NCBI RefSeq assembly: GCF_002019765.1 | Contig: NZ_KV917380.1 | Location: 1,755,858 to 1,819,857 of the forward strand | Length of the DNA stretch: 64,000 nt | From: Shouchella oshimensis | GTDB lineage: Bacteria; Bacillota; Bacilli; Bacillales; Bacillaceae_D | Direction: 5' to 3' | Shown: piece by piece, positions 1-64,000 of the stretch | Layout of the letters: each line of letters begins with the position of its first letter | Numbering within the stretch: position 1 is the stretch's first letter | Program-made: the position numbers and the translations under genes | The notes under the pieces: model-generated | The model's database searches: none | What the model saw: only the letters and a program-made list of their open reading frames with translations | Told to the model about the DNA's origin: nothing

Positions 1-157
1 ATTAGCAAGTTTATACAATCGCTTCTATGCGCTTTGTCCTGTTATTAAAGCAACACCAGACGAGCAAAAGAGAAGGTTAAAACTAACAGAGCTCGTTAAG
101 GAACAATTAGAAATGATTTTTTCTATATTAGGACTACCAAAGCTTGAAAGAATTTAA
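1..157 (+). CDS. Arginyl-tRNA synthetase-like protein, C-terminal end (partial)
   Basis: The window opens inside a gene read from base 2 to a TAA at 155-157, giving 51 residues. The text runs LASLYNRFYALCPVIKA and later EQLEMIFSILGLPKLERI. This resembles the end of the DALR anticodon-binding domain of arginyl-tRNA synthetases, with its NxFY segment and an L-x-LLGI-type final helix. That reading is inferred from the tail only. The usual neighbour upstream of rplS in Bacillus is trmD, so the position is unusual and could be a second argS copy. No terminator is visible before the rplS promoter that follows. Another class I synthetase with a DALR domain cannot be excluded. Confidence 0.6.
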   Translation, partial: LASLYNRFYALCPVIKATPDEQKRRLKLTELVKEQLEMIFSILGLPKLERI

Positions 158-165
158 TTGTTTGG

Positions 166-194
166 TTGTCTAAGGCAATGGTTTGTGCTATGAT
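166..194 (+). promoter_or_regulatory. Sigma-A promoter of rplS
   Basis: A -35 box TTGTCT (166-171) is followed after 17 bases by the -10 box TATGAT (189-194). A TG dinucleotide one base upstream of the -10 makes it an extended -10 promoter. Transcription would start near 201 and give rplS a leader of about 88 nt. Confidence 0.75.
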
Positions 195-200
195 AATAGT

Positions 201-280
201 TGTGACTAATGAGCTTTCATTAGCGAGATTACGATATTCCGCTGCTTGATTAAGCAAGAATGTCTGTAGGGAAGGAGGGA
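201..280 (+). promoter_or_regulatory. Structured 5' leader of rplS (L19 leader-like)
   Basis: The leader holds two hairpins: a 7-bp stem CTAATGA/TCATTAG (206-212 with 217-223, loop GCTT) and a 5-bp stem TGCTT/AAGCA (243-247 with 252-256, loop GATT). An L19 leader RNA upstream of rplS is known in Bacillota. Membership of that family is inferred from position and the hairpins; a covariance-model search would settle it. Confidence 0.5.
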
Positions 281-288
281 ACGATACG

Positions 289-636
289 ATGAGCAACCTT
301 ATTAAAGAAATCACTACAGAGCAGTTGCGTACTGATCATCCTGATTTTCGTCCAGGAGATACTCTTTCTATTCACGTAAAAGTTGTAGAGGGTACTCGTG
401 AGCGTATTCAGTTATTTGAAGGTGTTGTTATTAAGCGTCGTGGATCTGGTATCAGCGAAACGTTTATTGCACGCAAAATCTCTTACGGTGTAGGTGTTGA
501 ACGTACATTCCCATTACATTCACCAAAGATCGAAAAGATCGAAGTGAAGCGTCAAGGACGCGTACGTCGTGCGAAACTTTATTACCTACGTAGCTTACGT
601 GGTAAAAAAGCACGTATTAAAGAAATTCGTCGTTAA
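289..636 (+). CDS. rplS: 50S ribosomal protein L19
   Basis: L19 sits at the interface of the large and small ribosomal subunits. The 115-residue product has the family's usual length, contains the conserved stretch around [16 protein letters not shown], and ends in the basic segment typical of L19. Start ATG 289 follows the Shine-Dalgarno sequence GAAGGAGGG. The gene has its own promoter and leader and is closed by a terminator, so it is a single transcription unit here. In B. subtilis it follows trmD in the same order of genes. Confidence 0.97.
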
Positions 637-671
637 TGTACCATTTGTGGTTGTAGTCCATATAACCACTA

Positions 672-710
672 AAGAAGAGGCGTTCCTCGATTTGAGGGAC
701 GCTTCTTTTT
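672..710 (+). terminator. Rho-independent terminator after rplS
   Basis: A GC-rich hairpin (GAGGCGTTCCTC paired with GAGGGACGCTTC, one bulge or mismatch) is followed by a run of five T. It closes the rplS transcript. Confidence 0.85.
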
Positions 711-824
711 GCGTCTAATAGGGCGTCTATTTTTATAAAATGACGTACGACAATGGGACTGTTCACTACGCTTTTATGAGAAAAAACCCTTTTCAATATT
801 CGAAATGCCTGATGGGAAAAAACA

Positions 825-833
825 TGGTATGAT
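825..833 (+). promoter_or_regulatory. Extended -10 promoter candidate for lepB
   Basis: TGGTATGAT gives a perfect TG-extended -10 (TATGAT at 828-833) 20 bases upstream of the lepB start. No convincing -35 box is seen at the right distance. Confidence 0.45.
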
Positions 834-853
834 AGAAGGAAGGGGGGCACGAA

Positions 854-1405
854 ATGAAAAGTCGCACAAATCTTGTAGAGTGGGCAAAGATCCTCAGCAT
901 TGCTTTAATTACAACTGTTTTCGTCCGCATGTTTTTGTTGGCACCAATTGTGGTAGACGGTCATTCAATGCAGCCAACACTTGATTCGGGTGACAAAATG
1001 ATTGTGAATCAAATTGAATATACATTTTCGAAGCCAGAGCGGTTTGATATCATTGTGTTTCATGCTCCTGAAGGGAAAAATTATATTAAACGAGTTATTG
1101 GTGTGCCAGGTGATGAATTAGTTTATCGAGAGGATACCCTGTTCATTAACGGAGAGGCTGTAGAAGAACCCTATCTCGAAAGCTTAAAGAAAAGCGTACA
1201 ACAAGGTCAACTTTTAACAGGCGATTTTACGTTGGAAGAGATTACTGGTAGTACCACCATTCCAGAAGAATCATACTTTGTTATGGGAGACAATCGACGC
1301 TTAAGTAAAGATAGCCGTGCCATCGGACTCGTTTCAAAAGAGGACGTTATTGGAAAAGCAAATGTCATCTTTTATCCATTTGAAAATATATCAATTGTAG
1401 AATAG
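854..1405 (+). CDS. lepB: Type I signal peptidase
   Basis: It cleaves signal peptides from secreted preproteins on the outer face of the cytoplasmic membrane. The 183-residue protein has one N-terminal membrane segment (about residues 11-31). It then shows the S26 family boxes: GHSMQPTL with nucleophile Ser38, YIKRVIGVPGD with general base Lys79, and GDNRRLSKDSR near residue 146. The length matches Bacillus SipS-type enzymes. Start ATG 854 follows GAAGGAAGGGGGG. Many Bacillaceae place a lepB/sip gene between rplS and rbgA; B. subtilis does not. The catalytic dyad is intact, so the enzyme is expected to be active. Confidence 0.95.
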   Translation: MKSRTNLVEWAKILSIALITTVFVRMFLLAPIVVDGHSMQPTLDSGDKMIVNQIEYTFSKPERFDIIVFHAPEGKNYIKRVIGVPGDELVYREDTLFINGEAVEEPYLESLKKSVQQGQLLTGDFTLEEITGSTTIPEESYFVMGDNRRLSKDSRAIGLVSKEDVIGKANVIFYPFENISIVE

Positions 1406-1420
1406 TAAGTAGGTGTAGAC

Positions 1421-2284
1421 ATGAAAACCATTCAATGGTATCCAGGGCATATGGCAAAAGCACGACGAGAGATCAATGAGAAATTGTCTATGATTGACGT
1501 TGTCATTGAGCTCTTAGATGCGCGCATACCCGTATCATCGCAAAACCCTGTAATTGATGAGCTTGTTCAGCAGAAGCCTCGTCTTATTTTATTAAATAAA
1601 ACAGATTTAGCAGATCCGAAACAAACAGAGCGCTGGAAGCATTTTTTTGAAAAGCAAGGTCATGCAGTCGTTGAAGTGAATTCCCAAACCGGTCAAGGAA
1701 TCAAAAAGATTGTACCAGCATGCCAAGCACTAGCAAAAGATTTATATAAGAAATGGGAATCGAAAGGAATGAAGCCTCGGGCGCTTCGAGCCGTTATTCT
1801 TGGTATTCCAAATGTCGGAAAGTCCACGTTTATTAATCGTCTCGTCAATAAGCGGCAAGCTAAAGTAGGCGATCGACCTGGAATTACAAAGCAACAGCAG
1901 TGGATTAAAGTTGGTACAAGCTTAGATCTACTTGATACTCCAGGAATATTATGGCCAAAATTTGAAGATCAAGAAGTTGGTTTTCGATTAGCTGCGACTG
2001 GCGCAATTAAAGATGAATTGCTTGATTATGGTGATGTCGCTGCATTCGTTTTGCGCTATTGTCTCGACGTTTATCCCGAACTCCTACAAAAACGTTATCA
2101 GCTTGATGATGATGTAGATGGTGAAGATGTAGGTCGTCTGTTTGATGAGATTGGTCGTAAACGAGGCTGTATGTTGCGTGGAGGACTTGTTGATTATGAT
2201 CGTACGGCTGAACTGCTATTAAGAGAGCTTAGAAGTGGCACAATTGGCCGTATTACGCTAGAGCGTGTACCAACGCCTGAATGA
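1421..2284 (+). CDS. rbgA: Ribosome biogenesis GTPase A
   Basis: RbgA is a circularly permuted GTPase needed for late assembly of the 50S subunit. The GTPase motifs appear in permuted order: G4 NKTD (59-62), G1 GIPNVGKST (128-136), G2-type GITKQ (about 154) and G3 DTPG (172-175). The length of 287 residues fits the B. subtilis protein (YlqF). It lies 15 bp after lepB, probably in the same transcript, and is closed by a strong terminator before a converging gene. Confidence 0.96.
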   Translation: MKTIQWYPGHMAKARREINEKLSMIDVVIELLDARIPVSSQNPVIDELVQQKPRLILLNKTDLADPKQTERWKHFFEKQGHAVVEVNSQTGQGIKKIVPACQALAKDLYKKWESKGMKPRALRAVILGIPNVGKSTFINRLVNKRQAKVGDRPGITKQQQWIKVGTSLDLLDTPGILWPKFEDQEVGFRLAATGAIKDELLDYGDVAAFVLRYCLDVYPELLQKRYQLDDDVDGEDVGRLFDEIGRKRGCMLRGGLVDYDRTAELLLRELRSGTIGRITLERVPTPE

Positions 2285-2297
2285 GTGAACGGTATAG

Positions 2298-2331
2298 ACC
2301 GAGAATGACGTAATGGCCATTCTCGGTTTTG
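2298..2331 (+). terminator. Terminator after rbgA
   Basis: A 10-bp perfect stem ACCGAGAATG / CATTCTCGGT (2298-2307 with 2318-2327) is followed by TTTT. It lies between rbgA and the converging TSUP gene. Confidence 0.85.
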
Positions 2332-2345
2332 TGTGTTTGAAAGGA

Positions 2346-3101
2346 TTACGTATACAGTTCGAACAGCAAGCGAACGGCCATCAACAAGATGGTACAGATG
2401 AGAACAATTCGAATCCACTTAGTTTGTTTTCCTAAAACAATACGGCTACCTACTAGTGCACCAGCCATATTTCCTAACGCGAGAACAATGCCGACGAGCC
2501 AGTTAACTTGTCCATTAGCTGCATAAATGAAAAGAGAGAGAGACACTGATACACCAGCAACAATAATTTTAATAAGCGTTGCCTCAGCAAATGATTTTTT
2601 ATAAAGTAAGATAGCGAGAATCATAATATAAAAACCGACACCAACTTGGATGAAACCACTATAAAAGCCGATCCCCATAGATAGTGCACCGCCTATAAAC
2701 GCCATAAAGGGCGTTAGTGTAACAGTGCGATTGACAGCTTTAAGTGGGTTCCAAATTAAAAATAAAATCGATGTAACCATCGTTAGGGCTAAAATAAAGA
2801 TAAACGTACGGTCACTAATCGACAAAGCTGAAAAAGCACCAAAAATAGCGCCAAAAGCAGACGTTAAATAAATCGTCGCATTTTTTCTTAATTGAAGCGA
2901 TTGCTTTCGTTTAAAAGTAATGATAGACGTAATGCTTTGAGCGACGATCGCCACTCGATTTGTAGCGTTTGCTTCTGTTGCAGGTAGTCCAATAAAAAGT
3001 AGTAAAGGTAATGTTAATAGAGAACCTCCTGCTGAAACGGTGTTAATGACTCCGGCTATAAAACCGATAACAATAAGAATAATAACTTCTGCCAATGCCA
3101 T
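2346..3101 (-). CDS. TauE/SafE (TSUP) family membrane permease
   Basis: The 251-residue protein is almost wholly hydrophobic with about seven or eight predicted membrane segments. It begins with the TSUP-type first repeat, including GFIAGVINTVSAGGSLLTLP, and ends with GNMAGALVGSRI in the second half, the duplicated pattern of the TauE/SafE family. Members export or import sulfite, sulfoacetate and other organosulfur anions; the substrate cannot be told here. Start at 3101 is preceded on the minus strand by TAGGAGT. It is the only clear minus-strand gene in the window and interrupts the rbgA-rnhB pair that is adjacent in B. subtilis, so it was probably inserted in this lineage. Confidence 0.85.
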   Translation of the reverse strand: MALAEVIILIVIGFIAGVINTVSAGGSLLTLPLLLFIGLPATEANATNRVAIVAQSITSIITFKRKQSLQLRKNATIYLTSAFGAIFGAFSALSISDRTFIFILALTMVTSILFLIWNPLKAVNRTVTLTPFMAFIGGALSMGIGFYSGFIQVGVGFYIMILAILLYKKSFAEATLIKIIVAGVSVSLSLFIYAANGQVNWLVGIVLALGNMAGALVGSRIVLGKQTKWIRIVLICTILLMAVRLLFELYT

Positions 3102-3177
3102 ACATATAAACTCCTACTCTATAAAACGTGCATTCCTACTATATCATAGATGAAAAGATAAAAAGGAGAAGAAGAAC

Positions 3178-3963
3178 GTGATTTCAATAACAACCATAAA
3201 AAGCCAATTGGCGAACAATGAGTTAACGAGAGAACAGGTAAACGAACTAAGAGAAGATCAACGCAAAGGTGTACAGGCGCTACTAAAACGATACGATGCC
3301 ACTCAAATGCGGATGGCTTCCATTGAGCAAATGCATCTAGATATGAGCACCTATGAGCTTGAATTACGTCAACAAGGCTATCAAGCTATTTGCGGTGTAG
3401 ATGAAGTAGGAAGAGGACCATTGGCTGGTCCTGTGACAGCTGCTGCAGTGATTTTGCCAACCGATTTTAAATTGCTCGGTTTAACGGATTCCAAAAAATT
3501 ATCAAAAGAAAATCGAGAACAGTATGCAGCATACATAAAAGAGCACGCGGTAGATTATCAAATTGTCAGCTTGTCTGCAAAAGAAATTGATGAAACAAAT
3601 ATCTTAATGGCAACAAAAAGAGCGATGATGCAAGCGATTCAACAATTGCGGGTTGCTGCAGATTATTTATTACTTGATGCAATTGAGCTTCCAATCGGAA
3701 CGTCCCAACGTTCACTTATTAAGGGCGATTCAAGAAGTGTATCCATTGCAGCGAGTTCGGTACTGGCTAAAGTATGGCGTGATGACTATATGGAAAAACT
3801 AGCGCATGTTTATCCAGAGTATGGTTTTGAGCAACATGCTGGTTACGGAACGAAGCAGCATTTAGACGCATTAGAAAGACACGGCATGACAAGTGAACAT
3901 CGTCGGACCTTCAGGCCTGTCCTTGAGCGAGGCAAGTCTCGTATCCATCCTAAGGATCAGTAA
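3178..3963 (+). CDS. rnhB: Ribonuclease HII
   Basis: RNase HII nicks the RNA strand of RNA/DNA hybrids and removes misincorporated ribonucleotides. The acidic catalytic set is visible: CGVDEVGRGPLAGPV (Asp75, Glu76), LLLDAIELP and the later RDDYM. DSKKLS and GDSRSVSIAASSVLAK are family signatures. At 261 residues it has the N-terminal extension of about 70 residues usual in Bacillus RnhB. The start is GTG 3178 behind AAAAGGAG. The stop abuts the next ATG, so the two are translationally linked. Confidence 0.95.
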   Translation: MISITTIKSQLANNELTREQVNELREDQRKGVQALLKRYDATQMRMASIEQMHLDMSTYELELRQQGYQAICGVDEVGRGPLAGPVTAAAVILPTDFKLLGLTDSKKLSKENREQYAAYIKEHAVDYQIVSLSAKEIDETNILMATKRAMMQAIQQLRVAADYLLLDAIELPIGTSQRSLIKGDSRSVSIAASSVLAKVWRDDYMEKLAHVYPEYGFEQHAGYGTKQHLDALERHGMTSEHRRTFRPVLERGKSRIHPKDQ

Positions 3964-4626
3964 ATGAATATCCTTTGGAGGACGAACCAGCTCGTTTTCG
4001 GAACAATCGTCGCCCTTTATCCGCAAAAAAAACGAGCGATGATTCGCATTCAAAATCAACAGCTTATTGCTGATATAGATGCAGAATTAGTAGTAGGAAA
4101 AAGTTATTGGTTTCAACTAACAAAGCCTGCACCAGCTCTAACACTGCGTCTTCTTCAAACAGATTCATCCATTTCGGCTGTAGCAGCATATTTTCGTATA
4201 GACGAGTGGCTTCTAAACATCTATTACAATAGCCAAAGTCCCATTAGTCATAGCCTTATTCGGGACCTGTTCACCGTGAAAAAACAATTGAGCATGAGCT
4301 TAACTACCTTTAAAACCATTATTCATCTTTGCGTGAAAGAGTGGAACTTGTCTCTAACAGACGAGCATCTTAAATGGATTCATGCACTTCAGCAGCAACC
4401 GTTAACACAGGATAGGATTGTTCAGCAACTAAATCAATTTTCAGAAAGTGGAAATATGATGAGAGTTGGTGAGCAATCTTTAACAATGATTCAAGCTACC
4501 TATACGTGCTTGACTAACCATAACTGGGATATGTCGACAGACCTCGTTAAAAGGAGCGTTTTTGCATACGTTGCATTAAAGCAAAGGCAAGTAATGCAAA
4601 AATCCTCATTGGACTTACGAATTTAG
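3964..4626 (+). CDS. YlqG-like protein, shortened
   Basis: This 220-residue protein starts directly after the rnhB stop. Its N-terminal 60 residues (GTIVALYPQKKRAMIRIQ, LIADIDAELVVGKSYWFQL, LTLRLL) look like the small beta domain at the start of YlqG-type proteins, which resemble hook-length control proteins and occupy this locus in B. subtilis. The remainder is helical with no recognised motif. As far as I recall YlqG is considerably longer, so this looks reduced. Function unknown; the family link rests on position and the N-terminal pattern. Confidence 0.6.
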   Translation: MNILWRTNQLVFGTIVALYPQKKRAMIRIQNQQLIADIDAELVVGKSYWFQLTKPAPALTLRLLQTDSSISAVAAYFRIDEWLLNIYYNSQSPISHSLIRDLFTVKKQLSMSLTTFKTIIHLCVKEWNLSLTDEHLKWIHALQQQPLTQDRIVQQLNQFSESGNMMRVGEQSLTMIQATYTCLTNHNWDMSTDLVKRSVFAYVALKQRQVMQKSSLDLRI

Positions 4627-4686
4627 TTCAACGTACATAAAAGCTTTCATTTTAACCATATTAAAAAGAAAAATGGAGGTGTGTAT

Positions 4687-4854
4687 ATGTCGAACAAACA
4701 GAATCATGAAGAAGAGTTTTCAGGAGAATTTGGCCAATTGTTCCCTCAAGTTCAACAAGATCAACAGGCAAAAGGATTAAAGAAATTATTTGAAAAAGGT
4801 GACAAAGACGAGAAAAAAAACGAAAAAAAGAAAAATAATAAAGAAAAGAAATGA
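4687..4854 (+). CDS. Small lysine/glutamate-rich protein, unknown
   Basis: An ATG at 4687 sits behind a good ribosome-binding site (AATGGAGGTG) and opens 55 codons to TGA. The first 30 residues are Gln/Glu-rich with two Phe (FSGEFGQLFPQVQQDQQ). The last 25 are almost entirely Lys, Glu, Asp and Asn. There is no membrane segment or known motif. It stands where B. subtilis has ylqH, which encodes an FlhB C-terminal-like protein, but does not resemble it. The well-placed Shine-Dalgarno sequence supports translation; function is unknown. Confidence 0.5.
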   Translation: MSNKQNHEEEFSGEFGQLFPQVQQDQQAKGLKKLFEKGDKDEKKNEKKKNNKEKK

Positions 4855-4919
4855 AATTGTCGGAATGATAGCGTTTACCCCTCCACAAGCATGAAAAAAA
4901 ATGCTAAAATGAAAAAGGA

Positions 4920-4968
4920 TTTCGTCTTAGTAACGAAAATTCTCGTACACGAGAGTCGAGTGTATGAT
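4920..4968 (+). promoter_or_regulatory. sucC upstream region: -10 box and two inverted repeats
   Basis: A perfect TATGAT (4963-4968) lies 23 bases upstream of the sucC start. Upstream are two inverted repeats: TTTCGT/ACGAAA (4920-4925 with 4933-4938) and the near-continuous TCTCGT-AC-ACGAGA (4941-4954), which overlaps where a -35 would lie. The -35 is poor (TTCTCG), as in promoters controlled by a regulator. A repressor or activator site is inferred. Confidence 0.45.
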
Positions 4969-4990
4969 ATAACAGGAGGCTGGAGAGAGA

Positions 4991-6151
4991 ATGAATATCC
5001 ATGAGTATCAGGGTAAAGAAATTCTTCGTTCTTACGGAGTTGCCGTTCCAAACGGTAAAGTAGCATTCTCTGTTGACGAAGCAGTAGAAGCGGCAAAGGA
5101 ACTTGGTTCTTCTGTGTCTGTCGTAAAAGCGCAAATACATGCAGGCGGACGTGGAAAAGCAGGTGGCGTAAAAGTCGCAAAAAATTTGGATGACGTTCGT
5201 ACATATGCGGATGAAATTCTTGGGAAAACACTTGTTACACACCAAACAGGACCAGCAGGTAAAGAAGTAAAGCGCTTACTAATTGAAGAAGGTTGCGACA
5301 TCCAAAAAGAGTACTATATCGGACTCGTAGTCGATCGTGCAACATCAAGCGTTGTTCTTATGGCCTCTGAAGAAGGTGGAACAGAGATTGAAGAGGTTGC
5401 GGAAGCGACTCCTGAAAAGATCTTTAAAGAAGTCATTGATCCAGCTGTCGGTTTACAAGGATTTCAAGCAAGACGTGTTGCATTTAACATAAACATACCG
5501 AAAGAGCTTGTTGGTCAAGCGGTTAAATTTATGATGGGTCTATACAAAGTGTTTGTTGACAAAGATGCATCCATTGCAGAAATTAACCCTCTTGTTACAA
5601 CAGGAGATGGCAAAGTAATGGCGCTTGATGCGAAATTCAATTTTGATTCCAATGCGCTTTACCGTCATAAAGATATTGTCGAATTACGTGATTTAGAAGA
5701 AGAAGATGTAAAAGAGATTGAAGCTTCTAAACATGATTTAAACTATATTGCACTAGATGGAAATATCGGCTGCATGGTTAATGGAGCTGGCCTCGCTATG
5801 GCTACAATGGATATCATTAAGCATTACAATGGTGATCCCGCAAACTTCCTTGACGTTGGGGGCGGTGCAACAGCGGAAAAAGTAACAGAGGCATTTAAAC
5901 TCATTTTATCAGATGAAAATGTAAAAGGTATTTTTGTAAACATTTTCGGTGGAATTATGAAATGTGACATTATCGCTGAAGGCGTCATTACAGCTACAAA
6001 AGAAGTGGGTCTTGAGATTCCGTTAGTCGTTCGTTTAGAAGGAACAAACGTAGAGCTTGGAAAACAACTATTAAAAGAGTCAGGCTTAAATATTACAGCT
6101 GCTGATTCAATGGCCGATGGCGCACAAAAAATTGTAGCTTTAGTGAAATAG
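4991..6151 (+). CDS. sucC: Succinyl-CoA synthetase, beta subunit
   Basis: With SucD it interconverts succinyl-CoA and succinate with formation of ATP or GTP in the TCA cycle. The 386-residue product starts with the conserved [17 protein letters not shown] and has the ATP-grasp domain ([16 protein letters not shown] near residues 45-60, AEINPLVTT near 196). The CoA-ligase domain follows, with [12 protein letters not shown] and [12 protein letters not shown]. Start ATG 4991 follows ACAGGAGGC. sucD follows after 18 bp. Confidence 0.98.
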
Positions 6152-6169
6152 AAGGGTGGAGCTAGACAA

Positions 6170-7072
6170 ATGAGCATCTTAATTAATAAAGATACGAAAG
6201 TGATTGTTCAAGGTATTACTGGCGCTACTGGTTTGTTTCATACGAAGCAAGCGCTTGAATATGGTACGAATGTAGTTGGTGGTGTTACTCCTGGAAAAGG
6301 CGGCACTGAAATTGAAGGTGTTCCCGTTTTTAATACTGTTGACGAAGCAGTAAAAGCGACTGGTGCGAACGCAACCGTTATTTATGTACCACCTGCATTT
6401 GCAGGGGATGCTATTATGGAAGCAACAGATGCTGAGCTTGATCTAGCAATCTGTATTACAGAAGGTATTCCTGTACTTGATATGGTAAACGTTAAGCGCT
6501 ATATGAAAGGTAAGAAAACGAGACTAATTGGACCAAACTGTCCTGGTGTCATTACGCCAGAAGAATGTAAGATTGGGATTATGCCAGGCTATATTCATAA
6601 AAAAGGCCACATTGGTGTTGTGTCTCGTTCAGGAACACTTACGTATGAAGCGGTTCACCAACTTTCAACAGCTGGTATTGGTCAATCATCTGCTGTTGGT
6701 ATCGGTGGAGATCCTGTAAACGGAACAGACTTTATTGATGTGTTATCTCTTTTCAATGATGATCCTGATACGTATGCGGTTATTATGATAGGTGAAATTG
6801 GCGGAACGGCTGAAGAAGAAGCGGCTGAATGGGTGAAAGCAAATATGACGAAACCTGTTGTTGGCTTTATCGGTGGCCAAACAGCTCCTCCAGGAAAACG
6901 TATGGGCCATGCTGGCGCGATTATCTCTGGCGGTAAGGGAACAGCAGAAGAAAAGATTAAAACAATGGAAGCATGTGGCATTCGTGTTGCTGCAACGCCA
7001 TCTGTTATGGGTGAAACACTCATTGAATCTTTGAAAGCAAATGATATTTACGATAAAAGCGTTACCCATTAA
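6170..7072 (+). CDS. sucD: Succinyl-CoA synthetase, alpha subunit
   Basis: This subunit carries the CoA-binding site and the phosphohistidine. The 300-residue protein has an N-terminal CoA-binding fold ([14 protein letters not shown]), [10 protein letters not shown] near 121-130, and the phospho-His loop [11 protein letters not shown] with His247. It is co-transcribed with sucC and followed by a terminator. Confidence 0.98.
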
Positions 7073-7081
7073 GAGAATATG

Positions 7082-7110
7082 AACTCCTTGCATACGTGTA
7101 AGGAGTTTTC
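7082..7110 (+). terminator. Terminator after sucCD
   Basis: An 8-bp perfect stem AACTCCTT / AAGGAGTT (7082-7089 with 7100-7107) ends in TTTTCT. Confidence 0.8.
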
Positions 7111-7156
7111 TCTACATTTCTAGAAAGGACTGAGTGCCATCGATCGTTATGTTCGC

Positions 7157-8047
7157 ATGATTCATGTGCATGCCCTTCTTTATAGCCAAACGAGTGTCTG
7201 GAAACGTTTAGTAGCTTGGGACCCGACCATTCAGAACATTTATAACGCCTCCGCAAACGAAATAAGAAAAAACCTCTTAATAAGCGATCTAACTGCTAAA
7301 AGGCTCGTTCAGTGGCTTAACCAATCTAACCCCTTCGAATACGTTGCAATGTTGAAACATCACAATATTTTCCCACTATCAATTGAAGATTCCCACTATC
7401 CAACCCTTCTTTCACATATTTACGATCCCCCTATTTTATTATATTGTAAAGGAAATCAACATTTATTAACGATGAAGAAAGTAGCGATGGTTGGTTCTCG
7501 TACCCCGTCACTTTACGGTAAACAAGTAGTCAAAAGACTCTCCACGGTCTTTGTAGAAACAGGTAGTGCGATTGTCAGTGGTCTGGCTAGAGGAGTAGAT
7601 ATAGAAGCTCATCAAAGCGCTATAAAGGCAGGTGGTTGTACAATTGCGGTTACTGCTTCAGGCTTTTTCCATCCTTATCCACCTGAGCATCAAGCTTTTC
7701 TGACTGATACCTCTCCACAGTCTTTACTCGTTGTCAGTGAATACCCCCCTCACGTAAAGCCGAAAAAATGGCACTTTCCTACACGCAACCGAATCATTAG
7801 TGGCTTATCCTATGCCACCATTATTATAGAAGCAAAGCGAAAAAGCGGTTCTCTTATTACAGCTGATCTAGCTCTTGAACAAGGTCGAGAAGTTTTTGCA
7901 GTGCCAGGGTCAATTTTTTCTCCAGAATCAGAGGGGACGAATTGGCTTATTAGTCAAGGAGCATACTGTCTATACAATGAACAAACGCTATTTGAATACA
8001 TGCCAAACTTTATGTCGAAATCGATCGAACGAAAGCGATTTTCTTAA
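7157..8047 (+). CDS. dprA: DNA processing protein DprA (Smf)
   Basis: DprA protects incoming single-stranded DNA and loads RecA during transformation. The 296-residue protein has a degenerate N-terminal helical domain and then the Rossmann-like DprA fold: VAMVGSRTPSLYGK, SGLARGVDIEAH, HFPTRNRIISGLS, and KSGSLITADLALEQGREVFAVPG. The length fits B. subtilis Smf. The ATG at 7157 has no close Shine-Dalgarno; AAAGGA lies 27 bases upstream, and the intervening codons are open in frame, so the real start may be a non-ATG codon near 7139. Gene identity is firm and the start is not. Confidence 0.93.
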   Translation: MIHVHALLYSQTSVWKRLVAWDPTIQNIYNASANEIRKNLLISDLTAKRLVQWLNQSNPFEYVAMLKHHNIFPLSIEDSHYPTLLSHIYDPPILLYCKGNQHLLTMKKVAMVGSRTPSLYGKQVVKRLSTVFVETGSAIVSGLARGVDIEAHQSAIKAGGCTIAVTASGFFHPYPPEHQAFLTDTSPQSLLVVSEYPPHVKPKKWHFPTRNRIISGLSYATIIIEAKRKSGSLITADLALEQGREVFAVPGSIFSPESEGTNWLISQGAYCLYNEQTLFEYMPNFMSKSIERKRFS

Positions 8048-8063
8048 TTAAATGAAGTTCGGT

Positions 8064-8093
8064 TTGACAAACGGGGAAAGTCTGTTTAATAAT
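8064..8093 (+). promoter_or_regulatory. Sigma-A promoter of topA
   Basis: A consensus TTGACA (8064-8069) is followed after 18 bases by AATAAT (8088-8093). It lies in the dprA-topA gap, about 50 bases upstream of topA. Confidence 0.6.
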
Positions 8094-8145
8094 GAGGAAG
8101 ATTTAATTCATAAATAGAGAAACTAAGATGAGGGAGTTGCTTTAC

Positions 8146-10218
8146 ATGTCCGATTATTTAGTAATCGTGGAATCTCCCGCTAAAGCCAAAACCATTGGTA
8201 AGTATTTAGGTAAGAAGTATGTCGTTAAAGCTTCTATGGGTCACGTGAGAGATTTGCCTAAAAGCCAAATGGGCGTTAGTGTAGAAGAAAATTATGAACC
8301 TCGGTATATTACAATACGTGGTAAAGGACCAGTGTTAAAAGAATTAAAGACTGCGGCAAAAAAAGCGAAACGCATTTATCTTGCGGCTGACCCGGATCGC
8401 GAAGGGGAAGCAATTGCGTGGCATTTAGCTCACAGTCTAAATATTGATGAGCACTCTGACTGTCGTGTTGTTTTTAATGAGATTACGAAAAATGCTATTA
8501 AAGATGCTTTTAAGCAGCCGAGACCTATTAATATGGATCTCGTTGATGCACAACAAGCAAGACGAATTCTGGACCGATTAGTGGGGTATAATATTTCACC
8601 GTTATTATGGAAGAAAGTAAAAAAAGGACTAAGCGCAGGGCGTGTTCAATCTGTCGCTGTTAAATTAATAACGGACCGAGAAAAAGAAATCCAATCGTTT
8701 GTACCAGAAGAGTATTGGAGTATCCAAGGACAATTTTCTTATGGGCAAGAACAATTTGAAGCTCGATTCCACAGTATAAATGGTAACAAAGAGACACTTT
8801 CTACAGAAGAAAACGTTCATCATATTCTTGATACATTGAGTGGAGCCGATTTTCGTATTGCTGAAGTGAAAAAACGCGAACGCAAACGAAATCCTGTTGC
8901 GCCATTTACAACCTCTTCCTTACAGCAAGAAGCTGCTCGCAAGTTGAATTTTAGAGCAAAAAAAACCATGCTTATTGCCCAGCAGCTTTATGAAGGTATT
9001 GATTTAGGAAAGCAAGGTACAGTTGGTCTAATCACTTATATGAGAACAGATTCTACTAGAATTTCTGATACCGCCAAACAAGAGACGTTTGAGTATATTC
9101 AAAAAAATTACGGTGAAGAGTATACAAAGAAAGAAGTGCAAAAACAAAAGCAAGATAAGAAAACCCAGGACGCCCACGAAGCCATTCGCCCAACGTCTGT
9201 TATGTATGAACCTAAGCAGATGAAAGAATATCTGTCTCGAGACCAACTACGCCTATATCGTTTAGTGTGGGAACGTCTTGTTGCAAGTGAAATGGCGCCT
9301 GCTGTAATGGATACCATGACCGTAGATTTAGAAAATAACGGTGTAATTTTTCGCGCAAATGGGTCTAAGCTTAAATTTCCAGGTTTCATGAAAGTGTATA
9401 TTGAAGGAAATGACGATAACAAAAAAGAAGAAGATCGTCTTCTCCCTGACTTACAAGAAAATGAAATGGTTGAGAAACAAGAGCTTAATCCAAACCAACA
9501 TTTTACCCAGCCGCCTCCGCGTTACACTGAGGCACGATTGGTAAAAACGTTAGAAGAACTAGGTATTGGACGCCCATCAACGTATGCACCAACCCTTGAT
9601 ACGATTCAGCGCAGAGGCTATGTGGCTCTTGATGAAAAGCGTTTTGTTCCAACAGAGCTAGGGGAAATTGTATTAGATTTAATCGTTGAGTTTTTCCCAG
9701 AGATATTGGATGTTGAATTTACAGCAAAAATGGAAGAAGATCTTGATAGTATTGAAGACGGACGCGATAACTGGATTGAGATTATTGATCAATTTTATAA
9801 AAGCTTTGAGAAGCGACTCGAAGTAGCAGAAGAACAAATGGAAGAAGTAGAAATCAAGGACGAGCCAGCAGGTGAAGACTGTGAGAAGTGCGGCCATGAA
9901 ATGGTTTATAAAATGGGGCGCTACGGCAAATTTATGGCTTGTTCTAATTTCCCTGATTGTCGAAATACAAAAGCCATTGTAAAAGACATTGGTGTGAAAT
10001 GTCCGACATGTAAAGAAGGGAATATTGTCGAGCGAAAAAGTAAAAAACGTCGCATTTTTTATGGATGTGATCGTTATCCAGAGTGTGAATTTGTCTCATG
10101 GGATAAACCAATCGCCCGTCCTTGTCCGAAATGCGAAAGCCTTTTAGTGGAAAAGAAATCGAAAAAAGGTGTATTCGTCGCATGTACTTCATGTGATTAT
10201 GAGGAAGAAAAACAGTAA
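8146..10218 (+). CDS. topA: DNA topoisomerase I
   Basis: TopA relaxes negative supercoils by transient cleavage of one strand. The start is taken at ATG 8146 ([19 protein letters not shown]) because AGGGAG lies 9 bases upstream; an in-frame ATG at 8128 lies before that site. The 690 residues hold an N-terminal TOPRIM domain ([15 protein letters not shown]), the central type IA domain with the catalytic Tyr298 in TYMRTDSTR, and three C-terminal tetracysteine zinc ribbons (CEKCGHEM..., CPTCKEG..., CPKCESL...). Architecture and length match the Bacillus enzyme. Confidence 0.97.
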
Positions 10219-10253
10219 AATGTCGAAATTCATCGTTTTATAGTAGCTATTAG

Positions 10254-10282
10254 TTGAAATTCGTGACTAAAGAGACTATGAT
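10254..10282 (+). promoter_or_regulatory. Sigma-A promoter upstream of trmFO
   Basis: TTGAAA (10254-10259), 17 bases, TATGAT (10277-10282). Transcription would start near 10289, giving a leader of about 140 nt that contains a terminator-like hairpin. Confidence 0.6.
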
Positions 10283-10302
10283 ATGAGTACGATCACAAAT
10301 AA

Positions 10303-10335
10303 GCCTTCACTCTGCCGAAGAGTGGAGGCGTTTCT
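10303..10335 (+). terminator. Terminator or attenuator-like hairpin before trmFO
   Basis: An 11-bp stem GCCTTCACTCT / AGAGTGGAGGC (one wobble; 10303-10313 with 10319-10329) is followed by a weak T run (GTTTCT). It could end topA transcription, but it lies downstream of the trmFO promoter and so would also be in the trmFO leader. Confidence 0.6.
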
Positions 10336-10427
10336 ATGAACGAATAACTGTTCATTTCTTTAGGTGAAGCTGAAGATATAAGAAGGTACATACTGTTATA
10401 GTTTTTATGAATTAAAGGGGAATGAAG

Positions 10428-11738
10428 ATGACAGAGCGAAAAGAAATACATGTAGTTGGCGCTGGTCTGGCAGGGAGTGAAGCGGCGTGGCAAATCGCGC
10501 AACGTGGCGGTAAAGTAAGGTTGTACGAAATGAGACCTGTAAAGCAAACGCCTGCTCACCATACTGATCAATTTGCAGAGCTCGTATGTAGCAATTCGTT
10601 AAGAGGGAATTCGCTTGCAAATGCCGTCGGTGTGTTAAAAGAGGAAATGCGTCGATTGGATTCAGTTATTATTAAAGCAGCTGATGAAGCTGCTGTTCCT
10701 GCTGGTGGAGCGCTAGCTGTTGATCGTCATGATTTTGCAGCAAAAGTAACCACGTACGTGAAGGAGCACCCAAATGTAACCGTTGTTAATGAAGAGCTAA
10801 CAACAATTCCAGATGGACCAACCATTATTGCAACTGGCCCTTTAACATCTAAAGCATTATCTGAACAACTACAAGCTTTAACAGGGGAAGAATCGCTTTA
10901 TTTCTATGATGCGGCAGCACCAATAATTGATGCTGAAACGATTGACCGAGACAAAGTGTATTTAAAAAGCCGTTACGATAAAGGCGAAGCTGCTTATTTG
11001 AATTGTCCAATGACTGAAGAAGAATTTGATCGCTTTTATGAAGCGCTTATTGCGGCAGAAACTGTACCATTAAAAGAGTTCGAAAAAGAAATCTTCTTTG
11101 AAGGTTGTATGCCTATTGAAGTAATGGCTGGAAGAGGAAGAAAAACGATGCTCTTTGGTCCATTAAAGCCAGTAGGTTTAGATGACCCCAAAACAGGGAA
11201 GCGACCTTATGCAGTCGTTCAATTAAGACAAGATAATACATCTGGTACCCTTTATAATATGGTGGGTTTTCAAACCCATCTAAAATGGGGACCCCAAAAA
11301 GAAGTCATTCGAATGATACCAGGTCTTGAAAATGCAGATATTGTGCGCTATGGTGTGATGCACCGAAATACATTTTTGAATTCGCCGAAACTGTTGCGTC
11401 CAACTTACCAAACCCATATGCGTGACGATTTGTTCTTTGCTGGTCAAATTACTGGCGTAGAAGGATATGTAGAGTCAGCTGCAGCAGGGTTGACTGCTGG
11501 CATCAATGCGTACAAGCAAAGCGTTGGCGAAAAACTAGTGCCTTTCCCAGAAGAAACGATGATTGGAAGTATGGCAGCGTATATTACTACAGCAAACCCA
11601 GATAACTTCCAACCAATGAATGCGAACTTTGGTCTTGTTCCGCCGATGAATGTTCGGATTAAAGACAAAAAAGAACGCTACGAAGCGTTAGCTCAACGGG
11701 CATTAGGGTCAATTCAGAATTTTATGAAAGATATGTGA
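10428..11738 (+). CDS. trmFO: Folate-dependent tRNA (uracil-54-C5)-methyltransferase
   Basis: TrmFO makes 5-methyluridine at position 54 in the tRNA T loop using methylenetetrahydrofolate and FAD. The 436-residue protein opens with the dinucleotide-binding motif [16 protein letters not shown], followed by the GidA-like signature [13 protein letters not shown] and ALAVDRHDF. Start ATG 10428 is preferred over ATG 10422 because AAAGGGG ends at 10420. It was formerly called gid. Order topA-trmFO-xerC is as in B. subtilis. Confidence 0.96.
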
Positions 11739-11800
11739 CTTTTGTTGCCTCATGATCCGCACTTGTGTTAAAATTTATAAGTTCTAAGAAGGAGGACAAT

Positions 11801-12706
11801 GTGGTGGAGTCCAAGGAAGCGCAATGGCTGAGTTGGTTTGTTCGATATTTAGAAGTAGAAAAAAATTGTTCAGCATGGACAGTTACCCACTATTCAAAAG
11901 ATATTGAACAGTTATTTACCTATTTGTCTACAAAAACATCTAAACATTTAGAAGAACTTGTTCATCAAGATGTTCGTTATTTCGTTAGTCATCTTGTTGA
12001 TGAAGGCTATTCAAAACGTACGATTGCCCGTAAACTATCATCGTTGCGCAGCTTTGGGAAATTCTTAGAAAGAGAAGGATTTCTCACGACAAATCCTTTT
12101 TTACATGCGTATTCTCCTAAACAGGATAAGAAGCTGCCTCGTTTCTTATACGAAGAGGAGATGGATCATTGGTTAGGCTTGCTACCAACAGTTACTCCTT
12201 ATGATAGACGAGATAAAGCCATTATCGAATTGCTTTATGCTACGGGTATTCGTGTGTCAGAATGTAGTTTGTTACACCTTGAACAAGTTCACTGGCAAAG
12301 TGGAACGGTTCGAGTGTTTGGGAAAGGCCGGCGTGAGCGCTATGTTCCTTTTGGCAAAAAAGCTGAAGAGGCTTTGCATGATTATTTACAAGAAGCGAGA
12401 CCGAAATTGTTAAAAGAAGGCGTGGAATCAACCGCTTTGTTTCTTAATAATAGAGGGAATCAATTAAGTGATCGAAGCATTCGGAAGATTGTGGAAAAAA
12501 AGATTCAACAAACAGCTGTACAAAAAAAAATAAGTCCTCATGCTATTCGACATTCCTTTGCTACACACTTGTTAAATGGGGGAGCCGACTTACGAACGGT
12601 ACAAGAATTGTTGGGTCATCAATCGTTAAAGACCACACAAATCTACACGCATGTCAGTAAAGAGCGTTTATATACAGTCTATAAACATACTCATCCGAGA
12701 GCCTAG
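11801..12706 (+). CDS. xerC: Tyrosine recombinase XerC (CodV)
   Basis: XerC, called CodV in B. subtilis, resolves chromosome dimers at dif together with XerD/RipX. About 301 residues: an N-terminal SAM-like DNA-binding domain, then the catalytic domain with the first Arg in ATGIRVSE, the HxxR box [25 protein letters not shown], and the nucleophilic Tyr near the C-terminus. GTG 11801 or GTG 11804 follows AAGGAGG (11789-11795); an upstream in-frame GTG at 11765 lacks such a site. The TAG stop lies 23 bases before the hslV start. First gene of the xerC-hslV-hslU-codY operon. Confidence 0.95.
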
Positions 12707-12729
12707 TGCGAAAAAAGGAGCGCGAAACA

Positions 12730-13269
12730 ATGGAATCTTTTCACGCAACAACGATTTTTGCTGTTTCACATAAAGGACAATTTGCTATGTCTGGTGATGG
12801 TCAAGTGACGCTTGGAAACGCTGTTGTTATGAAACATACTGCCCGGAAAGTGAGAAAACTTTTTAAGGGGAACGTGATTGCAGGCTTTGCTGGTTCTGTT
12901 GCAGACGCATTTACATTGTTTGAAAAGTTTGAAGCAAAGCTTGAAGAGTACAACGGGAATTTACAGCGTGCTTCTGTAGAGCTTGCAAAAGAATGGCGAA
13001 GTGATCGGGTTCTTAGAAAGCTTGAAGCTATGCTAATCGTAATGGATAAAAGCGATCTTTTGTTAGTTTCTGGAACTGGAGAAGTTATTCAACCTGATGA
13101 TGGTATTCTAGCAATTGGTTCCGGTGGAAACTATGCCTTAAGTGCTGGTCGAGCTTTAAAAACGTTTGCTCCACAATTATCGGCTAAAGAGATTGCAGAA
13201 GCAGCTTTAAAGACAGCGGCAGAGATTTGTGTGTATACCAATGATCAAATTATTGTTGAAGAGCTTTAA
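12730..13269 (+). CDS. hslV: HslV (ClpQ) protease subunit
   Basis: HslV is the proteolytic chamber of the HslUV (ClpYQ, CodWX) ATP-dependent protease. The 179-residue product shows [32 protein letters not shown] and [15 protein letters not shown]. Start ATG 12730 is set by AAGGAG at 12715-12720. The N-terminus is Met-Glu-Ser-Phe-His-Ala-Thr-Thr. B. subtilis ClpQ begins Met-Ser-Ser and has been described as an N-terminal serine protease; here the second residue is Glu, so that Ser would not be exposed by methionine removal. The Thr-Thr that aligns with the catalytic Thr of other HslV proteins is present. Confidence 0.96.
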
Positions 13270-13300
13270 ATCTTAATCATGACAAAGGAGTGCGCTGTAG

Positions 13301-14704
13301 ATGACTAGTTCACTAACACCGAGTCAAATTGTGGAACGGCTGGACCAATATATCGTAGGTCAACAAGGCGCTAAGCGTTCTGTTGCTATTGCTTTAAGAA
13401 ATCGCTATCGACGGACTCTTTTAGATCAAGATATGAGAGATGAGATTACGCCGAAAAACATTTTAATGATTGGTCCTACAGGAGTGGGAAAAACAGAAAT
13501 TGCTAGAAGGCTGGCAAAACTTGTTGGTGCACCGTTCATTAAAGTGGAAGCAACAAAGTTTACAGAAGTTGGTTATGTAGGACGAGATGTGGAATCCATG
13601 GTACGTGATTTGGTTGAATCTAGCGTCCGGCTTGTTAAAGAGGAGCGAGTAGGTCTCGTTCGTGAACAAGCAAAAGAACTAGCCGATAAAAAATTAATTA
13701 ACCTTCTCGTTCCATCTTTAAAGAAAGAAAGCAGTTATAAAAATCCGTTTGAGATGTTGTTTCAATCTCCAGGCGAAGAAGAAGACGAAGATGAGAACAA
13801 GAAGGAAGAAGAAGATGTAAATCGTGCAAACTTGAAAAAGAAAATGTACGATAAGCTTGTAAATGGCGAACTAGAGGAACGATTAGTGACTATTGAAGTT
13901 TCTGAACAGTCGCAAGGCTTCATGGATTTGTTTCAAGGTGGAGCCGGTATGGAACAAATGGGCATGAACATGCAAGAAATGCTCGGGAATATGGTTCCAA
14001 AGAAAAAGAAAAAAAGACGTATGTCTGTTGCTGATGCGCGGATCGTTTTGACAGAAGAAGAAGCGCAAAAGCTAATTGATATGGATGATGTGACGCAAGA
14101 AGCCATTAAACGTGCCGAACAAGTAGGCATGATATTCATAGATGAGATTGATAAAGTAGCGGGGAAGAATGATCAAGGTGCAAATGTTTCAAGAGAAGGT
14201 GTACAACGTGACATTTTACCAATTGTAGAAGGTTCAACCGTTGTAACTAAATATGGAGCTGTAAAAACAGATCATATTTTGTTTATTGCAGCAGGGGCAT
14301 TCCATATGGCTAAACCATCCGATCTCATTCCTGAACTACAAGGTCGTTTCCCTATAAGAGTCGAGCTCGGAAGCCTATCCGTTGATGATTTTGTGAGGAT
14401 TCTAGTAGAACCGGATAATGCGTTAACAAAGCAATATCAAGCTCTTTTGCAAACGGAAGGTATAGAAATTCATTTTTCAGACAAAGCTGTTCATAAGATT
14501 GCGACGATTGCAAGTCAAGTAAATCAAGAAACAGAAAACATTGGCGCAAGAAGACTGCACACGCTTTTAGAAAAACTGCTAGAAGATCTATCGTTTGAAG
14601 CACCGAACATCAACATGGAACAACTAGAAATTACAGAACAGTATGTTGAAGAGAAACTCGGAACCATTGCCAAGAATCAAGATTTAAGTCAATTCATATT
14701 ATAG
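13301..14704 (+). CDS. hslU: HslU (ClpY) ATPase subunit
   Basis: HslU is the AAA+ unfoldase that feeds HslV. The 467-residue protein has Walker [10 protein letters not shown] near residue 57, the conserved [22 protein letters not shown], a charged I-domain (about 115-245), Walker [12 protein letters not shown] near 277, and the C-terminal small AAA domain with [18 protein letters not shown]. The C-terminus DLSQFIL has the shape of the tail that docks on HslV. It lies 31 bp after hslV. Confidence 0.97.
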
Positions 14705-14725
14705 ACATTTAAGGAGAGAATTTTA

Positions 14726-15505
14726 ATGGATTTATTAACAAGAACTAGGAAAATTAACGAAATGCTACAAAAAACAAGTGGTCAGCACGTAAACTTTAGA
14801 GAAATGGCGATCACATTGCGAGAAGCAATTGGGTCAAATGTCTTTGTTGTAAGTAGAAGAGGGAAACTTCTTGGTTTTTCTATCGAAGAAGAAATTGAAA
14901 ATGATCGCATGAAAAAAATGCTAGATGAGCGTCAATTCCCAGAAGAGTACACAGAAGGGCTGTTCAAAATTGAAGAAACATCAGCAAATATTGATGTAGA
15001 CAGTGAATACACAGCGTTCCCTGTTGAAAATCGTGATATTTTCAAAAATGGTTTAACAACGATTGTACCAATTAAAGGTGGCGGGCAACGTCTTGGCTCT
15101 CTTATTCTTTCGAGATTAGAAAACCATTTTAGTGATGATGACTTAATTTTAGCTGAGTACGGTGCTACCGTTGTAGGTATGGAAATCCTTCATGAGAAAA
15201 CCCAAGAAATTGAAGAGGAAGCAAGAAGCAAAGCGGTTGTACAAATGGCTATTAGTTCATTGTCTTACAGTGAGCTTGAAGCGGTTGAGCACATTTTTGA
15301 AGAGCTTGATGGTCGAGAAGGCTTACTTGTTGCAAGCAAAATCGCGGACCGTGTTGGTATTACACGTTCTGTTATTGTCAATGCGCTACGTAAGTTAGAA
15401 AGTGCTGGTGTTATTGAATCTCGTTCTTTAGGAATGAAAGGAACGTACATTAAAGTATTAAATGATAAATTCTTAGTTGAATTGGATCGTTTAAAAGAAA
15501 ACTAA
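14726..15505 (+). CDS. codY: GTP- and BCAA-sensing transcriptional repressor CodY
   Basis: CodY represses stationary-phase, amino acid and motility genes when GTP and branched-chain amino acids are plentiful. The 259-residue protein has the N-terminal GAF-type ligand domain and the C-terminal winged helix ([40 protein letters not shown]). Length and sequence closely match Bacillus CodY. Last gene of its operon, with a strong terminator after it. In B. subtilis CodY acts on the fla/che operon, which here begins just downstream. Confidence 0.98.
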
Positions 15506-15519
15506 ATCGTCAAAGTCAG

Positions 15520-15552
15520 AGTGCTGCAATCAAATGATTGTAGCACTTTTTT
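15520..15552 (+). terminator. Terminator after codY
   Basis: A long stem AGTGCTGCAATCA / TGATTGTAGCACT with one G-T wobble is followed by TTTTTT. It separates the codY operon from the fla/che operon. Confidence 0.9.
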
Positions 15553-15748
15553 AATGGGATTAAAAAGGAGATGGAAAATAAAACCTATTTCCATCCCTAT
15601 AGTATAATTCCCATTATTTTAGCAGAGATAGAAAATTTTATATAGGTTTTTAGGCGTGTACCCTTATTTATTTATAGGCATTTAGTTTTATTAAATCTTT
15701 TTACACTTAGTTCTTTTTGCTCAAAATCAAAAAAAAACTAAAAGTACT
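15553..15748 (+). other. AT-rich intergenic stretch upstream of the fla/che promoter
   Basis: This part of the 351-base gene-free gap between codY and flgB is very AT-rich. It contains an inverted repeat GATGGAAA/TTTCCATC (15570-15577 with 15588-15595) and a TATAAT (15603-15608) without a good -35. I saw no ORF with a ribosome-binding site and no clear CodY box or sigma-D promoter. Confidence 0.5.
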
Positions 15749-15777
15749 TAGACAAAAGATAAAATAACTAGTAAAAT
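15749..15777 (+). promoter_or_regulatory. Sigma-A promoter of the fla/che operon
   Basis: TAGACA (15749-15754, five of six to consensus), 17 bases, TAAAAT (15772-15777, five of six). It lies 80 bases upstream of flgB, and transcription would start near 15784. Confidence 0.6.
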
Positions 15778-15792
15778 TTTATCATATGTAGA

Positions 15793-15837
15793 GCAACTGG
15801 AAAAATATGCTTATTTTAAAAGTTGTAGGTCTTTTTT
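15793..15837 (+). promoter_or_regulatory. Terminator-like hairpin in the fla/che leader
   Basis: GCAACT (15793-15798) can pair with AGTTGT (15821-15826), and inside it AAAATA (15802-15807) with TATTTT (15812-15817). The structure is followed by a TCTTTTTT run ending at 15837. It lies between the promoter and flgB, so it could act as a weak attenuator. The stem is AT-rich and its stability is uncertain. Confidence 0.4.
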
Positions 15838-15856
15838 AACGTGATTGGAGGGTATG

Positions 15857-16252
15857 ATGTTTACAACACAATCGATTTCGGTTTTAGAAGAGGCGCTTCA
15901 CTTTGCGGCTAATCAGCAGAAAGTCATTTCGTCTAATATTGCTAATGTTGATACACCAGATTACAAAGAGAAGTCAGTTTCATTTCAAAATGTCCTACAA
16001 ACGGCGCAGTCAAATTCTAATGAGTTTCAAGCGAAACAAACAAATGAACGTCACTTGGCTTTCCCTTTGCCGCAATCTCATACACAAGGTTTACATGAAC
16101 GTTTGCAGCAATATAACCATAATGGCAATAGTGTTGATATTGATAAACAAATGAGTAAGATGGCAGAGAATCAACTTTACCATCAGGCACTTGTAGATCG
16201 AATATCTAGTAATTTCCAATCATTAGAAACTGCTATAAAAGGAAGTAGATAG
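15857..16252 (+). CDS. flgB: Flagellar basal-body rod protein FlgB
   Basis: FlgB forms the proximal rod of the flagellum. The 131-residue product has the N-terminal rod signature with NIANVDTPDYKEKSVSFQ and a C-terminal helix with QALVDRISSNFQSLETAIKG. Start ATG 15857 lies 5 bases after GGAGG; ATG 15854 and a TTG at 15845 are too close to or overlap that site. First gene of the fla/che operon. Confidence 0.95.
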   Translation: MFTTQSISVLEEALHFAANQQKVISSNIANVDTPDYKEKSVSFQNVLQTAQSNSNEFQAKQTNERHLAFPLPQSHTQGLHERLQQYNHNGNSVDIDKQMSKMAENQLYHQALVDRISSNFQSLETAIKGSR

Positions 16253-16263
16253 GAGGAAAGAAG

Positions 16264-16695
16264 ATGTTCGATAGTATGAACGTTTCGAGTTCTGCTTTAA
16301 CGATGCAACGCTTAAGAATGGACGTAGCATCAAGTAACATTGCCAATGCAGATACGACGAGAGCAGAACTTGTTAATGGTGAATGGCAACCTTATCAAAG
16401 AAAGATGGTTGTCCAACAGTCCCAATCTTTCTCCAGCCACTTAAATCGAGCAAAAGAACAATTGAGCGAAGGGGTAGTGGCAACAGGCATCATTAATGAC
16501 CAAACACCCTCAAGTCTTGTTTATGACCCTGCTCATCCTGATGCGAATGAATTAGGATACGTTGCCAAGCCAAATGTCGATATTGCTCGTGAGATGGTTG
16601 ATATGACTAGCGCTACTCGTTCTTATGAGGCGAATGTCACAGCTCTTCAAGCAAGTAAGACGATGCTAATGAAGTCACTAGAAATTGGGAGGTAA
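16264..16695 (+). CDS. flgC: Flagellar basal-body rod protein FlgC
   Basis: Proximal rod component. The 143 residues include SSNIANADTTRA near the N-terminus, and end with the C-terminal rod motif containing NVDIAREMVDMTSATRSYEANV. It follows flgB by 11 bp, with AGGAGGAAAG before the ATG. Confidence 0.96.
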   Translation: MFDSMNVSSSALTMQRLRMDVASSNIANADTTRAELVNGEWQPYQRKMVVQQSQSFSSHLNRAKEQLSEGVVATGIINDQTPSSLVYDPAHPDANELGYVAKPNVDIAREMVDMTSATRSYEANVTALQASKTMLMKSLEIGR

Positions 16696-16704
16696 GCGAA
16701 TTTA

Positions 16705-17004
16705 ATGCAAATCCATTCCATGCAATCACCGTTTCAATTAGGAATTGATGAAAAAACGACTACCAAGCAAAATGTGCCTATAAATCAGTCGTTTCAACAA
16801 GTATTGACGGATGCATTATCAAAAGTAAATGAAGCTCAATTGCAATCTTCTGCTGCTACACAAGCGATGGCAAGAAAAGAACCCATTGATCTTCATGAAG
16901 TAATGATTGCGGCAAATAAAGCATCTGTTGCCTTGCAAGGTACGTTGGAAGTAAGGAATAAAGTAATAGAAGCCTATCAAGAAATGATGCGCATGCAAGT
17001 ATAA
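16705..17004 (+). CDS. fliE: Flagellar hook-basal body protein FliE
   Basis: FliE joins the MS ring to the rod and is an early export substrate. It is a 99-residue helical protein with the C-terminal family pattern DLHEVMIAANKASVALQ followed by EVRNKVIEAYQEMMRMQV. It lies 9 bp after flgC, with GGGAGGT upstream of the ATG. Confidence 0.95.
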   Translation: MQIHSMQSPFQLGIDEKTTTKQNVPINQSFQQVLTDALSKVNEAQLQSSAATQAMARKEPIDLHEVMIAANKASVALQGTLEVRNKVIEAYQEMMRMQV

Positions 17005-17026
17005 TGAAACCCTATGTGGAGGCGTC

Positions 17027-18607
17027 ATGAACGAAAAAGTAACGAACATAGCAAATAAGGCAAAGCTTTACTGGAATGAGCGAACAAAAACACAGAAACT
17101 GTTACTTGTGGCAAGTGTATTCGTCCTAATGCTACTGATTGCTGCGCTTATTGCGCTCAGCTTTCGAACAAATTATGCCCCTTTGTACAGCAACCTATCT
17201 TTAGCAGAGGCTGGTCAAATTCAAGAAGTACTTGAAAGTAGAGGGGTTACAACAGAAGTAGCAAATGATGGTACAACCATCCTTGTTCCAGAGCGAGAAG
17301 TGGATCGATTAAAAGTAGATTTAGCAGCTGAAGGGTTACCGCAAAGCGGGAGCATTGATTATAGTTTCTTTCAAGAGCAAATGGGATTTGGTATGACGGA
17401 CAATGAATTCACCGTCATCGAACGATCTCTCATGCAGACAGAGTTAGCAGGATTAATAAGCAGCATATCAGGTGTGCAAAATGCCAATGTTGTCATTACG
17501 TTGGCGGAAGACAGCGTGTGGCTAAATTCAGGTCAAGAGTCAGCTACAGCCGCTGTTGTATTGGATTTAGCTCCGGGTACATCCCTCGATCAAACTCAAG
17601 TAAAAGCACTCTATCACTTAATAGCAAGAAGCGTACCAAATCTACCAGTAGAAAACATTGTTTTATCAGATTCAAATTTTACGAGTTATACATATCAAGA
17701 AGATGATTCATCGTACGCAGCTGGTTCGTTCGAGTCTCAAAGAGAAATTAAACAACAAATTGAAGCAGACTTAGAACAAACTATTATGCAACTTCTTCAT
17801 GCTGTTGTTGGACCGAATAATGCTATTGTCTCTGTCACAACAGACATTGATTTTACACAGGAACAACGAACAGAAGACTTAGTAGAGCCTATTAATGAAG
17901 AGGACATGGAAGGGCTAGCCGTTAGTGCGGAACGAATTACCGAATTTTATGAAGGTACTGGAGCCGGTGAAGGTGGTGTAACCGGTACCGGTGATGAGAT
18001 TCCAAACTACACGGGAACAGTTGCTAGTGGAGATAGCGAGTCAGAACGTACTGAAGAACGAATTAATTATGAATTTAATCGAATCCACAAAGAAATTATT
18101 GAAAGCCCCTATCGGATTCGAGATGTAAGTATACAGGCGATGGTGAATCCACCTGAAGGGATGATGCAACTTCCGGCTCAGCAAATGGACAATCTATCAG
18201 CAATGCTCAATACAATTGTTGAGACAACGATACCAGCAACAGTAGAAGAGGCATCGGCAGCAACGAATCGAGTCTCTATCTCATCGGTTCCGTTCGCTGA
18301 ATCAGCCCAAATTGAAAACGAGCAACCAGCACAAGGCGTGCCAATGTGGATGATCATTGCTGCTGTAGCGTTACTTCTGTTTATCATCTTGCTTATTGTT
18401 CTTTTACTTCGGACCCGTAAACAAGTGGATGCCATAGCGTTAGAAGATCAAAGCACCCATCTAGATATAGAAGAAGATGAGCCAATTCGCTTTACTGAGA
18501 AAGAAGAAAAAGAAGAGAAAAAGCAACTGAAAGAGTTGAATCAATTAGCGAATCAAAACCCAGAAGAATTTTCTAAATTACTTAGAACGTGGTTGTCTGA
18601 GGATTAG
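17027..18607 (+). CDS. fliF: Flagellar MS-ring protein FliF
   Basis: FliF builds the MS ring in the cytoplasmic membrane. The 526-residue protein has a membrane segment near residues 23-45, periplasmic-side ring-building domains (YAPLYSNLSLAEAGQI; GLPQSGSIDYSFF; NANVVITLAEDSVW), a Glu/Gly-rich loop near 300-340, and a second membrane segment near 445-465. The acidic C-terminal tail ending in LLRTWLSED binds FliG. ATG 17027 follows TGGAGGCG. Confidence 0.97.
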   Translation: MNEKVTNIANKAKLYWNERTKTQKLLLVASVFVLMLLIAALIALSFRTNYAPLYSNLSLAEAGQIQEVLESRGVTTEVANDGTTILVPEREVDRLKVDLAAEGLPQSGSIDYSFFQEQMGFGMTDNEFTVIERSLMQTELAGLISSISGVQNANVVITLAEDSVWLNSGQESATAAVVLDLAPGTSLDQTQVKALYHLIARSVPNLPVENIVLSDSNFTSYTYQEDDSSYAAGSFESQREIKQQIEADLEQTIMQLLHAVVGPNNAIVSVTTDIDFTQEQRTEDLVEPINEEDMEGLAVSAERITEFYEGTGAGEGGVTGTGDEIPNYTGTVASGDSESERTEERINYEFNRIHKEIIESPYRIRDVSIQAMVNPPEGMMQLPAQQMDNLSAMLNTIVETTIPATVEEASAATNRVSISSVPFAESAQIENEQPAQGVPMWMIIAAVALLLFIILLIVLLLRTRKQVDAIALEDQSTHLDIEEDEPIRFTEKEEKEEKKQLKELNQLANQNPEEFSKLLRTWLSED

Positions 18608-18624
18608 TAAAGGAGTGTGATCGC

Positions 18625-19632
18625 TTGGCTATCGTACAATTAACTGGAAAACAAAAGGCGGCAGTATTGTTAATTTCGCTTGGTCCAGATTCAGCTGCAC
18701 AAGTATACAAGCATTTATCAGAAGAAGAAATTGAATTGTTGTCACTTGAAATTTCTGCAGTGCGAAAAATTGATAAAGAGACGCAGGCGAACGTGCTAGA
18801 TGAATTTAAAGCCATTGTTGATGCAAGAGAATACCTATCCCAAGGGGGCATTGGATATGCCCGATCTGTTTTAGAGAAAGCGTTAGGTGAAGAAGAAGCA
18901 GCGTCTGTTATTGACCGTTTGGCGGCAACAATTCAAGTCCGACCGTTCGATTTTGCAAGAAAACTAGATCCATCGCAAATTTTAAATTTTATACAGCATG
19001 AGCACCCTCAAACAATCGCTGTTGTTCTAGCATATATTCCGTCAAAGCAAGCCGGTCAAATTATTTCATCCTTACCAGAAATGATACAAACCGACGTGGC
19101 GCGGAGAATTGCGATGATGGATCGCTCTTCACCAGAAGTGATTTCTCAAGTCGAGAAAGTATTAGAAGAAAAGTTATCACAAACGATTACTCAAGACTAT
19201 ACAGAGGCTGGTGGCATTGGAGCCGTTGTAGAGGTATTAAATGGAGTCGATCGATCAACAGAACGAACAATTCTTGACGGCTTGTATATCCAAGATCCAG
19301 AGCTAGCAGAAGAAATTAAAAAACGGATGTTTGTGTTTGAAGATATTGTCACTCTTGAAAAGAGAGCTATTCAGCGTGTGATTCGAGACGTACAAAACGA
19401 TGATTTACAGTTAGCCTTAAAAGTAGCGAGTGATGATGTGAAAGAATCGATTTTCTCAAATATGTCACAGCGTATGTCTGAGGCGTTTAGAGATGAAATG
19501 GAATATATGGGGCCGGTTCGTTTACGAGATGTAGAAGAAGCACAGTCTAGAATTGTTGCTAAAATCCGTGACCTTGAAGATATGGGAGAGATCGTTTTAG
19601 CGCGAACGAATGGAGAGGACATCCTTGTCTAA
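18625..19632 (+). CDS. fliG: Flagellar motor switch protein FliG
   Basis: FliG couples the MS ring to the C-ring and takes torque from the stators. The 335-residue protein has TGKQKAAVLLISLGPDSAA at the N-terminus, the EHPQTIAVVLAYI middle-domain motif, and the C-terminal torque domain with charged residues (FVFEDIVTLEKRAIQRVIRDV, SQRMSEAFRDEMEYMGPVRLRDVE). The start is TTG 18625 behind AAAGGAG. Its end overlaps the fliH start by 8 bases. Confidence 0.97.
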   Translation: MAIVQLTGKQKAAVLLISLGPDSAAQVYKHLSEEEIELLSLEISAVRKIDKETQANVLDEFKAIVDAREYLSQGGIGYARSVLEKALGEEEAASVIDRLAATIQVRPFDFARKLDPSQILNFIQHEHPQTIAVVLAYIPSKQAGQIISSLPEMIQTDVARRIAMMDRSSPEVISQVEKVLEEKLSQTITQDYTEAGGIGAVVEVLNGVDRSTERTILDGLYIQDPELAEEIKKRMFVFEDIVTLEKRAIQRVIRDVQNDDLQLALKVASDDVKESIFSNMSQRMSEAFRDEMEYMGPVRLRDVEEAQSRIVAKIRDLEDMGEIVLARTNGEDILV

Positions 19633-20407
19633 TGTTATTCGTGTAAGCACAGAGTTGTCAAAAAAACGAGCCATTGGGATCCAGGAAATTAAACAGGACC
19701 TACCATCTGTAAGTGAAACCGTTTCAGAGACAGAAGTAGAGAAGACGTTGCTCGATGAAAGCAAGCAGCTTGTAGCTCAAGCGAACCGAGAAGCAGAGTC
19801 TATTCTGCTGGAAGCAAGAGCACGGGCTAAACAGATTGAAGTAGAACTAGCGGAACGAGCAACCCAATTGGAACAACAATGGGAAGAACGAAAGCTACAA
19901 GCGCAGTCAGAGGGATATGAAACCGGTTTTAGTGCTGGCGAATCACAGGCGCTGTCCATTTATGAAGGGAAATTAACAGAGGCTCATCATTTATTGGAAC
20001 AAGCTCAAGACCAAGTAGAGCAGTCAATTGTTAAGAATGAACCCTTCTTAATCGAACTGGTTCTTTCCATCGTAAGACGCGTACTAAAAAGTGAGTTAGA
20101 ACACGAAGGTATCCTTGCTACAATGGTTGCTCAAATCTTGCAAGAAGTGAAAGATATGGAATTAGTCAAAGTGTATGTACATCCTTCATGGTACAAAAAG
20201 CTCGTACATTCAAAAGAAGAGCTCCAACAACAGCTACCGGCATGTCAGGATTTCCGAATTATACCAGATGGTCAACGGAATGAAACAGAATGTGTCATTG
20301 TTACAAATGCAGGTCGGCTTGATGCTTCTTTAGATACACAACTTCTTGAGCTAAAACAACAACTAACCCGTGTGATAGGAAAAGACTATGTGGAAACAAC
20401 TAATTGA
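19625..20407 (+). CDS. fliH: Flagellar export apparatus protein FliH
   Basis: FliH regulates the export ATPase FliI and tethers it to the C-ring. The 260-residue product has a long Glu/Gln-rich coiled coil (about 35-150, with many Ala) and a C-terminal domain with PFLIELVLSIVRRVLKSEL. TTG 19625 (MSNVIRVST) is preferred, with GAGAGGA just upstream; an ATG at 19610 would overlap fliG further and lacks a site. The end overlaps fliI by 20 bases. Confidence 0.9.
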   Translation: MSNVIRVSTELSKKRAIGIQEIKQDLPSVSETVSETEVEKTLLDESKQLVAQANREAESILLEARARAKQIEVELAERATQLEQQWEERKLQAQSEGYETGFSAGESQALSIYEGKLTEAHHLLEQAQDQVEQSIVKNEPFLIELVLSIVRRVLKSELEHEGILATMVAQILQEVKDMELVKVYVHPSWYKKLVHSKEELQQQLPACQDFRIIPDGQRNETECVIVTNAGRLDASLDTQLLELKQQLTRVIGKDYVETTN

Positions 20408-21713
20408 TCAAGTTGAGGCTAGTACACTTTATAAATGGTACGGACAAGTGAAGAAAGTGACGGGACTAACGATTGAATCTTCTGGCCCACGTTCTTTTAT
20501 CGGTGAACTTTGTTATATATGGACTGGGCAAGATAAAAAAAAGAAGATTCGTGCAGAGGTAGTTGGCTTTGACCATGATCGTGTGTTGCTTATGCCTCTT
20601 GATCGAATTGATCATATAGAACTAGGTAGCTTAGTTGAAACAACAAAACAATGCCTAACCATTCCAGTAGGACCTGCATTGATTGGTAAATTAGTAGACG
20701 GTGTTGGTACTCCGTTTGACTCGGCTGATGGGTTTACTGATTCTTTTGACATGTTTTATCCAGCTGATAGTGAACCGCCTCCACCAATGACGCGACCTCG
20801 AATTAGTGAAACAATGAGCGTTGGAGTGAAAGCAATTGATAGTATGCTAACGATGGGTAAAGGTCAACGAGTAGGCATTTTTGCTGGAAGTGGCGTTGGG
20901 AAAAGTACGTTAATGTCAATGATTGCAAAGCAGTCCGATGCAGATGTAAACGTGATAGCCCTTATTGGTGAGCGAGGCAGGGAAGTAAGGGATTTTATTG
21001 AAAGAGATCTTGGGTCAGAGGGATTAAAAAAATCTGTACTAATTGTCGTGACGTCTGATCAGCCACCTTTGCAGCGAGTAAAAGGTGCCTTAACTGCAAC
21101 AGCTATCGCAGAATACTTTCGTGACCAAGGTATGTCGGTTAACTTAATGATGGACTCAGTTACTCGTTTTGCTATGGCACACCGAGAAATTGGACTAGCA
21201 ATTGGTGAACCCCCAACCTCAAAAGGGTATCCACCATCTGTGTTTGCCAAGTTACCGCAATTGTTAGAGCGAGCAGGTACAAGCGAAAAAGGAACAATTA
21301 CCGCCTTTTATACTGTCTTAGTTGATGGGGATGACATGAATGAGCCAATTGCTGATGCTGTTCGTGGTATTTTAGATGGTCATTTTATTCTTGATCGTGG
21401 TTTAGCAAATAAAGGACAATTTCCAGCTATTCATTTGTTAAAAAGTGTTAGTCGTTTAATGAGTGAGTTGGTAAGCGATGAACATGCACGAGCTGCTAAA
21501 GAAATGAGGCGCTGGCTTGCTGATTATGAAGAAACAGAAGATTTAATACAGCTTGGTGCCTATAAGCAGGGTGCGTCGCCGGCAATTGACCGTGCGATTG
21601 AAGCGATGCCGCGGTTGTTGCAGTTTTTGTCGCAACGCTCTGGCGAAAGTTATGATTTTTCGTCAACATTCGCCGAAATGATGCACTTAGTGGAAGGAGT
21701 GAAGAAAGAATAA
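20388..21713 (+). CDS. fliI: Flagellar type III export ATPase FliI
   Basis: FliI energises unfolding and delivery of export substrates. The 441-residue protein is F1-beta-like: Walker A GSGVGKST near residue 168, VIALIGERGREVRDFIE, Walker B NLMMDSVTRFAMA, and the family stretch IGEPPTSKGYPPSVFAKLPQLLERAG. Its stop codon overlaps the fliJ ATG. Confidence 0.98.
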   Translation: MWKQLIDQVEASTLYKWYGQVKKVTGLTIESSGPRSFIGELCYIWTGQDKKKKIRAEVVGFDHDRVLLMPLDRIDHIELGSLVETTKQCLTIPVGPALIGKLVDGVGTPFDSADGFTDSFDMFYPADSEPPPPMTRPRISETMSVGVKAIDSMLTMGKGQRVGIFAGSGVGKSTLMSMIAKQSDADVNVIALIGERGREVRDFIERDLGSEGLKKSVLIVVTSDQPPLQRVKGALTATAIAEYFRDQGMSVNLMMDSVTRFAMAHREIGLAIGEPPTSKGYPPSVFAKLPQLLERAGTSEKGTITAFYTVLVDGDDMNEPIADAVRGILDGHFILDRGLANKGQFPAIHLLKSVSRLMSELVSDEHARAAKEMRRWLADYEETEDLIQLGAYKQGASPAIDRAIEAMPRLLQFLSQRSGESYDFSSTFAEMMHLVEGVKKE

Positions 21714-22159
21714 TGACATTTTCATTTTCTCTTCAGCAAGTAATGGATGTGAAGAAAAACGAACAGATCCAAGCAAAAAAACAAGTTGACTTGGCACGTG
21801 ATTCCTTTGAACGTACAGCAACGTCTTTATATGAACGATTGAAAGAAAAGGAGACCCTTGAAAAATCAGTTCAATCGAATCAAGCTTTAGGAATGAAAGT
21901 GAGTGAATGTGTACAAACGGCCCTTTATCTTTCACAGCTAGAGAAGGTCATTTTGAAAATGAAAGAAGAGACAGATCACGCACGGATGGAAATGCAAAAA
22001 CGAGAAGAGCAATTTCAATTTACTGCTCGTTCACATAAGCAGTTTGAGCGATTAAAAGAGAGACAAGCACAGCAATACGAGCAGGACGAGCGAAAACGTG
22101 AACAGCAACAAATGGACGAAATAAGTGTAAATCAGTTTAATCGGGCATTAATCGGATGA
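21713..22159 (+). CDS. fliJ: Flagellar export chaperone FliJ
   Basis: FliJ is a coiled-coil stalk protein in the export ATPase complex. The 148 residues are almost entirely helical and charged, with SLQQVMDVKKNEQIQAKKQVDLARDS-type heptads and Gln/Glu/Arg-rich C-terminal half. Identity rests on length, coiled-coil character and position between fliI and motE; FliJ sequences diverge strongly. Confidence 0.85.
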   Translation: MTFSFSLQQVMDVKKNEQIQAKKQVDLARDSFERTATSLYERLKEKETLEKSVQSNQALGMKVSECVQTALYLSQLEKVILKMKEETDHARMEMQKREEQFQFTARSHKQFERLKERQAQQYEQDERKREQQQMDEISVNQFNRALIG

Positions 22160-22695
22160 AAAAAGACAAGCGAAAACAATCAAAATTGCTTATTGTCTCT
22201 ACACTTGTACCGTTAGTTCTACTGCTTATTGTTGGCTATATTTATATAGGTCCATTATTTGGTTTACCAAGCGTTGGATCGCTGTTCCAAGAAAATCGTT
22301 CGGATGTGGATCAGGCAGTAGAAGAAACGATAGCAGAGTTGGAACAAGAAATTATTCAGTTACAAACACAACTTCGTGAAACAGAAAATGAATTAGCAGT
22401 AATGAGTAGTGCTTCCCAACAGTCAGAAGAAGAAACGGGTGTACAAGAATCAGCTTCCGTTCCGTCGCAAATGAATGGTCCCACAGATCAAGAGAACCGA
22501 CTACGTTCTGTTGTTAATACCTATAAGGAAATGTCATCTAAGCGAGCGGCAGCAATTATTGACGAACTTCCTTTTGAAGAAGCGTTCTCGCATGTACAAG
22601 CCATGGATGAGTCGCTTAGAGCTTCGATTATAGGACGTTTGCCAGCTGAAAAAGGAGCTGAATTAATAGAACGATTAGCGAATGAGGGTGGCTAA
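22156..22695 (+). CDS. ylxF: MotE/YlxF-type flagellar protein with MgtE N-terminal-like domain
   Basis: The 179-residue protein has one N-terminal membrane segment (about 14-33, LIVSTLVPLVLLLIVGYIYI), a coiled coil (about 50-85) and a C-terminal helical MgtE_N-like domain (YKEMSSKRAAAIIDELP, IIGRLPAEKGAELIERL). This fits YlxF of the B. subtilis fla/che operon and the MotE family, in which MotE of some bacteria chaperones MotC. Its role in Bacillus is less clear. Overlaps fliJ by 4 bases. Confidence 0.85.
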   Translation: MKKDKRKQSKLLIVSTLVPLVLLLIVGYIYIGPLFGLPSVGSLFQENRSDVDQAVEETIAELEQEIIQLQTQLRETENELAVMSSASQQSEEETGVQESASVPSQMNGPTDQENRLRSVVNTYKEMSSKRAAAIIDELPFEEAFSHVQAMDESLRASIIGRLPAEKGAELIERLANEGG

Positions 22696-22699
22696 GAAA

Positions 22700-24289
22700 A
22701 TGACGCACCAAACAAATACGGTACCGGAAAGCCGCTCAACTACAGTTGGCTCTATTCTTACGAAACGTGGTTCGCCAAAATCTATAAAAACGGCTTTATT
22801 TTCGACAACAATGGATTTATACAAGGAACAAGTATCATTCCAAATGGAAAGTCATAACAAGGAAGAGCAACTTGACAGCGGCGAAGCAACAAGTACATAC
22901 GACAAGGGTTCGCAAATACCGTTGCAAGAAGAAATTGAACTGGTCAACATGTTTTACCAGACAGAAATAAAACAGGAATCCACTTTTTCAAACCATTCAT
23001 TTAAGGGAGACACAATTAAAAATGGTGATAAGCTTGTAGATTCTGAACCGCGTTTAGTAGAAAAGGAAACTTTTTCTTCAGCAGAAATGAGCGAAACCTC
23101 TATTGAAATGAAGCAAGGCAAGGCGGTTAATGCTTCTGAACGTCCAATGATACAAGATTCAACGCTAGAACAATCAACACTAACGCTAAAGTCTACTTTG
23201 GAAGTTGATGATGGGCAGTCTAAAGAGACGGAGATACGCCCAGTTAAGTTTGACAGACAACTTAGTGAACCAGTGGTATTAAATAAATCCGATGGAATTA
23301 TGCTGATTACTGAAGATGACGCACCACAATTGAATAGAGACGTTAATCAATTGATTGAACAAGTAGTAGATGAGGGAGCCCAAAAAGCTTCTGCTAACAT
23401 GATTGAAAAACAGGGAAAAGAGTTGCTTTCAAAGCAAGAAAACAGTAAACAACAAGAGATACAAATAGAAAACATAAAGCAAGAAAACAGTAAACAACAA
23501 GGGATACAAAAAGAAAACGAAAAGCAACAAGACTTTGAGAAAACTTCATTGAAACAAGTGACACCAGATGTTGGTAGTAAGAGACCGATAGACGAGAAGG
23601 CTTTCAATTCAAATGGTGGACTAGTTGAAGAAGCAGGTGGAGAGGATGTTCGTTCTCTCCACATGGAGAAGCATCCCTTAACAGAAGAATATGTGCAAAA
23701 AGAGTTGTCTCAATCAGGAACGCCTCGTCAACCTCCTACAGTGACGCCAGAATCGACAAAGAAAGAGGATGATATCCACACGGGTGAACGATACGTAGTC
23801 GACAAGCAGGTGGCAGACAAAGTAGGAGCAGAGGCTGTAAAACGACAAGAGTCAAACGATACGCTATTAACCCGACAACTTCTAAGAATCATTCGAGCAG
23901 CTAAAACAACTTATACGGCTGATCGACAACAACAGGTGCTAGTGAAGCTTCATCCTGAGTCTCTTGGAAGAGTGACCATTCAATTTATGCAGCAAGGCCA
24001 AGGATTCGTAGTGAAAATTATTGCTGAACGTCAGACGGCGAAAGAATCCTTAGATCGATCTCTTCATCAACTTCGTCAGCTTAGTTCTTTACAGGACACA
24101 AAAGTCGAAGTGGTGAAGGTGGAAGATGATTTACCTGACCAAGAAAAGCAGCAAGAGCGCCAAGAAGAAGATGACCAGACAAGGAAACAACGATTGCTGG
24201 AGGCGGCTCAAAAGAAAAACACAACTGATTTTCAAGACTGGATGTCTACTATATTAAGTAGGGGAGTGAAAGAATATGACCCAAATTGA
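22700..24289 (+). CDS. fliK: Flagellar hook-length control protein FliK
   Basis: FliK measures hook length and switches export specificity. The 529-residue protein has a long low-complexity hydrophilic N-terminal region. The conserved C-terminal domain starts near residue 405 (QQQVLVKLHPESLGRVTIQF, FVVKIIAERQTAKESL). Within the linker, a 15-residue unit beginning KQENSKQQ is tandemly repeated at 23432-23521. Start ATG 22700 (MTHQTNT) is preferred because GAGGGTGG lies before it; an ATG at 22682 is in the same frame. The end overlaps flgD by 14 bases. Confidence 0.9.
   Translation: MTHQTNTVPESRSTTVGSILTKRGSPKSIKTALFSTTMDLYKEQVSFQMESHNKEEQLDSGEATSTYDKGSQIPLQEEIELVNMFYQTEIKQESTFSNHSFKGDTIKNGDKLVDSEPRLVEKETFSSAEMSETSIEMKQGKAVNASERPMIQDSTLEQSTLTLKSTLEVDDGQSKETEIRPVKFDRQLSEPVVLNKSDGIMLITEDDAPQLNRDVNQLIEQVVDEGAQKASANMIEKQGKELLSKQENSKQQEIQIENIKQENSKQQGIQKENEKQQDFEKTSLKQVTPDVGSKRPIDEKAFNSNGGLVEEAGGEDVRSLHMEKHPLTEEYVQKELSQSGTPRQPPTVTPESTKKEDDIHTGERYVVDKQVADKVGAEAVKRQESNDTLLTRQLLRIIRAAKTTYTADRQQQVLVKLHPESLGRVTIQFMQQGQGFVVKIIAERQTAKESLDRSLHQLRQLSSLQDTKVEVVKVEDDLPDQEKQQERQEEDDQTRKQRLLEAAQKKNTTDFQDWMSTILSRGVKEYDPN
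23432..23521 (+). repeat. 45-bp tandem repeat inside fliK
   Basis: Two nearly identical 45-base units (starting at 23432 and 23477) encode KQENSKQQ-x-IQ-x-EN-x. A third, degenerate unit begins at 23522 (KQQDFEK). The unit keeps the reading frame. Confidence 0.85.
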
Positions 24290-24716
24290 TCCAAGTCTAT
24301 TGCTTTCTTCACAGAAACAACAAGCGAAGTCACAATCCAATCCGTTAGGTCAAGAAGCGTTCTTAAAACTATTAATCACTCAACTCCAACATCAGGACCC
24401 AACAAATCCGATGGAAGATCGTGAATACATTGCACAATTAGCAACGTTTTCTCAGCTAGAACAGTTAACTCAGCTAAATGCGACTATGCAGTATATGTAT
24501 TTAGATCAAAAAAGTCAGCAGCTTATGAGTTTAAGTGAATTAATTGGCAAACATGTGACTTGGAAAAATGAAGACAAGGAAGGCAGTGGTGAAGTAACTG
24601 CTGTTAAGTATGATAAAAACGGAGAACTAATCGTTGAAATTAATCGTGATGAATGGATTAAAGCAGGTCATTTGCTACAAATAACACAAGCTACGCAAAC
24701 AGAAAAGGAGCGATAA
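24276..24716 (+). CDS. flgD: Flagellar hook assembly (capping) protein FlgD
   Basis: FlgD caps the growing hook. The 146-residue product contains the signature LGQEAFLKLLITQLQHQDP followed by NPMEDREYIAQLATFSQLEQL. The short form, ending after one beta segment, is typical of Bacillus FlgD (YlxG). ATG 24276 follows TAGGGGAGTG within the end of fliK. Confidence 0.95.
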   Translation: MTQIDPSLLLSSQKQQAKSQSNPLGQEAFLKLLITQLQHQDPTNPMEDREYIAQLATFSQLEQLTQLNATMQYMYLDQKSQQLMSLSELIGKHVTWKNEDKEGSGEVTAVKYDKNGELIVEINRDEWIKAGHLLQITQATQTEKER

Positions 24717-24718
24717 GC

Positions 24719-25495
24719 ATGATTCGATCAATGTATTCAGGCATATCTGGCATGAAAGGGTTTCAAACAAAGTTAGATGTTATCGGTAATAATATCGCCA
24801 ATGTTAATACCCATGGTTTTAAAAAAGGGCGGGTTATGTTTCAAGACTTAATGAGTCAACAGATGCAGTCAGCTCTTGCACCAGGAGCGAACCAAGGTGG
24901 TGTAAACCCTCAGCAAGTAGGTACAGGTTCAACTGTAGGAGCTATCGATACGGTTCATGGAGAGGGCCCTGCCCAATACACCGGTCGTAGCCTAGATTTA
25001 ATGATGAATGGTGCTGGATTCTTCGCAGTCCAATCTAATGGTGAGACGTACTATACACGAGCTGGAAACTTCTATATTGATTCTAACAATAATATTGTCA
25101 ATAGTTCTGGAGCGTATTTACTTAATCAAGCAGGTGAACCAATTGAGGTTCCAGAGGATGCAACGGAAGTGACGATTGATTCTGAAGGAACGATTAACTT
25201 TGTTGGTTCGGATGCACCTGGAACAACGTTACAAGTTGCAACTTTTGCAAATCCTGATGGGTTAACGAAGGTAGGCGGTAATTTATTTTCAGCTACAGCA
25301 GCTTCTGGAGCACCGAACATAACGGATACAAACGGAGCTGGAGAAGTTCAAAGTGGGTTTTTAGAAATGTCAAATGTAGATTTAACGGATGAATTTACGG
25401 AAATGATTGTGGCACAACGAGGCTTTCAGGCAAATTCACGTGTAATCACGACATCTGATGAAATATTACAAGAAATTGTTAATCTAAAGAGATAG
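24719..25495 (+). CDS. flgE: Flagellar hook protein FlgE
   Basis: The 258-residue hook subunit opens with the rod/hook signature MIRSMYSGISGMKGFQTKLD and NIANVNTHGFKKGRV. It has the FlgE/F/G core (GAGFFAVQSNGETYYTRAGNFYID) and ends with the C-terminal helix (SNVDLTDEFTEMIVAQRGFQANSRVITTSDEIL). The short length matches B. subtilis FlgE, formerly annotated flgG. It sits 2 bp after flgD. Confidence 0.95.
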   Translation: MIRSMYSGISGMKGFQTKLDVIGNNIANVNTHGFKKGRVMFQDLMSQQMQSALAPGANQGGVNPQQVGTGSTVGAIDTVHGEGPAQYTGRSLDLMMNGAGFFAVQSNGETYYTRAGNFYIDSNNNIVNSSGAYLLNQAGEPIEVPEDATEVTIDSEGTINFVGSDAPGTTLQVATFANPDGLTKVGGNLFSATAASGAPNITDTNGAGEVQSGFLEMSNVDLTDEFTEMIVAQRGFQANSRVITTSDEILQEIVNLKR

Positions 25496-25504
25496 GAGAT
25501 AACT

Positions 25505-25723
25505 ATGATTTCGGTTACGCGATTAAACGGGCGTTCCATGCTCTTAAATCTATTATTAATCGAGCATATTGAAGCGCATCCTGATACAACGATTACACTC
25601 GTGAGTGGCAAGAAAATCGTTGTTGCTGATTCAATAGAAACGGTAGGGAACAACATCAATCAAGCTATGAAAGAAATTGGACTCGTTGGTTCCTATAAGC
25701 AGCAAAGAGTGGATGAAGAATGA
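25505..25723 (+). CDS. swrD: FlbD-family swarming motility protein SwrD
   Basis: The 72-residue FlbD-like protein has ISVTRLNGRSMLLNLLLIEHIEAHPDTTITL followed by the GKKIVV and ETV segments of the family. In B. subtilis SwrD (YlzI) at this locus is needed for high motor torque and swarming. RBS TAGGAGAT precedes the ATG; the end overlaps fliL by 4 bases. Confidence 0.92.
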   Translation: MISVTRLNGRSMLLNLLLIEHIEAHPDTTITLVSGKKIVVADSIETVGNNINQAMKEIGLVGSYKQQRVDEE

Positions 25724-26148
25724 GTAAACGGATTATAGGTGTTTTCCTCAGTATTGTTATGGGTGCTGCTCTTCTAGTAGGAGGGCTGTATCTTTTAGGG
25801 ATAGGTCCGTTTCAAAGTGGCACAGAACAAGCAAGTGCCTCTATTGAAAACATTAATAAACGCTCCTTTGATACAGAAGAAATTACGACAAACTTAAAAA
25901 GCGGTGAATTTATCCGCGCCCAATTTCGTATTCAGCTTGATGATGCAACCACATTAACAGAACTTGAAGAGCGAAATTTTCAAGTTAAGCACGTTGTCTT
26001 ATTAGCGTTAGCTGAGACAACAGCAGAAGATTTGTTAGGTGCGGAAGGCATCCAAGAGCTAGAAGAAGAAATGAAGACTCAATTAAACCAGCACCTCGAT
26101 TCAGGGAGTGTGGAAGCGGTATATACTACGACTAAAGTTGTTCAGTAG
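25720..26148 (+). CDS. fliL: Flagellar basal body-associated protein FliL
   Basis: FliL surrounds or stabilises stators at the motor. The 142-residue protein has one membrane segment (about 7-26, GVFLSIVMGAALLVGGLYLLGIG). An extracytoplasmic domain follows, with GEFIRAQFRIQLDD and the C-terminal helix ELEEEMKTQLNQHL. Its ATGA overlaps swrD. Confidence 0.92.
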   Translation: MSKRIIGVFLSIVMGAALLVGGLYLLGIGPFQSGTEQASASIENINKRSFDTEEITTNLKSGEFIRAQFRIQLDDATTLTELEERNFQVKHVVLLALAETTAEDLLGAEGIQELEEEMKTQLNQHLDSGSVEAVYTTTKVVQ

Positions 26149-26163
26149 AGAAGAGGTGAGCTT

Positions 26164-27153
26164 ATGGCAGATGTATTGTCACAAGGGGAGATTGACGAAC
26201 TTCTTTCAGCATTAACAACCGGTGAAAAGAGTGCAGAAGACTTATTAAAGGTTGAAGCGGAGAAAAAGGTGCGAACCTATGATTTTAAGCGCGCCCTTCG
26301 TTTTTCCAAAGACCAGATGAGAAACTTGTCACGCATTCATGAAAACTACGCACGCATTTTAACAACTTATTTTTCAGCAAGGCTCCGCTCACTTGTACAG
26401 ATTCAAGTTGCCTCTGTGGAGCAAGTGCCCTACGAAGAGTATGTTCGTTCTATACCGTCGATGACGTTTTTAAATGTAGTTGAACCAAGACCGTTAAGTG
26501 GTCGATTTTTGCTTGAAACAAATCCTAATGTTGCTTATGCGATGTTTGATCGTGTTCTTGGAGGCAGAGGAACAAGCATTAACAAAATTGATAATTTGAC
26601 AGATATTGAAAAGAACATTCTGTCCGGACTGTTTGATTCAATGGTTCGAAGTTTTGCAGAAGCGTGGTCATCTGTCGTTCAACTTGAACCGGTTTCAGAA
26701 GTAACAGAGGTTAACCCACACTTTTTGCAGATGGTCTCACCGAATGAAACGGTTGTAGTCATCTCATTAGCGACGAGTATTGCCGAGACGTCTGGGTTAA
26801 TGACGATCTGTTTACCACATGTTGTTTTAGAAGATGTCTTACCCAAGTTGACGAATCATCATTGGTTCCAAGAGCAAAGACGTTCCATTTCACCAGAAGA
26901 AGAGGAAATGATGAATCGACAGCTTAAAAAAACGACCATTGATGTTTCTGTAGATTTAGGGAAATCTGCTATTACAATCGAAGAGTTTTTAAAATTAAGC
27001 ATTGATGATGTAATAACGCTAGACCAAGAACTATCATCACCTTTACATATGAATGTCGGTGGCGCATTGAAATTTAAGGGTCAACCAGGCTTACAGCGAG
27101 ACAGAATGGCTATTCAGGTGACAGATATTGTAGGAGGAACGGAAGATGAGTGA
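26164..27153 (+). CDS. fliM: Flagellar motor switch protein FliM
   Basis: FliM is a C-ring protein that binds CheY-P. The 329-residue protein retains the N-terminal CheY-binding peptide (VLSQGEIDELLSAL), a CheC-like middle domain, and the C-terminal SpoA/FliN-like domain (TTIDVSVDLGKSAITIEEFLKL, QPGLQRDRMAIQVTDI). Retention of the N-terminal peptide matters because the chemotaxis kinase gene is missing downstream. It overlaps fliY by 8 bases. Confidence 0.97.
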   Translation: MADVLSQGEIDELLSALTTGEKSAEDLLKVEAEKKVRTYDFKRALRFSKDQMRNLSRIHENYARILTTYFSARLRSLVQIQVASVEQVPYEEYVRSIPSMTFLNVVEPRPLSGRFLLETNPNVAYAMFDRVLGGRGTSINKIDNLTDIEKNILSGLFDSMVRSFAEAWSSVVQLEPVSEVTEVNPHFLQMVSPNETVVVISLATSIAETSGLMTICLPHVVLEDVLPKLTNHHWFQEQRRSISPEEEEMMNRQLKKTTIDVSVDLGKSAITIEEFLKLSIDDVITLDQELSSPLHMNVGGALKFKGQPGLQRDRMAIQVTDIVGGTEDE

Positions 27154-28285
27154 TAGACCTCTTTCTCAAGACGAAATTAATGCATTATTACAAGGGTTAA
27201 AAGAAGACGAACCATCTGAGCCTGAGAAAAATGACCAAGAGCATGAAACCGTTGAAATTACTGACATCCTTACACCAATGGAGCAAGACACCATTGGGGA
27301 AATAGGGAACATCTCTTTTGGTAGCTCTGCGACAGCGTTATCCACCTTGTTAAATCAAAAAGTGGAAATCACAACGCCGACTGTTACGTCAATAGATCAA
27401 TCTACACTACATGATTTGTTTCCTCATCCTCACGTCGTTGTTCATGTTGATTATACAGAGGGCTTTGAAGGCTCTAATTTATTTGTTATTACGACCAAAG
27501 ACGCTGCTATTATTGCAGACTTAATGTTAGGTGGTACTGGTGAGAAACCAGATGAAACACTAACAGACATGCACTTAAGTGCTGTACAAGAAGCGATGAA
27601 TCAAATGATGGGATCTGCTTCAACATCAATGTCTACATTATTTAACAGGAGAGTTGATATTTCCCCTCCTCGGGTGCAAATTGTCGACTTTAATACACAA
27701 AAAAAGCCTGAGTATGTTCCGGAAGGCGATCATCTTATCGGCATTTCGTTTTCATTGAAGTTAGGGGAATTAATTGACTCTCAATTATTACAAATTATAA
27801 ATGTGCCATTTGGAAAAAGTTACGCGCAAGCCTTACTAGGAGAAACACATGAAGTTGAAGAAACGCATGTAGAAAAAAAGGAATCAATAAAAGAACCTAC
27901 GTACTTTCAACAACATGAGGAACCAAATCGTGTTAAACAACCAACGCCAACTATGGCTAAAGAGCAACTTGTCGAAAAAGCGGTTTTTTCTAATTTTGAA
28001 AAACCAAACTTACCGGATAGCGAGATGAAAAATTTAGATATGCTCCTAGATATCCCTTTAGAAGTAAAGGTAGAACTAGGAAGGACGAAAAAAACGATAC
28101 AAGAAATTTTAACAATTTCACAAGGCTCTATTATTGAGCTAGATAAGTTAGCTGGTGAACCTGTCGATGTTCGCGTAAACGATCGACTTATAGCTAAAGG
28201 AGAAGTAGTCGTTATTGATGAGAATTTCGGCGTTCGAATTACAGATATCGTTAGTAAAAAAGAACGAATTAATCACTTGAATTAG
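27146..28285 (+). CDS. fliY: Flagellar motor switch phosphatase FliY
   Basis: FliY replaces FliN in Bacillus and dephosphorylates CheY-P at the switch. The 379-residue protein has a FliM-like N-terminal peptide (PLSQDEINALLQGL). Two CheC-type phosphatase motifs follow (DTIGEIGNISFGSSATAL near 49-66; SAVQEAMNQMMGSASTSM near 147-164), then a Glu/Pro-rich linker (about 230-290) and a C-terminal FliN domain (DIPLEVKVELGRTKKTIQEIL). Catalytic Glu and Asn appear in both CheC motifs. Confidence 0.96.
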   Translation: MSDRPLSQDEINALLQGLKEDEPSEPEKNDQEHETVEITDILTPMEQDTIGEIGNISFGSSATALSTLLNQKVEITTPTVTSIDQSTLHDLFPHPHVVVHVDYTEGFEGSNLFVITTKDAAIIADLMLGGTGEKPDETLTDMHLSAVQEAMNQMMGSASTSMSTLFNRRVDISPPRVQIVDFNTQKKPEYVPEGDHLIGISFSLKLGELIDSQLLQIINVPFGKSYAQALLGETHEVEETHVEKKESIKEPTYFQQHEEPNRVKQPTPTMAKEQLVEKAVFSNFEKPNLPDSEMKNLDMLLDIPLEVKVELGRTKKTIQEILTISQGSIIELDKLAGEPVDVRVNDRLIAKGEVVVIDENFGVRITDIVSKKERINHLN

Positions 28286-28309
28286 TTGAGAAAAAGGGAG
28301 AAAACAACG

Positions 28310-28672
28310 ATGGCGAAACAAATTTTAATTGTAGATGATGCAGCTTTTATGAGAATGATGTTAAAAGATATTTTAGAAAAGAACGGTTTTACGGTTGTAG
28401 CTGAAGCGAACGATGGAAACGAAGCGCTTGAGAAATACAAAGAATTTTCTCCAGATTTAGTAACCATGGATATTACAATGCCTGACAAAGATGGAATAAG
28501 CGCATTAAAAGAAATTAAAGAGTACGATCCTAACGCAAGCGTGATTATGTGCTCGGCAATGGGGCAACAAGCAATGGTTATTGATGCCATTCAAGCAGGG
28601 GCAAAAGACTTTATTGTCAAACCTTTCCAAGCTGATCGAGTTATTGATGCCATTTCTAAAGCAATCGGTTAA
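28310..28672 (+). CDS. cheY: Chemotaxis response regulator CheY
   Basis: CheY is a single-domain receiver that when phosphorylated binds the motor switch. The 120-residue protein has all receiver residues: Asp9/Asp10, phospho-acceptor Asp54 (VTMDITMP), Ser82 (CSAMG) and Lys104 (VKPF). ATG 28310 follows AAAGGGAG by 9 bases. It overlaps the next gene. No cheA is found in this operon, so its phosphodonor is not encoded nearby. Confidence 0.97.
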   Translation: MAKQILIVDDAAFMRMMLKDILEKNGFTVVAEANDGNEALEKYKEFSPDLVTMDITMPDKDGISALKEIKEYDPNASVIMCSAMGQQAMVIDAIQAGAKDFIVKPFQADRVIDAISKAIG

Positions 28673-29273
28673 GGGGTTTCTTTTCGTAGTGGTCGTGCTT
28701 TGCTTTGCCCTTGTAGAGCACGAGCACGCCTTTGCGAAAGATTGTAGTGTACAGGAAGCAATGGATTCAGAAGCATGTGCTTCTTCTGATGCTGAGCAGG
28801 AGGAGACGGCAGTAGCTAACGAGTCTCCATGGATTAGTGGTTTAAAGATGATTGGTGCACTGCTTATTGTTATTTTTTTACTTGTAACACTATTGAAGTT
28901 TATAAACAAACGCTCACGGTCTTTTCAAGAATCAAAGGGATTGTCTTTGCTTTCAGGTGTCTCACTAGGTGGAAATCGATCGATACAGCTAGTACGAATT
29001 GGTGAAAAGCTGCTTGTTATTGGTGTAAGTGATCAAGTGCGGTTATTGGATACAATAGACGATCCAGATGAAATTGAAGCCATACTTAAAAAGCAACAGC
29101 CTGACGGAGAACAAGGTGGACTAACGCAAATCTTACCTTGGTTAAAGACGACGGATAACCAACGACCATCGTCTTCAACGTTTCAAGACATCTTGACTTC
29201 TCGATTAAATTTAGAAAATCAAGGGTTGAAAAAGAAAGTAAAAATGCATGATAAAGGTCCGAACTCTCTATGA
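28647..29273 (+). CDS. fliO: Flagellar biosynthesis protein FliO/FliZ
   Basis: FliO (FliZ in B. subtilis) helps assemble the FliP ring of the export gate. Reading from ATG 28647 gives 208 residues with a signal peptide (hydrophobic core about 10-24, likely cut after AFA), an acidic extracytoplasmic segment with two Cys, and a membrane segment near residues 65-85. The FliO domain follows (LSLLSGVSLGGNRSIQLVRIGEKLLVIGVSDQVRLL). This start overlaps cheY by 26 bases and has only a weak Shine-Dalgarno (GAG), but later starts would lose the signal peptide. The end overlaps fliP by 4 bases. Confidence 0.85.
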   Translation: MPFLKQSVKGFLFVVVVLCFALVEHEHAFAKDCSVQEAMDSEACASSDAEQEETAVANESPWISGLKMIGALLIVIFLLVTLLKFINKRSRSFQESKGLSLLSGVSLGGNRSIQLVRIGEKLLVIGVSDQVRLLDTIDDPDEIEAILKKQQPDGEQGGLTQILPWLKTTDNQRPSSSTFQDILTSRLNLENQGLKKKVKMHDKGPNSL

Positions 29274-29950
29274 TGGATTTGTTTATTCTTTCGTTTTTAA
29301 ATGTCGACTTAACAAATGAAGGTAGTATTGCAACGACGCTACAAATTGTTTTACTCATAACGATCTTGTCAATTGCACCAGGAATATTAATTTTAATGAC
29401 TTGCTTTACTAGGATTATTATCGTTCTTTCTTTTGTTCGGCAAGGGTTAGCTACACAAACGACGCCACCGAATCAAGTATTAATTGGACTGGCTCTATTT
29501 ATGACATTTTTTATTATGGCGCCAGTAATACAAGATGTGTATGAAACAGCTTATATTCCGTTAACCGAGGGTGAGCTTACAGGAGAAGAGGCACTTGATG
29601 CGGCGATTGTACCAATAAAACAATTTATGGCACAACACACAAGAGAAAAGGATCTCGCTTTGTTTATGGGCTATGGCGGCTATGAGCAACCTGAAACGTT
29701 AGAAGATGTGCCGATTACAGCGCTTATTCCTGCCTTTGCTATTAGTGAATTAAAGACAGCCTTTCAAATTGGATTTCTTATTTTTATTCCGTTTCTTGTC
29801 ATCGATATGATTGTCGCGAGTGTTCTAATGTCAATGGGGATGATGATGTTACCACCAGTTATGATTGCCTTACCTTTTAAAATCTTGTTATTTGTTCTCG
29901 TCGATGGCTGGTATCTCGTCGTACAGAGTCTGCTCATTAGCTATCAATAG
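29270..29950 (+). CDS. fliP: Flagellar export gate protein FliP
   Basis: FliP forms most of the export-gate pore. The 226-residue protein has an N-terminal hydrophobic segment, then ILILMTCFTRIIIVLSFVRQ, PPNQVLIGLALFMTFFIMAPV and the late segments IFIPFLVIDMIVASVLMSMGMMMLPP. Four or so membrane segments, length and position are typical. Confidence 0.97.
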   Translation: MMDLFILSFLNVDLTNEGSIATTLQIVLLITILSIAPGILILMTCFTRIIIVLSFVRQGLATQTTPPNQVLIGLALFMTFFIMAPVIQDVYETAYIPLTEGELTGEEALDAAIVPIKQFMAQHTREKDLALFMGYGGYEQPETLEDVPITALIPAFAISELKTAFQIGFLIFIPFLVIDMIVASVLMSMGMMMLPPVMIALPFKILLFVLVDGWYLVVQSLLISYQ

Positions 29951-29965
29951 GAAGGAGCGTGTTTC

Positions 29966-30235
29966 ATGAATCTTGAAACGGTAACGAACCTAGCTCAAAG
30001 CGGTGTATGGACGGTCTTGCTTGTTGCCGGACCACTTTTACTTATTGCGTTAGCTTTAGGTCTTTTCGTAAGTATCTTTCAAGCCACAACACAAATTCAA
30101 GAACAAACACTTGCTTTCATCCCAAAAATTGTTGGGGTTTTAGTTGGGTTAGTCATTCTTGGGCCATGGATGCTATCGCAATTAACGGAAATGACCTATA
30201 GCATTTATAGCAACTTATTTAGGTATATTGGCTAA
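29966..30235 (+). CDS. fliQ: Flagellar export gate protein FliQ
   Basis: The 89-residue FliQ has two membrane helices (about 16-37 and 52-76) with the conserved loop SIFQATTQIQEQTLAFIPKI. ATG 29966 follows AGGAAGGAG. Its TAA touches the fliR ATG. Confidence 0.96.
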   Translation: MNLETVTNLAQSGVWTVLLVAGPLLLIALALGLFVSIFQATTQIQEQTLAFIPKIVGVLVGLVILGPWMLSQLTEMTYSIYSNLFRYIG

Positions 30236-31015
30236 ATGGACGTATTTATTCAACTATATCCGACGTTTTTACTTGTTTTTGTTCGGATTGCGTCTTTTTT
30301 TCTTGTGCTTCCGCTATACAATTACCGGACGATTCCACTACCATTTAAAGTCGGCATCGCTAGTATGGTTGCGTTACTGCTTGTTATGTCAGTTGATTTT
30401 CCGATTGTCTCAATTGATGCAACGTACGCCATATTACTTATAAAAGAAGCGCTCGTTGGTCTTTTAACTGGATTAGTCGCAATGATGCTTTTGTATGCTG
30501 TGCAAATTGCCGGGGGATTAATTGATTTTCATATGGGCTTTATGCTTGCAAATGTTGTTGATCCACAAACCGGTGCGCAAAGTCCGCTTACTGGTAGCTA
30601 CTTATACGTATTCGCACTACTATACTTACTTATTATTGACGGTCACCACTTATTATTAGACGGCGCTGTGTATAGCTTTGAGTTTGTCCCAATTGATCAA
30701 TTGTTCTTACCTCTGGCGCAAGGGTCGGTAGTAGAGCAGGTTGCTATGTTAATGGGATTTCTATTTGCCTTTGGCGTTTCAATGGCTTTTCCGGTAGTGG
30801 GTTCTTTATTTTTAGTTGATATTGCCTTAGGAATTGTTTCTAGAACCGTTCCACAAATGAATGTGTTTGTCGTTGGTATGCCGATTAAACTAATGGCTGG
30901 ACTTATTATTCTCTTTATTTATATCGGCGTTTTCTTTATGAGTATGAACTATTTGTTTAAAGAAATGATTCTTGCCATGCGGGAGTTGTTAGAAGGGTTC
31001 GGTGGATCAGGGTGA
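30236..31015 (+). CDS. fliR: Flagellar export gate protein FliR
   Basis: The 259-residue multi-pass protein completes the FliPQR gate. Segments such as LLVFVRIASFFLVLPLY, VQIAGGLIDFHMGFMLANVVDPQ and SMAFPVVGSLFLVDIALGIVSRTVPQMNVFVVGMP are family signatures. It starts directly after the fliQ stop and overlaps flhB by 4 bases. Confidence 0.96.
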   Translation: MDVFIQLYPTFLLVFVRIASFFLVLPLYNYRTIPLPFKVGIASMVALLLVMSVDFPIVSIDATYAILLIKEALVGLLTGLVAMMLLYAVQIAGGLIDFHMGFMLANVVDPQTGAQSPLTGSYLYVFALLYLLIIDGHHLLLDGAVYSFEFVPIDQLFLPLAQGSVVEQVAMLMGFLFAFGVSMAFPVVGSLFLVDIALGIVSRTVPQMNVFVVGMPIKLMAGLIILFIYIGVFFMSMNYLFKEMILAMRELLEGFGGSG

Positions 31016-32100
31016 ACAGTAGACTTGTGATGGATTTACAATGGTTTGCTGATGAAAAAACCGAAAAAGCAACACCGAAAAAGCGGCAAGATTCTAGAAA
31101 AAAAGGCCAAATTCCAAAGAGTCAAGATGTCAATACAGCGCTTATGCTCTTTGTAGCGTTTATCATCTTATGGCTGTTTGCTGGACCAGCTATTTTTAGT
31201 GGCTTACAAGGGATGATGCTTGATAGCCTTTCACGCTTTCTTCATATGGATGTGACTACGCCGAACATTGCTAGTTTGTTTCGAACGTTAACGTGGAACA
31301 TGGCCATACTTGTGTTGCCACTCATGGCTATTACAGTTCTTGCTGGTGCTTTTGGAAGCTTTCTACAAGTAGGGTCGCTTTTTACAACAGACCCCCTAAA
31401 GCTTAAGCTGGAAAAGCTCGACCCTATAAAAGGGGCTAAGCGAATCTTTTCTGCGAGAGCATTAGTGGAGCTAGCGAAATCCATTCTGAAAATTGTTTTT
31501 GTTGGAGCAGCCGTCATCATTGTCTTGTATATGAACATTGAAGATGTTTTATTGTTGTCGCAAAAAAATATTGAAGTGAGTGCTGTTACAGTAGGGGAAC
31601 TTGCTTTAATGATGGGGATTGTTGCTGCTATTCTTTTGCTCATTCTAGCTATACCCGATTACCTTTATCAACGGTACGATCATGAAAAACAAATACGAAT
31701 GTCGAAAAAAGATATTCGTGATGAGCACAAGACGAGTGAAGGAGATCCGAAAATTCGAGCGAGACGAAAGCAAAAGCAACTGGAAATGTCGATGGCGCGA
31801 TTGGCTCAAGATGTTCCTAAGGCAGACGTCATTATTACAAACCCGACTCATTTTGCTGTTGCGCTTAAATACGATCAAGCTAAAGCAGATGCTCCTTACG
31901 TTTTAGCTAAAGGAATGGATTATGCTGCAGAACGAATAAAAAAGATTGCCCGCGAACATCACATACCAATGGTTGAAAATGTATGGCTTGCACGTACGAT
32001 GTATGCCAACTTACAAGTAAATGACCAAGTCAACGAAGAGATGTTTGAAGCGGTAGCTGAAGTTTTGGCTTATGTGTATCAACTAAACGGCCATACATAA
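31012..32100 (+). CDS. flhB: Flagellar export switch protein FlhB
   Basis: FlhB switches export from rod/hook to filament substrates. The 362-residue protein begins with a basic segment (DEKTEKATPKKRQDSRKKGQIPKS), has four membrane helices, and carries the cytoplasmic self-cleavage motif NPTH (Asn277-Pro278) in ITNPTHFAVALKYD. The start is GTG 31012. The C-terminal domain is complete. Confidence 0.97.
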   Translation: MNSRLVMDLQWFADEKTEKATPKKRQDSRKKGQIPKSQDVNTALMLFVAFIILWLFAGPAIFSGLQGMMLDSLSRFLHMDVTTPNIASLFRTLTWNMAILVLPLMAITVLAGAFGSFLQVGSLFTTDPLKLKLEKLDPIKGAKRIFSARALVELAKSILKIVFVGAAVIIVLYMNIEDVLLLSQKNIEVSAVTVGELALMMGIVAAILLLILAIPDYLYQRYDHEKQIRMSKKDIRDEHKTSEGDPKIRARRKQKQLEMSMARLAQDVPKADVIITNPTHFAVALKYDQAKADAPYVLAKGMDYAAERIKKIAREHHIPMVENVWLARTMYANLQVNDQVNEEMFEAVAEVLAYVYQLNGHT

Positions 32101-32118
32101 AAAGGAAGGAGGGAAACA

Positions 32119-34158
32119 ATGAAAGCGAAAGATTTAAGTATACTTGCTGGTGTGATTTTAATCATTGTGATGCTCATCATACCACTCCCTCCATTTTTGT
32201 TAGACGTATTAATTATTTTTAATATCTCTTTATCTTTGCTTATCTTACTTGTGGCACTAAATACAAAAAACGCGCTTCAATTTTCTGTGTTTCCGACAAT
32301 GCTTCTTCTTGTGACGCTGTTTCGCTTAGGATTAAGTGTGTCAACAACCCGTTCCATTTTAGGTGAAGCACACGCTGGGAACGTTATTGATACGTTTGGA
32401 AGCTTCGTAATTGGTGGGAATGCAGTTGTAGGATTTGTCGTGTTCTTGATTCTCATTATTATTCAGTTCCTTGTCATTACAAAAGGTGCTGAACGAGTGT
32501 CGGAAGTCGGTGCCCGCTTTACCCTTGACGCAATGCCAGGAAAGCAAATGAGTATTGATGCCGATTTGAACGCAGGGTTAATTTCTGATCGTGAAGCAAA
32601 AGCCCGTCGAGAAAAGATTGAAAATGAAGCCGATTTTTACGGCTCAATGGACGGAGCAAGTAAGTTTGTAAAAGGAGATGCTATTGCTAGCATTATAATC
32701 GTCATCATTAATATGGTCTTTGGTCTTGTCATTGGCATGATGCAAATGGGAATGGATTTATCGACGGCGGCGAGTACCTATACATTACTTACAGTTGGAG
32801 ATGGTCTTGTTACGCAAATTCCAGCATTGCTCATTTCAACTGCAACAGGTGTCATTGTCACGAAAGCTGCTTCTGAGGGCAGTTTAGGAAATGACTTAAC
32901 AAAGCAACTTTTAGCTTATCCAAAACTGTTGTATGTGACCGCTGCAACAATTTTCCTTTTAGGGGTTACGACGCCTATCACAAAAGTTGTGACGTTTTCT
33001 GTTGCTGGATTGCTTGCGTTTGCTGGTTATCGCTTATCGAAGGCTCGGACAGTTGAAGAGGAAATGGAACACCAATTACAAGAAGAAACAACAGATGTAC
33101 CAGAGCCTACAGGTCCTGAATCTGTACTGTCGTTAATGAAGATGGACCCAATAGAGTTTGAATTTGGCTACGGTTTGATCCCTCTTGCCGATGCGAATCA
33201 AGGGGGCGATTTGCTTGATCGCGTCGTAATGATTCGTAAACAAATGGCACTTGAACTTGGAACCATGATTCCTGTTATTCGCATCCGAGATAACCTATCG
33301 TTAGAACCTAACGCGTATACAATAAAAATTAAAGGTGATGTGGTTGCAAAAGGAGAGGTTCTTCTTGATCATTATATGGCGATGAGCACAGGGATTGAAG
33401 ATGAGCGAATTACAGGCATAGCAACAGTCGAGCCCGCTTTTGGTCTAGAAGCCATGTGGGTAACAGAAGATGTGAAAGAAGAAGCAGAGCTGTCTGGCTA
33501 CACGGTTGTTGATCCGCCAACGGTAATCTCGACTCATTTAACCGAGTTGTTAAAAACCTATGCGCACGAACTTTTAGGAAGAGAAGAAACCAAGGCGTTA
33601 ATTGAACACGTAAAAGAAACGTACCCAACTCTAGTGGAAGAGGTTACGCCAACACCTTTATCTATTGGAGATGTACAGAAAGTATTGAAGAATCTATTAA
33701 GAGAACAGCTATCCATTCGTAATTTACCAATGATTTTTGAAACTCTGGCAGATTATGGTTCGCGAACAAAAGATATGGACGTAGTGACGGAATATGTTCG
33801 TCAAGCACTCTCTCGGCAAATTTCAGAGCAGTTAACAGACGAGCAAAATAAACTAGCCGTTATTACCCTTGCGAGTGAAGTAGAAAAGCGTATCGCGGAT
33901 GCAGTTGGACAAAATGAAAACGGGCATTTTTTAGCTTTAGCACCGGCTGATTCACAAACGATTTTGCAGCAGACTGCATCGGAAACAACGAAATTAGCAG
34001 AAATGGGGCAACAGGCTGTCATTCTATGTTCACCAGCTGTTCGGATGTATATGCGACATTTAATTGAACGTTACCTTCCTCAAGTACCAGTCATTTCATA
34101 CAATGAATTAGATGCTAGTGTTGAGGTACAAAGTGTAGGGGTGGTGAGATTGCAGTGA
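32119..34158 (+). CDS. flhA: Flagellar export protein FlhA
   Basis: FlhA uses the proton motive force and binds export chaperones. The 679-residue protein has about eight N-terminal membrane helices and the cytoplasmic FHIPEP loop (FVITKGAERVSEVGARFTLDAMPGKQMSIDADL). The four-lobed C-terminal domain follows (LGREETKALIEHVK, IRNLPMIFETLADY). ATG 32119 follows AAGGAAGGAGGG. It overlaps flhF by 4 bases. Confidence 0.98.
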   Translation: MKAKDLSILAGVILIIVMLIIPLPPFLLDVLIIFNISLSLLILLVALNTKNALQFSVFPTMLLLVTLFRLGLSVSTTRSILGEAHAGNVIDTFGSFVIGGNAVVGFVVFLILIIIQFLVITKGAERVSEVGARFTLDAMPGKQMSIDADLNAGLISDREAKARREKIENEADFYGSMDGASKFVKGDAIASIIIVIINMVFGLVIGMMQMGMDLSTAASTYTLLTVGDGLVTQIPALLISTATGVIVTKAASEGSLGNDLTKQLLAYPKLLYVTAATIFLLGVTTPITKVVTFSVAGLLAFAGYRLSKARTVEEEMEHQLQEETTDVPEPTGPESVLSLMKMDPIEFEFGYGLIPLADANQGGDLLDRVVMIRKQMALELGTMIPVIRIRDNLSLEPNAYTIKIKGDVVAKGEVLLDHYMAMSTGIEDERITGIATVEPAFGLEAMWVTEDVKEEAELSGYTVVDPPTVISTHLTELLKTYAHELLGREETKALIEHVKETYPTLVEEVTPTPLSIGDVQKVLKNLLREQLSIRNLPMIFETLADYGSRTKDMDVVTEYVRQALSRQISEQLTDEQNKLAVITLASEVEKRIADAVGQNENGHFLALAPADSQTILQQTASETTKLAEMGQQAVILCSPAVRMYMRHLIERYLPQVPVISYNELDASVEVQSVGVVRLQ

Positions 34159-35141
34159 TCATAAAAAAAATCAAAGCACCTACGTATGAGCAAGCCTATG
34201 AATTGATGCGCCAAAGCATCGGTTCAAAAGCCGTTATCTTGCACTCTCGTTATGTAACGGAGGGTGGTTGGCTCGGATTCTTTAAAAAAGAAGTATGTCA
34301 ACTGACGGTTGGGATCGAAGAACAAAAGCAACGAACCCCCTCCTACGAAAGTACCTTTGTGAAAGAAGCTCAAAACGTCAACACCTATATTGATCGTTTA
34401 GAGGTTACACCAACAGTAAAAAAAGGATTGGCCCTAACGGCAAAAATGATAGAAGATCGTGGTGTAGTAGGGGGTGTAACAGTTTATAACCAAATGCTAC
34501 AGGCTGTTATCAAACCGCAAACGACGGTAATCGGAGAAAAGCGGATCTGCTGTCTTTTGGGACCAACCGGTGTAGGAAAGACAACAACCGTTGCGAAGCT
34601 TGCTGCTCATGCTCGGTATGAGCAAGGAAAATCAATCGCTTTTATTACATTAGACACGTTCCGAATTGCTGCAGTCGAGCAGTTAAAAAAATATAGTGAG
34701 ATTTTAGACTGTCCGTGCCACGTTGCATATGATGCATCTGAATTAACTGCCTTATGCACGAAGGTCAACGCTGATATGATTTTTATTGATACACCAGGAG
34801 ATAATTATTTGCATTCACAACTCGCCGATCCTCTTGTTCAATTTTTAACAACAAGGAGCGACGTCGAATGCCACGTAGCGTTAAGCTTAACAATGAAATC
34901 AAGCGATCTTGAAGAACTGTTAAAGCCGTTTTCACCTATCACCATCGATAGCTTTATCTTAACAAAAAAAGATGAAACACGAACCATGTCGCTATTGACA
35001 GAGCTACTTTATAAACGTAAAGAGCCTGTTTCCTGTGTTACAACAGGACAACATGTACCAAACGATTTGTGTTATCCAACTGCCAAGCAGTTAATGGGAT
35101 GGCTACGTTTGGAGGAGGAACACAATGGATCAAGCGTATGA
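34155..35141 (+). CDS. flhF: Flagellar SRP-type GTPase FlhF, altered G3 motif
   Basis: FlhF is the third SRP GTPase and positions flagella. The 328-residue product has a short basic B region, an N domain and a G domain. The G domain has P-loop GPTGVGKT (136-143), DTFRIAAVEQL (167-177) and TKKD (270-273). The G3 motif, DTAGR in SRP GTPases, reads DTPGD (212-216), replacing Ala and the conserved Arg. Hydrolysis or activation may be altered; that is inference. The start is GTG 34155. It is somewhat shorter than B. subtilis FlhF, mostly between the B region and the N domain. It overlaps flhG by 17 bases. Confidence 0.92.
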   Translation: MIIKKIKAPTYEQAYELMRQSIGSKAVILHSRYVTEGGWLGFFKKEVCQLTVGIEEQKQRTPSYESTFVKEAQNVNTYIDRLEVTPTVKKGLALTAKMIEDRGVVGGVTVYNQMLQAVIKPQTTVIGEKRICCLLGPTGVGKTTTVAKLAAHARYEQGKSIAFITLDTFRIAAVEQLKKYSEILDCPCHVAYDASELTALCTKVNADMIFIDTPGDNYLHSQLADPLVQFLTTRSDVECHVALSLTMKSSDLEELLKPFSPITIDSFILTKKDETRTMSLLTELLYKRKEPVSCVTTGQHVPNDLCYPTAKQLMGWLRLEEEHNGSSV

Positions 35142-35709
35142 TTTACGGCAACGATCAGTTGAGCATGCACTTAAAAAAAGAAAGTCACTGCATCTTTATA
35201 TACAGCATAAAGAGGATGCGCTAATTATCGAGCAACTGATTCAATCATTGAGTGATTACGGATATGAATCGTTTTGCGTTGCCACACCAGAAGCGAAGGC
35301 TCGTTTCAGACCGAAATTTCAAGATCAGCTTCTGCATCCAGATGTTCTACAACAATCTTCGTCTTTGCGGATCGATGTATGTCTTTTCATCCAAGTTGAA
35401 GGAGAAGAAGTGCTACGATCAGCCGATATTCCAGCTATTTTGTTTCTATCTGCAAATGAAGAGCGACTCATCACCGCGTATCAATTATTAAAAAAACATA
35501 CACCTCCTCGTGCTTACATCATCGGATCTGAAATAGATTCAACGAAACGAAATCAACAAGCCCGGTTAAACTTACGTGAAACGGCAAATCGCTTTCTGCA
35601 AATTGAAGTAGTGGATCTCGGATTAGTCAATAAAGCAAGCGCCAGTTTTACGGATGCGGTCTATGAGGCAATTGGGTTGCTAATAAAAGATTGGTTATTA
35701 GAAAAATGA
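35125..35709 (+). CDS. FlhG-derived protein lacking the ATPase P-loop
   Basis: In normal FlhG (YlxH) an N-terminal DQAxxLR helix stimulates FlhF, followed by a MinD-type ATPase with a KGGVGKS P-loop. Here the 194 residues begin MDQAYDLRQRS, so the activator motif is kept. The P-loop region instead reads LYIQHKEDALIIEQLI, and no KGGxGK, DxD or DxGAG motif is present. The C-terminal half still resembles FlhG: ITAYQLLKK, YIIGSEIDSTKRNQQ, RETANRFLQIEVVDLGLV. It is about 100 residues shorter than the family. It sits at the flhG position after flhF with RBS GGAGGAGG. I read it as a pseudo-ATPase FlhG; another origin is possible. Confidence 0.75.
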   Translation: MDQAYDLRQRSVEHALKKRKSLHLYIQHKEDALIIEQLIQSLSDYGYESFCVATPEAKARFRPKFQDQLLHPDVLQQSSSLRIDVCLFIQVEGEEVLRSADIPAILFLSANEERLITAYQLLKKHTPPRAYIIGSEIDSTKRNQQARLNLRETANRFLQIEVVDLGLVNKASASFTDAVYEAIGLLIKDWLLEK

Positions 35710-36317
35710 TGATTGAACGAAATCAAGTGAATGATCGGAATGGTCACTCTGTTATTGTTGCCATCGGCAGCTCCACTGGTGGTCCAAATGCTTTGCAAAA
35801 GCTGTTTGAACAGCTACCACATCACTTGTCATACCCAATTGTTATTGCCCAGCATATGCCCGGGCATTTTACCGCTTTATTGGCTAAACGTTTAAATGAG
35901 CAGTTCTCATTTCAAATAAAGGAAGCCCAGCATGATGAGGTAGTTCAAAATGGTGTTGTCTATATAGCACCTGGAGGATGGCAAACAACCCTTGTCCAGA
36001 AAGGAAATCGTGCTTTTTTCGAAATCACAGAACCGCATCAAGCTGATTTGTATCATCCTTCCATTAATACATTGTTTGCTTCGACTACGTTTTTTAACAA
36101 AAAGATCTTGGTTGTTTTAACCGGTATGGGAAGAGATGGTTCTGCTTCTTTACAAGCAGTAAAACAATCAGGTGGCTGCACTATTTTAGCGGAAGCGAAA
36201 GAAAGTGCGATTATTTCCGGTATGCCTGATGCAGCCATTAAGACTGGACAAGTAGACTGGGAATTGACTCATATCGACATTGGAAAATGGTTACACGAAA
36301 GGGGAGGCTCATTGTGA
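35706..36317 (+). CDS. cheB: CheB methylesterase domain protein without receiver domain
   Basis: CheB removes methyl groups from, and deamidates, chemoreceptors. The usual protein is about 350 residues with an N-terminal receiver. This one has 203 residues and is only the catalytic domain. The catalytic residues are Ser23 (IGSSTGGP), His50 (AQHMPGHFT) and Asp144 (LTGMGRDG), followed by SGMPDAAI. The receiver is missing: the gene starts at ATG 35706 overlapping the FlhG-like stop by 4 bases, and upstream sequence is taken by that gene. Without a receiver the enzyme cannot be activated by CheA phosphorylation in the usual way. The neighbouring cheA and cheW genes are also missing. Confidence 0.9.
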   Translation: MMIERNQVNDRNGHSVIVAIGSSTGGPNALQKLFEQLPHHLSYPIVIAQHMPGHFTALLAKRLNEQFSFQIKEAQHDEVVQNGVVYIAPGGWQTTLVQKGNRAFFEITEPHQADLYHPSINTLFASTTFFNKKILVVLTGMGRDGSASLQAVKQSGGCTILAEAKESAIISGMPDAAIKTGQVDWELTHIDIGKWLHERGGSL

Positions 36318-36919
36318 CAATGGAACAAGATTTGTTAAAAGAAGTTGCCAACATTAGTACAGGTTATGCGGCAACGGCTTTGTCAACTCTTTTACAGCGA
36401 CAAGTAGCGATGAATGTGCCAGAAATCGCCCTTCATGAAATGGAAGATTTACCACGATTGAGTGGATACCACCATGAAGTGTGTGCGACGGTACATGCAC
36501 CAATTGCTGGTGACGTGGAAGGGACAATGTTTTTCTTAACAAGTATGGATACAGCGGTCCGCCTAGTCAATATGGTTTTACCGAATGTGGTAAATGATCT
36601 TGATGTACAAGCTTATCCACTTGCTTCCTCTGCGTTTCAAGAGATTGGTAACATTGTTATAGGCTCTTATGTAACAGCGATTGGTTCTCTCACGTCATTA
36701 ACCCTTTACCCACTTGTAACGGAGTTAACCATTGATATTGGAAGTGCAGTTTTAGCAGAGGCGACCTATCAGCTTGTTGAAGTAGATCAGTTTTTTCTAA
36801 TGGAAACGGCCATGAGAGTGAAAAATGAAGAAGAAGGAATGGAAGGTTTCTTGCTATTTATACCGAATGAGAGGGCTGTTTCAGTATTAAAAAGAGCTCT
36901 TGAAAGAGATCGTCCATGA
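36314..36919 (+). CDS. cheC: CheY-P phosphatase CheC
   Basis: CheC dephosphorylates CheY-P and binds CheD. From GTG 36314 (after AGGGGAGG) there are 201 residues with both phosphatase motifs: DLLKEVANISTGYAATAL (Glu10, Asn13) and SSAFQEIGNIVIGSYVTAI (Glu110, Asn113). In B. subtilis it follows cheW; here it directly follows cheB with a GTGA overlap. It ends overlapping cheD by 4 bases. Confidence 0.92.
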   Translation: MTMEQDLLKEVANISTGYAATALSTLLQRQVAMNVPEIALHEMEDLPRLSGYHHEVCATVHAPIAGDVEGTMFFLTSMDTAVRLVNMVLPNVVNDLDVQAYPLASSAFQEIGNIVIGSYVTAIGSLTSLTLYPLVTELTIDIGSAVLAEATYQLVEVDQFFLMETAMRVKNEEEGMEGFLLFIPNERAVSVLKRALERDRP

Positions 36920-37401
36920 TAGAGCAACGTGAAACAATCTCAATAGGTGAATGGAAAGTGTTGAGTCATACAGGAACACTGCGAACGTGTGGCTTAGGCT
37001 CTTGTGTTTGTGTTGTTCTATACGATGATACTCATATGCACGCCGGTATGGTGCATATTATGCTTCCAGATTCAAAACAAGCTAGAAAAACAGCATTTAA
37101 TCCTTGGCGCTATGCGGATACAGCGTTGACGCTTTTACATAGGGAGTTAGTTAATCAAGGTGCTGGCAACTTACAAGCAAAAATAGCAGGTGGCGCGCAA
37201 ATGTTCCGTCACGCAATGCGACAAGAATACATGCAAATCGGAAGGCGAAATGTAGAAGCGGTAACACAATGGCTTGAAAATGCCTATATCCCAGTAGTTG
37301 CAAAAGATGTTGGTGGAGCATGTGGAAGAACCGTGGAATTTACACTTCCTACTTTCGTCATGCATGTGCGTACGGCGAGCAAAACGATTAAACAGATATA
37401 G
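36916..37401 (+). CDS. cheD: Chemoreceptor glutamine deamidase CheD
   Basis: CheD deamidates receptor glutamines and, with CheC, forms an adaptation system in Bacillus. The 161-residue protein has the catalytic Cys30 in TCGLGSCV and His47 in GMVHIMLP, 17 residues apart as in characterised CheD, plus KIAGGAQMF. The active site is intact. Confidence 0.95.
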   Translation: MIEQRETISIGEWKVLSHTGTLRTCGLGSCVCVVLYDDTHMHAGMVHIMLPDSKQARKTAFNPWRYADTALTLLHRELVNQGAGNLQAKIAGGAQMFRHAMRQEYMQIGRRNVEAVTQWLENAYIPVVAKDVGGACGRTVEFTLPTFVMHVRTASKTIKQI

Positions 37402-37416
37402 AAGGAGAGGAAGAGA

Positions 37417-38172
37417 ATGAAATCAGAAGCTGAGCTTTGGGCATTGTGGCACGAATCAAAATCAAGTGAAGCGATTGAAGCATTAATTCACTATTATTTA
37501 CCTCTCGTTCAATTTCATGTTCAGCGTGTATCAAAAACATTGCCCGCAACAGTGACGAAAGATGAATTAAAAAGTCATGCTTTAGAAGGATTATTTGATG
37601 CCATCCAGCGATTCGATCCAAGTCGTGACTTAAAATTTGATACATATGCGTCGTTTCGTATTCGAGGTGCCATGATTGACGGTCTTCGGAAAGAAGATCG
37701 TTTACCACGGACGATTCGCGAAAAAATTAAGCGAATGGATCAAATTGTTGAGCAACTAGAGCAAGCTCAAGGTCGATCCGTACATGAAGCTGAAATTGCT
37801 GCTGAAATGAAATTATCATCAAAAGAAATCTCTTCTATTCGATATGATCAATTTATCAGTATGAATGTTTCGTTTGACGAGCTAGTGTCATCAACAGGTG
37901 ATGGTGTTTATCAAACGCAGGTAAAAGACGAACAAATGGAACAACCTGGCGAGCGTCTTATTCAAACAGATACAAAGAATGAACTGATTGAGCGACTAAA
38001 GGCGTTAAATGAAAACGAGCAGCTTGTCATTCAACTCAGTTATTTCGAAGAACTATCGTTAACCGACATTGGTAGAGTATTAAATCTATCTACATCAAGG
38101 ATTTCACAGATTCACGCAAAAGCGATAAAAAAACTAAAGCAAGGATTTGTGGAACGAGCGTTCGTTCGTTAG
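37417..38172 (+). CDS. sigD: RNA polymerase sigma factor SigD (FliA)
   Basis: SigD directs transcription of flagellin, motor, receptor and autolysin genes. The 251-residue protein has region 2 (ALEGLFDAIQRFDPSRDLKFDTYASFRIRGAMID), region 3 and region 4 with the helix-turn-helix SLTDIGRVLNLSTSRISQIHAKAIKKL. ATG 37417 follows AGAAGGAGAGG. Position near the end of the fla/che operon is as in B. subtilis, where distance from the promoter influences its expression. Confidence 0.97.
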   Translation: MKSEAELWALWHESKSSEAIEALIHYYLPLVQFHVQRVSKTLPATVTKDELKSHALEGLFDAIQRFDPSRDLKFDTYASFRIRGAMIDGLRKEDRLPRTIREKIKRMDQIVEQLEQAQGRSVHEAEIAAEMKLSSKEISSIRYDQFISMNVSFDELVSSTGDGVYQTQVKDEQMEQPGERLIQTDTKNELIERLKALNENEQLVIQLSYFEELSLTDIGRVLNLSTSRISQIHAKAIKKLKQGFVERAFVR

Positions 38173-38185
38173 AAGGAGGGGTTAA

Positions 38186-38584
38186 ATGGATATATGGATT
38201 ATCTTACTTGTATTCGCTGTCATTGGATTAGCTATCAAGATAACAAAGCTTCAGCAGCAGCTAAATCAACGCTTAACGAAAGAAGAATTAGAAGAAGCGC
38301 TTGCTACTTTTTTACACGACATTAAAAAGGATAATGAAATCGTCATGGATACGTTTCATCAACAAATCAATCATTCGAACGAAAAACCGTCTACTGTCGT
38401 CGATTTTAAAACGGAAACGAGCCGTCCTACTAAAAATAAAACGGCATCGTTTAATCGTGATCAAGTAGTAGATAAGGTGCGTACTTACCAGCAGAATGGA
38501 AAGGGTCCTGCTGATATTGCAAAAACGTTACAGATTGGCATACGAGAAGTCGAGCTTATTCAACATTTAAACAAGCAAAACTAA
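38186..38584 (+). CDS. swrB: SwrB-like protein at the end of the fla/che operon
   Basis: The 132-residue protein has one N-terminal membrane helix (about 3-20), a charged coiled-coil segment (about 21-60), a polar linker, and a C-terminal helix-turn-helix-like domain (VVDKVRTYQQNGKGPADIAKTLQIGIREVELIQHL). Topology and position match SwrB (YlxL), which promotes assembly of the flagellar export apparatus in B. subtilis. Sequence similarity is assumed from layout, so the symbol is tentative. Confidence 0.7.
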   Translation: MDIWIILLVFAVIGLAIKITKLQQQLNQRLTKEELEEALATFLHDIKKDNEIVMDTFHQQINHSNEKPSTVVDFKTETSRPTKNKTASFNRDQVVDKVRTYQQNGKGPADIAKTLQIGIREVELIQHLNKQN

Positions 38585-38589
38585 AATAA

Positions 38590-38647
38590 TTAGCACCGTC
38601 TCCTTGCTTATCAACGGCAAATGTGATACGATTACTGACGGTGTTAA
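38590..38647 (+). repeat. Inverted repeat bracketing the rpsB promoter
   Basis: TTAGCACCGTC (38590-38600) and GACGGTGTTAA (38637-38647) are inverted copies with one mismatch in 11. The -35 and -10 boxes lie between them, and the right arm covers the expected start of transcription. Confidence 0.75.
38604..38632 (+). promoter_or_regulatory. Sigma-A promoter of rpsB
   Basis: TTGCTT (38604-38609), 17 bases, TACGAT (38627-38632), with a TG one base before the -10. Transcription would start near 38639, giving a leader of about 115 nt. Confidence 0.7.
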
Positions 38648-38746
38648 ATACACACGCAGAAGGATTTTGGCGAAGGTGCTCTTATCATTGATAAGTGTGT
38701 CGTCAAGAAATGAATGCTGCGGAGGATAAAAAAAACCATAAGGAGG
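38640..38746 (+). promoter_or_regulatory. Structured 5' leader of rpsB (S2 leader-like)
   Basis: The leader contains a perfect stem CTTATC/GATAAG (38681-38686 with 38690-38695) and ends in the Shine-Dalgarno AAGGAGG. Leader RNAs before rpsB have been predicted in Bacillota; assignment here is by position and needs a covariance-model search. Confidence 0.4.
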
Positions 38747-38754
38747 TGTTTGGT

Positions 38755-39498
38755 GTGGCAGTTATCTCCATGAAACAATTACTAGAGGCTGGTGTTCACT
38801 TCGGTCATCAGACTCGTCGTTGGAACCCAAAAATGGATCGCTACATCTTCACAGAAAGAAACGGTATTTATATTATTGACCTTCAAAAGACGGTCAAAAA
38901 AGTCGAGAGTGCGTATAATTTCGTTCGCGATCTTGCGGCTGACGGAGGAAAAATTCTTTTCGTTGGTACTAAGAAACAAGCACAGGATTCGGTTCGTGAC
39001 GAAGCGATTCGTTCTGGAATGTACTACATTAACCAACGTTGGTTAGGTGGAACATTAACGAACTTCGAGACAATTCAAAAGCGTATTACACGCTTAAAGA
39101 ATCTTGAAAAAATGCAGGAAGATGGCACATTTGATGTTCTTCCTAAAAAAGAAGTTATCCTTCTTAAAAAAGAAATGGATCGTCTAGAAAAATTCTTAGG
39201 CGGTATTAAAGACATGAATAGCATTCCTGACGCTTTATTCGTTATTGACCCACGTAAAGAGCGTATTGCAATTGCTGAAGCACACAAGCTTAATATCCCA
39301 ATCGTTGCGATTGTAGATACAAACTGCGATCCAGATGAAGTGGATTATGTTATTCCAGGTAATGATGACGCGATTCGCGCTGTTAAATTACTAACTGGAA
39401 AAATGGCTGATGCTGTAATTGAAGCAACTGCTGGTGAAGAAGAAGTAGTCTTAGAAGATACGAATTCTGAAGACGTTGAGGAAACGACGACAGCATAA
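38755..39498 (+). CDS. rpsB: 30S ribosomal protein S2
   Basis: The 247-residue product starts at GTG 38755 ([25 protein letters not shown]), 8 bases after AAGGAGG. An in-frame ATG far upstream at 38710 would lie in the leader. The signatures [23 protein letters not shown] and [12 protein letters not shown] are present. The acidic Glu/Thr-rich C-terminus resembles the B. subtilis protein. Confidence 0.98.
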
Positions 39499-39510
39499 AT
39501 GTTGGACTCC

Positions 39511-39555
39511 AAAAAGGGTGGTGAAGGGAGATTAACCCTTTCCCGCCTTTTTTTT
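39511..39555 (+). terminator. Terminator between rpsB and tsf
   Basis: An imperfect stem (AGGGTGGTGAAGGG with CCCTTTCCCGCCT) is followed by eight T. Since tsf has no obvious strong promoter of its own, partial read-through is likely. Confidence 0.7.
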
Positions 39556-39587
39556 GTGAAAAAGATTTGTTAATAGGAGGAATTTAA

Positions 39588-40472
39588 ATGGCAGTTACAG
39601 CGAGTATGGTAAAAGAACTTCGTGAAAAAACAGGCGCTGGCATGATGGATTGTAAGAAAGCACTTGTTGAAGTTGATGGAGATATGGACAAAGCAATTGA
39701 CTTTCTACGTGAAAAGGGTATTGCAAAAGCTGAGAAGAAAGCAGACCGTGTTGCAGCAGAAGGTCTTGCGTCAGTTGTAACAAGTGGAAACAAAGCGGTT
39801 ATCGTTGAAGTGAACTCTGAGACAGATTTCGTTGCGAAAAATGAAAACTTCCAAGGGCTTGTTAAAGAATTGGCTGAGCACATTTTAGCTGAAAACCCAG
39901 CAACAGTTGAAGTAGCGTTAGAGCAAAACTTTAAAGGTGGAGACGACACTGTTCTCTCTCACATTAATTCATCGATTGCAAAAATTGGTGAAAAACTTTC
40001 CCTACGCCGTTTCACAGTTGTTGAAAAAGAAGACAGTGATGTATTTGGTTCATACCTACACATGGGTGGGCGTATTGGCGTTCTTACGTTAATTGGATCT
40101 TCAAATGATGAAGAACTTGCTAAAGATATTGCGATGCACGTTGCTGCTATTAACCCAACTTATGTTTCTCGCGATGAGGTAACGGGTGATGTTGTTGATC
40201 GTGAGCGTGAAGTTCTTAAGCAACAAGCGCTTAACGAAGGCAAACCTGAAAACATCGTTGAAAAAATGGTTGAAGGTCGCTTAAGCAAATTCTTTGAACA
40301 AGTATGTCTACTTGACCAGCCTTTCGTTAAAGATGGCGATCAAAAAGTAGGGAAGTATGTTAAAGGGAAAAATGCTACAGTGAAAACGTTTGTGCGTTAC
40401 GAAGTAGGCGAAGGTATTGAAAAGCGTGAAGATAACTTTGCTGAAGAAGTTATGTCTCAAGTGAAAAAATAA
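39588..40472 (+). CDS. tsf: Elongation factor Ts
   Basis: EF-Ts exchanges GDP for GTP on EF-Tu. The 294-residue product has [19 protein letters not shown] at the N-terminus and the core motif [20 protein letters not shown] 39588 follows ATAGGAGGA. Confidence 0.98.
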
Positions 40473-40481
40473 CAACCTAGT

Positions 40482-40515
40482 AAAGGGACACAACATTCGT
40501 TCGTGTCCCTTTTTT
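40482..40515 (+). terminator. Terminator after tsf
   Basis: A 10-bp stem AAAGGGACAC / GTGTCCCTTT (40482-40491 with 40503-40512) ends in a T run. Confidence 0.85.
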
Positions 40516-40555
40516 ACAAGAAAAGATAAGGAACAAAGCAAATTCGGAGGTCACA

Positions 40556-41272
40556 ATGAACAAATACAATCGTGTCGTTTTAAAGCTTAGTGGAGAAGCA
40601 TTAGCTGGAGAACAAGGGTATGGAATTGATCCGACAATCATTAAATCTATTGCTACGCAAATTAGAGAGATTGTTGAACTAGAAGTAGAAGTAGCCGTCG
40701 TTGTTGGTGCCGGGAATATTTGGCGTGGTATGGCTGGTAGTGCTCAAGGAATGGATCGCGCCACTGCTGATTATATGGGCATGCTCGCGACAGTAATGAA
40801 TTCCCTTGCTCTTCAAGATAGCCTTGAATCCATTGGTGTTGAATCACGCGTGCAAACATCAATTGAAATGAGACAAGTGGCAGAGCCTTATATTCGTAGA
40901 AAAGCCATTCGCCACTTGGAAAAGAAGCGGGTTGTGATCTTTGCCGCTGGAACAGGAAACCCATACTTTTCAACGGATACTACTTCTGCGCTACGTGCGG
41001 CGGAAATCGAGGCAGAAGTCATCTTAATGGCGAAAAACAATGTAGATGGCGTTTATAATGCAGACCCTCGTACGAATGAGGATGCAACAAAATATGACAC
41101 GATTACGTATATGGATGTTTTAAAAGAAGGGCTTCAAGTAATGGATTCAACTGCTTCATCCTTATGTATGGACAACGACATTCCACTTGTCGTATTCTCT
41201 ATTATGGAAGAAGGCAATATTAAACGCGCCGTTTTAGGCGAAAAAATTGGTACAGTGGTCAGGGGGAAATAA
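40556..41272 (+). CDS. pyrH: Uridylate kinase
   Basis: PyrH phosphorylates UMP to UDP in pyrimidine synthesis. The 238-residue protein has the amino acid kinase fold with [31 protein letters not shown] and [17 protein letters not shown] 40556 follows GGAGGTCACA. The frr start is 6 bases after its stop. Confidence 0.97.
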
Positions 41273-41277
41273 TTGAT

Positions 41278-41835
41278 ATGTCAAAACAAATTCAAGATGA
41301 TACTAAAGGAAGAATGGATAAAGCCATTGAGTCTTTAAACCGTGAACTAGCGAAATTGCGTGCCGGTCGCGCAAATCCAGCTCTTTTAGACCGTGTTACG
41401 GTAGAGTATTATGGAGCAGAAACACCGTTAAACCAGCTTGCTTCAATTACGGTACCTGAAGCGCGTTTGCTTTTAATTACACCTTTTGATAAATCAGCAA
41501 TTAGTAATATTGAAAAAGCAATTATGAAGGCTGACCTTGGCTTGACACCATCAAGTGATGGACAAGTTATACGTATTATTATTCCAGCGTTAACAGAAGA
41601 GCGTCGGAAAGAATTAAGTAAAATTGTGTCAAGAACTGCCGAAGACTCTAAAGTAGCTGTTCGTAATATTCGCCGTGATGCCAATGACGATTTGAAAAAA
41701 CGTCAAAAAGATGGCGAGATGACAGAGGACGAGCTTCGTGGAGAGACCGACAAAATTCAAAAGTTAACAGACTCTTATATTAGTAAAATTGATACACGTG
41801 CTAAAGAAAAAGAAGAGGAAATTATGGAAGTCTGA
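41278..41835 (+). CDS. frr: Ribosome recycling factor
   Basis: RRF splits post-termination ribosomes with EF-G. The 185 residues include the signature [35 protein letters not shown] and the C-terminal three-helix bundle ([18 protein letters not shown]). GGGGGAAA precedes the ATG. Followed by a terminator. Confidence 0.98.
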
Positions 41836-41868
41836 TTAAATTACGTGTATGATAAAGAAAAGTAGGAG

Positions 41869-41892
41869 ACCCTCTTTAATAGGGGGTTTTTT
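41869..41892 (+). terminator. Terminator after frr
   Basis: Stem ACCCTCT / AGGGGGT (one wobble) followed by TTTTT. Confidence 0.75.
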
Positions 41893-41944
41893 ACACTTTT
41901 AAGCATCGTGAAGGGCGAACCGCTAGTGAGACGGAGGGCGAAGA

Positions 41945-42721
41945 ATGCTCGAGAAATTTTCTAAATGGAAGCAAGCTTTTCATACAGAAGAGGAAAAGCA
42001 ATATGATAGAAACCTTGATTTAAGTCGAATTCCAAAGCATGTCGCCATTATAATGGATGGCAACGGTAGATGGGCATCCAGCCGAGGCCTCCCTCGCATT
42101 GCTGGTCATCGTGAAGGGATGAAAAATGTAAACAAAATTGTCCGAGCGGCAAATGCGTTACACGTGGAAGTACTTACCCTGTATGCATTTTCAACAGAAA
42201 ATTGGATGCGCCCGAAAGCGGAGGTTGATTTTTTATTAAGTTTACCGGAACGCTATCTTAAAAGCGAACTCCCAACACTTATTAAAGAAAATGTACAAGT
42301 CCGAATTATGGGAACAAAAGAAGCGTTGCCAGTTCATACCATTCAAGCTGTGGATGAGGCAATTGAAAAGACTAAGCATAATACCGGGTTAATTCTTAAT
42401 TTCGCTCTTAATTATGGCAGTCGATTTGAGATGGCGGAAGCTATGAAACAAATTGCGTTTAAAGTAGAATCAGGTGAGCTTCGAGCAGAAGACATCAATG
42501 AAGATGTGATTGGTGCGCATTTGATGAGTTGTCAGCTAAAAGATCCAGACTTATTGATTCGCACAAGTGGTGAAATCAGACTAAGTAATTTTATGCTGTG
42601 GCAACTTGCGTATAGTGAATTCTGGTTCACATCTGTACTTTGGCCCGATTTTAATGAGAATCATTTCCGTGAAGCCATTGCGACGTATCAAAATCGTGGT
42701 AGACGTTACGGAGGATTATAG
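41945..42721 (+). CDS. uppS: Undecaprenyl diphosphate synthase
   Basis: UppS extends farnesyl diphosphate by cis condensations to the C55 carrier used for cell-wall synthesis. The 258-residue protein has HVAIIMDGNGRWA with catalytic Asp38, GHREGMKNV and TLYAFSTENW. The family's usual PDLLIRTSGE is followed by IRLSNFMLWQ. ATG 41945 follows CGGAGGGCG. Confidence 0.97.
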   Translation: MLEKFSKWKQAFHTEEEKQYDRNLDLSRIPKHVAIIMDGNGRWASSRGLPRIAGHREGMKNVNKIVRAANALHVEVLTLYAFSTENWMRPKAEVDFLLSLPERYLKSELPTLIKENVQVRIMGTKEALPVHTIQAVDEAIEKTKHNTGLILNFALNYGSRFEMAEAMKQIAFKVESGELRAEDINEDVIGAHLMSCQLKDPDLLIRTSGEIRLSNFMLWQLAYSEFWFTSVLWPDFNENHFREAIATYQNRGRRYGGL

Positions 42722-42735
42722 GAAGGGCGACAGTA

Positions 42736-43533
42736 ATGAAAACACGAATTGTAACAGGATTAGCGATTGGGGTTGTCATTTTAGCATTTGTTTTTTTAGG
42801 TGGCTGGTGGTTCTCCATCTTTGTAACCTTAATGGCAACAATCGCGATGATGGAATTACTTAAAATGAAAAAAATTCAAGCCTTATCGTTAAGAGGAATA
42901 GCCGGCCTGATATCTATGTGGTTGCTATTAATCCCAACGAACTGGTTTGATCAATTTATTCCGATAGAAAATACGAAAATAGAATTGTTTATTTTTCTTA
43001 TCCTCATTTTGTTAATGCTAACGGTATTAACGAAGAATAAACTGACCTTTGATGAGGTTGGGTTTATTATCCTTTCGAGCGTATATGTAGGTTTTGGTTT
43101 TCATTTCTTAATAGAGGCTCGAAACGTAACCGAAGTCGGCCTATGGCTCGTTTTATTTGTCATCATCTTAATTTGGACAACTGATTCAGGTGCTTACTTC
43201 GTCGGAAAAGCGATGGGGAAACACAAGCTTTGGCCAGAAATTAGTCCAAATAAAACGATTGAAGGCTCTCTCGGTGGGATTGTATTGGCTGTTATCGTCG
43301 GAAGTCTGTTCTTTTTCCTTACTCCGGCATTTACTTCATACATAACCGCTGTCTTCATTATGCTTGCCACAGCCGTTTTTGGGCAAATTGGTGATTTAGT
43401 AGAGTCAGCGTTAAAGCGACATTATGCCGTGAAAGATTCAGGAAATGTACTACCTGGACATGGTGGTATCTTGGATCGATTTGATAGCTTAATCTTTGTC
43501 ATGCCGCTCTTGCATCTTTTGCAATTAATCTAA
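42736..43533 (+). CDS. cdsA: Phosphatidate cytidylyltransferase
   Basis: CdsA makes CDP-diacylglycerol for phospholipid synthesis. The 265-residue multi-pass protein carries WTTDSGAYFVGKAMGKHKL and the C-terminal signature SALKRHYAVKDSGNVLPGHGGILDRFDS. It lies 15 bp after uppS. Confidence 0.97.
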   Translation: MKTRIVTGLAIGVVILAFVFLGGWWFSIFVTLMATIAMMELLKMKKIQALSLRGIAGLISMWLLLIPTNWFDQFIPIENTKIELFIFLILILLMLTVLTKNKLTFDEVGFIILSSVYVGFGFHFLIEARNVTEVGLWLVLFVIILIWTTDSGAYFVGKAMGKHKLWPEISPNKTIEGSLGGIVLAVIVGSLFFFLTPAFTSYITAVFIMLATAVFGQIGDLVESALKRHYAVKDSGNVLPGHGGILDRFDSLIFVMPLLHLLQLI

Positions 43534-43573
43534 AAGATAAAGTAGTACGCTTGCGAGATGGAGAGGAGAAACG

Positions 43574-44716
43574 ATGAAAAAAATTAGTTTATTAGGCTCG
43601 ACAGGTTCAATTGGTACACAGACATTAGATGTGATTCGGGATCACCCTCAAGCATTTTCCTTAGTAGCATTATCCTGTGGGGTGAATATCGAGCTTGCAC
43701 GTAACCAAATTAAAGAATTTAAACCGAAGCTTGTTTCAGTGGCAAAAGAAGAGGATGCTAAAAATCTTCAAAGGGAATTTGGCAAAGAAGTGGAATTCTA
43801 TTATGGTGACTCTGGCTTAGTAGAGGTTGCAAAGTCGTCTGATGCCGATGTGGTGGTTACGGCTATTACAGGGTCTGTCGGTTTACTACCAACATTGGCT
43901 GCCATTGATGCTGGCAAGCCTGTTGCCATTGCGAACAAAGAAACCCTCGTAACAGCAGGCCATCTAGTGATGGAAGCAGCGCAAAAAAAAGGTGTTTCAC
44001 TTATTCCTGTCGATAGTGAGCATTCTGCTATTTTTCAAGCTTTAAATGGAGAACCTCATAAAGCCATTGATCGATTAATCCTAACTGCATCAGGGGGAAG
44101 TTTCCGGGATAAAGCTCGTCATGAGCTACAGGATGTCACTGTGGAACAAGCTCTGTCCCATCCAAACTGGTCAATGGGAGCAAAAATTACGATTGATTCT
44201 GCTACAATGATGAATAAAGGCTTGGAAGTGATTGAAGCAAATTGGTTATTTAACACAGATTATGACCATATTGATGTAGTAATCCATAAGGAAAGTATTA
44301 TTCACTCAATGGTAGAGTTTCATGATCGGAGTGTCATTGCTCAATTAGGAACACCTGATATGCGTGTCCCTATCCAGTATGCACTGACGTACCCTGATCG
44401 TTTTGCACGACCCGAAGGAGAGCGCTTAAATCTTGCCGAACTTGGGAAGCTCCATTTTAAGGATCTTGACTTTGAACGTTATCGCTGTATGAAATTTGCA
44501 TATGAAGCAGGCAAAAGTGGAGGCACAATGCCAACGGTTTTAAATGCGGCAAATGAAGTGGCTGTGGCGAAGTTTTTAAAAGGTGAGATTACTTTTTTAC
44601 AGATTGAAGACGTAATTGAACAAGCATTACATACACACACACGGCAAGCGAATCCTTCACTTGAAGAAATTCTTGCTGTTGACCAAGCAGTTCGTGCACG
44701 TGTAATGAACAACTAA
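43574..44716 (+). CDS. dxr: 1-deoxy-D-xylulose 5-phosphate reductoisomerase
   Basis: Dxr commits carbon to the MEP isoprenoid pathway, which feeds UppS. The 380-residue protein has the NADPH motif [12 protein letters not shown] (8-19), [10 protein letters not shown], the metal-binding [11 protein letters not shown] and [20 protein letters not shown] 43574 follows GGAGAGGAG. Confidence 0.98.
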
Positions 44717-44735
44717 CAGGAAGGCGGTATGGCTG

Positions 44736-45989
44736 TTGAATACGTTACTAGCTTTTATTGCCATATTCAGTGTGCTTGTATTTGTACACGAATGGGGTCA
44801 TTTATTTTTTGCAAAGAGGGCAGGCATTCTTTGCTACGAGTTTGCAATTGGAATGGGGCCGAAGCTGTTTGCTTTTGAAAGAAACGACACCATTTATACA
44901 GTGCGTCTACTACCGATCGGTGGCTACGTTCGAATGGCTGGTGAAGAGCCAGAGCAAACGGTTATTCGTCCAGGTTATGAAGTTGGACTCGTATTTGATG
45001 ACCAGCAGCGCGTAACCGAAATTATTGTTAACAACAAATCAAAACACCCTGAAGCTCATGTTGTGCAAGTTGAACGAATTGATCTTGTTCATGATCTGTA
45101 TATTGAAACAATGGATGAGGATTCAGGCGAGCTTATACGCTATTCTATTCATGAAAAAGCAATGATTGTGCAAGATGAAGTTGCACAAATGAATGCGCCA
45201 TGGCATCGGCAGTTTGGGTCTAAATCATTAGGGGCTCGTGCAATGGCTATCTTTGCAGGACCATTAATGAACTTTATTTTAGCGTACGTGATTTTGTTAG
45301 GATTGTTCTCCATTGCGGGCTTTTCTACAAATCAAATTGATCCAATAGAAGGATCGCCAGCAGAACAAGCCGGTTTGCAAGCTGGGGATTTAATCGTAGC
45401 TGTTGATGGAAATGCAACAGAACGTTGGCAAGATATGCAACAAGCCATTGGTGAAAGACCAAATCAAGATGTGGCGATTACTTTTGAACGTGATGGTTCA
45501 CAGCAAGAAGTAACTCTGACGACTGGCTCAAACTATGTGTCAGAAATTGACGAAGAAATCGGTGTGATTGGCGTAGCGCCATTAAGAGAATCCGGGTTCG
45601 TTGCAGCTGTTGGCGAATCGGCAACAACATTTGTAGATTTCGCCACATCTATTTTTAGTACACTAGGTTTGATTCTTACTGGTGAGTTTTCACTGGATTA
45701 TATTTCTGGTCCTGTTGGGATTTATAATATAACGGATTCTGCTGTGGCTGCAGGCACGTACCAAGTATTCTTTTTTGCGGCACTGCTCAGTGTCAATTTA
45801 GGGGTCATTAATTTGTTCCCAATTCCTGCTCTAGACGGTGGACGATTAATGTTTCTAGCGTACGAAGGCATTCGAGGGAAACCCGTCTCGCCAGAAAAAG
45901 AAGGAGCCATTCAATTTATCGGTTTTGCGTTAGTTATGTTATTAATGATTGTGGTGACGTGGAACGATATAAGCAAGCTATTCTCTTAA
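44736..45989 (+). CDS. rseP: Site-2 intramembrane metalloprotease RseP/RasP
   Basis: RasP cleaves anti-sigma factors and other transmembrane substrates. The 417-residue protein has the zinc site HEWGH (His18, Glu19, His22) in the first membrane helix, a PDZ domain (GSPAEQAGLQAGDLIVAVDG), and LFPIPALDGGR near the C-terminal helices. TTG 44736 is used as start, 8 bases after GGCGG; an overlapping ATG at 44729 is in another frame. Confidence 0.95.
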   Translation: MNTLLAFIAIFSVLVFVHEWGHLFFAKRAGILCYEFAIGMGPKLFAFERNDTIYTVRLLPIGGYVRMAGEEPEQTVIRPGYEVGLVFDDQQRVTEIIVNNKSKHPEAHVVQVERIDLVHDLYIETMDEDSGELIRYSIHEKAMIVQDEVAQMNAPWHRQFGSKSLGARAMAIFAGPLMNFILAYVILLGLFSIAGFSTNQIDPIEGSPAEQAGLQAGDLIVAVDGNATERWQDMQQAIGERPNQDVAITFERDGSQQEVTLTTGSNYVSEIDEEIGVIGVAPLRESGFVAAVGESATTFVDFATSIFSTLGLILTGEFSLDYISGPVGIYNITDSAVAAGTYQVFFFAALLSVNLGVINLFPIPALDGGRLMFLAYEGIRGKPVSPEKEGAIQFIGFALVMLLMIVVTWNDISKLFS

Positions 45990-46020
45990 GTTAGATGAAG
46001 TGAGTAAAGGAAGTGACGCA

Positions 46021-47718
46021 ATGAGACAGTCAACTTATTTGGTACCAACGATGCGTGATGTTCCCGCCGATGCTGAAGCGATAAGTCACCAACTTATGCT
46101 TCGGGCTGGAATGATGCGCCAACTTGCATCAGGAGTATATGCCTATCTTCCATTAGCGAAAAAAGCGATGACGAAGATTGAAGCGATTATTCGTGAAGAA
46201 TTAGATGGGATTGGCGCTCAGGAATTAACGTTGCCAGCTTTGCACCCAGCTGAACTTTGGCAAGAGTCTGGGCGGTGGGAAGATATGGGCGATGAATTGA
46301 TCCGGTTAAAAGATCGTCATAATCGTGATTTTGCCCTCGGTGCAACCCACGAGGAGGTCATTACTACTATCATTAAAGATGGCATTACATCTTATAAGAA
46401 ACTCCCATTAAATGTATACCAAATCCAAACGAAATTCAGAGATGAGCGCCGACCTCGTTTCGGTTTGTTGCGTGGTCGTGAATTTATTATGAAAGATGCG
46501 TATTCGTTTCATGACTCAGAAGAAAGTTTACATGAGACCTATTGGGCCATGCACGAAGCGTATTCCCGTATTTTTTCACGTGTAGGGCTAACATTCCGTC
46601 CGGTTATTGCTGACTCTGGTACGATGGGTGGTAAGGATACACATGAATTTATGGCACTCGCTTCCGTTGGTGAAGACACCATTGCTTACTCAGACGGATC
46701 GGATTATGCGGCGAACCTTGAAATGGCTTCGAGCCTCGCACCAGAACCGCCTCAATCACAGGATTATGGCTTACTTGAAAAGAAAGCAACTCCTGATGCA
46801 AAAACAGTCAATGATGCAGCAGCTGCATTAGGTGTTGATCCTGATCATATTTTAAAAGCGTTAGTTGTATTCGTTGATGGTGAAGGTTCGCTTTTACTGC
46901 TCCGAGGGAATGATGAGCTAAATGAAGTAAAAGCTCTTCATGAGTTAGGTGCTAAAGAGATGCGTATGGCTACAGAAGAAGAAGTTGTTGACCTGTTTGG
47001 AGCAACACCAGGTTCTATTGGACCGGTCAACGTGAACAATGTACCTATTTATGCAGACCACCGCATTCACGGAATGGAAACCATTGCTTGTGGTGCAAAT
47101 GAAACCGGCTACCACTATGTGCATGTAGGGCCAGGGAAAGATTATCAAGCTACCGCGTACAAGGATTTGCGTACAGTAAAAGAAGGAGACCCCTCTCCTG
47201 ATGGACAAGGAACCCTTCAATTTGCAGAAGGCATTGAAGTAGGTCAAGTCTTTAAACTTGGTCGTAAATACTCTGAATCTTTACAAGCCAAATACCTTGA
47301 CCAAAATGGCAAAGCGCAGACGTTTTTAATGGGCTGCTATGGGATTGGCATTTCAAGAACCATTGCGGCAGTGATTGAACAGCATCACGATGAAAATGGG
47401 ATCGTATGGCCGGTATCTATTGCACCGTTTCTTGTTCACCTGCTAGCCCTTAATGTGAAAAATGAAGAGCAGCAAGCACTAGCAGAAGCGATTTACACAG
47501 ACTTAAAACAGGCTGGAATCGATGTATTATTTGATGACCGTGGTGAGCGCGCCGGAGTGAAGTTCAAAGACGCTGACTTAATTGGTCTTCCTGTACGAAT
47601 TGCAGTTGGTAAACGTGCAGGTGAAGGAATTGTTGAAGTGAAAGTAAGAAAAACAGGCGAACAGCTTGAGCTATCAAAAGAAGATCTAGTACAATGGGTA
47701 AAGGAATTTGCCAATTGA
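46021..47718 (+). CDS. proS: Prolyl-tRNA synthetase
   Basis: A class II synthetase of the bacterial type. ATG 46021 (MRQSTYLVPTMRDVP) follows AAAGGAAG. The 565 residues include motif 2 with FRDERRPRFGLLRGREFIMKDAYSF, an inserted editing domain (about 235-390, with FVDGEGSLLLLRGN), motif 3 (GCYGIGISRTIAA) and the C-terminal anticodon domain (DVLFDDRGERAGVKFKDADLIG). The editing domain that clears Ala-tRNA(Pro) is present. Order rseP-proS-polC is as in B. subtilis. Confidence 0.97.
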   Translation: MRQSTYLVPTMRDVPADAEAISHQLMLRAGMMRQLASGVYAYLPLAKKAMTKIEAIIREELDGIGAQELTLPALHPAELWQESGRWEDMGDELIRLKDRHNRDFALGATHEEVITTIIKDGITSYKKLPLNVYQIQTKFRDERRPRFGLLRGREFIMKDAYSFHDSEESLHETYWAMHEAYSRIFSRVGLTFRPVIADSGTMGGKDTHEFMALASVGEDTIAYSDGSDYAANLEMASSLAPEPPQSQDYGLLEKKATPDAKTVNDAAAALGVDPDHILKALVVFVDGEGSLLLLRGNDELNEVKALHELGAKEMRMATEEEVVDLFGATPGSIGPVNVNNVPIYADHRIHGMETIACGANETGYHYVHVGPGKDYQATAYKDLRTVKEGDPSPDGQGTLQFAEGIEVGQVFKLGRKYSESLQAKYLDQNGKAQTFLMGCYGIGISRTIAAVIEQHHDENGIVWPVSIAPFLVHLLALNVKNEEQQALAEAIYTDLKQAGIDVLFDDRGERAGVKFKDADLIGLPVRIAVGKRAGEGIVEVKVRKTGEQLELSKEDLVQWVKEFAN

Positions 47719-47724
47719 CAGAAG

Positions 47725-47754
47725 TGGACTGGCCAATCGGTCAGTCCATTTCCT
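47725..47754 (+). terminator. Weak terminator-like hairpin between proS and polC
   Basis: A 7-bp stem TGGACTG / CAGTCCA (47725-47731 with 47742-47748) is followed by TTTCCTT. The T run is poor, so termination is probably partial. Confidence 0.45.
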
Positions 47755-47775
47755 TGCACGGGGGAGTGATTTTTA

Positions 47776-50700
47776 GTGAACAATGAAATGGGATCAAGAG
47801 AAGAACGCCTTCGTTTATTACTTGAACAACTACAAGTCCCGACAGATGGACATGCGTATTTCGAAAACGGTTATATAAAAAAATTGGCGATCACGCGAGA
47901 GACGAAATCGTGGCATTTTTATATTCATTTGCAAACGATTCTTCCTGCTGATTTAGCCCAATTGTTTACCTCGAAATTAGAAGTAACGTTTAAAGAGATT
48001 GCGAAAGCGACCTGTACAATCACGTATGATCATAACGAAATGACAGAAGAGGCTTGGAACAACTACTGGCCAATTATTATGAGTGAGTTTTCCCTATTGT
48101 CACCACCTCTTGCAGCTGCACTACAAAAGCAAACGCCAGACATGAGCAAAGGCGCTTTGGCGCTTGTGGCGCAAAATGATGCAGAGGGACAAGCTATGAA
48201 GCGGAAACTTGTGGAACCGTTCAAACAGATCTGTACTCGTTATGGCTTACCGACGATTCCGTTGCACATATCGGTGGAAGAATCAAAAGAAGCGTATGAT
48301 GAATTTGTACGAAAGCGTCAAGAAGAAGATCATTCTAAAGTTGTAGAGGCAATGCTTGAGAAAAAGCGTCAAGAAGAAGAGATGACGAAACAAGTTTCTG
48401 CTGCGAATTTATCAATGGGCTATCCGATTAAGGATGATCCAATTCCCCTTGAAGCAATTGTGGATGAAGAACGAAGAATTACGGTTCAAGGATATGTGTT
48501 TTTTGCAGAAACCCGAGAGCTAAGAAGTGGTCGAACACTCTTAACGTTTAAAATTACCGATTACACCGATTCAATATTAGTGAAGATGTTTTCACGGGAT
48601 AAAGAAGATATTCCGATTTTACAAGCTGTGAAAAAAGGTATGTGGATGAAGGTCCGCGGAGGTATCCAAAACGATACATTTGTACGCGATCTTGTGATGA
48701 TTGCAAATGATTTTAATCAAATAACACCTAAATCTCGTATCGATACAGCAGAAGAGAAGCGAGTTGAGCTGCATACCCACTCAACAATGAGCCAAATGGA
48801 TGGAATGGCTTCGGTTGGTCAATATGTGGAACAAGCAGCGAAATGGGGCCATCGTGCAGTAGCAATTACGGATCATGGTGTTGTACAAGCCTTTCCTGAA
48901 GCATATAACGCTAGTAAAAAACATGGCATAAAAGTGATTTACGGAATGGAAGCCAATATTGTCGATGATGGTGTACCGATTGCCTACAATTCAGATCATC
49001 GTAAACTACTGGATGAAGAATATGTTGTGTTTGACGTGGAAACAACGGGGCTATCTGCAGTTTACAATACAGTGATTGAGCTTGCAGCAGTCAAAATCAA
49101 AAATGGTGAAATCGTTGATACGTTTGAATCGTTTGCTGATCCTAAAGAGCCTCTATCCTCAACGATTATTGATTTAACAGGGATAACAGATGATATGCTA
49201 CAAGGCGCTCCTGACCCACTAGATGTGCTGAAGCAATTTAAAGAATTTGCAGGCACTGGAACGATTGTTGCGCACAATGCAAGTTTCGATATTGGATTTT
49301 TAAATGTTGGCTATAAGAAAATGGGCTTTACAGAAGTGCAAAATCCAGTCATTGATACATTGGAACTAGGTCGATTTCTTTATCCTGAATTAAAAAATCA
49401 TCGATTAAATACATTATGTAAGAAATTTGATATCGAGCTGGTCAGTCATCACCGCGCTATATACGATACCCAAGCAACAGCCTACTTATTATGGAAAATG
49501 GTAAAGGATGCAGCGGAAAAAGAGATTTTGTTTCACGATGAATTAAACAATCATATGGGACAAGGCAATTTTCATCGGCAGCGCCCTTTTCACGCAACGA
49601 TTCATGTAACATCTCAAGAAGGATTAAAAAATCTTTACCGGCTTGTAACGATGTCTCACGTCAATTATTACTTCCGCACGCCGAGAATTCCACGTTCTGA
49701 ATTAAACAAGCATCGTGAAGGCTTGTTAATCGGTTCAGCATGTGACAAAGGCGAAGTGTTTGAAGGCATGATGCAGAAATCAGCAGACGAAGTTGAGAAC
49801 ATCGCACGTTTCTATGACTTTCTAGAAATTCAACCGCCGGGTCTCTATCGCCACCTTATTGAACGAGAACTCATTAAAGATGAACAGGCGCTTCAAGAAA
49901 TTATTGGGAAAATCATTTCGTTAGGAGATCAGCTCAATTTACCCGTTGTAGCAACAGGAAATGTTCATTACGTGAATGAAAATGATGCCATTTACCGTAA
50001 AATTTTAATTGCTTCTCAAGGTGGTGCGAATCCATTAAATCGACAAGCACTTCCACTTGTTCATTTCCGTACAACCGATGAAATGTTGGCTGAATTTGCA
50101 TTTCTTGGAGATGAAAAAGCTTACGACCTCGTTGTGACGAATTCGAATCGTATTGCAAATGAAATTGGAGAGGTTCACCCTATTCCAGACGAATTATATG
50201 CACCGAAAATTGAAGGTGCAGATGATGAAATGCGGGAAATGAGCTATGGAAGGGCTAGAGCTATATATGGAAATCCCCTTCCTGACATTGTTGAGGCACG
50301 TCTAGAAAAAGAGCTTAATAGTATTATTGGGCACGGCTTTGCAGTTATTTATTTAATTTCACAGAAGCTGGTTAAGAAATCACTTGATGATGGCTATCTG
50401 GTTGGTTCCCGAGGTTCCGTCGGTTCTTCGTTTGTTGCAACGATGACGGAAATTACTGAAGTCAATCCTTTAGCGCCACACTATGTATGTCCGAACTGTC
50501 AGCATTCCCATTTCTTTGATGATGGCTCTGTTGCATCTGGATATGACTTACCAGATGCAAATTGTCCTAAGTGTGGATCGGCTTATCAAAAAGATGGTCA
50601 AGATATTCCCTTTGAGACGTTTCTAGGCTTTAAAGGAGACAAAGTACCCGATATTGATTTGAACTTTTCTGGTGAATATCAGCCGAGAGCCCATGCGTAT

Positions 50701-52068
50701 ACGAAAGACTTATTCGGTGAAGAGTATGTCTATCGTGCGGGAACAATCGGAACAGTTGCCGAAAAAACGGCATATGGTTTTGTCAAAGGCTATCAAGGTG
50801 ATCACGATTTATTAATGAGGGGAGCAGAAATTGACCGGCTCGTCTCAGGTTGTACCGGTGTTAAACGAACAACTGGCCAACACCCTGGTGGAATCATTGT
50901 TGTGCCGGATTATAAAGATATCCATGATTTTTCACCAATTCAATACCCGGCAGACGATAAAAATTCAGAGTGGAAAACCACTCATTTTGATTTCCATTCC
51001 ATCCACGACAACCTCTTGAAACTGGATATACTCGGACACGATGATCCAACGGCAATTCGAATGCTTCAAGACTTAAGTGGAATTGATCCAAAGACCATCC
51101 CAACAGATGATCCAGACGTTATGAAAATATTTGCTTCTCCAGACATTTTAGGCGTAACAGAAGAGCAAATTATGTGTAAGACAGGAACTTTAGGCATTCC
51201 TGAATTTGGAACACGGTTTGTGCGTCAAATGCTTGAAGAAACAAAGCCGAGCACGTTCTCTGAACTTCTGCAAATTTCTGGGTTATCCCACGGTACGGAT
51301 GTATGGCTCGGCAATGCTAACGAGTTGATCTATAATGGTACGTGTGAATTAAAAGACGTTATTGGCTGTCGTGATGATATTATGGTTTATTTAATCTACA
51401 AAGGGCTAGAGTCTTCACTCGCATTTAAAATTATGGAATTTGTTCGTAAAGGAAAAGGACTCCAGCCTGAATGGGTTGAAGAAATGAAAAAGCATGACGT
51501 GCCGGACTGGTACATTGATTCTTGTACAAAAATAAAATATATGTTCCCTAAAGCCCACGCTGCAGCGTATGTGTTAATGGCTGTACGAATTGCTTATTTT
51601 AAAGTGCATCATCCTATCCTTTATTATGCTACGTACTTTACGGTACGAGCAGATGATTTTGAGATGGATGTGATGATAAAAGGTTCAAGTTCCATTCGTG
51701 CTAAAATCGATGAAATTAACGCAAAAGGCTTAGATGCCGCGCCGAAAGAGAAAGCAGTCTTAACTGTCCTTGAACTTTCTCTTGAGATGTGTGAACGTGG
51801 CTTTGGATTCCAAAAAGTCGACCTTTATAAATCGTCGGCAACTGAATTCATTGTAGATGGCGATACGCTACTTCCGCCATTTAACTCACTAAACGGGGTT
51901 GGTACAAACGCAGCTCTTAATATAGTGAAAGCACGAGAAAACGGTCACTTTTTGTCAAAAGAGGATCTACAACAACGTGCGAAGTTAACAAAAACAGTTG
52001 TCGAAAATTTGTCTGATCACGGATGTTTACACGATCTCCCTGAGTCAAACCAGCTATCACTTTTCTAA
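47776..52068 (+). CDS. polC: DNA polymerase III alpha subunit, PolC type
   Basis: PolC is the leading-strand replicative polymerase of low-GC Gram-positives. The 1430 residues show the PolC layout: an N-terminal domain and OB fold (about 230-320), a PHP domain ([13 protein letters not shown], near 331), a DEDD proofreading exonuclease inserted in PHP (FDVETTG near 418), a tetracysteine zinc site (CPNC...CPKC, about 905-935), and the polymerase core with catalytic [10 protein letters not shown] near 958. The start is GTG 47776 behind GGGGGAG. Length matches the B. subtilis enzyme. Confidence 0.98.
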
Positions 52069-52083
52069 GAAATAGAACAAGCC

Positions 52084-52112
52084 TTGCGCGAGGCTCTATC
52101 CTGTGATAAAAT
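52084..52112 (+). promoter_or_regulatory. Promoter of the rimP-nusA-infB operon
   Basis: TTGCGC (52084-52089), 17 bases, TAAAAT (52107-52112), with TG one base before the -10. Transcription would start near 52119, well upstream of two terminator-like hairpins. Confidence 0.6.
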
Positions 52113-52145
52113 CGTTTATGGTAATAGTTAGCATACGGAATGATG

Positions 52146-52171
52146 AAAGAGTGGGGCAACCCACTCTTTTT
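52146..52171 (+). terminator. First terminator-like hairpin in the rimP leader
   Basis: A perfect stem AAGAGTGGG / CCCACTCTT with loop GCAA (52147-52155, 52160-52168) is followed by TTTTGTT. It could end polC transcripts, but it also lies inside the predicted rimP leader. Confidence 0.85.
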
Positions 52172-52215
52172 GTTCGCAACTCGCTAGGCGCATGAAAAGT
52201 TGGATATGCCTGATG

Positions 52216-52245
52216 ACGTATGCTGGTGATAGGCATACGTTTTTA
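52216..52245 (+). terminator. Second terminator-like hairpin (attenuator) in the rimP leader
   Basis: Stem ACGTATGC / GCATACGT (52216-52223 with 52233-52240) followed by TTTTATT. Its arms have alternative partners: TATGCC at 52205-52210 can pair with GGCATA at 52232-52237, and GCATACG also occurs at 52131-52137. NusA-dependent autoregulation of the nusA operon leader is reported in B. subtilis; an equivalent here is inferred. Confidence 0.65.
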
Positions 52246-52271
52246 TTATGTGAAAAAGGAGGGACAGATGC

Positions 52272-52742
52272 TTGAGTAAAATTGTCTCTAGTAAAGTGGA
52301 ACAATTGGTCCTTCCAATTGTAGACGACTTACAGCTTGAACTAGTAGAAGTAGAATACAAAAAAGAAGGGCCGAACTGGTTTTTACGCGTTTATATTGAT
52401 TCAGATAAAGGCGTTGATCTAGATGACTGCGAAAAGGTCAGTGAAAAACTTAGTGAACAGCTAGACGAAGCGGACCCTATTAAAGAAGCTTATTTCCTTG
52501 AAGTGTCTTCACCAGGGGCGGAGCGTCCATTAAAGAAAAAAGCAGACGTGGAAAAAGCGGTTGGAAAAGGTGTTTACATTACAACTTACGAACCTTTAAA
52601 TGGAGAAAAAACCTTTGAAGGGAAGCTGCAGGCTTTTGAAGATAATCAGCTTACTGTGGATACAAAAGTGAAAACACGTACTGTGACGTACACCATTCCT
52701 TACGATAAAATTGCGAATATCCGCTTATCGATTCTGTTCTAG
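52272..52742 (+). CDS. rimP: Ribosome maturation factor RimP
   Basis: RimP helps mature the 30S subunit. The 156-residue protein has [22 protein letters not shown], a [19 protein letters not shown] segment and [15 protein letters not shown], all family signatures. TTG 52272 is the start, 9 bases after AGGAGG; the ATG at 52268 runs straight into a stop. Confidence 0.95.
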
Positions 52743-52769
52743 GTTAAGAAAACGAAGGAGGTGCTTTCC

Positions 52770-53867
52770 ATGAATAGCGAATTTATGGAAGCTTTAACAA
52801 CCCTTGAAGCTGACAAAGGGATTAAAAAAGAAGTCATCATAGAAGCGATTGAAGCAGCACTTATTTCTGGTTATAAACGGAATTTTGGGCAAGCGCAAAA
52901 CGTTCGTGTTGATGTAAACCGTACGAACGGGAGCATCCGTGTGTTTGCACGTAAAGTCGTGGTTGAAGAAGTGTTTGATAAAAGACTAGAAATATCAGAA
53001 GAAGAAGCACAAGGAATTAATCAAAACTTTGAAGTAGACGACGTCGTTGAAATTGAAGTTACGCCAAAAGATTTTGGTCGAATTGCTGCGCAAACGGCAA
53101 AACAAGTTGTCACACAGCGTGTGCGTGAAGCAGAGCGTGGCATCATTTATTCAGACTTTATTGATCGTGAAGAAGACATCATGAATGGAATTGTGCAAAG
53201 GCAGGATCACCGCTTTATTTATGTCGATCTTGGTAAAGTAGAGGCACTGTTACCATTAACAGAACAAATGCCGAATGAAGTATATCGCCACAATGATCGT
53301 ATTAAGGCGTATATTACGAAAGTCGAAAAAACAACAAAAGGACCTCAAATTTTAATTTCTCGTACGCACCCGGGTTTATTAAAGCGGTTGTTTGAGCTAG
53401 AAGTACCAGAGATTTATGATGGAACCGTTGAAATTAAATCGGTATCACGAGAAGCTGGTGACCGCTCGAAGATTGCCGTTCACTCTGAAAATCCTGAAGT
53501 GGATTCTGTTGGTGCATGTGTTGGACAAAGAGGACAACGCGTTCAAACTATTGTGGACGAACTTAAAGGGGAAAAAATTGACATTGTTGAATGGTCTGAC
53601 GATCCAGTTGTTTATATTGCAAATGCATTAAGCCCAGCAAAAGTGATGCGTGTGAATGTAAACGAAGAGGATAAAATGACTCAAGTGATCGTACCCGACT
53701 ATCAGCTTTCTTTAGCGATCGGGAAGCGTGGTCAAAATGCGCGTTTAGCAGCTAAATTAACCGGTTGGAAAATCGATATTAAGAATGAAACAGAAGCTAG
53801 AGAGTTAGGTTTACTTGACGCTGAGGAAACCCTAGATGAAGATCTTCTTGGACAAGAGCAAGATTAA
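52770..53867 (+). CDS. nusA: Transcription termination/antitermination factor NusA
   Basis: NusA binds RNA polymerase and enhances pausing and intrinsic termination. ATG 52770 (MNSEFMEALTTLEADKGI) follows AAGGAGG. The 365 residues have the N-terminal polymerase-binding domain, S1 domain (DIMNGIVQRQDHRFIYVDLG) and two KH domains (VDSVGACVGQRGQRVQTIV; LSLAIGKRGQNARLAAKLTGW). The C-terminal acidic repeats of enterobacterial NusA are absent, as usual in Bacillus. Confidence 0.97.
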   Translation: MNSEFMEALTTLEADKGIKKEVIIEAIEAALISGYKRNFGQAQNVRVDVNRTNGSIRVFARKVVVEEVFDKRLEISEEEAQGINQNFEVDDVVEIEVTPKDFGRIAAQTAKQVVTQRVREAERGIIYSDFIDREEDIMNGIVQRQDHRFIYVDLGKVEALLPLTEQMPNEVYRHNDRIKAYITKVEKTTKGPQILISRTHPGLLKRLFELEVPEIYDGTVEIKSVSREAGDRSKIAVHSENPEVDSVGACVGQRGQRVQTIVDELKGEKIDIVEWSDDPVVYIANALSPAKVMRVNVNEEDKMTQVIVPDYQLSLAIGKRGQNARLAAKLTGWKIDIKNETEARELGLLDAEETLDEDLLGQEQD

Positions 53868-53888
53868 TCGAATAAGGCGGGGGTCAAG

Positions 53889-54164
53889 ATGAAGCAACGA
53901 AAAATACCGCTTAGAAAATGTATCGTTACTAACGAAATGAAGCCTAAAGGTGAACTGATTCGAATTGTCCGAACACCTGAAGGAACCGTAGAGCTAGATC
54001 CGACTGGAAAAAAGAACGGTCGTGGAGCCTACTTATCACACGATGAAGATGTATTTGAGCTGGCGAAAAAAAGAAATAGTTTGACACGACACTTACAAGT
54101 GAACGTAACGGCTGAAGTGTATGATCAGCTTTTAACTGATTTAAAGAAGGTTAAAAAGAAATGA
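53889..54164 (+). CDS. rnpM: RNase P modulator RnpM (YlxR)
   Basis: The 91-residue YlxR-family protein contains the signature RKCIVTNEMKPKGELIRIVR and KNGRGAYLSHD. YlxR of B. subtilis binds and modulates RNase P RNA and has been renamed RnpM. GCGGGGGT precedes the ATG, and the end overlaps ylxQ by 4 bases. Confidence 0.93.
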   Translation: MKQRKIPLRKCIVTNEMKPKGELIRIVRTPEGTVELDPTGKKNGRGAYLSHDEDVFELAKKRNSLTRHLQVNVTAEVYDQLLTDLKKVKKK

Positions 54165-54469
54165 ACCCTAACCAACACTATTTATCATTACTCGGGCTTT
54201 GTATGCGTGCAGGCGAGCTTGTAACAGGTGAAGAATTAACGTTAGAAGCAGTCCGCAAAAAGAATGTAGCACTTGTCTTACTAGCTAGTGATGCAAGTGA
54301 GAATACAGCAAAAAAAGTGCGGGATAAATGTAGCTATTATCATGTTCCTCTTTTTGCAGTTAGTGATCGTTACGAACTCGGTTCTGCAATTGGGAAAGAA
54401 GCACGTGTTGTAATAGGCATACGAAGTAAAGGGTTTGCTAAGAAAATTGCTGCATTACTGAACCAATAA
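54161..54469 (+). CDS. ylxQ: L7Ae-family RNA-binding protein YlxQ
   Basis: The 102-residue protein has the L7Ae/L30e fold pattern ([37 protein letters not shown], then [26 protein letters not shown]). Members bind kink-turn RNA; the natural target of YlxQ is not known. It is the fourth gene of the nusA-infB operon. Confidence 0.93.
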
Positions 54470-54482
54470 TGGAGGTATGTAT

Positions 54483-56672
54483 ATGTCAAAAATGCGAATT
54501 CATGAATACGCAAAAGCAAATAATGTTCAAAGCAAACAATTAATCGAAAAGCTAAAAGCGATGGGTGAAACTGTGTCAAACCATATGTCGACTGTGGAAG
54601 AGGAGACATTAAAGAAAGCCAACCAACAAGTACAGGCTTCTGGAGGAAATGGAGATCAAAAAAGTATGAACAAAAAAACAGATGATCGACCGAACGATAA
54701 AAAACCAGCAGGCCAAGAACAGCGCGGCGCGCAAAAGCAAGGAAACGCGACTCAAGGTGGAAACCGTGGTCCAAATAACCGTGCCCAAGGGCAAGGAAAT
54801 CGTCCTGGTGGTGGCGGAAACCGCAATCAAGGACGACCTGGAAATAACAACCGACGTAATCAAGGTCGTGGGAAGAAACGTGGCGGACCACAAAACCGTC
54901 CAAATCACCAACAAATGCCTTTACCTGAAAAAATTATGATTTCAGGTAGCTTAAGTGTAAGTGAGCTTGCAGCGAAACTACACCGTGAAGCATCTGAACT
55001 AATTAAAAAACTAATGAAGCTTGGTGTAATGGCCACTATCAATCAAGAACTCGATAAAGATACAATCGAATTACTTGCTGCCGATTACGGCGTAGCGGTG
55101 GAAGAAGAAGTGTTTGTGGATGAACTTGATATTGAGCTATATGATAGCGAAGATAAAGAAGAAGAACTGCAAGAGCGTCCGCCAGTTGTCACCATCATGG
55201 GTCACGTTGACCACGGGAAAACGACATTACTTGATTCTATTCGTAATACAAAAGTAACAGCAGGTGAAGCTGGTGGTATTACCCAGCATATCGGCGCGTA
55301 TCAAATTGAGCAAAACAATAAAAAGATTACGTTCTTAGATACACCTGGACACGCCGCATTTACAACGATGCGTGCACGTGGTGCGCAAGTAACCGATATT
55401 GCAATTATTGTTGTAGCAGCTGATGATGGTGTAATGCCACAAACAAAAGAAGCGATTAGTCACGCAAAAGCAGCAGAAGTACCAATTATTATCGCTGTTA
55501 ATAAAATGGATAAAGAAACTGCCAATCCTGACCGTGTTATGCAAGAATTAACAGAATACGAACTTGTGCCAGAAGCTTGGGGCGGGGATACTATTTTTGT
55601 TAACGTATCCGCATTGAATGGAGACGGCATTGACGAGTTGATCGAAATGATTCTACTTGTTTCAGAAGTAGAAGAGCTAAAAGCAAATCCTGATAAGCTT
55701 GCTACAGGTACTGTTGTTGAAGCACAGCTTGACAAAGGTCGTGGCCCTGTGGCAACACTTCTTGTTCAAAGTGGTACGTTAAACGTTGGAGATGCGGTTG
55801 TTGTCGGCAGCACATTCGGTCGTGTCCGTGCATTGGTAAATGATCTTGGTCGCCGTGTGAAAACGGTTGGTCCGTCTGCGCCAGTCGAGATAACAGGGTT
55901 AAATGAAGTTCCACAAGCAGGCGATCGTTTCCAAGCATTTAAAGACGAGAAAAAAGCGCGCCAGGTTGGTGAAGGCTTAATGGCTCGTTTCCGTGAACAA
56001 AACTTGTCTGAAACATCAAAAGTCAGCTTAGATGATCTCTTTAATCAAATCCAACAAGGGGATATTAAAGATATTAATGTCATCATTAAAGCGGACGTTC
56101 AAGGGTCTGTTGAAGCAATGAAAGGATCACTTGAAAAAATTGATGTCGCTGGCGTAAAAGTGAATATCATTCATACAGGCGCTGGTGCTATTACCGAGTC
56201 GGATATTATTTTAGCTTCTGCATCAAATGCCATCGTTATCGGTTTTAATGTTCGTCCTGATGTTAATGCGAAGCGAGTAGCTGAAGCCGAAAATGTAGAT
56301 ATTCGTCTACACCGTGTTATTTACAACGCAATTGATGAAATTGAACAAGCGATGAAAGGTGCACTTGACCCTGAGTTTGAAGAAAAAGTCATTGGTCAGG
56401 TAGAGGTGCGTACAACGTTCAAAGTATCGAAAATCGGTACCATTGCAGGTTCGTATGTAACGGAAGGGAAAATTACCCGTAACTCTGCTGTTCGCTTAAT
56501 CCGTGACGGAATTGTTGTGTATGAAGGTGAACTGAACGCATTAAAACGCTTTAAAGATGATGCGAAAGAAGTTGCTGCAGGTTATGAATGTGGTATTACC
56601 CTTGAGAAGTTTAACGACATTAAAGAAGGCGACATTATTGAAGCCTACGTGATGGAAGAAGTTAAGCGCTAA
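54483..56672 (+). CDS. infB: Translation initiation factor IF-2
   Basis: IF-2 places fMet-tRNA on the 30S subunit. ATG 54483 ([15 protein letters not shown]) is 7 bases after GGAGG; ATG 54477 is too close. The 729-residue protein has an N-terminal IF2_N helix, a Gly/Asn/Arg/Gln-rich linker (about 55-140), a second IF2_N domain, the GTPase domain (GHVDHGKT near 239, [13 protein letters not shown]) and the C-terminal domains. The linker is low-complexity as in Bacillus. Confidence 0.98.
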
Positions 56673-56953
56673 TGCACGTAGCGGTTGTCCGTTGTGAATG
56701 CTTTATCTTTATGGCGCAGTCATTAAAGGATAAACGATCTGTTGTTAAAAGCATTGTAACGAGAATGCGGCAACGTTTAAATGTTAGTGTTGCAGAAACT
56801 GACCATCAAAATGTATGGCAGCGAGCAGAACTAACCATCGCGGCAGTGAGTTCATCTAAACAAAGCGTTGAAACAGAACTGCAAAAAGCCCTCGATCTTC
56901 TTGATCGGCATGACGAGGCAGAGCGTACTTTAACCGACTGGGAATGGGTTTAA
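56672..56953 (+). CDS. ylxP: DUF503-family protein YlxP
   Basis: The 93-residue protein contains the family pattern FMAQSLKDKRSVVKSIVTRMRQRLNVSVAETDHQNVWQRAELTIAAV. In some bacteria YlxP-type proteins are linked to 30S maturation together with RbfA. It starts one base into the infB stop region and precedes rbfA. Confidence 0.93.
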   Translation: MHVAVVRCECFIFMAQSLKDKRSVVKSIVTRMRQRLNVSVAETDHQNVWQRAELTIAAVSSSKQSVETELQKALDLLDRHDEAERTLTDWEWV

Positions 56954-57037
56954 TCTGTCCTAAAAAAGGGCACTCCATGGAAGTAGGATCGAATCAAACG
57001 GATTTGATGAATAGTCAGATTGATAGAGGTGAAAGTC

Positions 57038-57394
57038 ATGGCGAACAATCGTGCTGAACGAGTTGGTGAACAAATCAAGAAAGAACTTAGCGACATTCTT
57101 CTACGTGAAATTAAAGATCCACGAGTTAAATTTGTCACCATAACAGGTGTTGATGTAACTGGTGATCTTCAACAAGCAACGGCTTTTATTACCATTCTTG
57201 GTGATGAAGAAGAACAAAAAGCAACGCTTGCTGGATTAGAAAAGGCAAAAGGGTTTATCCGTTCAGAGATCGGAAAAAGAATCCGTCTTCGAAAAACGCC
57301 AGAGCTAAGTTTTTCAATTGATGAATCAATTCAGTACGGAAATCGAATTGAGTCGCTTTTACGAGAAGTCAAAAGCGATAACGAAAGTCAGTAA
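57038..57394 (+). CDS. rbfA: 30S ribosome-binding factor RbfA
   Basis: RbfA assists late 16S rRNA maturation. ATG 57038 ([17 protein letters not shown]) follows AGAGGTG. The 118 residues have the KH-like pattern [21 protein letters not shown] and [18 protein letters not shown]. Last gene of the rimP-infB group before truB. Confidence 0.97.
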
Positions 57395-57463
57395 AAAAAG
57401 TGGGGGTGGCAAACATTGCTATCCTCATTTTTTACATAACTTTAAGCGAAGGGAATCGTCTTA

Positions 57464-58381
57464 ATGGATGCAGGAATAGTAGCTTTGTATAAACCAAGGG
57501 GAATGACATCACACGACTGCGTGAATCGTATTCGTCGGTTGTACAAAACAAAGAAAGTTGGTCACACAGGGACCCTAGACCCAGAAGTTGATGGGGTACT
57601 GCCTATTTGTATTGGCAAAGCGACAAAAGTGGCTGAGTATATGTCTGACTTCGATAAAACCTATAAAGGAGACGTTACATTAGGATTTACGACGACGACT
57701 GAGGATGCTTATGGAGAAGTAGTAGAACAACGTCCTGTTCTCCAATCTGTCTCCAAGAGCCAAATCGAAGCAGCCCTCACACAATTTCAAGGTGCTATCA
57801 TGCAAACGCCTCCTTATTATTCGGCTGTTAAAGTAAATGGGAAAAGATTGTATGAATATGCAAGGAAAGGTATTGAAGTAGATAGACCGACGAGGCAAGT
57901 GAACATTCATGAGCTAACCTTAACACATGTAGAAGAAGCGAAGGATGACACCCAACGTTTTTCTTTTCATGTACGCTGCAGTAAAGGTACGTATGTACGT
58001 ACGTTAGCAGTGGATATTGGTGATCTGCTTGGTTTCCCTGCCCATATGTCTTCTTTAACTAGGACGGCTTCCGGCTCATTTGAGCTAGCCAACACCATCA
58101 CCTTTGAAACGTTAGAGAATCTAACGTTAGAAGAACGGTACGAGAAGCTGTTACCGTTTGATCATGCGCTAACAAACTTTCCAAGAAGAACGGCTGACCG
58201 TACTCTCGAAGAACGAATAAAAAATGGCGCTGTACTAGCGAACGAAGACCAAATTTTTGGAGACACGCGTTTTTTATTTTATAATGAGGATGGAGAATGT
58301 CTAGCGCTTTATCAACCTCACCCGACAAAAGAAGGATTGATAAAGCCAGTAAAGCTTTTCTCTCAGGCAGCAGGACTTTAG
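57464..58381 (+). CDS. truB: tRNA pseudouridine-55 synthase TruB
   Basis: TruB forms pseudouridine 55 in the tRNA T loop. The 305-residue enzyme has GIVALYKPRGMTSHD and the catalytic KVGHTGTLDPEVDGVLP with Asp39. These are followed by YSAVKVNGKRLYEYAR and KGTYVRTLAVDIG. It complements TrmFO, which modifies the adjacent U54. Confidence 0.97.
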   Translation: MDAGIVALYKPRGMTSHDCVNRIRRLYKTKKVGHTGTLDPEVDGVLPICIGKATKVAEYMSDFDKTYKGDVTLGFTTTTEDAYGEVVEQRPVLQSVSKSQIEAALTQFQGAIMQTPPYYSAVKVNGKRLYEYARKGIEVDRPTRQVNIHELTLTHVEEAKDDTQRFSFHVRCSKGTYVRTLAVDIGDLLGFPAHMSSLTRTASGSFELANTITFETLENLTLEERYEKLLPFDHALTNFPRRTADRTLEERIKNGAVLANEDQIFGDTRFLFYNEDGECLALYQPHPTKEGLIKPVKLFSQAAGL

Positions 58382-58393
58382 GAGGCTTATGGA

Positions 58394-59350
58394 ATGAAGC
58401 TTATAAAAATTGATTTAGATCATATGAATAAACAAGAGTGGACGAGAGAAGCCACTCGTTCTGTTCTGGCAATAGGGTATTTTGATGGTGTTCATAAAGG
58501 GCATCAAACTGTTATAAAAAAAGCAATAAACGAAGCAAACGTACGAGGAATTGAAGCAGCAGTTATGACGTTCTTCCCTCATCCTAAAGAGGTTCTTGGA
58601 AATCCAGAAGTGCCTATGCGCTATTTAACTCCATTTGATTCAAAGATTGAGCGCTTAAAAGCTCTTGGTGTCGACAGAATTTATGCGGTTCGTTTCACGC
58701 CATCATTTTCTAAGTTAACACCGCAGCAATTTGTCGATGACTTTATTGTTTCCCTTCAGGTTGAGCATGTCGTTGCAGGGTTTGATTTTACATATGGTAT
58801 AAAAGGTGCTGGAACGATGGAGCAGCTCGGCGCCTATGCAAACAAGCGCTTCACATATAGTACAATCCAAAAAGTAACGGATGAAGACGAAAAAATTTCA
58901 TCGACACGTATTCGCCAAGAATTGGAGGAAGGCAACGTTCAAAAAGCATCATTTCTTCTTGGTTATCCTTATAAAGTAAAAGGAGAGGTCATCCATGGCG
59001 ATGCAAGGGGACGTTTACTTGGCTTCCCGACTGCAAACGTGAGTGCTGCTGATCGCTATCATATACCGAAAACCGGTGTATATGTTGTTGCGTTTTATGT
59101 AAAGGGGAACAAGTATAACGGTATGGCTAATGTTGGTTACAAGCCGACTTTTGTAGACAATCTACCAGAACCAAGTGTGGAAGTGAATCTTTTTCATTTT
59201 GCTGAGGATATTTATGGAGAAATAGTTGAAGTGGAGTTCCTTAAGTGGATTCGAGCAGAACAGAAGTTTAACGGTATTGATGAGATCAAAGCTCAGCTCA
59301 CCCGTGACAAAGAAACGAGTTTGCGATGGCTTGAGGAGAACATCCACTAA
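58394..59350 (+). CDS. ribF: Bifunctional riboflavin kinase/FAD synthetase
   Basis: RibF (RibC in B. subtilis) makes FMN and FAD. The 318-residue protein has the N-terminal FAD synthetase fold (LAIGYFDGVHKGHQTVI, FFPHPKEVL, FTYGIKGAGT, ISSTRIRQ) and the C-terminal kinase (VIHGDARGRLLGFPTANVS, YNGMANVGYKPTF). It follows truB by 12 bp with AGGAGG. Confidence 0.97.
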   Translation: MKLIKIDLDHMNKQEWTREATRSVLAIGYFDGVHKGHQTVIKKAINEANVRGIEAAVMTFFPHPKEVLGNPEVPMRYLTPFDSKIERLKALGVDRIYAVRFTPSFSKLTPQQFVDDFIVSLQVEHVVAGFDFTYGIKGAGTMEQLGAYANKRFTYSTIQKVTDEDEKISSTRIRQELEEGNVQKASFLLGYPYKVKGEVIHGDARGRLLGFPTANVSAADRYHIPKTGVYVVAFYVKGNKYNGMANVGYKPTFVDNLPEPSVEVNLFHFAEDIYGEIVEVEFLKWIRAEQKFNGIDEIKAQLTRDKETSLRWLEENIH

Positions 59351-59355
59351 AGCAC

Positions 59356-59384
59356 TTGCATTTTTACGAGCAACCGTCTATAAT
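59356..59384 (+). promoter_or_regulatory. Sigma-A promoter of rpsO
   Basis: TTGCAT (59356-59361), 17 bases, perfect TATAAT (59379-59384). Confidence 0.8.
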
Positions 59385-59390
59385 AACTAA

Positions 59391-59480
59391 TGTTCGCTGA
59401 AGTTTTCAGTGGACAGCCCGCTTCTTGGCAAAGCGATTCACCAACGTTTGCTCGGAAACTAGGGTTACATTACAAGGAGG
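59391..59480 (+). promoter_or_regulatory. Structured 5' leader of rpsO (S15 leader-like)
   Basis: Two hairpins: CTGAA/TTCAG with loop GTT, extendable by wobble pairs (59397-59401 with 59405-59409), and CGCTT/AAGCG (59419-59423 with 59431-59435). S15 represses its own mRNA in several bacteria through such leaders; that role is inferred here. Confidence 0.5.
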
Positions 59481-59488
59481 TGGCTCTA

Positions 59489-59758
59489 ATGGCTTTAACA
59501 CAAGAGCGTAAAAATGAACTAATTGCAGACTTCAAAACACACGACACGGACACTGGTTCTCCAGAAGTTCAAGTGGCGATTTTAACAGAGCAAATTAATT
59601 CATTAAACGATCATTTACGTACACACAAGAAAGATCACCACTCACGTCGCGGTCTTTTGAAAATGGTTGGACAACGTCGTAATTTGTTAACGTATTTGCG
59701 TAAAAAAGATGTTACGCGTTACCGTAACTTAGTTGACAAACTTGGCTTACGTCGATAA
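59489..59758 (+). CDS. rpsO: 30S ribosomal protein S15
   Basis: ATG 59489 ([18 protein letters not shown]) follows AAGGAGG and gives the standard 89 residues. Signatures [17 protein letters not shown] and [19 protein letters not shown] are present. It has its own promoter and terminator. Confidence 0.98.
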
Positions 59759-59766
59759 GGTTTGTA

Positions 59767-59796
59767 AAAGCGGGGGATGTTCTCCCGCTTTTTTCT
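59767..59796 (+). terminator. Terminator after rpsO
   Basis: Stem AAGCGGG / CCCGCTT (59768-59774 with 59784-59790) followed by TTTT. Confidence 0.88.
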
Positions 59797-59829
59797 TCAT
59801 GTGAAAAACAATGGAATCTAAAAAACATT

Positions 59830-59878
59830 GAAACAGCTGTAATTCGCTCTTTTAAACTTAGGCTGTTTCGGTCATAAT
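59830..59878 (+). promoter_or_regulatory. pnp upstream region: inverted repeat and -10 box
   Basis: GAAACAGC (59830-59837) and GCTGTTTC (59862-59869) form an 8-bp inverted repeat just upstream of a -10-like CATAAT (59873-59878). The -35 is weak (TTTAAA, 59851-59856, spacing 16). The right arm lies inside the promoter spacer, so it could be an operator. Confidence 0.4.
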
Positions 59879-59922
59879 AAAGAATGAGAATTTTTTTAGA
59901 TGTACGAGAGGAGTACACATAC

Positions 59923-62064
59923 ATGGATCAAGAACGTCACGAGTTTACAATCAACTGGGCTGGACGTACGTTCAGCGTTGAAGTTGGTCAACTCGCAAAA
60001 CAAGCAAATGGTGCAGTTCTTGTCCGTTATGGTGAGACTGCGGTTTTATCGACAGCAACAGCGTCGAAGGAACCTAAAGATCTACCATTCTTTCCACTAA
60101 CGGTCAATTATGAAGAACGTTTATATGCAGCAGGAAAAATACCAGGAGGGTTCATTAAACGTGAAGGGCGTCCAAGTGAACAAGCGATCTTAACAAGTCG
60201 TTTAATTGATCGTCCCATTCGTCCATTATTCCCCGATGGGTTTCGAAATGAAGTACAAGTCATTAGCATCGTCATGAGTTCTGATCAAAGCGCATCGTCT
60301 GAAATGGCTGCAATGATTGGTTCATCTCTTGCTTTATCTGTTTCAGATATTCCTTTCGGTGGCCCAATTGCTGGGGTAACGGTTGGTCGTATTAATGGTG
60401 AATTTATTATGAACCCTACTCCTGCTCAATTAGCAGAGAGTGATATTGAACTAATTGTTGCTGGTACTAAAGAAGCCATTAATATGGTTGAAGCAGGTGC
60501 AAAAGAAGTACCTGAAGAAGTGATGTTGGAAGCGATTCTAGCTGGTCATGAAAATATTAAAGAAATGATTGCGTTCCAAGAAAAAATTGTGGAAGCATGT
60601 GGAAAAGAAAAAAGCGAGCTGAAATTAAAAACATTTGATGCTGAGCTAGAAAATGCCCTTAGAGAAACTGTAGAGGCGCAAATTAAAGAAGCTGTTCGTG
60701 TGGAAGAAAAGCACGCTCGTCAAGATGCGATTGACGCTGTTATTAAAGCACAAGTAGAGCGTTATGAAGAAGACGAAACAGTTGAAGTAAGTGAAGTCAA
60801 AGGCATTTTACAAATGTTTGTAAAAGAAGAAGTTCGTCGTCTTATTACTGTTGATAAGGTTCGTCCTGATGGTCGCGGTGTAGACGAAATTCGCCCACTT
60901 GATTCACAGATTCATATGCTGCCACGTACACATGGTTCAGGTTTGTTTACACGTGGACAAACTCAAGCGTTAAGCATTTGTACTTTAGGTGCATTAGGGG
61001 ATGTTCAGATTTTGGACGGCCTTGGCATTGAAGAAACGAAGCGTTTTATGCACCATTATAATTTCCCGCAATTTAGCGTTGGTGAAACAGGTCCTATTCG
61101 GGCTCCTGGACGTCGTGAAATTGGACACGGTGCATTAGGTGAACGAGCGCTTGAGCAAGTGATTCCTTCAGAGCAGGAGTTTCCTTACACGATCCGTCTT
61201 GTGTCAGAAGTGCTTGAATCAAACGGTTCAACGTCGCAAGCAAGTATTTGTGCGAGTACTCTTGCGATGATGGATGCTGGCGTTCCAATTAAAGCACCAG
61301 TAGCAGGTATCGCAATGGGTCTTGTGAAGCAAGGCGACCATATGACTGTCCTAACAGATATTCAAGGGATGGAAGATGCCTTAGGCGACATGGACTTTAA
61401 AGTAGCAGGTACAGCAACTGGTATTACTGCATTACAAATGGATATCAAAATTTCTGGTATAAACCGAGAAGTACTTGAACAAGCCCTTGAGCAAGCAAAA
61501 CAAGGTCGCTTGAAAATTCTTGATAATATGTTAACGGCTATTCAAGAACCACGTAAAGAACTTTCGGACTATGCACCGAAAATTTTAACATTAGCCATTA
61601 ATCCTGATAAGATTCGTGATGTGATTGGGCCAAGTGGGAAAGTCATCAATAAGATTATTGAAGAAACAAATGTAAAGATTGACATCGAACAGGATGGCAC
61701 GGTTTACATTTCTTCCCTTGACGCTGAGATGAATCGAAAAGCAAAACAAATTATTGAAGACCTTGTACGTGAAGTTGAAGTTGGAAAGACGTATACAGGT
61801 AAAGTAAAGCGAATTGAAAAATTCGGTGCGTTCCTTGAAATTTTCAAAGGCAAAGATGGTTTACTGCATATTTCACAAATTGCGGAAGAACGAGTAAACA
61901 AAGTTGAGGACATCTTAAAATTAGGTGATGAGCTCGACGTTCGTGTAACGGAAATTGATAATCAAGGTCGTGTTAACTTGTCTCGCAAAGTTCTTTTAAA
62001 GGAACAGCGTGAGAAAGAAGAGAAAGCTCAAGAAGAACAATCAAACGAGCAAGAACAGTCGTAA
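59923..62064 (+). CDS. pnp: Polyribonucleotide nucleotidyltransferase (PNPase)
   Basis: PNPase degrades RNA from the 3' end using phosphate. ATG 59923 ([15 protein letters not shown]) follows GAGAGGAG; an in-frame ATG at 59884 lacks a site. The 713 residues carry two RNase PH domains ([53 protein letters not shown]), then a KH domain ([21 protein letters not shown]) and an S1 domain ([15 protein letters not shown]). The C-terminus is Glu/Gln-rich. Confidence 0.98.
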
Positions 62065-62070
62065 TAGATG

Positions 62071-62097
62071 GACTAGGAAAATTCCTAGTCTTTTTTG
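62071..62097 (+). terminator. Terminator after pnp
   Basis: A perfect stem GACTAGGA / TCCTAGTC (62071-62078 with 62083-62090) followed by TTTTTT. Confidence 0.88.
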
Positions 62098-62173
62098 TTT
62101 GCTCATTCTAGTTGCCCTTCTTAAAACATAGACATGCTAAGAGAAGCATTTCCATGGTTAAGGAGGGGAATAA

Positions 62174-63175
62174 ATGAAGCACAAAGTTATTCATGTTATC
62201 CTTTGTTCTATCGTTGTTATAGTAGCTCTTGTTGCAATCCAAAATCCATTTTCAAATCAATATGTAGAAACGGTTAAATTAAACGCATCGATGATGGTTG
62301 AAGCCATTGAAGATCCACTTTACGAAGCCATTCTTGAACACGCCAATAAAGTGAATATTCCGGCGATTGATGCGAGAATGGATCGTGTTTGGAAGGCAAT
62401 GCCTGGATACAATGGACTAGAGGTTGACGTTGAAAAATCCTATGATAAGATGAAAGAATCTGGCACATTTAACCAATCGATGTTGATCTTTAAAGATGCT
62501 AAGCCAGAGGTACATTTAAGTGATTTAGACCCTGCACCCATTTATCGAGGAGTGTCAGAGAAACCAATGACTGCCATGCTTATTAATGTGGCTTGGGGAA
62601 ATGAGTATATACCTGATATGCTTCAAACGCTTCGTCAGCACCAAGTCTATGCCACGTTCTTTTTAGATGGTTCTTGGGTAAAGAAAAATCCCCAATTAGC
62701 TGTGATGATAAAAGAAGAGGGACACGAGATTGGGAGTCATGCTTATTCCCACCCGCAAATGAGTAAACTAAGTATAGAAAAAATAGACGAAGAGCTAGAA
62801 AAAACAACAGAAGTAATTGAAGCAACAGTAGACGAAACACCTAAGTGGTTTGCCCCGCCTAGTGGTGATTATAATCAGCTTGTTGTTGATCGTGCTCATG
62901 CTCACGGTATGAATACGATTATGTGGACAGTCGATACGATTGATTGGAAGAAGCCTGAGGTTCAATCAATGGTCAATCGAGTTGTGCCAAAAATGGAAGC
63001 TGGATCAATGTTACTCATGCATCCAACGGAGTCATCATCACAAGGACTCGACGCGATGATAAAAGGGATCAAAGAGAAGAATTTACTAATAGGAACGGTT
63101 TCTGACTTGATGAGCGAAAACCGTTTACCGCGAAACATGGAAGTAGACATCAATGGGGGTTCAAGTAGTGATTAA
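62174..63175 (+). CDS. ylxY: YlxY-type polysaccharide deacetylase-like protein
   Basis: The 333-residue protein has an N-terminal signal/anchor (about 6-23) and a C-terminal NodB-like domain with the metal-binding HxxxH (SHAYSHPQM), WFAPPSGDYN and LLMHPTE. The first NodB motif, normally TFDDG with the catalytic Asp, reads LINVAWGNEY, so the base is missing. YlxY homologues sit at this place in spore-forming bacilli and are regarded as sporulation-associated. Deacetylase activity is doubtful. ATG 62174 follows AAGGAGGGG. Confidence 0.9.
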   Translation: MKHKVIHVILCSIVVIVALVAIQNPFSNQYVETVKLNASMMVEAIEDPLYEAILEHANKVNIPAIDARMDRVWKAMPGYNGLEVDVEKSYDKMKESGTFNQSMLIFKDAKPEVHLSDLDPAPIYRGVSEKPMTAMLINVAWGNEYIPDMLQTLRQHQVYATFFLDGSWVKKNPQLAVMIKEEGHEIGSHAYSHPQMSKLSIEKIDEELEKTTEVIEATVDETPKWFAPPSGDYNQLVVDRAHAHGMNTIMWTVDTIDWKKPEVQSMVNRVVPKMEAGSMLLMHPTESSSQGLDAMIKGIKEKNLLIGTVSDLMSENRLPRNMEVDINGGSSSD

Positions 63176-64000
63176 TAAAAGAGAGCTAAGTAACGGTGTA
63201 CGAATTATGGCTGAAAAAAATAATACAGTCCGTTCAGTAGCAATTGGCATATGGGTGAAAACAGGTTCTCGTAATGAAGACAATGAACAGAATGGTATTT
63301 CTCATTTTATTGAGCACATGTTGTTTAAAGGAACAAAAACGAGATCCCCACAAGAGATAGCAGAAGCTTTTGACCGTATAGGCGGACAAGTAAACGCCTT
63401 TACTGCAAAAGAATATACATGTTATTACGCCAAAGTGCTAGATGAACATGCCCACATTGCTGTAGACGTATTACAAGATATGTTTTTTCACTCTGTGTTC
63501 GACGAGCAAGAAATAGAACGAGAAAAAAATGTCGTGTTAGAAGAAATACGAATGGTAGAAGATACGCCAGACGACCTTGTTCATGAGCTGTTAAGTGAAG
63601 CATCGTTTGGTCAGTCGACTTTAGCAAACCCGATTTTAGGAACTGAAGAAACCCTTGCTAGCTTTACTAGAGAGCAAATTTTATCGTATATGGACAACTA
63701 CTATGTAGGTGAGCGTGTTGTGATCTCGGTAGCCGGTCATTATCAAGAAGATTTGCTAGCGCAATTAGAAGATACGTTTTCAGCTGTCCCTTCTGCTAAT
63801 AAGCAACACCAGACCCGGAAAGCCATGTTTCTTCCTGTACAAAAGCATTTGCAAAAAGAAACAGAGCAAGCTCACCTTTGCTTAGCCTATCCCGGTCTTG
63901 AAGTGGGCTCCGATCAAATGTTTAATTTAATTTTATTAAATAATGCTTTAGGTGGAAGTATGTCGAGTCGTTTGTTTCAAGAAATAAGGGAAGAGCGAGG
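63168..64000 (+). CDS. mlpA: M16 zinc protease, MlpA/YmxG type (partial)
   Basis: A GTG at 63168, behind GGGGG and overlapping the ylxY stop by 8 bases, opens a frame that runs off the window after about 277 codons. The sequence has the M16 inverted zinc motif HFIEH, with the partner glutamate in the EKNVVLEEIRMVED region about 75 residues later, and ends at the conserved LGGSMSSRLFQEIREER. B. subtilis has mlpA (ymxG), a processing-peptidase-like protease, after ylxY. The 3' end lies outside the window. Confidence 0.92.
   Translation, partial: MINKRELSNGVRIMAEKNNTVRSVAIGIWVKTGSRNEDNEQNGISHFIEHMLFKGTKTRSPQEIAEAFDRIGGQVNAFTAKEYTCYYAKVLDEHAHIAVDVLQDMFFHSVFDEQEIEREKNVVLEEIRMVEDTPDDLVHELLSEASFGQSTLANPILGTEETLASFTREQILSYMDNYYVGERVVISVAGHYQEDLLAQLEDTFSAVPSANKQHQTRKAMFLPVQKHLQKETEQAHLCLAYPGLEVGSDQMFNLILLNNALGGSMSSRLFQEIREER

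Follow-up and report, generated by a model that had tools for sequence, protein, structure and literature searches.

Fla/che operons of the Bacillus subtilis type carry their chemotaxis genes in the order cheB-cheA-cheW-cheC-cheD-sigD. Published work describes CheB phosphorylation in B. subtilis as having an unknown role (PMC340952) and Campylobacter jejuni CheB as lacking the CheY-like receiver domain (PMC3879368, PMC340952), with CheA, CheW/CheV, and CheY kept and CheA carrying a response-regulator domain of its own (PMC3879368). For FlhG, two reports assign activation of the FlhF GTPase to the DQAxxLR helix and binding of GpsB to the ATP-dependent homodimer (PMC12826062, PMC12327844), which in B. 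subtilis is linked with GpsB and with the peritrichous placement of flagella (PMC12327844).

The window analyzed here is a stretch of 64,000 nucleotides from Shouchella oshimensis. It resembles the B. subtilis-type operon in its order, flhA-flhF-flhG-cheB-cheC-cheD-sigD, with a shortened protein filling the flhG position, in the presence of CheC, CheD, and CheV, and in a FliY with a CheC-like domain. It differs in that cheA-cheW lie elsewhere, CheB has no receiver, and FlhG has no P-loop. The receiver-less CheB recalls that of C. jejuni, but CheC and CheD occur here, intermediate stages of CheB are found in other species of the genus, and the CheA of this genome has no response-regulator domain by Pfam. 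Sister genera likewise keep cheA-cheW outside the fla/che operon, whereas they have a second cheY, a CheB with receiver, and an FlhG with P-loop, none of which occurs in Shouchella except for the full CheB of one genome, G007. Relative to the MinD-like ATPases FlhG/FleN (PDB 4rz3, 5j1j), the FlhG-like protein has the same position after flhF, the DQAxxLR N-terminus, and a C-terminal part that aligns by profile, but it lacks GKGGVGKS and is ~90 residues shorter.

The explanation that we consider very probable as a whole combines an ancestral relocation, a working kinase, and three losses at the genus level (the extra cheY, the FlhG core, and the CheB receiver). In the ancestor of the family, probably shared with some sister families, cheA-cheW would already have stood apart together with an extra cheY, the family's kinase place being near addAB-like genes, and this would be why the operon lacks the two genes. 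The relocated CheA and CheW would still phosphorylate the operon-encoded CheY, so that the pathway would have its kinase. Shouchella would then have lost the extra cheY, its FlhG would have lost the ATP-binding core and kept the N-terminal FlhF-activating motif, and the CheB receiver would have been lost stepwise, the phosphorylation site first and the whole domain later. At the level of sequence comparison, the gene positions, the domain losses, and the constraint on the remainder are established.

Gene order of the fla/che operon

Table 1. Features of the fla/che operon in the window (positions counted from the first base of the window).
Feature	Position	Strand	Basis and remarks
fliM	26164..27153	+	ORF and translation; N-terminal peptide MADVLSQGEIDELLSAL
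fliY	27146..28285	+	Pfam CheC 4.7e-33, FliMN_C 7.7e-26; CheC-like plus FliMN_C
cheY	28310..28672	+	ORF; only close CheY found in genome
flhF, SRP-type GTPase	34155..35141	+	Pfam SRP54 7.5e-30
FlhG-like, 194 aa	35125..35709	+	Alignments; retains DQAxxLR (residues 2-8), has lost the P-loop ATPase core
cheB, 203 aa, methylesterase domain only	35706..36317	+	Pfam CheB_methylest only
GTGA overlap, cheB stop/cheC start	36314..36317	+	Sequence; place of cheA-cheW in canonical operons
cheC	36314..36919	+	Pfam CheC 1.6e-18
cheD	36916..37401	+	Pfam CheD 2e-31
sigD, flagellar sigma factor	37417..38172	+	Pfam Sigma70_r2, r3, r4; name from position and family
DUF6115 protein, after sigD	38186..38584	+	Pfam DUF6115 5e-6

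The initial annotation had reported that cheA and cheW are missing between cheB and cheC, and the junction bears this out. The CheB stop (TGA, 36315-36317) and the CheC start (GTG, 36314-36316) overlap by 4 bases and leave no room for the two genes that a Bacillus-type operon carries there. GGGGAGG at 36301-36307 is a likely ribosome site for cheC; an in-frame ATG at 36320 is another possible start, and cheA and cheW do not fit with either. The accompanying observation that CheY, CheC, and CheD are retained also stands (an ORF for CheY, Pfam matches for CheC and CheD), and the N-terminal peptide of FliM, MADVLSQGEIDELLSAL, is of the CheY-binding type.

Genus counts out of 12 below refer to 12 Shouchella genomes and leave out a 13th (G004, 2.6 Mb), which yielded no CheW, CheD, or MCP matches. 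No cheA or cheW match was found in the che-locus stretch of any of the 12, and in 11 the frame of cheB overlaps that of cheC. The remaining genome, G008, has 163 bases between cheB and a shortened cheC frame in an assembly that is fragmented and 86% complete. In other genera of the family, cheC follows cheB directly in 6/6 loci read.

Shortened FlhG and CheB in Shouchella

The initial annotation passed over the two more unusual changes at this locus, a CheB without receiver and an FlhG without P-loop. The FlhG-like protein begins with MDQAYDLR and has no P-loop, a pattern that holds across the genus (P-loop in 0/12, DQAxxLR in 12/12). Searches of domain and structure databases returned no Pfam family for the window protein at E 0.001, scattered weak Pfam matches for the 12 proteins at E up to 5 (best, 0.0065), no NCBIfam matches for the window and G007 proteins, and, in a PDB sequence search with the FlhG-like profile, two designed proteins only (E 0.0088 and 0.37). 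The 12-member profile matched intact FlhG across 74 columns, with E 6.9e-6 and a probability of 84.5. Across 199 genomes of the order it found the FlhG-like protein and otherwise weak partial matches only, in 17 genomes (E 1.9e-8 to 9.7e-4; frames of 288 to 306 residues), and it would miss a P-loop-less FlhG that had arisen independently and diverged. A query with intact FlhG found FlhG in 78 of 80 named loci, the misses being one contig end and S. miscanthi; the start of the FlhG-like gene in S. miscanthi resembles that of the G002 gene, which encodes no P-loop. All 78 have DQAxxLR and 75 match the strict P-loop pattern; by eye, the other three are two variants and one degenerate sequence (L116). 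The P-loop is present in 11/11 rows of the reference FlhG alignment.

Of the residues that the two FlhG reports (PMC12826062, PMC12327844) name for FliY binding, placed by way of an Anoxybacillus relative, Lys177 and Phe215 correspond to Lys123 and Phe157 (the latter position is Tyr in one genus member), and Arg207 does not align with its like. AF2 gave a poor model (pLDDT 54.8), and Foldseek found no match to it at E 0.001 or better; FleN/FlhG structures appeared among the top matches at E 0.003 to 0.005, alongside an unrelated Hef nuclease, and are given low weight because the AF2 alignment included FlhG sequences. The protein would most likely be an ATP-independent activator of FlhF. A search of the open-access literature found no P-loop-less FlhG.

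CheB of the window consists of the methylesterase domain (CheB_methylest), with no N-terminal receiver or phosphoacceptor Asp. The catalytic residues of CheB are Ser, His, and Asp, and here S23, H50, and D144 are invariant in alignment A2. The catalytic core aligns over its full length to solved CheB domains (3sft, best at 3.5e-34; 1chd; 1a2o). The 12 genus genomes form a series in which one CheB is full (G007; Response_reg, 9.7e-22), seven begin with a degenerate stretch of ~110 residues without the phosphoacceptor region, and four (the window genome, G002, G003, and G009) have no such stretch left. Pfam finds the methylesterase domain in 12/12 and the receiver in G007 only. The earliest branch of the genus in the CheA tree is G007, and the four genomes without any receiver fall into one group, so the steps of CheB loss nest. 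CheB of the window would most likely be a methylesterase no longer under the control of CheA. The open-access literature search returned nothing on Shouchella CheB.

Niallia endozanthoxylica and Alicyclobacillus sacchari (loci L119 and L144), two unrelated Bacilli with cheA in the operon, likewise have a CheB without receiver, so the domain was lost on more than one occasion. Sister genera, for their part, combine a relocated cheA with a full CheB. We do not link kinase relocation with loss of the CheB receiver, as each occurs without the other, and the receiver loss is not a consequence of relocation. In this comparison L164 and L116, where the receiver part of CheB lies in another frame or is broken, were not counted as receiver-less; CheB of L118 is in two pieces, no CheB was found in the operon at L151, L136 is a contig end, and L176 (LDVHMP), missed by the receiver pattern search, reads as intact.

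Losses of this kind might be steps toward loss of the system, in a genus whose chemotaxis pathway would simply be decaying, with no new arrangement at work in its stead. Receptors number 4 to 7 in the 12 genus genomes versus 6 to 38 in 28 genomes of other genera, the CheA branch is long, identities of CheW, CheB, FlhF, and FlhG between species are low, and G004 has none of the matches listed above. The genes that remain nevertheless look constrained. Against G003, dN/dS is 0.06 for CheA, 0.10 for CheW, 0.11 for CheB, and 0.09 for the FlhG-like protein, with FliM at 0.02 and the DUF6115 protein at 0.29. These estimates come from one close species pair; synonymous sites are near saturation or saturated against G009 and G012. 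CheY, FliM, and FlhA are strongly constrained (0.02 to 0.05), CheB and FlhG frames are present in 12/12 genomes (the C-terminal end of FlhG looks shifted in G008), and DQAxxLR is kept in every one. We regard decay as unlikely on this evidence, although the few receptors, the fast evolution, and the losses in G004 keep a general relaxation live.

It is much harder to see the lost CheB domain as replaced in trans by a separate receiver protein. Response regulators split into separate proteins do have precedents, but of the 34 receiver matches in this genome only the operon CheY and one other lie in frames shorter than 200 aa, the remaining 32 being in frames of at least 208 aa. The operon CheY is the closest to an outgroup CheY2 (75%); the next best match (38%) is the other short frame, which we read as spo0F and which lies between genes read as pyrG and fbaA. 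We consider replacement in trans very improbable.

Returning to stepwise loss within a working pathway, it is possible that both switches have been removed. CheB would demethylate receptors as a CheA-free methylesterase, without control by CheA phosphorylation, and feedback adaptation would rest on CheC/CheD/CheY-P together with CheV. FlhG would stimulate the FlhF GTPase independently of ATP, without an ATP-driven cycle, and would be the first natural FlhG without ATPase. The order of loss would be the FlhG ATPase, the CheB phosphosite, and then the whole receiver. We offer this functional reading tentatively, as plausible but just short of what we would favor. Stepwise losses of regulatory parts in CheB and FlhG could show what those parts do. 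The genus series (one full, seven without the phosphosite, four without the receiver), together with CheC, CheD, and CheV, makes the question of CheB phosphorylation testable by domain swaps, and an FlhG reduced to the activator motif would separate its FlhF-stimulating role from its ATP-driven role.

The relocated cheA-cheW pair and its upstream region

The genome is assembled as one contig of 4,058,377 bases (99.98% complete), and cheA (656 codons) and cheW (148 codons) lie on the same chromosome at C1:1478444-1480850 (cheA, L009:8445-10415; cheW, L009:10405-10851), ~311 kb before cheB and on the same strand. From our reading of gene names, the pair presumably comes after a pst-phoU operon as well as a 147-codon gene, with a divergent asnB beside it. 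CheA carries the Pfam domains Hpt, P2, H-kinase_dim, HATPase_c, and CheW, and so has the Hpt, dimerization, HATPase, and CheW-like domains that define the protein.

A genome-wide search for CheA, CheW, CheV, CheR, and chemoreceptors, proposed in the initial annotation, found all of them. CheW-family matches number three (cheA, cheW, and cheV), CheV combining CheW and Response_reg domains with an intact receiver. There is one CheR match and there are five MCP-domain matches, one of them flagged with a stop inside the match. A strict methylation-type motif occurs in three of the five receptor loci, in two of these as SASTEEQLAS. Loss of the kinase is rejected by the presence of cheA-cheW in the same chromosome. 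Of the annotation's two suggestions, that the kinase and coupling protein had moved elsewhere agrees with this domain-complete CheA and its CheW; its picture of a CheY output lacking a kinase is, as judged from the sequence, wrong.

Upstream of cheA, CCGATAAAGARTACGAG and, across a short loop, CTCGTA are conserved in 10 aligned genus genomes (10/12 loci; G007 and G008 omitted), and RNAalifold folds the two elements into a hairpin in which one pair has both of its bases changed. SigD-like boxes, with 17 bases between TAAA and CCGATAT, precede cheA in 11/11 loci scanned (11 of the 12 genus loci; G008 omitted), with one mismatch in this genome, G002, and G003 and two in the other eight. Two-mismatch matches are common by chance (~0.2 per 240 bases), and conservation is a stronger argument for the element than the match itself. 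At the locus of this genome (L009), the -10-like CCGATAA at 8398-8404 overlaps a 14-pair hairpin (8403-8436) that is followed by a T run. In G007 the box reads CCGATAC and the hairpin is weaker. For cheV of this genome the boxes are TAAA-17-CCGATAT, and among six outgroup loci a CCGAT-type box lies upstream of cheA in one. As a guess, a promoter whose transcripts start within a terminator could keep transcription of the phosphate operon from running on into cheA and yet pass its own transcripts.

The second suggestion of the annotation, that CheY is fed by another donor, found no support. Phosphate from another kinase or a small-molecule donor, with CheA dispensable, would fit with cheA lying outside the operon, and nothing further was found in its favor, whereas CheA is domain-complete with P2, evolves at the low dN/dS given above, and is preceded by the SigD-like element in every genus locus scanned. 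We give this alternative hardly any credence. An assembly error or collapse at cheB-cheC, raised only as a caution in the annotation itself, can be dismissed, because the same arrangement recurs in the separate assemblies of 11 further genus genomes, also without cheA or cheW in this stretch, and the cheA-cheW pair is assembled elsewhere in a genome that is one contig.

Age and spread of the split

Of the 13 Shouchella genomes, 12 have cheA-cheW as well as cheD, separated from each other. Among 41 genomes of the family examined, the pair is apart from cheD in 40/40 that have both, where "apart" in fragmented assemblies means on different contigs. The order was sampled by an even draw of 91 genomes, of which 80 have cheD; among the matches listed, cheW is beside cheD in at least 67/80 and not beside it in at least 10/80, with G072, G074, and G082 counted as neither. 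Where cheW is beside cheD, the two match starts are 1.1 to 1.25 kb from each other. The 10 or more genomes without cheW beside cheD include four from family f1, three from f5, and one each from f35, f42, and f45. The initial annotation had spoken of a loss that comparison with relatives might date; the relatives do share the gap, but the event is neither recent nor local, as it extends over 40/40 family genomes and four further families.

Named loci give a similar picture, with no cheA within 10 kb in 7 of 80 and no cheW in 6. Both are absent within 10 kb of cheD in Shouchella miscanthi (the closest named locus to the window, with 93% CheD identity, and identical to G002 over the first 60 residues of CheB), Alkalihalobacillus sp. 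BA299, three Halalkalibacter, and Bacillus suaedae; Oceanobacillus manasiensis has cheW in the operon and no cheA found within 10 kb.

The pair is accompanied by a second cheY (cheA-cheW-cheY2) in 9/9 loci of other family genera (six genera, one to two loci each) and in 6/6 kinase loci of f5, f42, f45, and f35, a count that leaves out L223, the second CheW place of G089, with weak CheW and CheB matches only. No CheY match was found in the Shouchella cheA loci. The second cheY that goes with the pair in relatives makes one ancestral relocation of cheA-cheW likely. In the CheA tree (26 of the named loci, midpoint root), the genus groups with other family genera with support of 95/98 on a long branch, although long branches meet inside the genus, as the tool warned. 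The grouping and the long branch point to vertical, fast-evolving descent and not to a foreign gene, and horizontal replacement of CheA is rejected by this tree. The relocation of the kinase is in itself ordinary.

There is an AddA-like helicase gene close to cheA in 9/9 family loci outside the genus and in 6/12 Shouchella loci; none is next to cheA in the clade of this genome or in G012, and L188, where CheA is truncated, is a contig edge. From these counts the Shouchella cheA site is probably the site of the family, with later changes in the clade to which this genome belongs. Outside the family, in the four others, the AddA-like gene is near the cluster in only 1/6 loci, so the shared site is established for this family only, and the kinase site in f5, f42, f45, and f35 may differ from it.

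Sequence upstream of the relocated cheA

Directly 5′ of cheA at its relocated position, downstream of the pst-phoU operon, a terminator-like hairpin with a T run is overlapped by a SigD-like promoter element. Across all 10 Shouchella loci in the alignment, the stem and the −10-like box are conserved, and the sequence on either side varies. The element and hairpin may shield cheA from phosphate-operon read-through.

Positions of features in the window and in other loci of its own and the compared genomes
Feature	Coordinates
Hairpin and SigD-like element	L009:8380-8445 (C1:1478379-1478444)
FlhG-like gene	window 35125-35709
DUF6115 gene	window 38186-38584
Receptor-like ORF	L008:1513-2400
Second site in G089	L223 (G089:C1:2832000-2851900)
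CheB gene, Niallia endozanthoxylica	L144:6069-6755
CheB gene, Alicyclobacillus sacchari	L119:6154-6873
CheB gene, Peribacillus butanolivorans	L164:5636-6643
CheB gene, Halobacillus alkaliphilus	L116:5778-6855
cheB-cheW, Oceanobacillus manasiensis	L176:7734-9342
flhG-cheA segment, Exiguobacterium flavidum	L151:6039-8947

CheB variants and operon layouts in relatives

Receiver-less CheB genes have arisen independently in N. endozanthoxylica and A. sacchari, in operons that retain cheA. In the P. butanolivorans and H. alkaliphilus records the CheB receiver is broken or out of the methylesterase frame, reflecting either decay or sequencing error.

cheB is followed directly by cheW in O. manasiensis, with no cheA found within the 20-kb locus; cheA directly follows flhG in E. 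flavidum, and CheB was not found in that operon.

Receptors and other possible chemosensory loci

In a small-genome Shouchella species (G004; 2.6 Mb), the CheW, CheD, and MCP-signal families were all without a match. The ORF at locus L008 encodes a soluble, receptor-like protein of 295 aa whose N terminus reads as PAS-like; a TAG stop lies inside the surrounding MCP-domain match. A second site in G089, a family f5 genome, gave weak CheW and CheB-like matches and is perhaps an additional chemosensory system.

Other genes of the window

The FlhG-like protein carries the DQAxxLR motif and lacks a P-loop, as in 12 of 12 Shouchella genomes carrying the che operon.

The DUF6115 gene, 3′ of sigD, had the highest dN/dS (0.29) among 15 genes compared with the close species G003.
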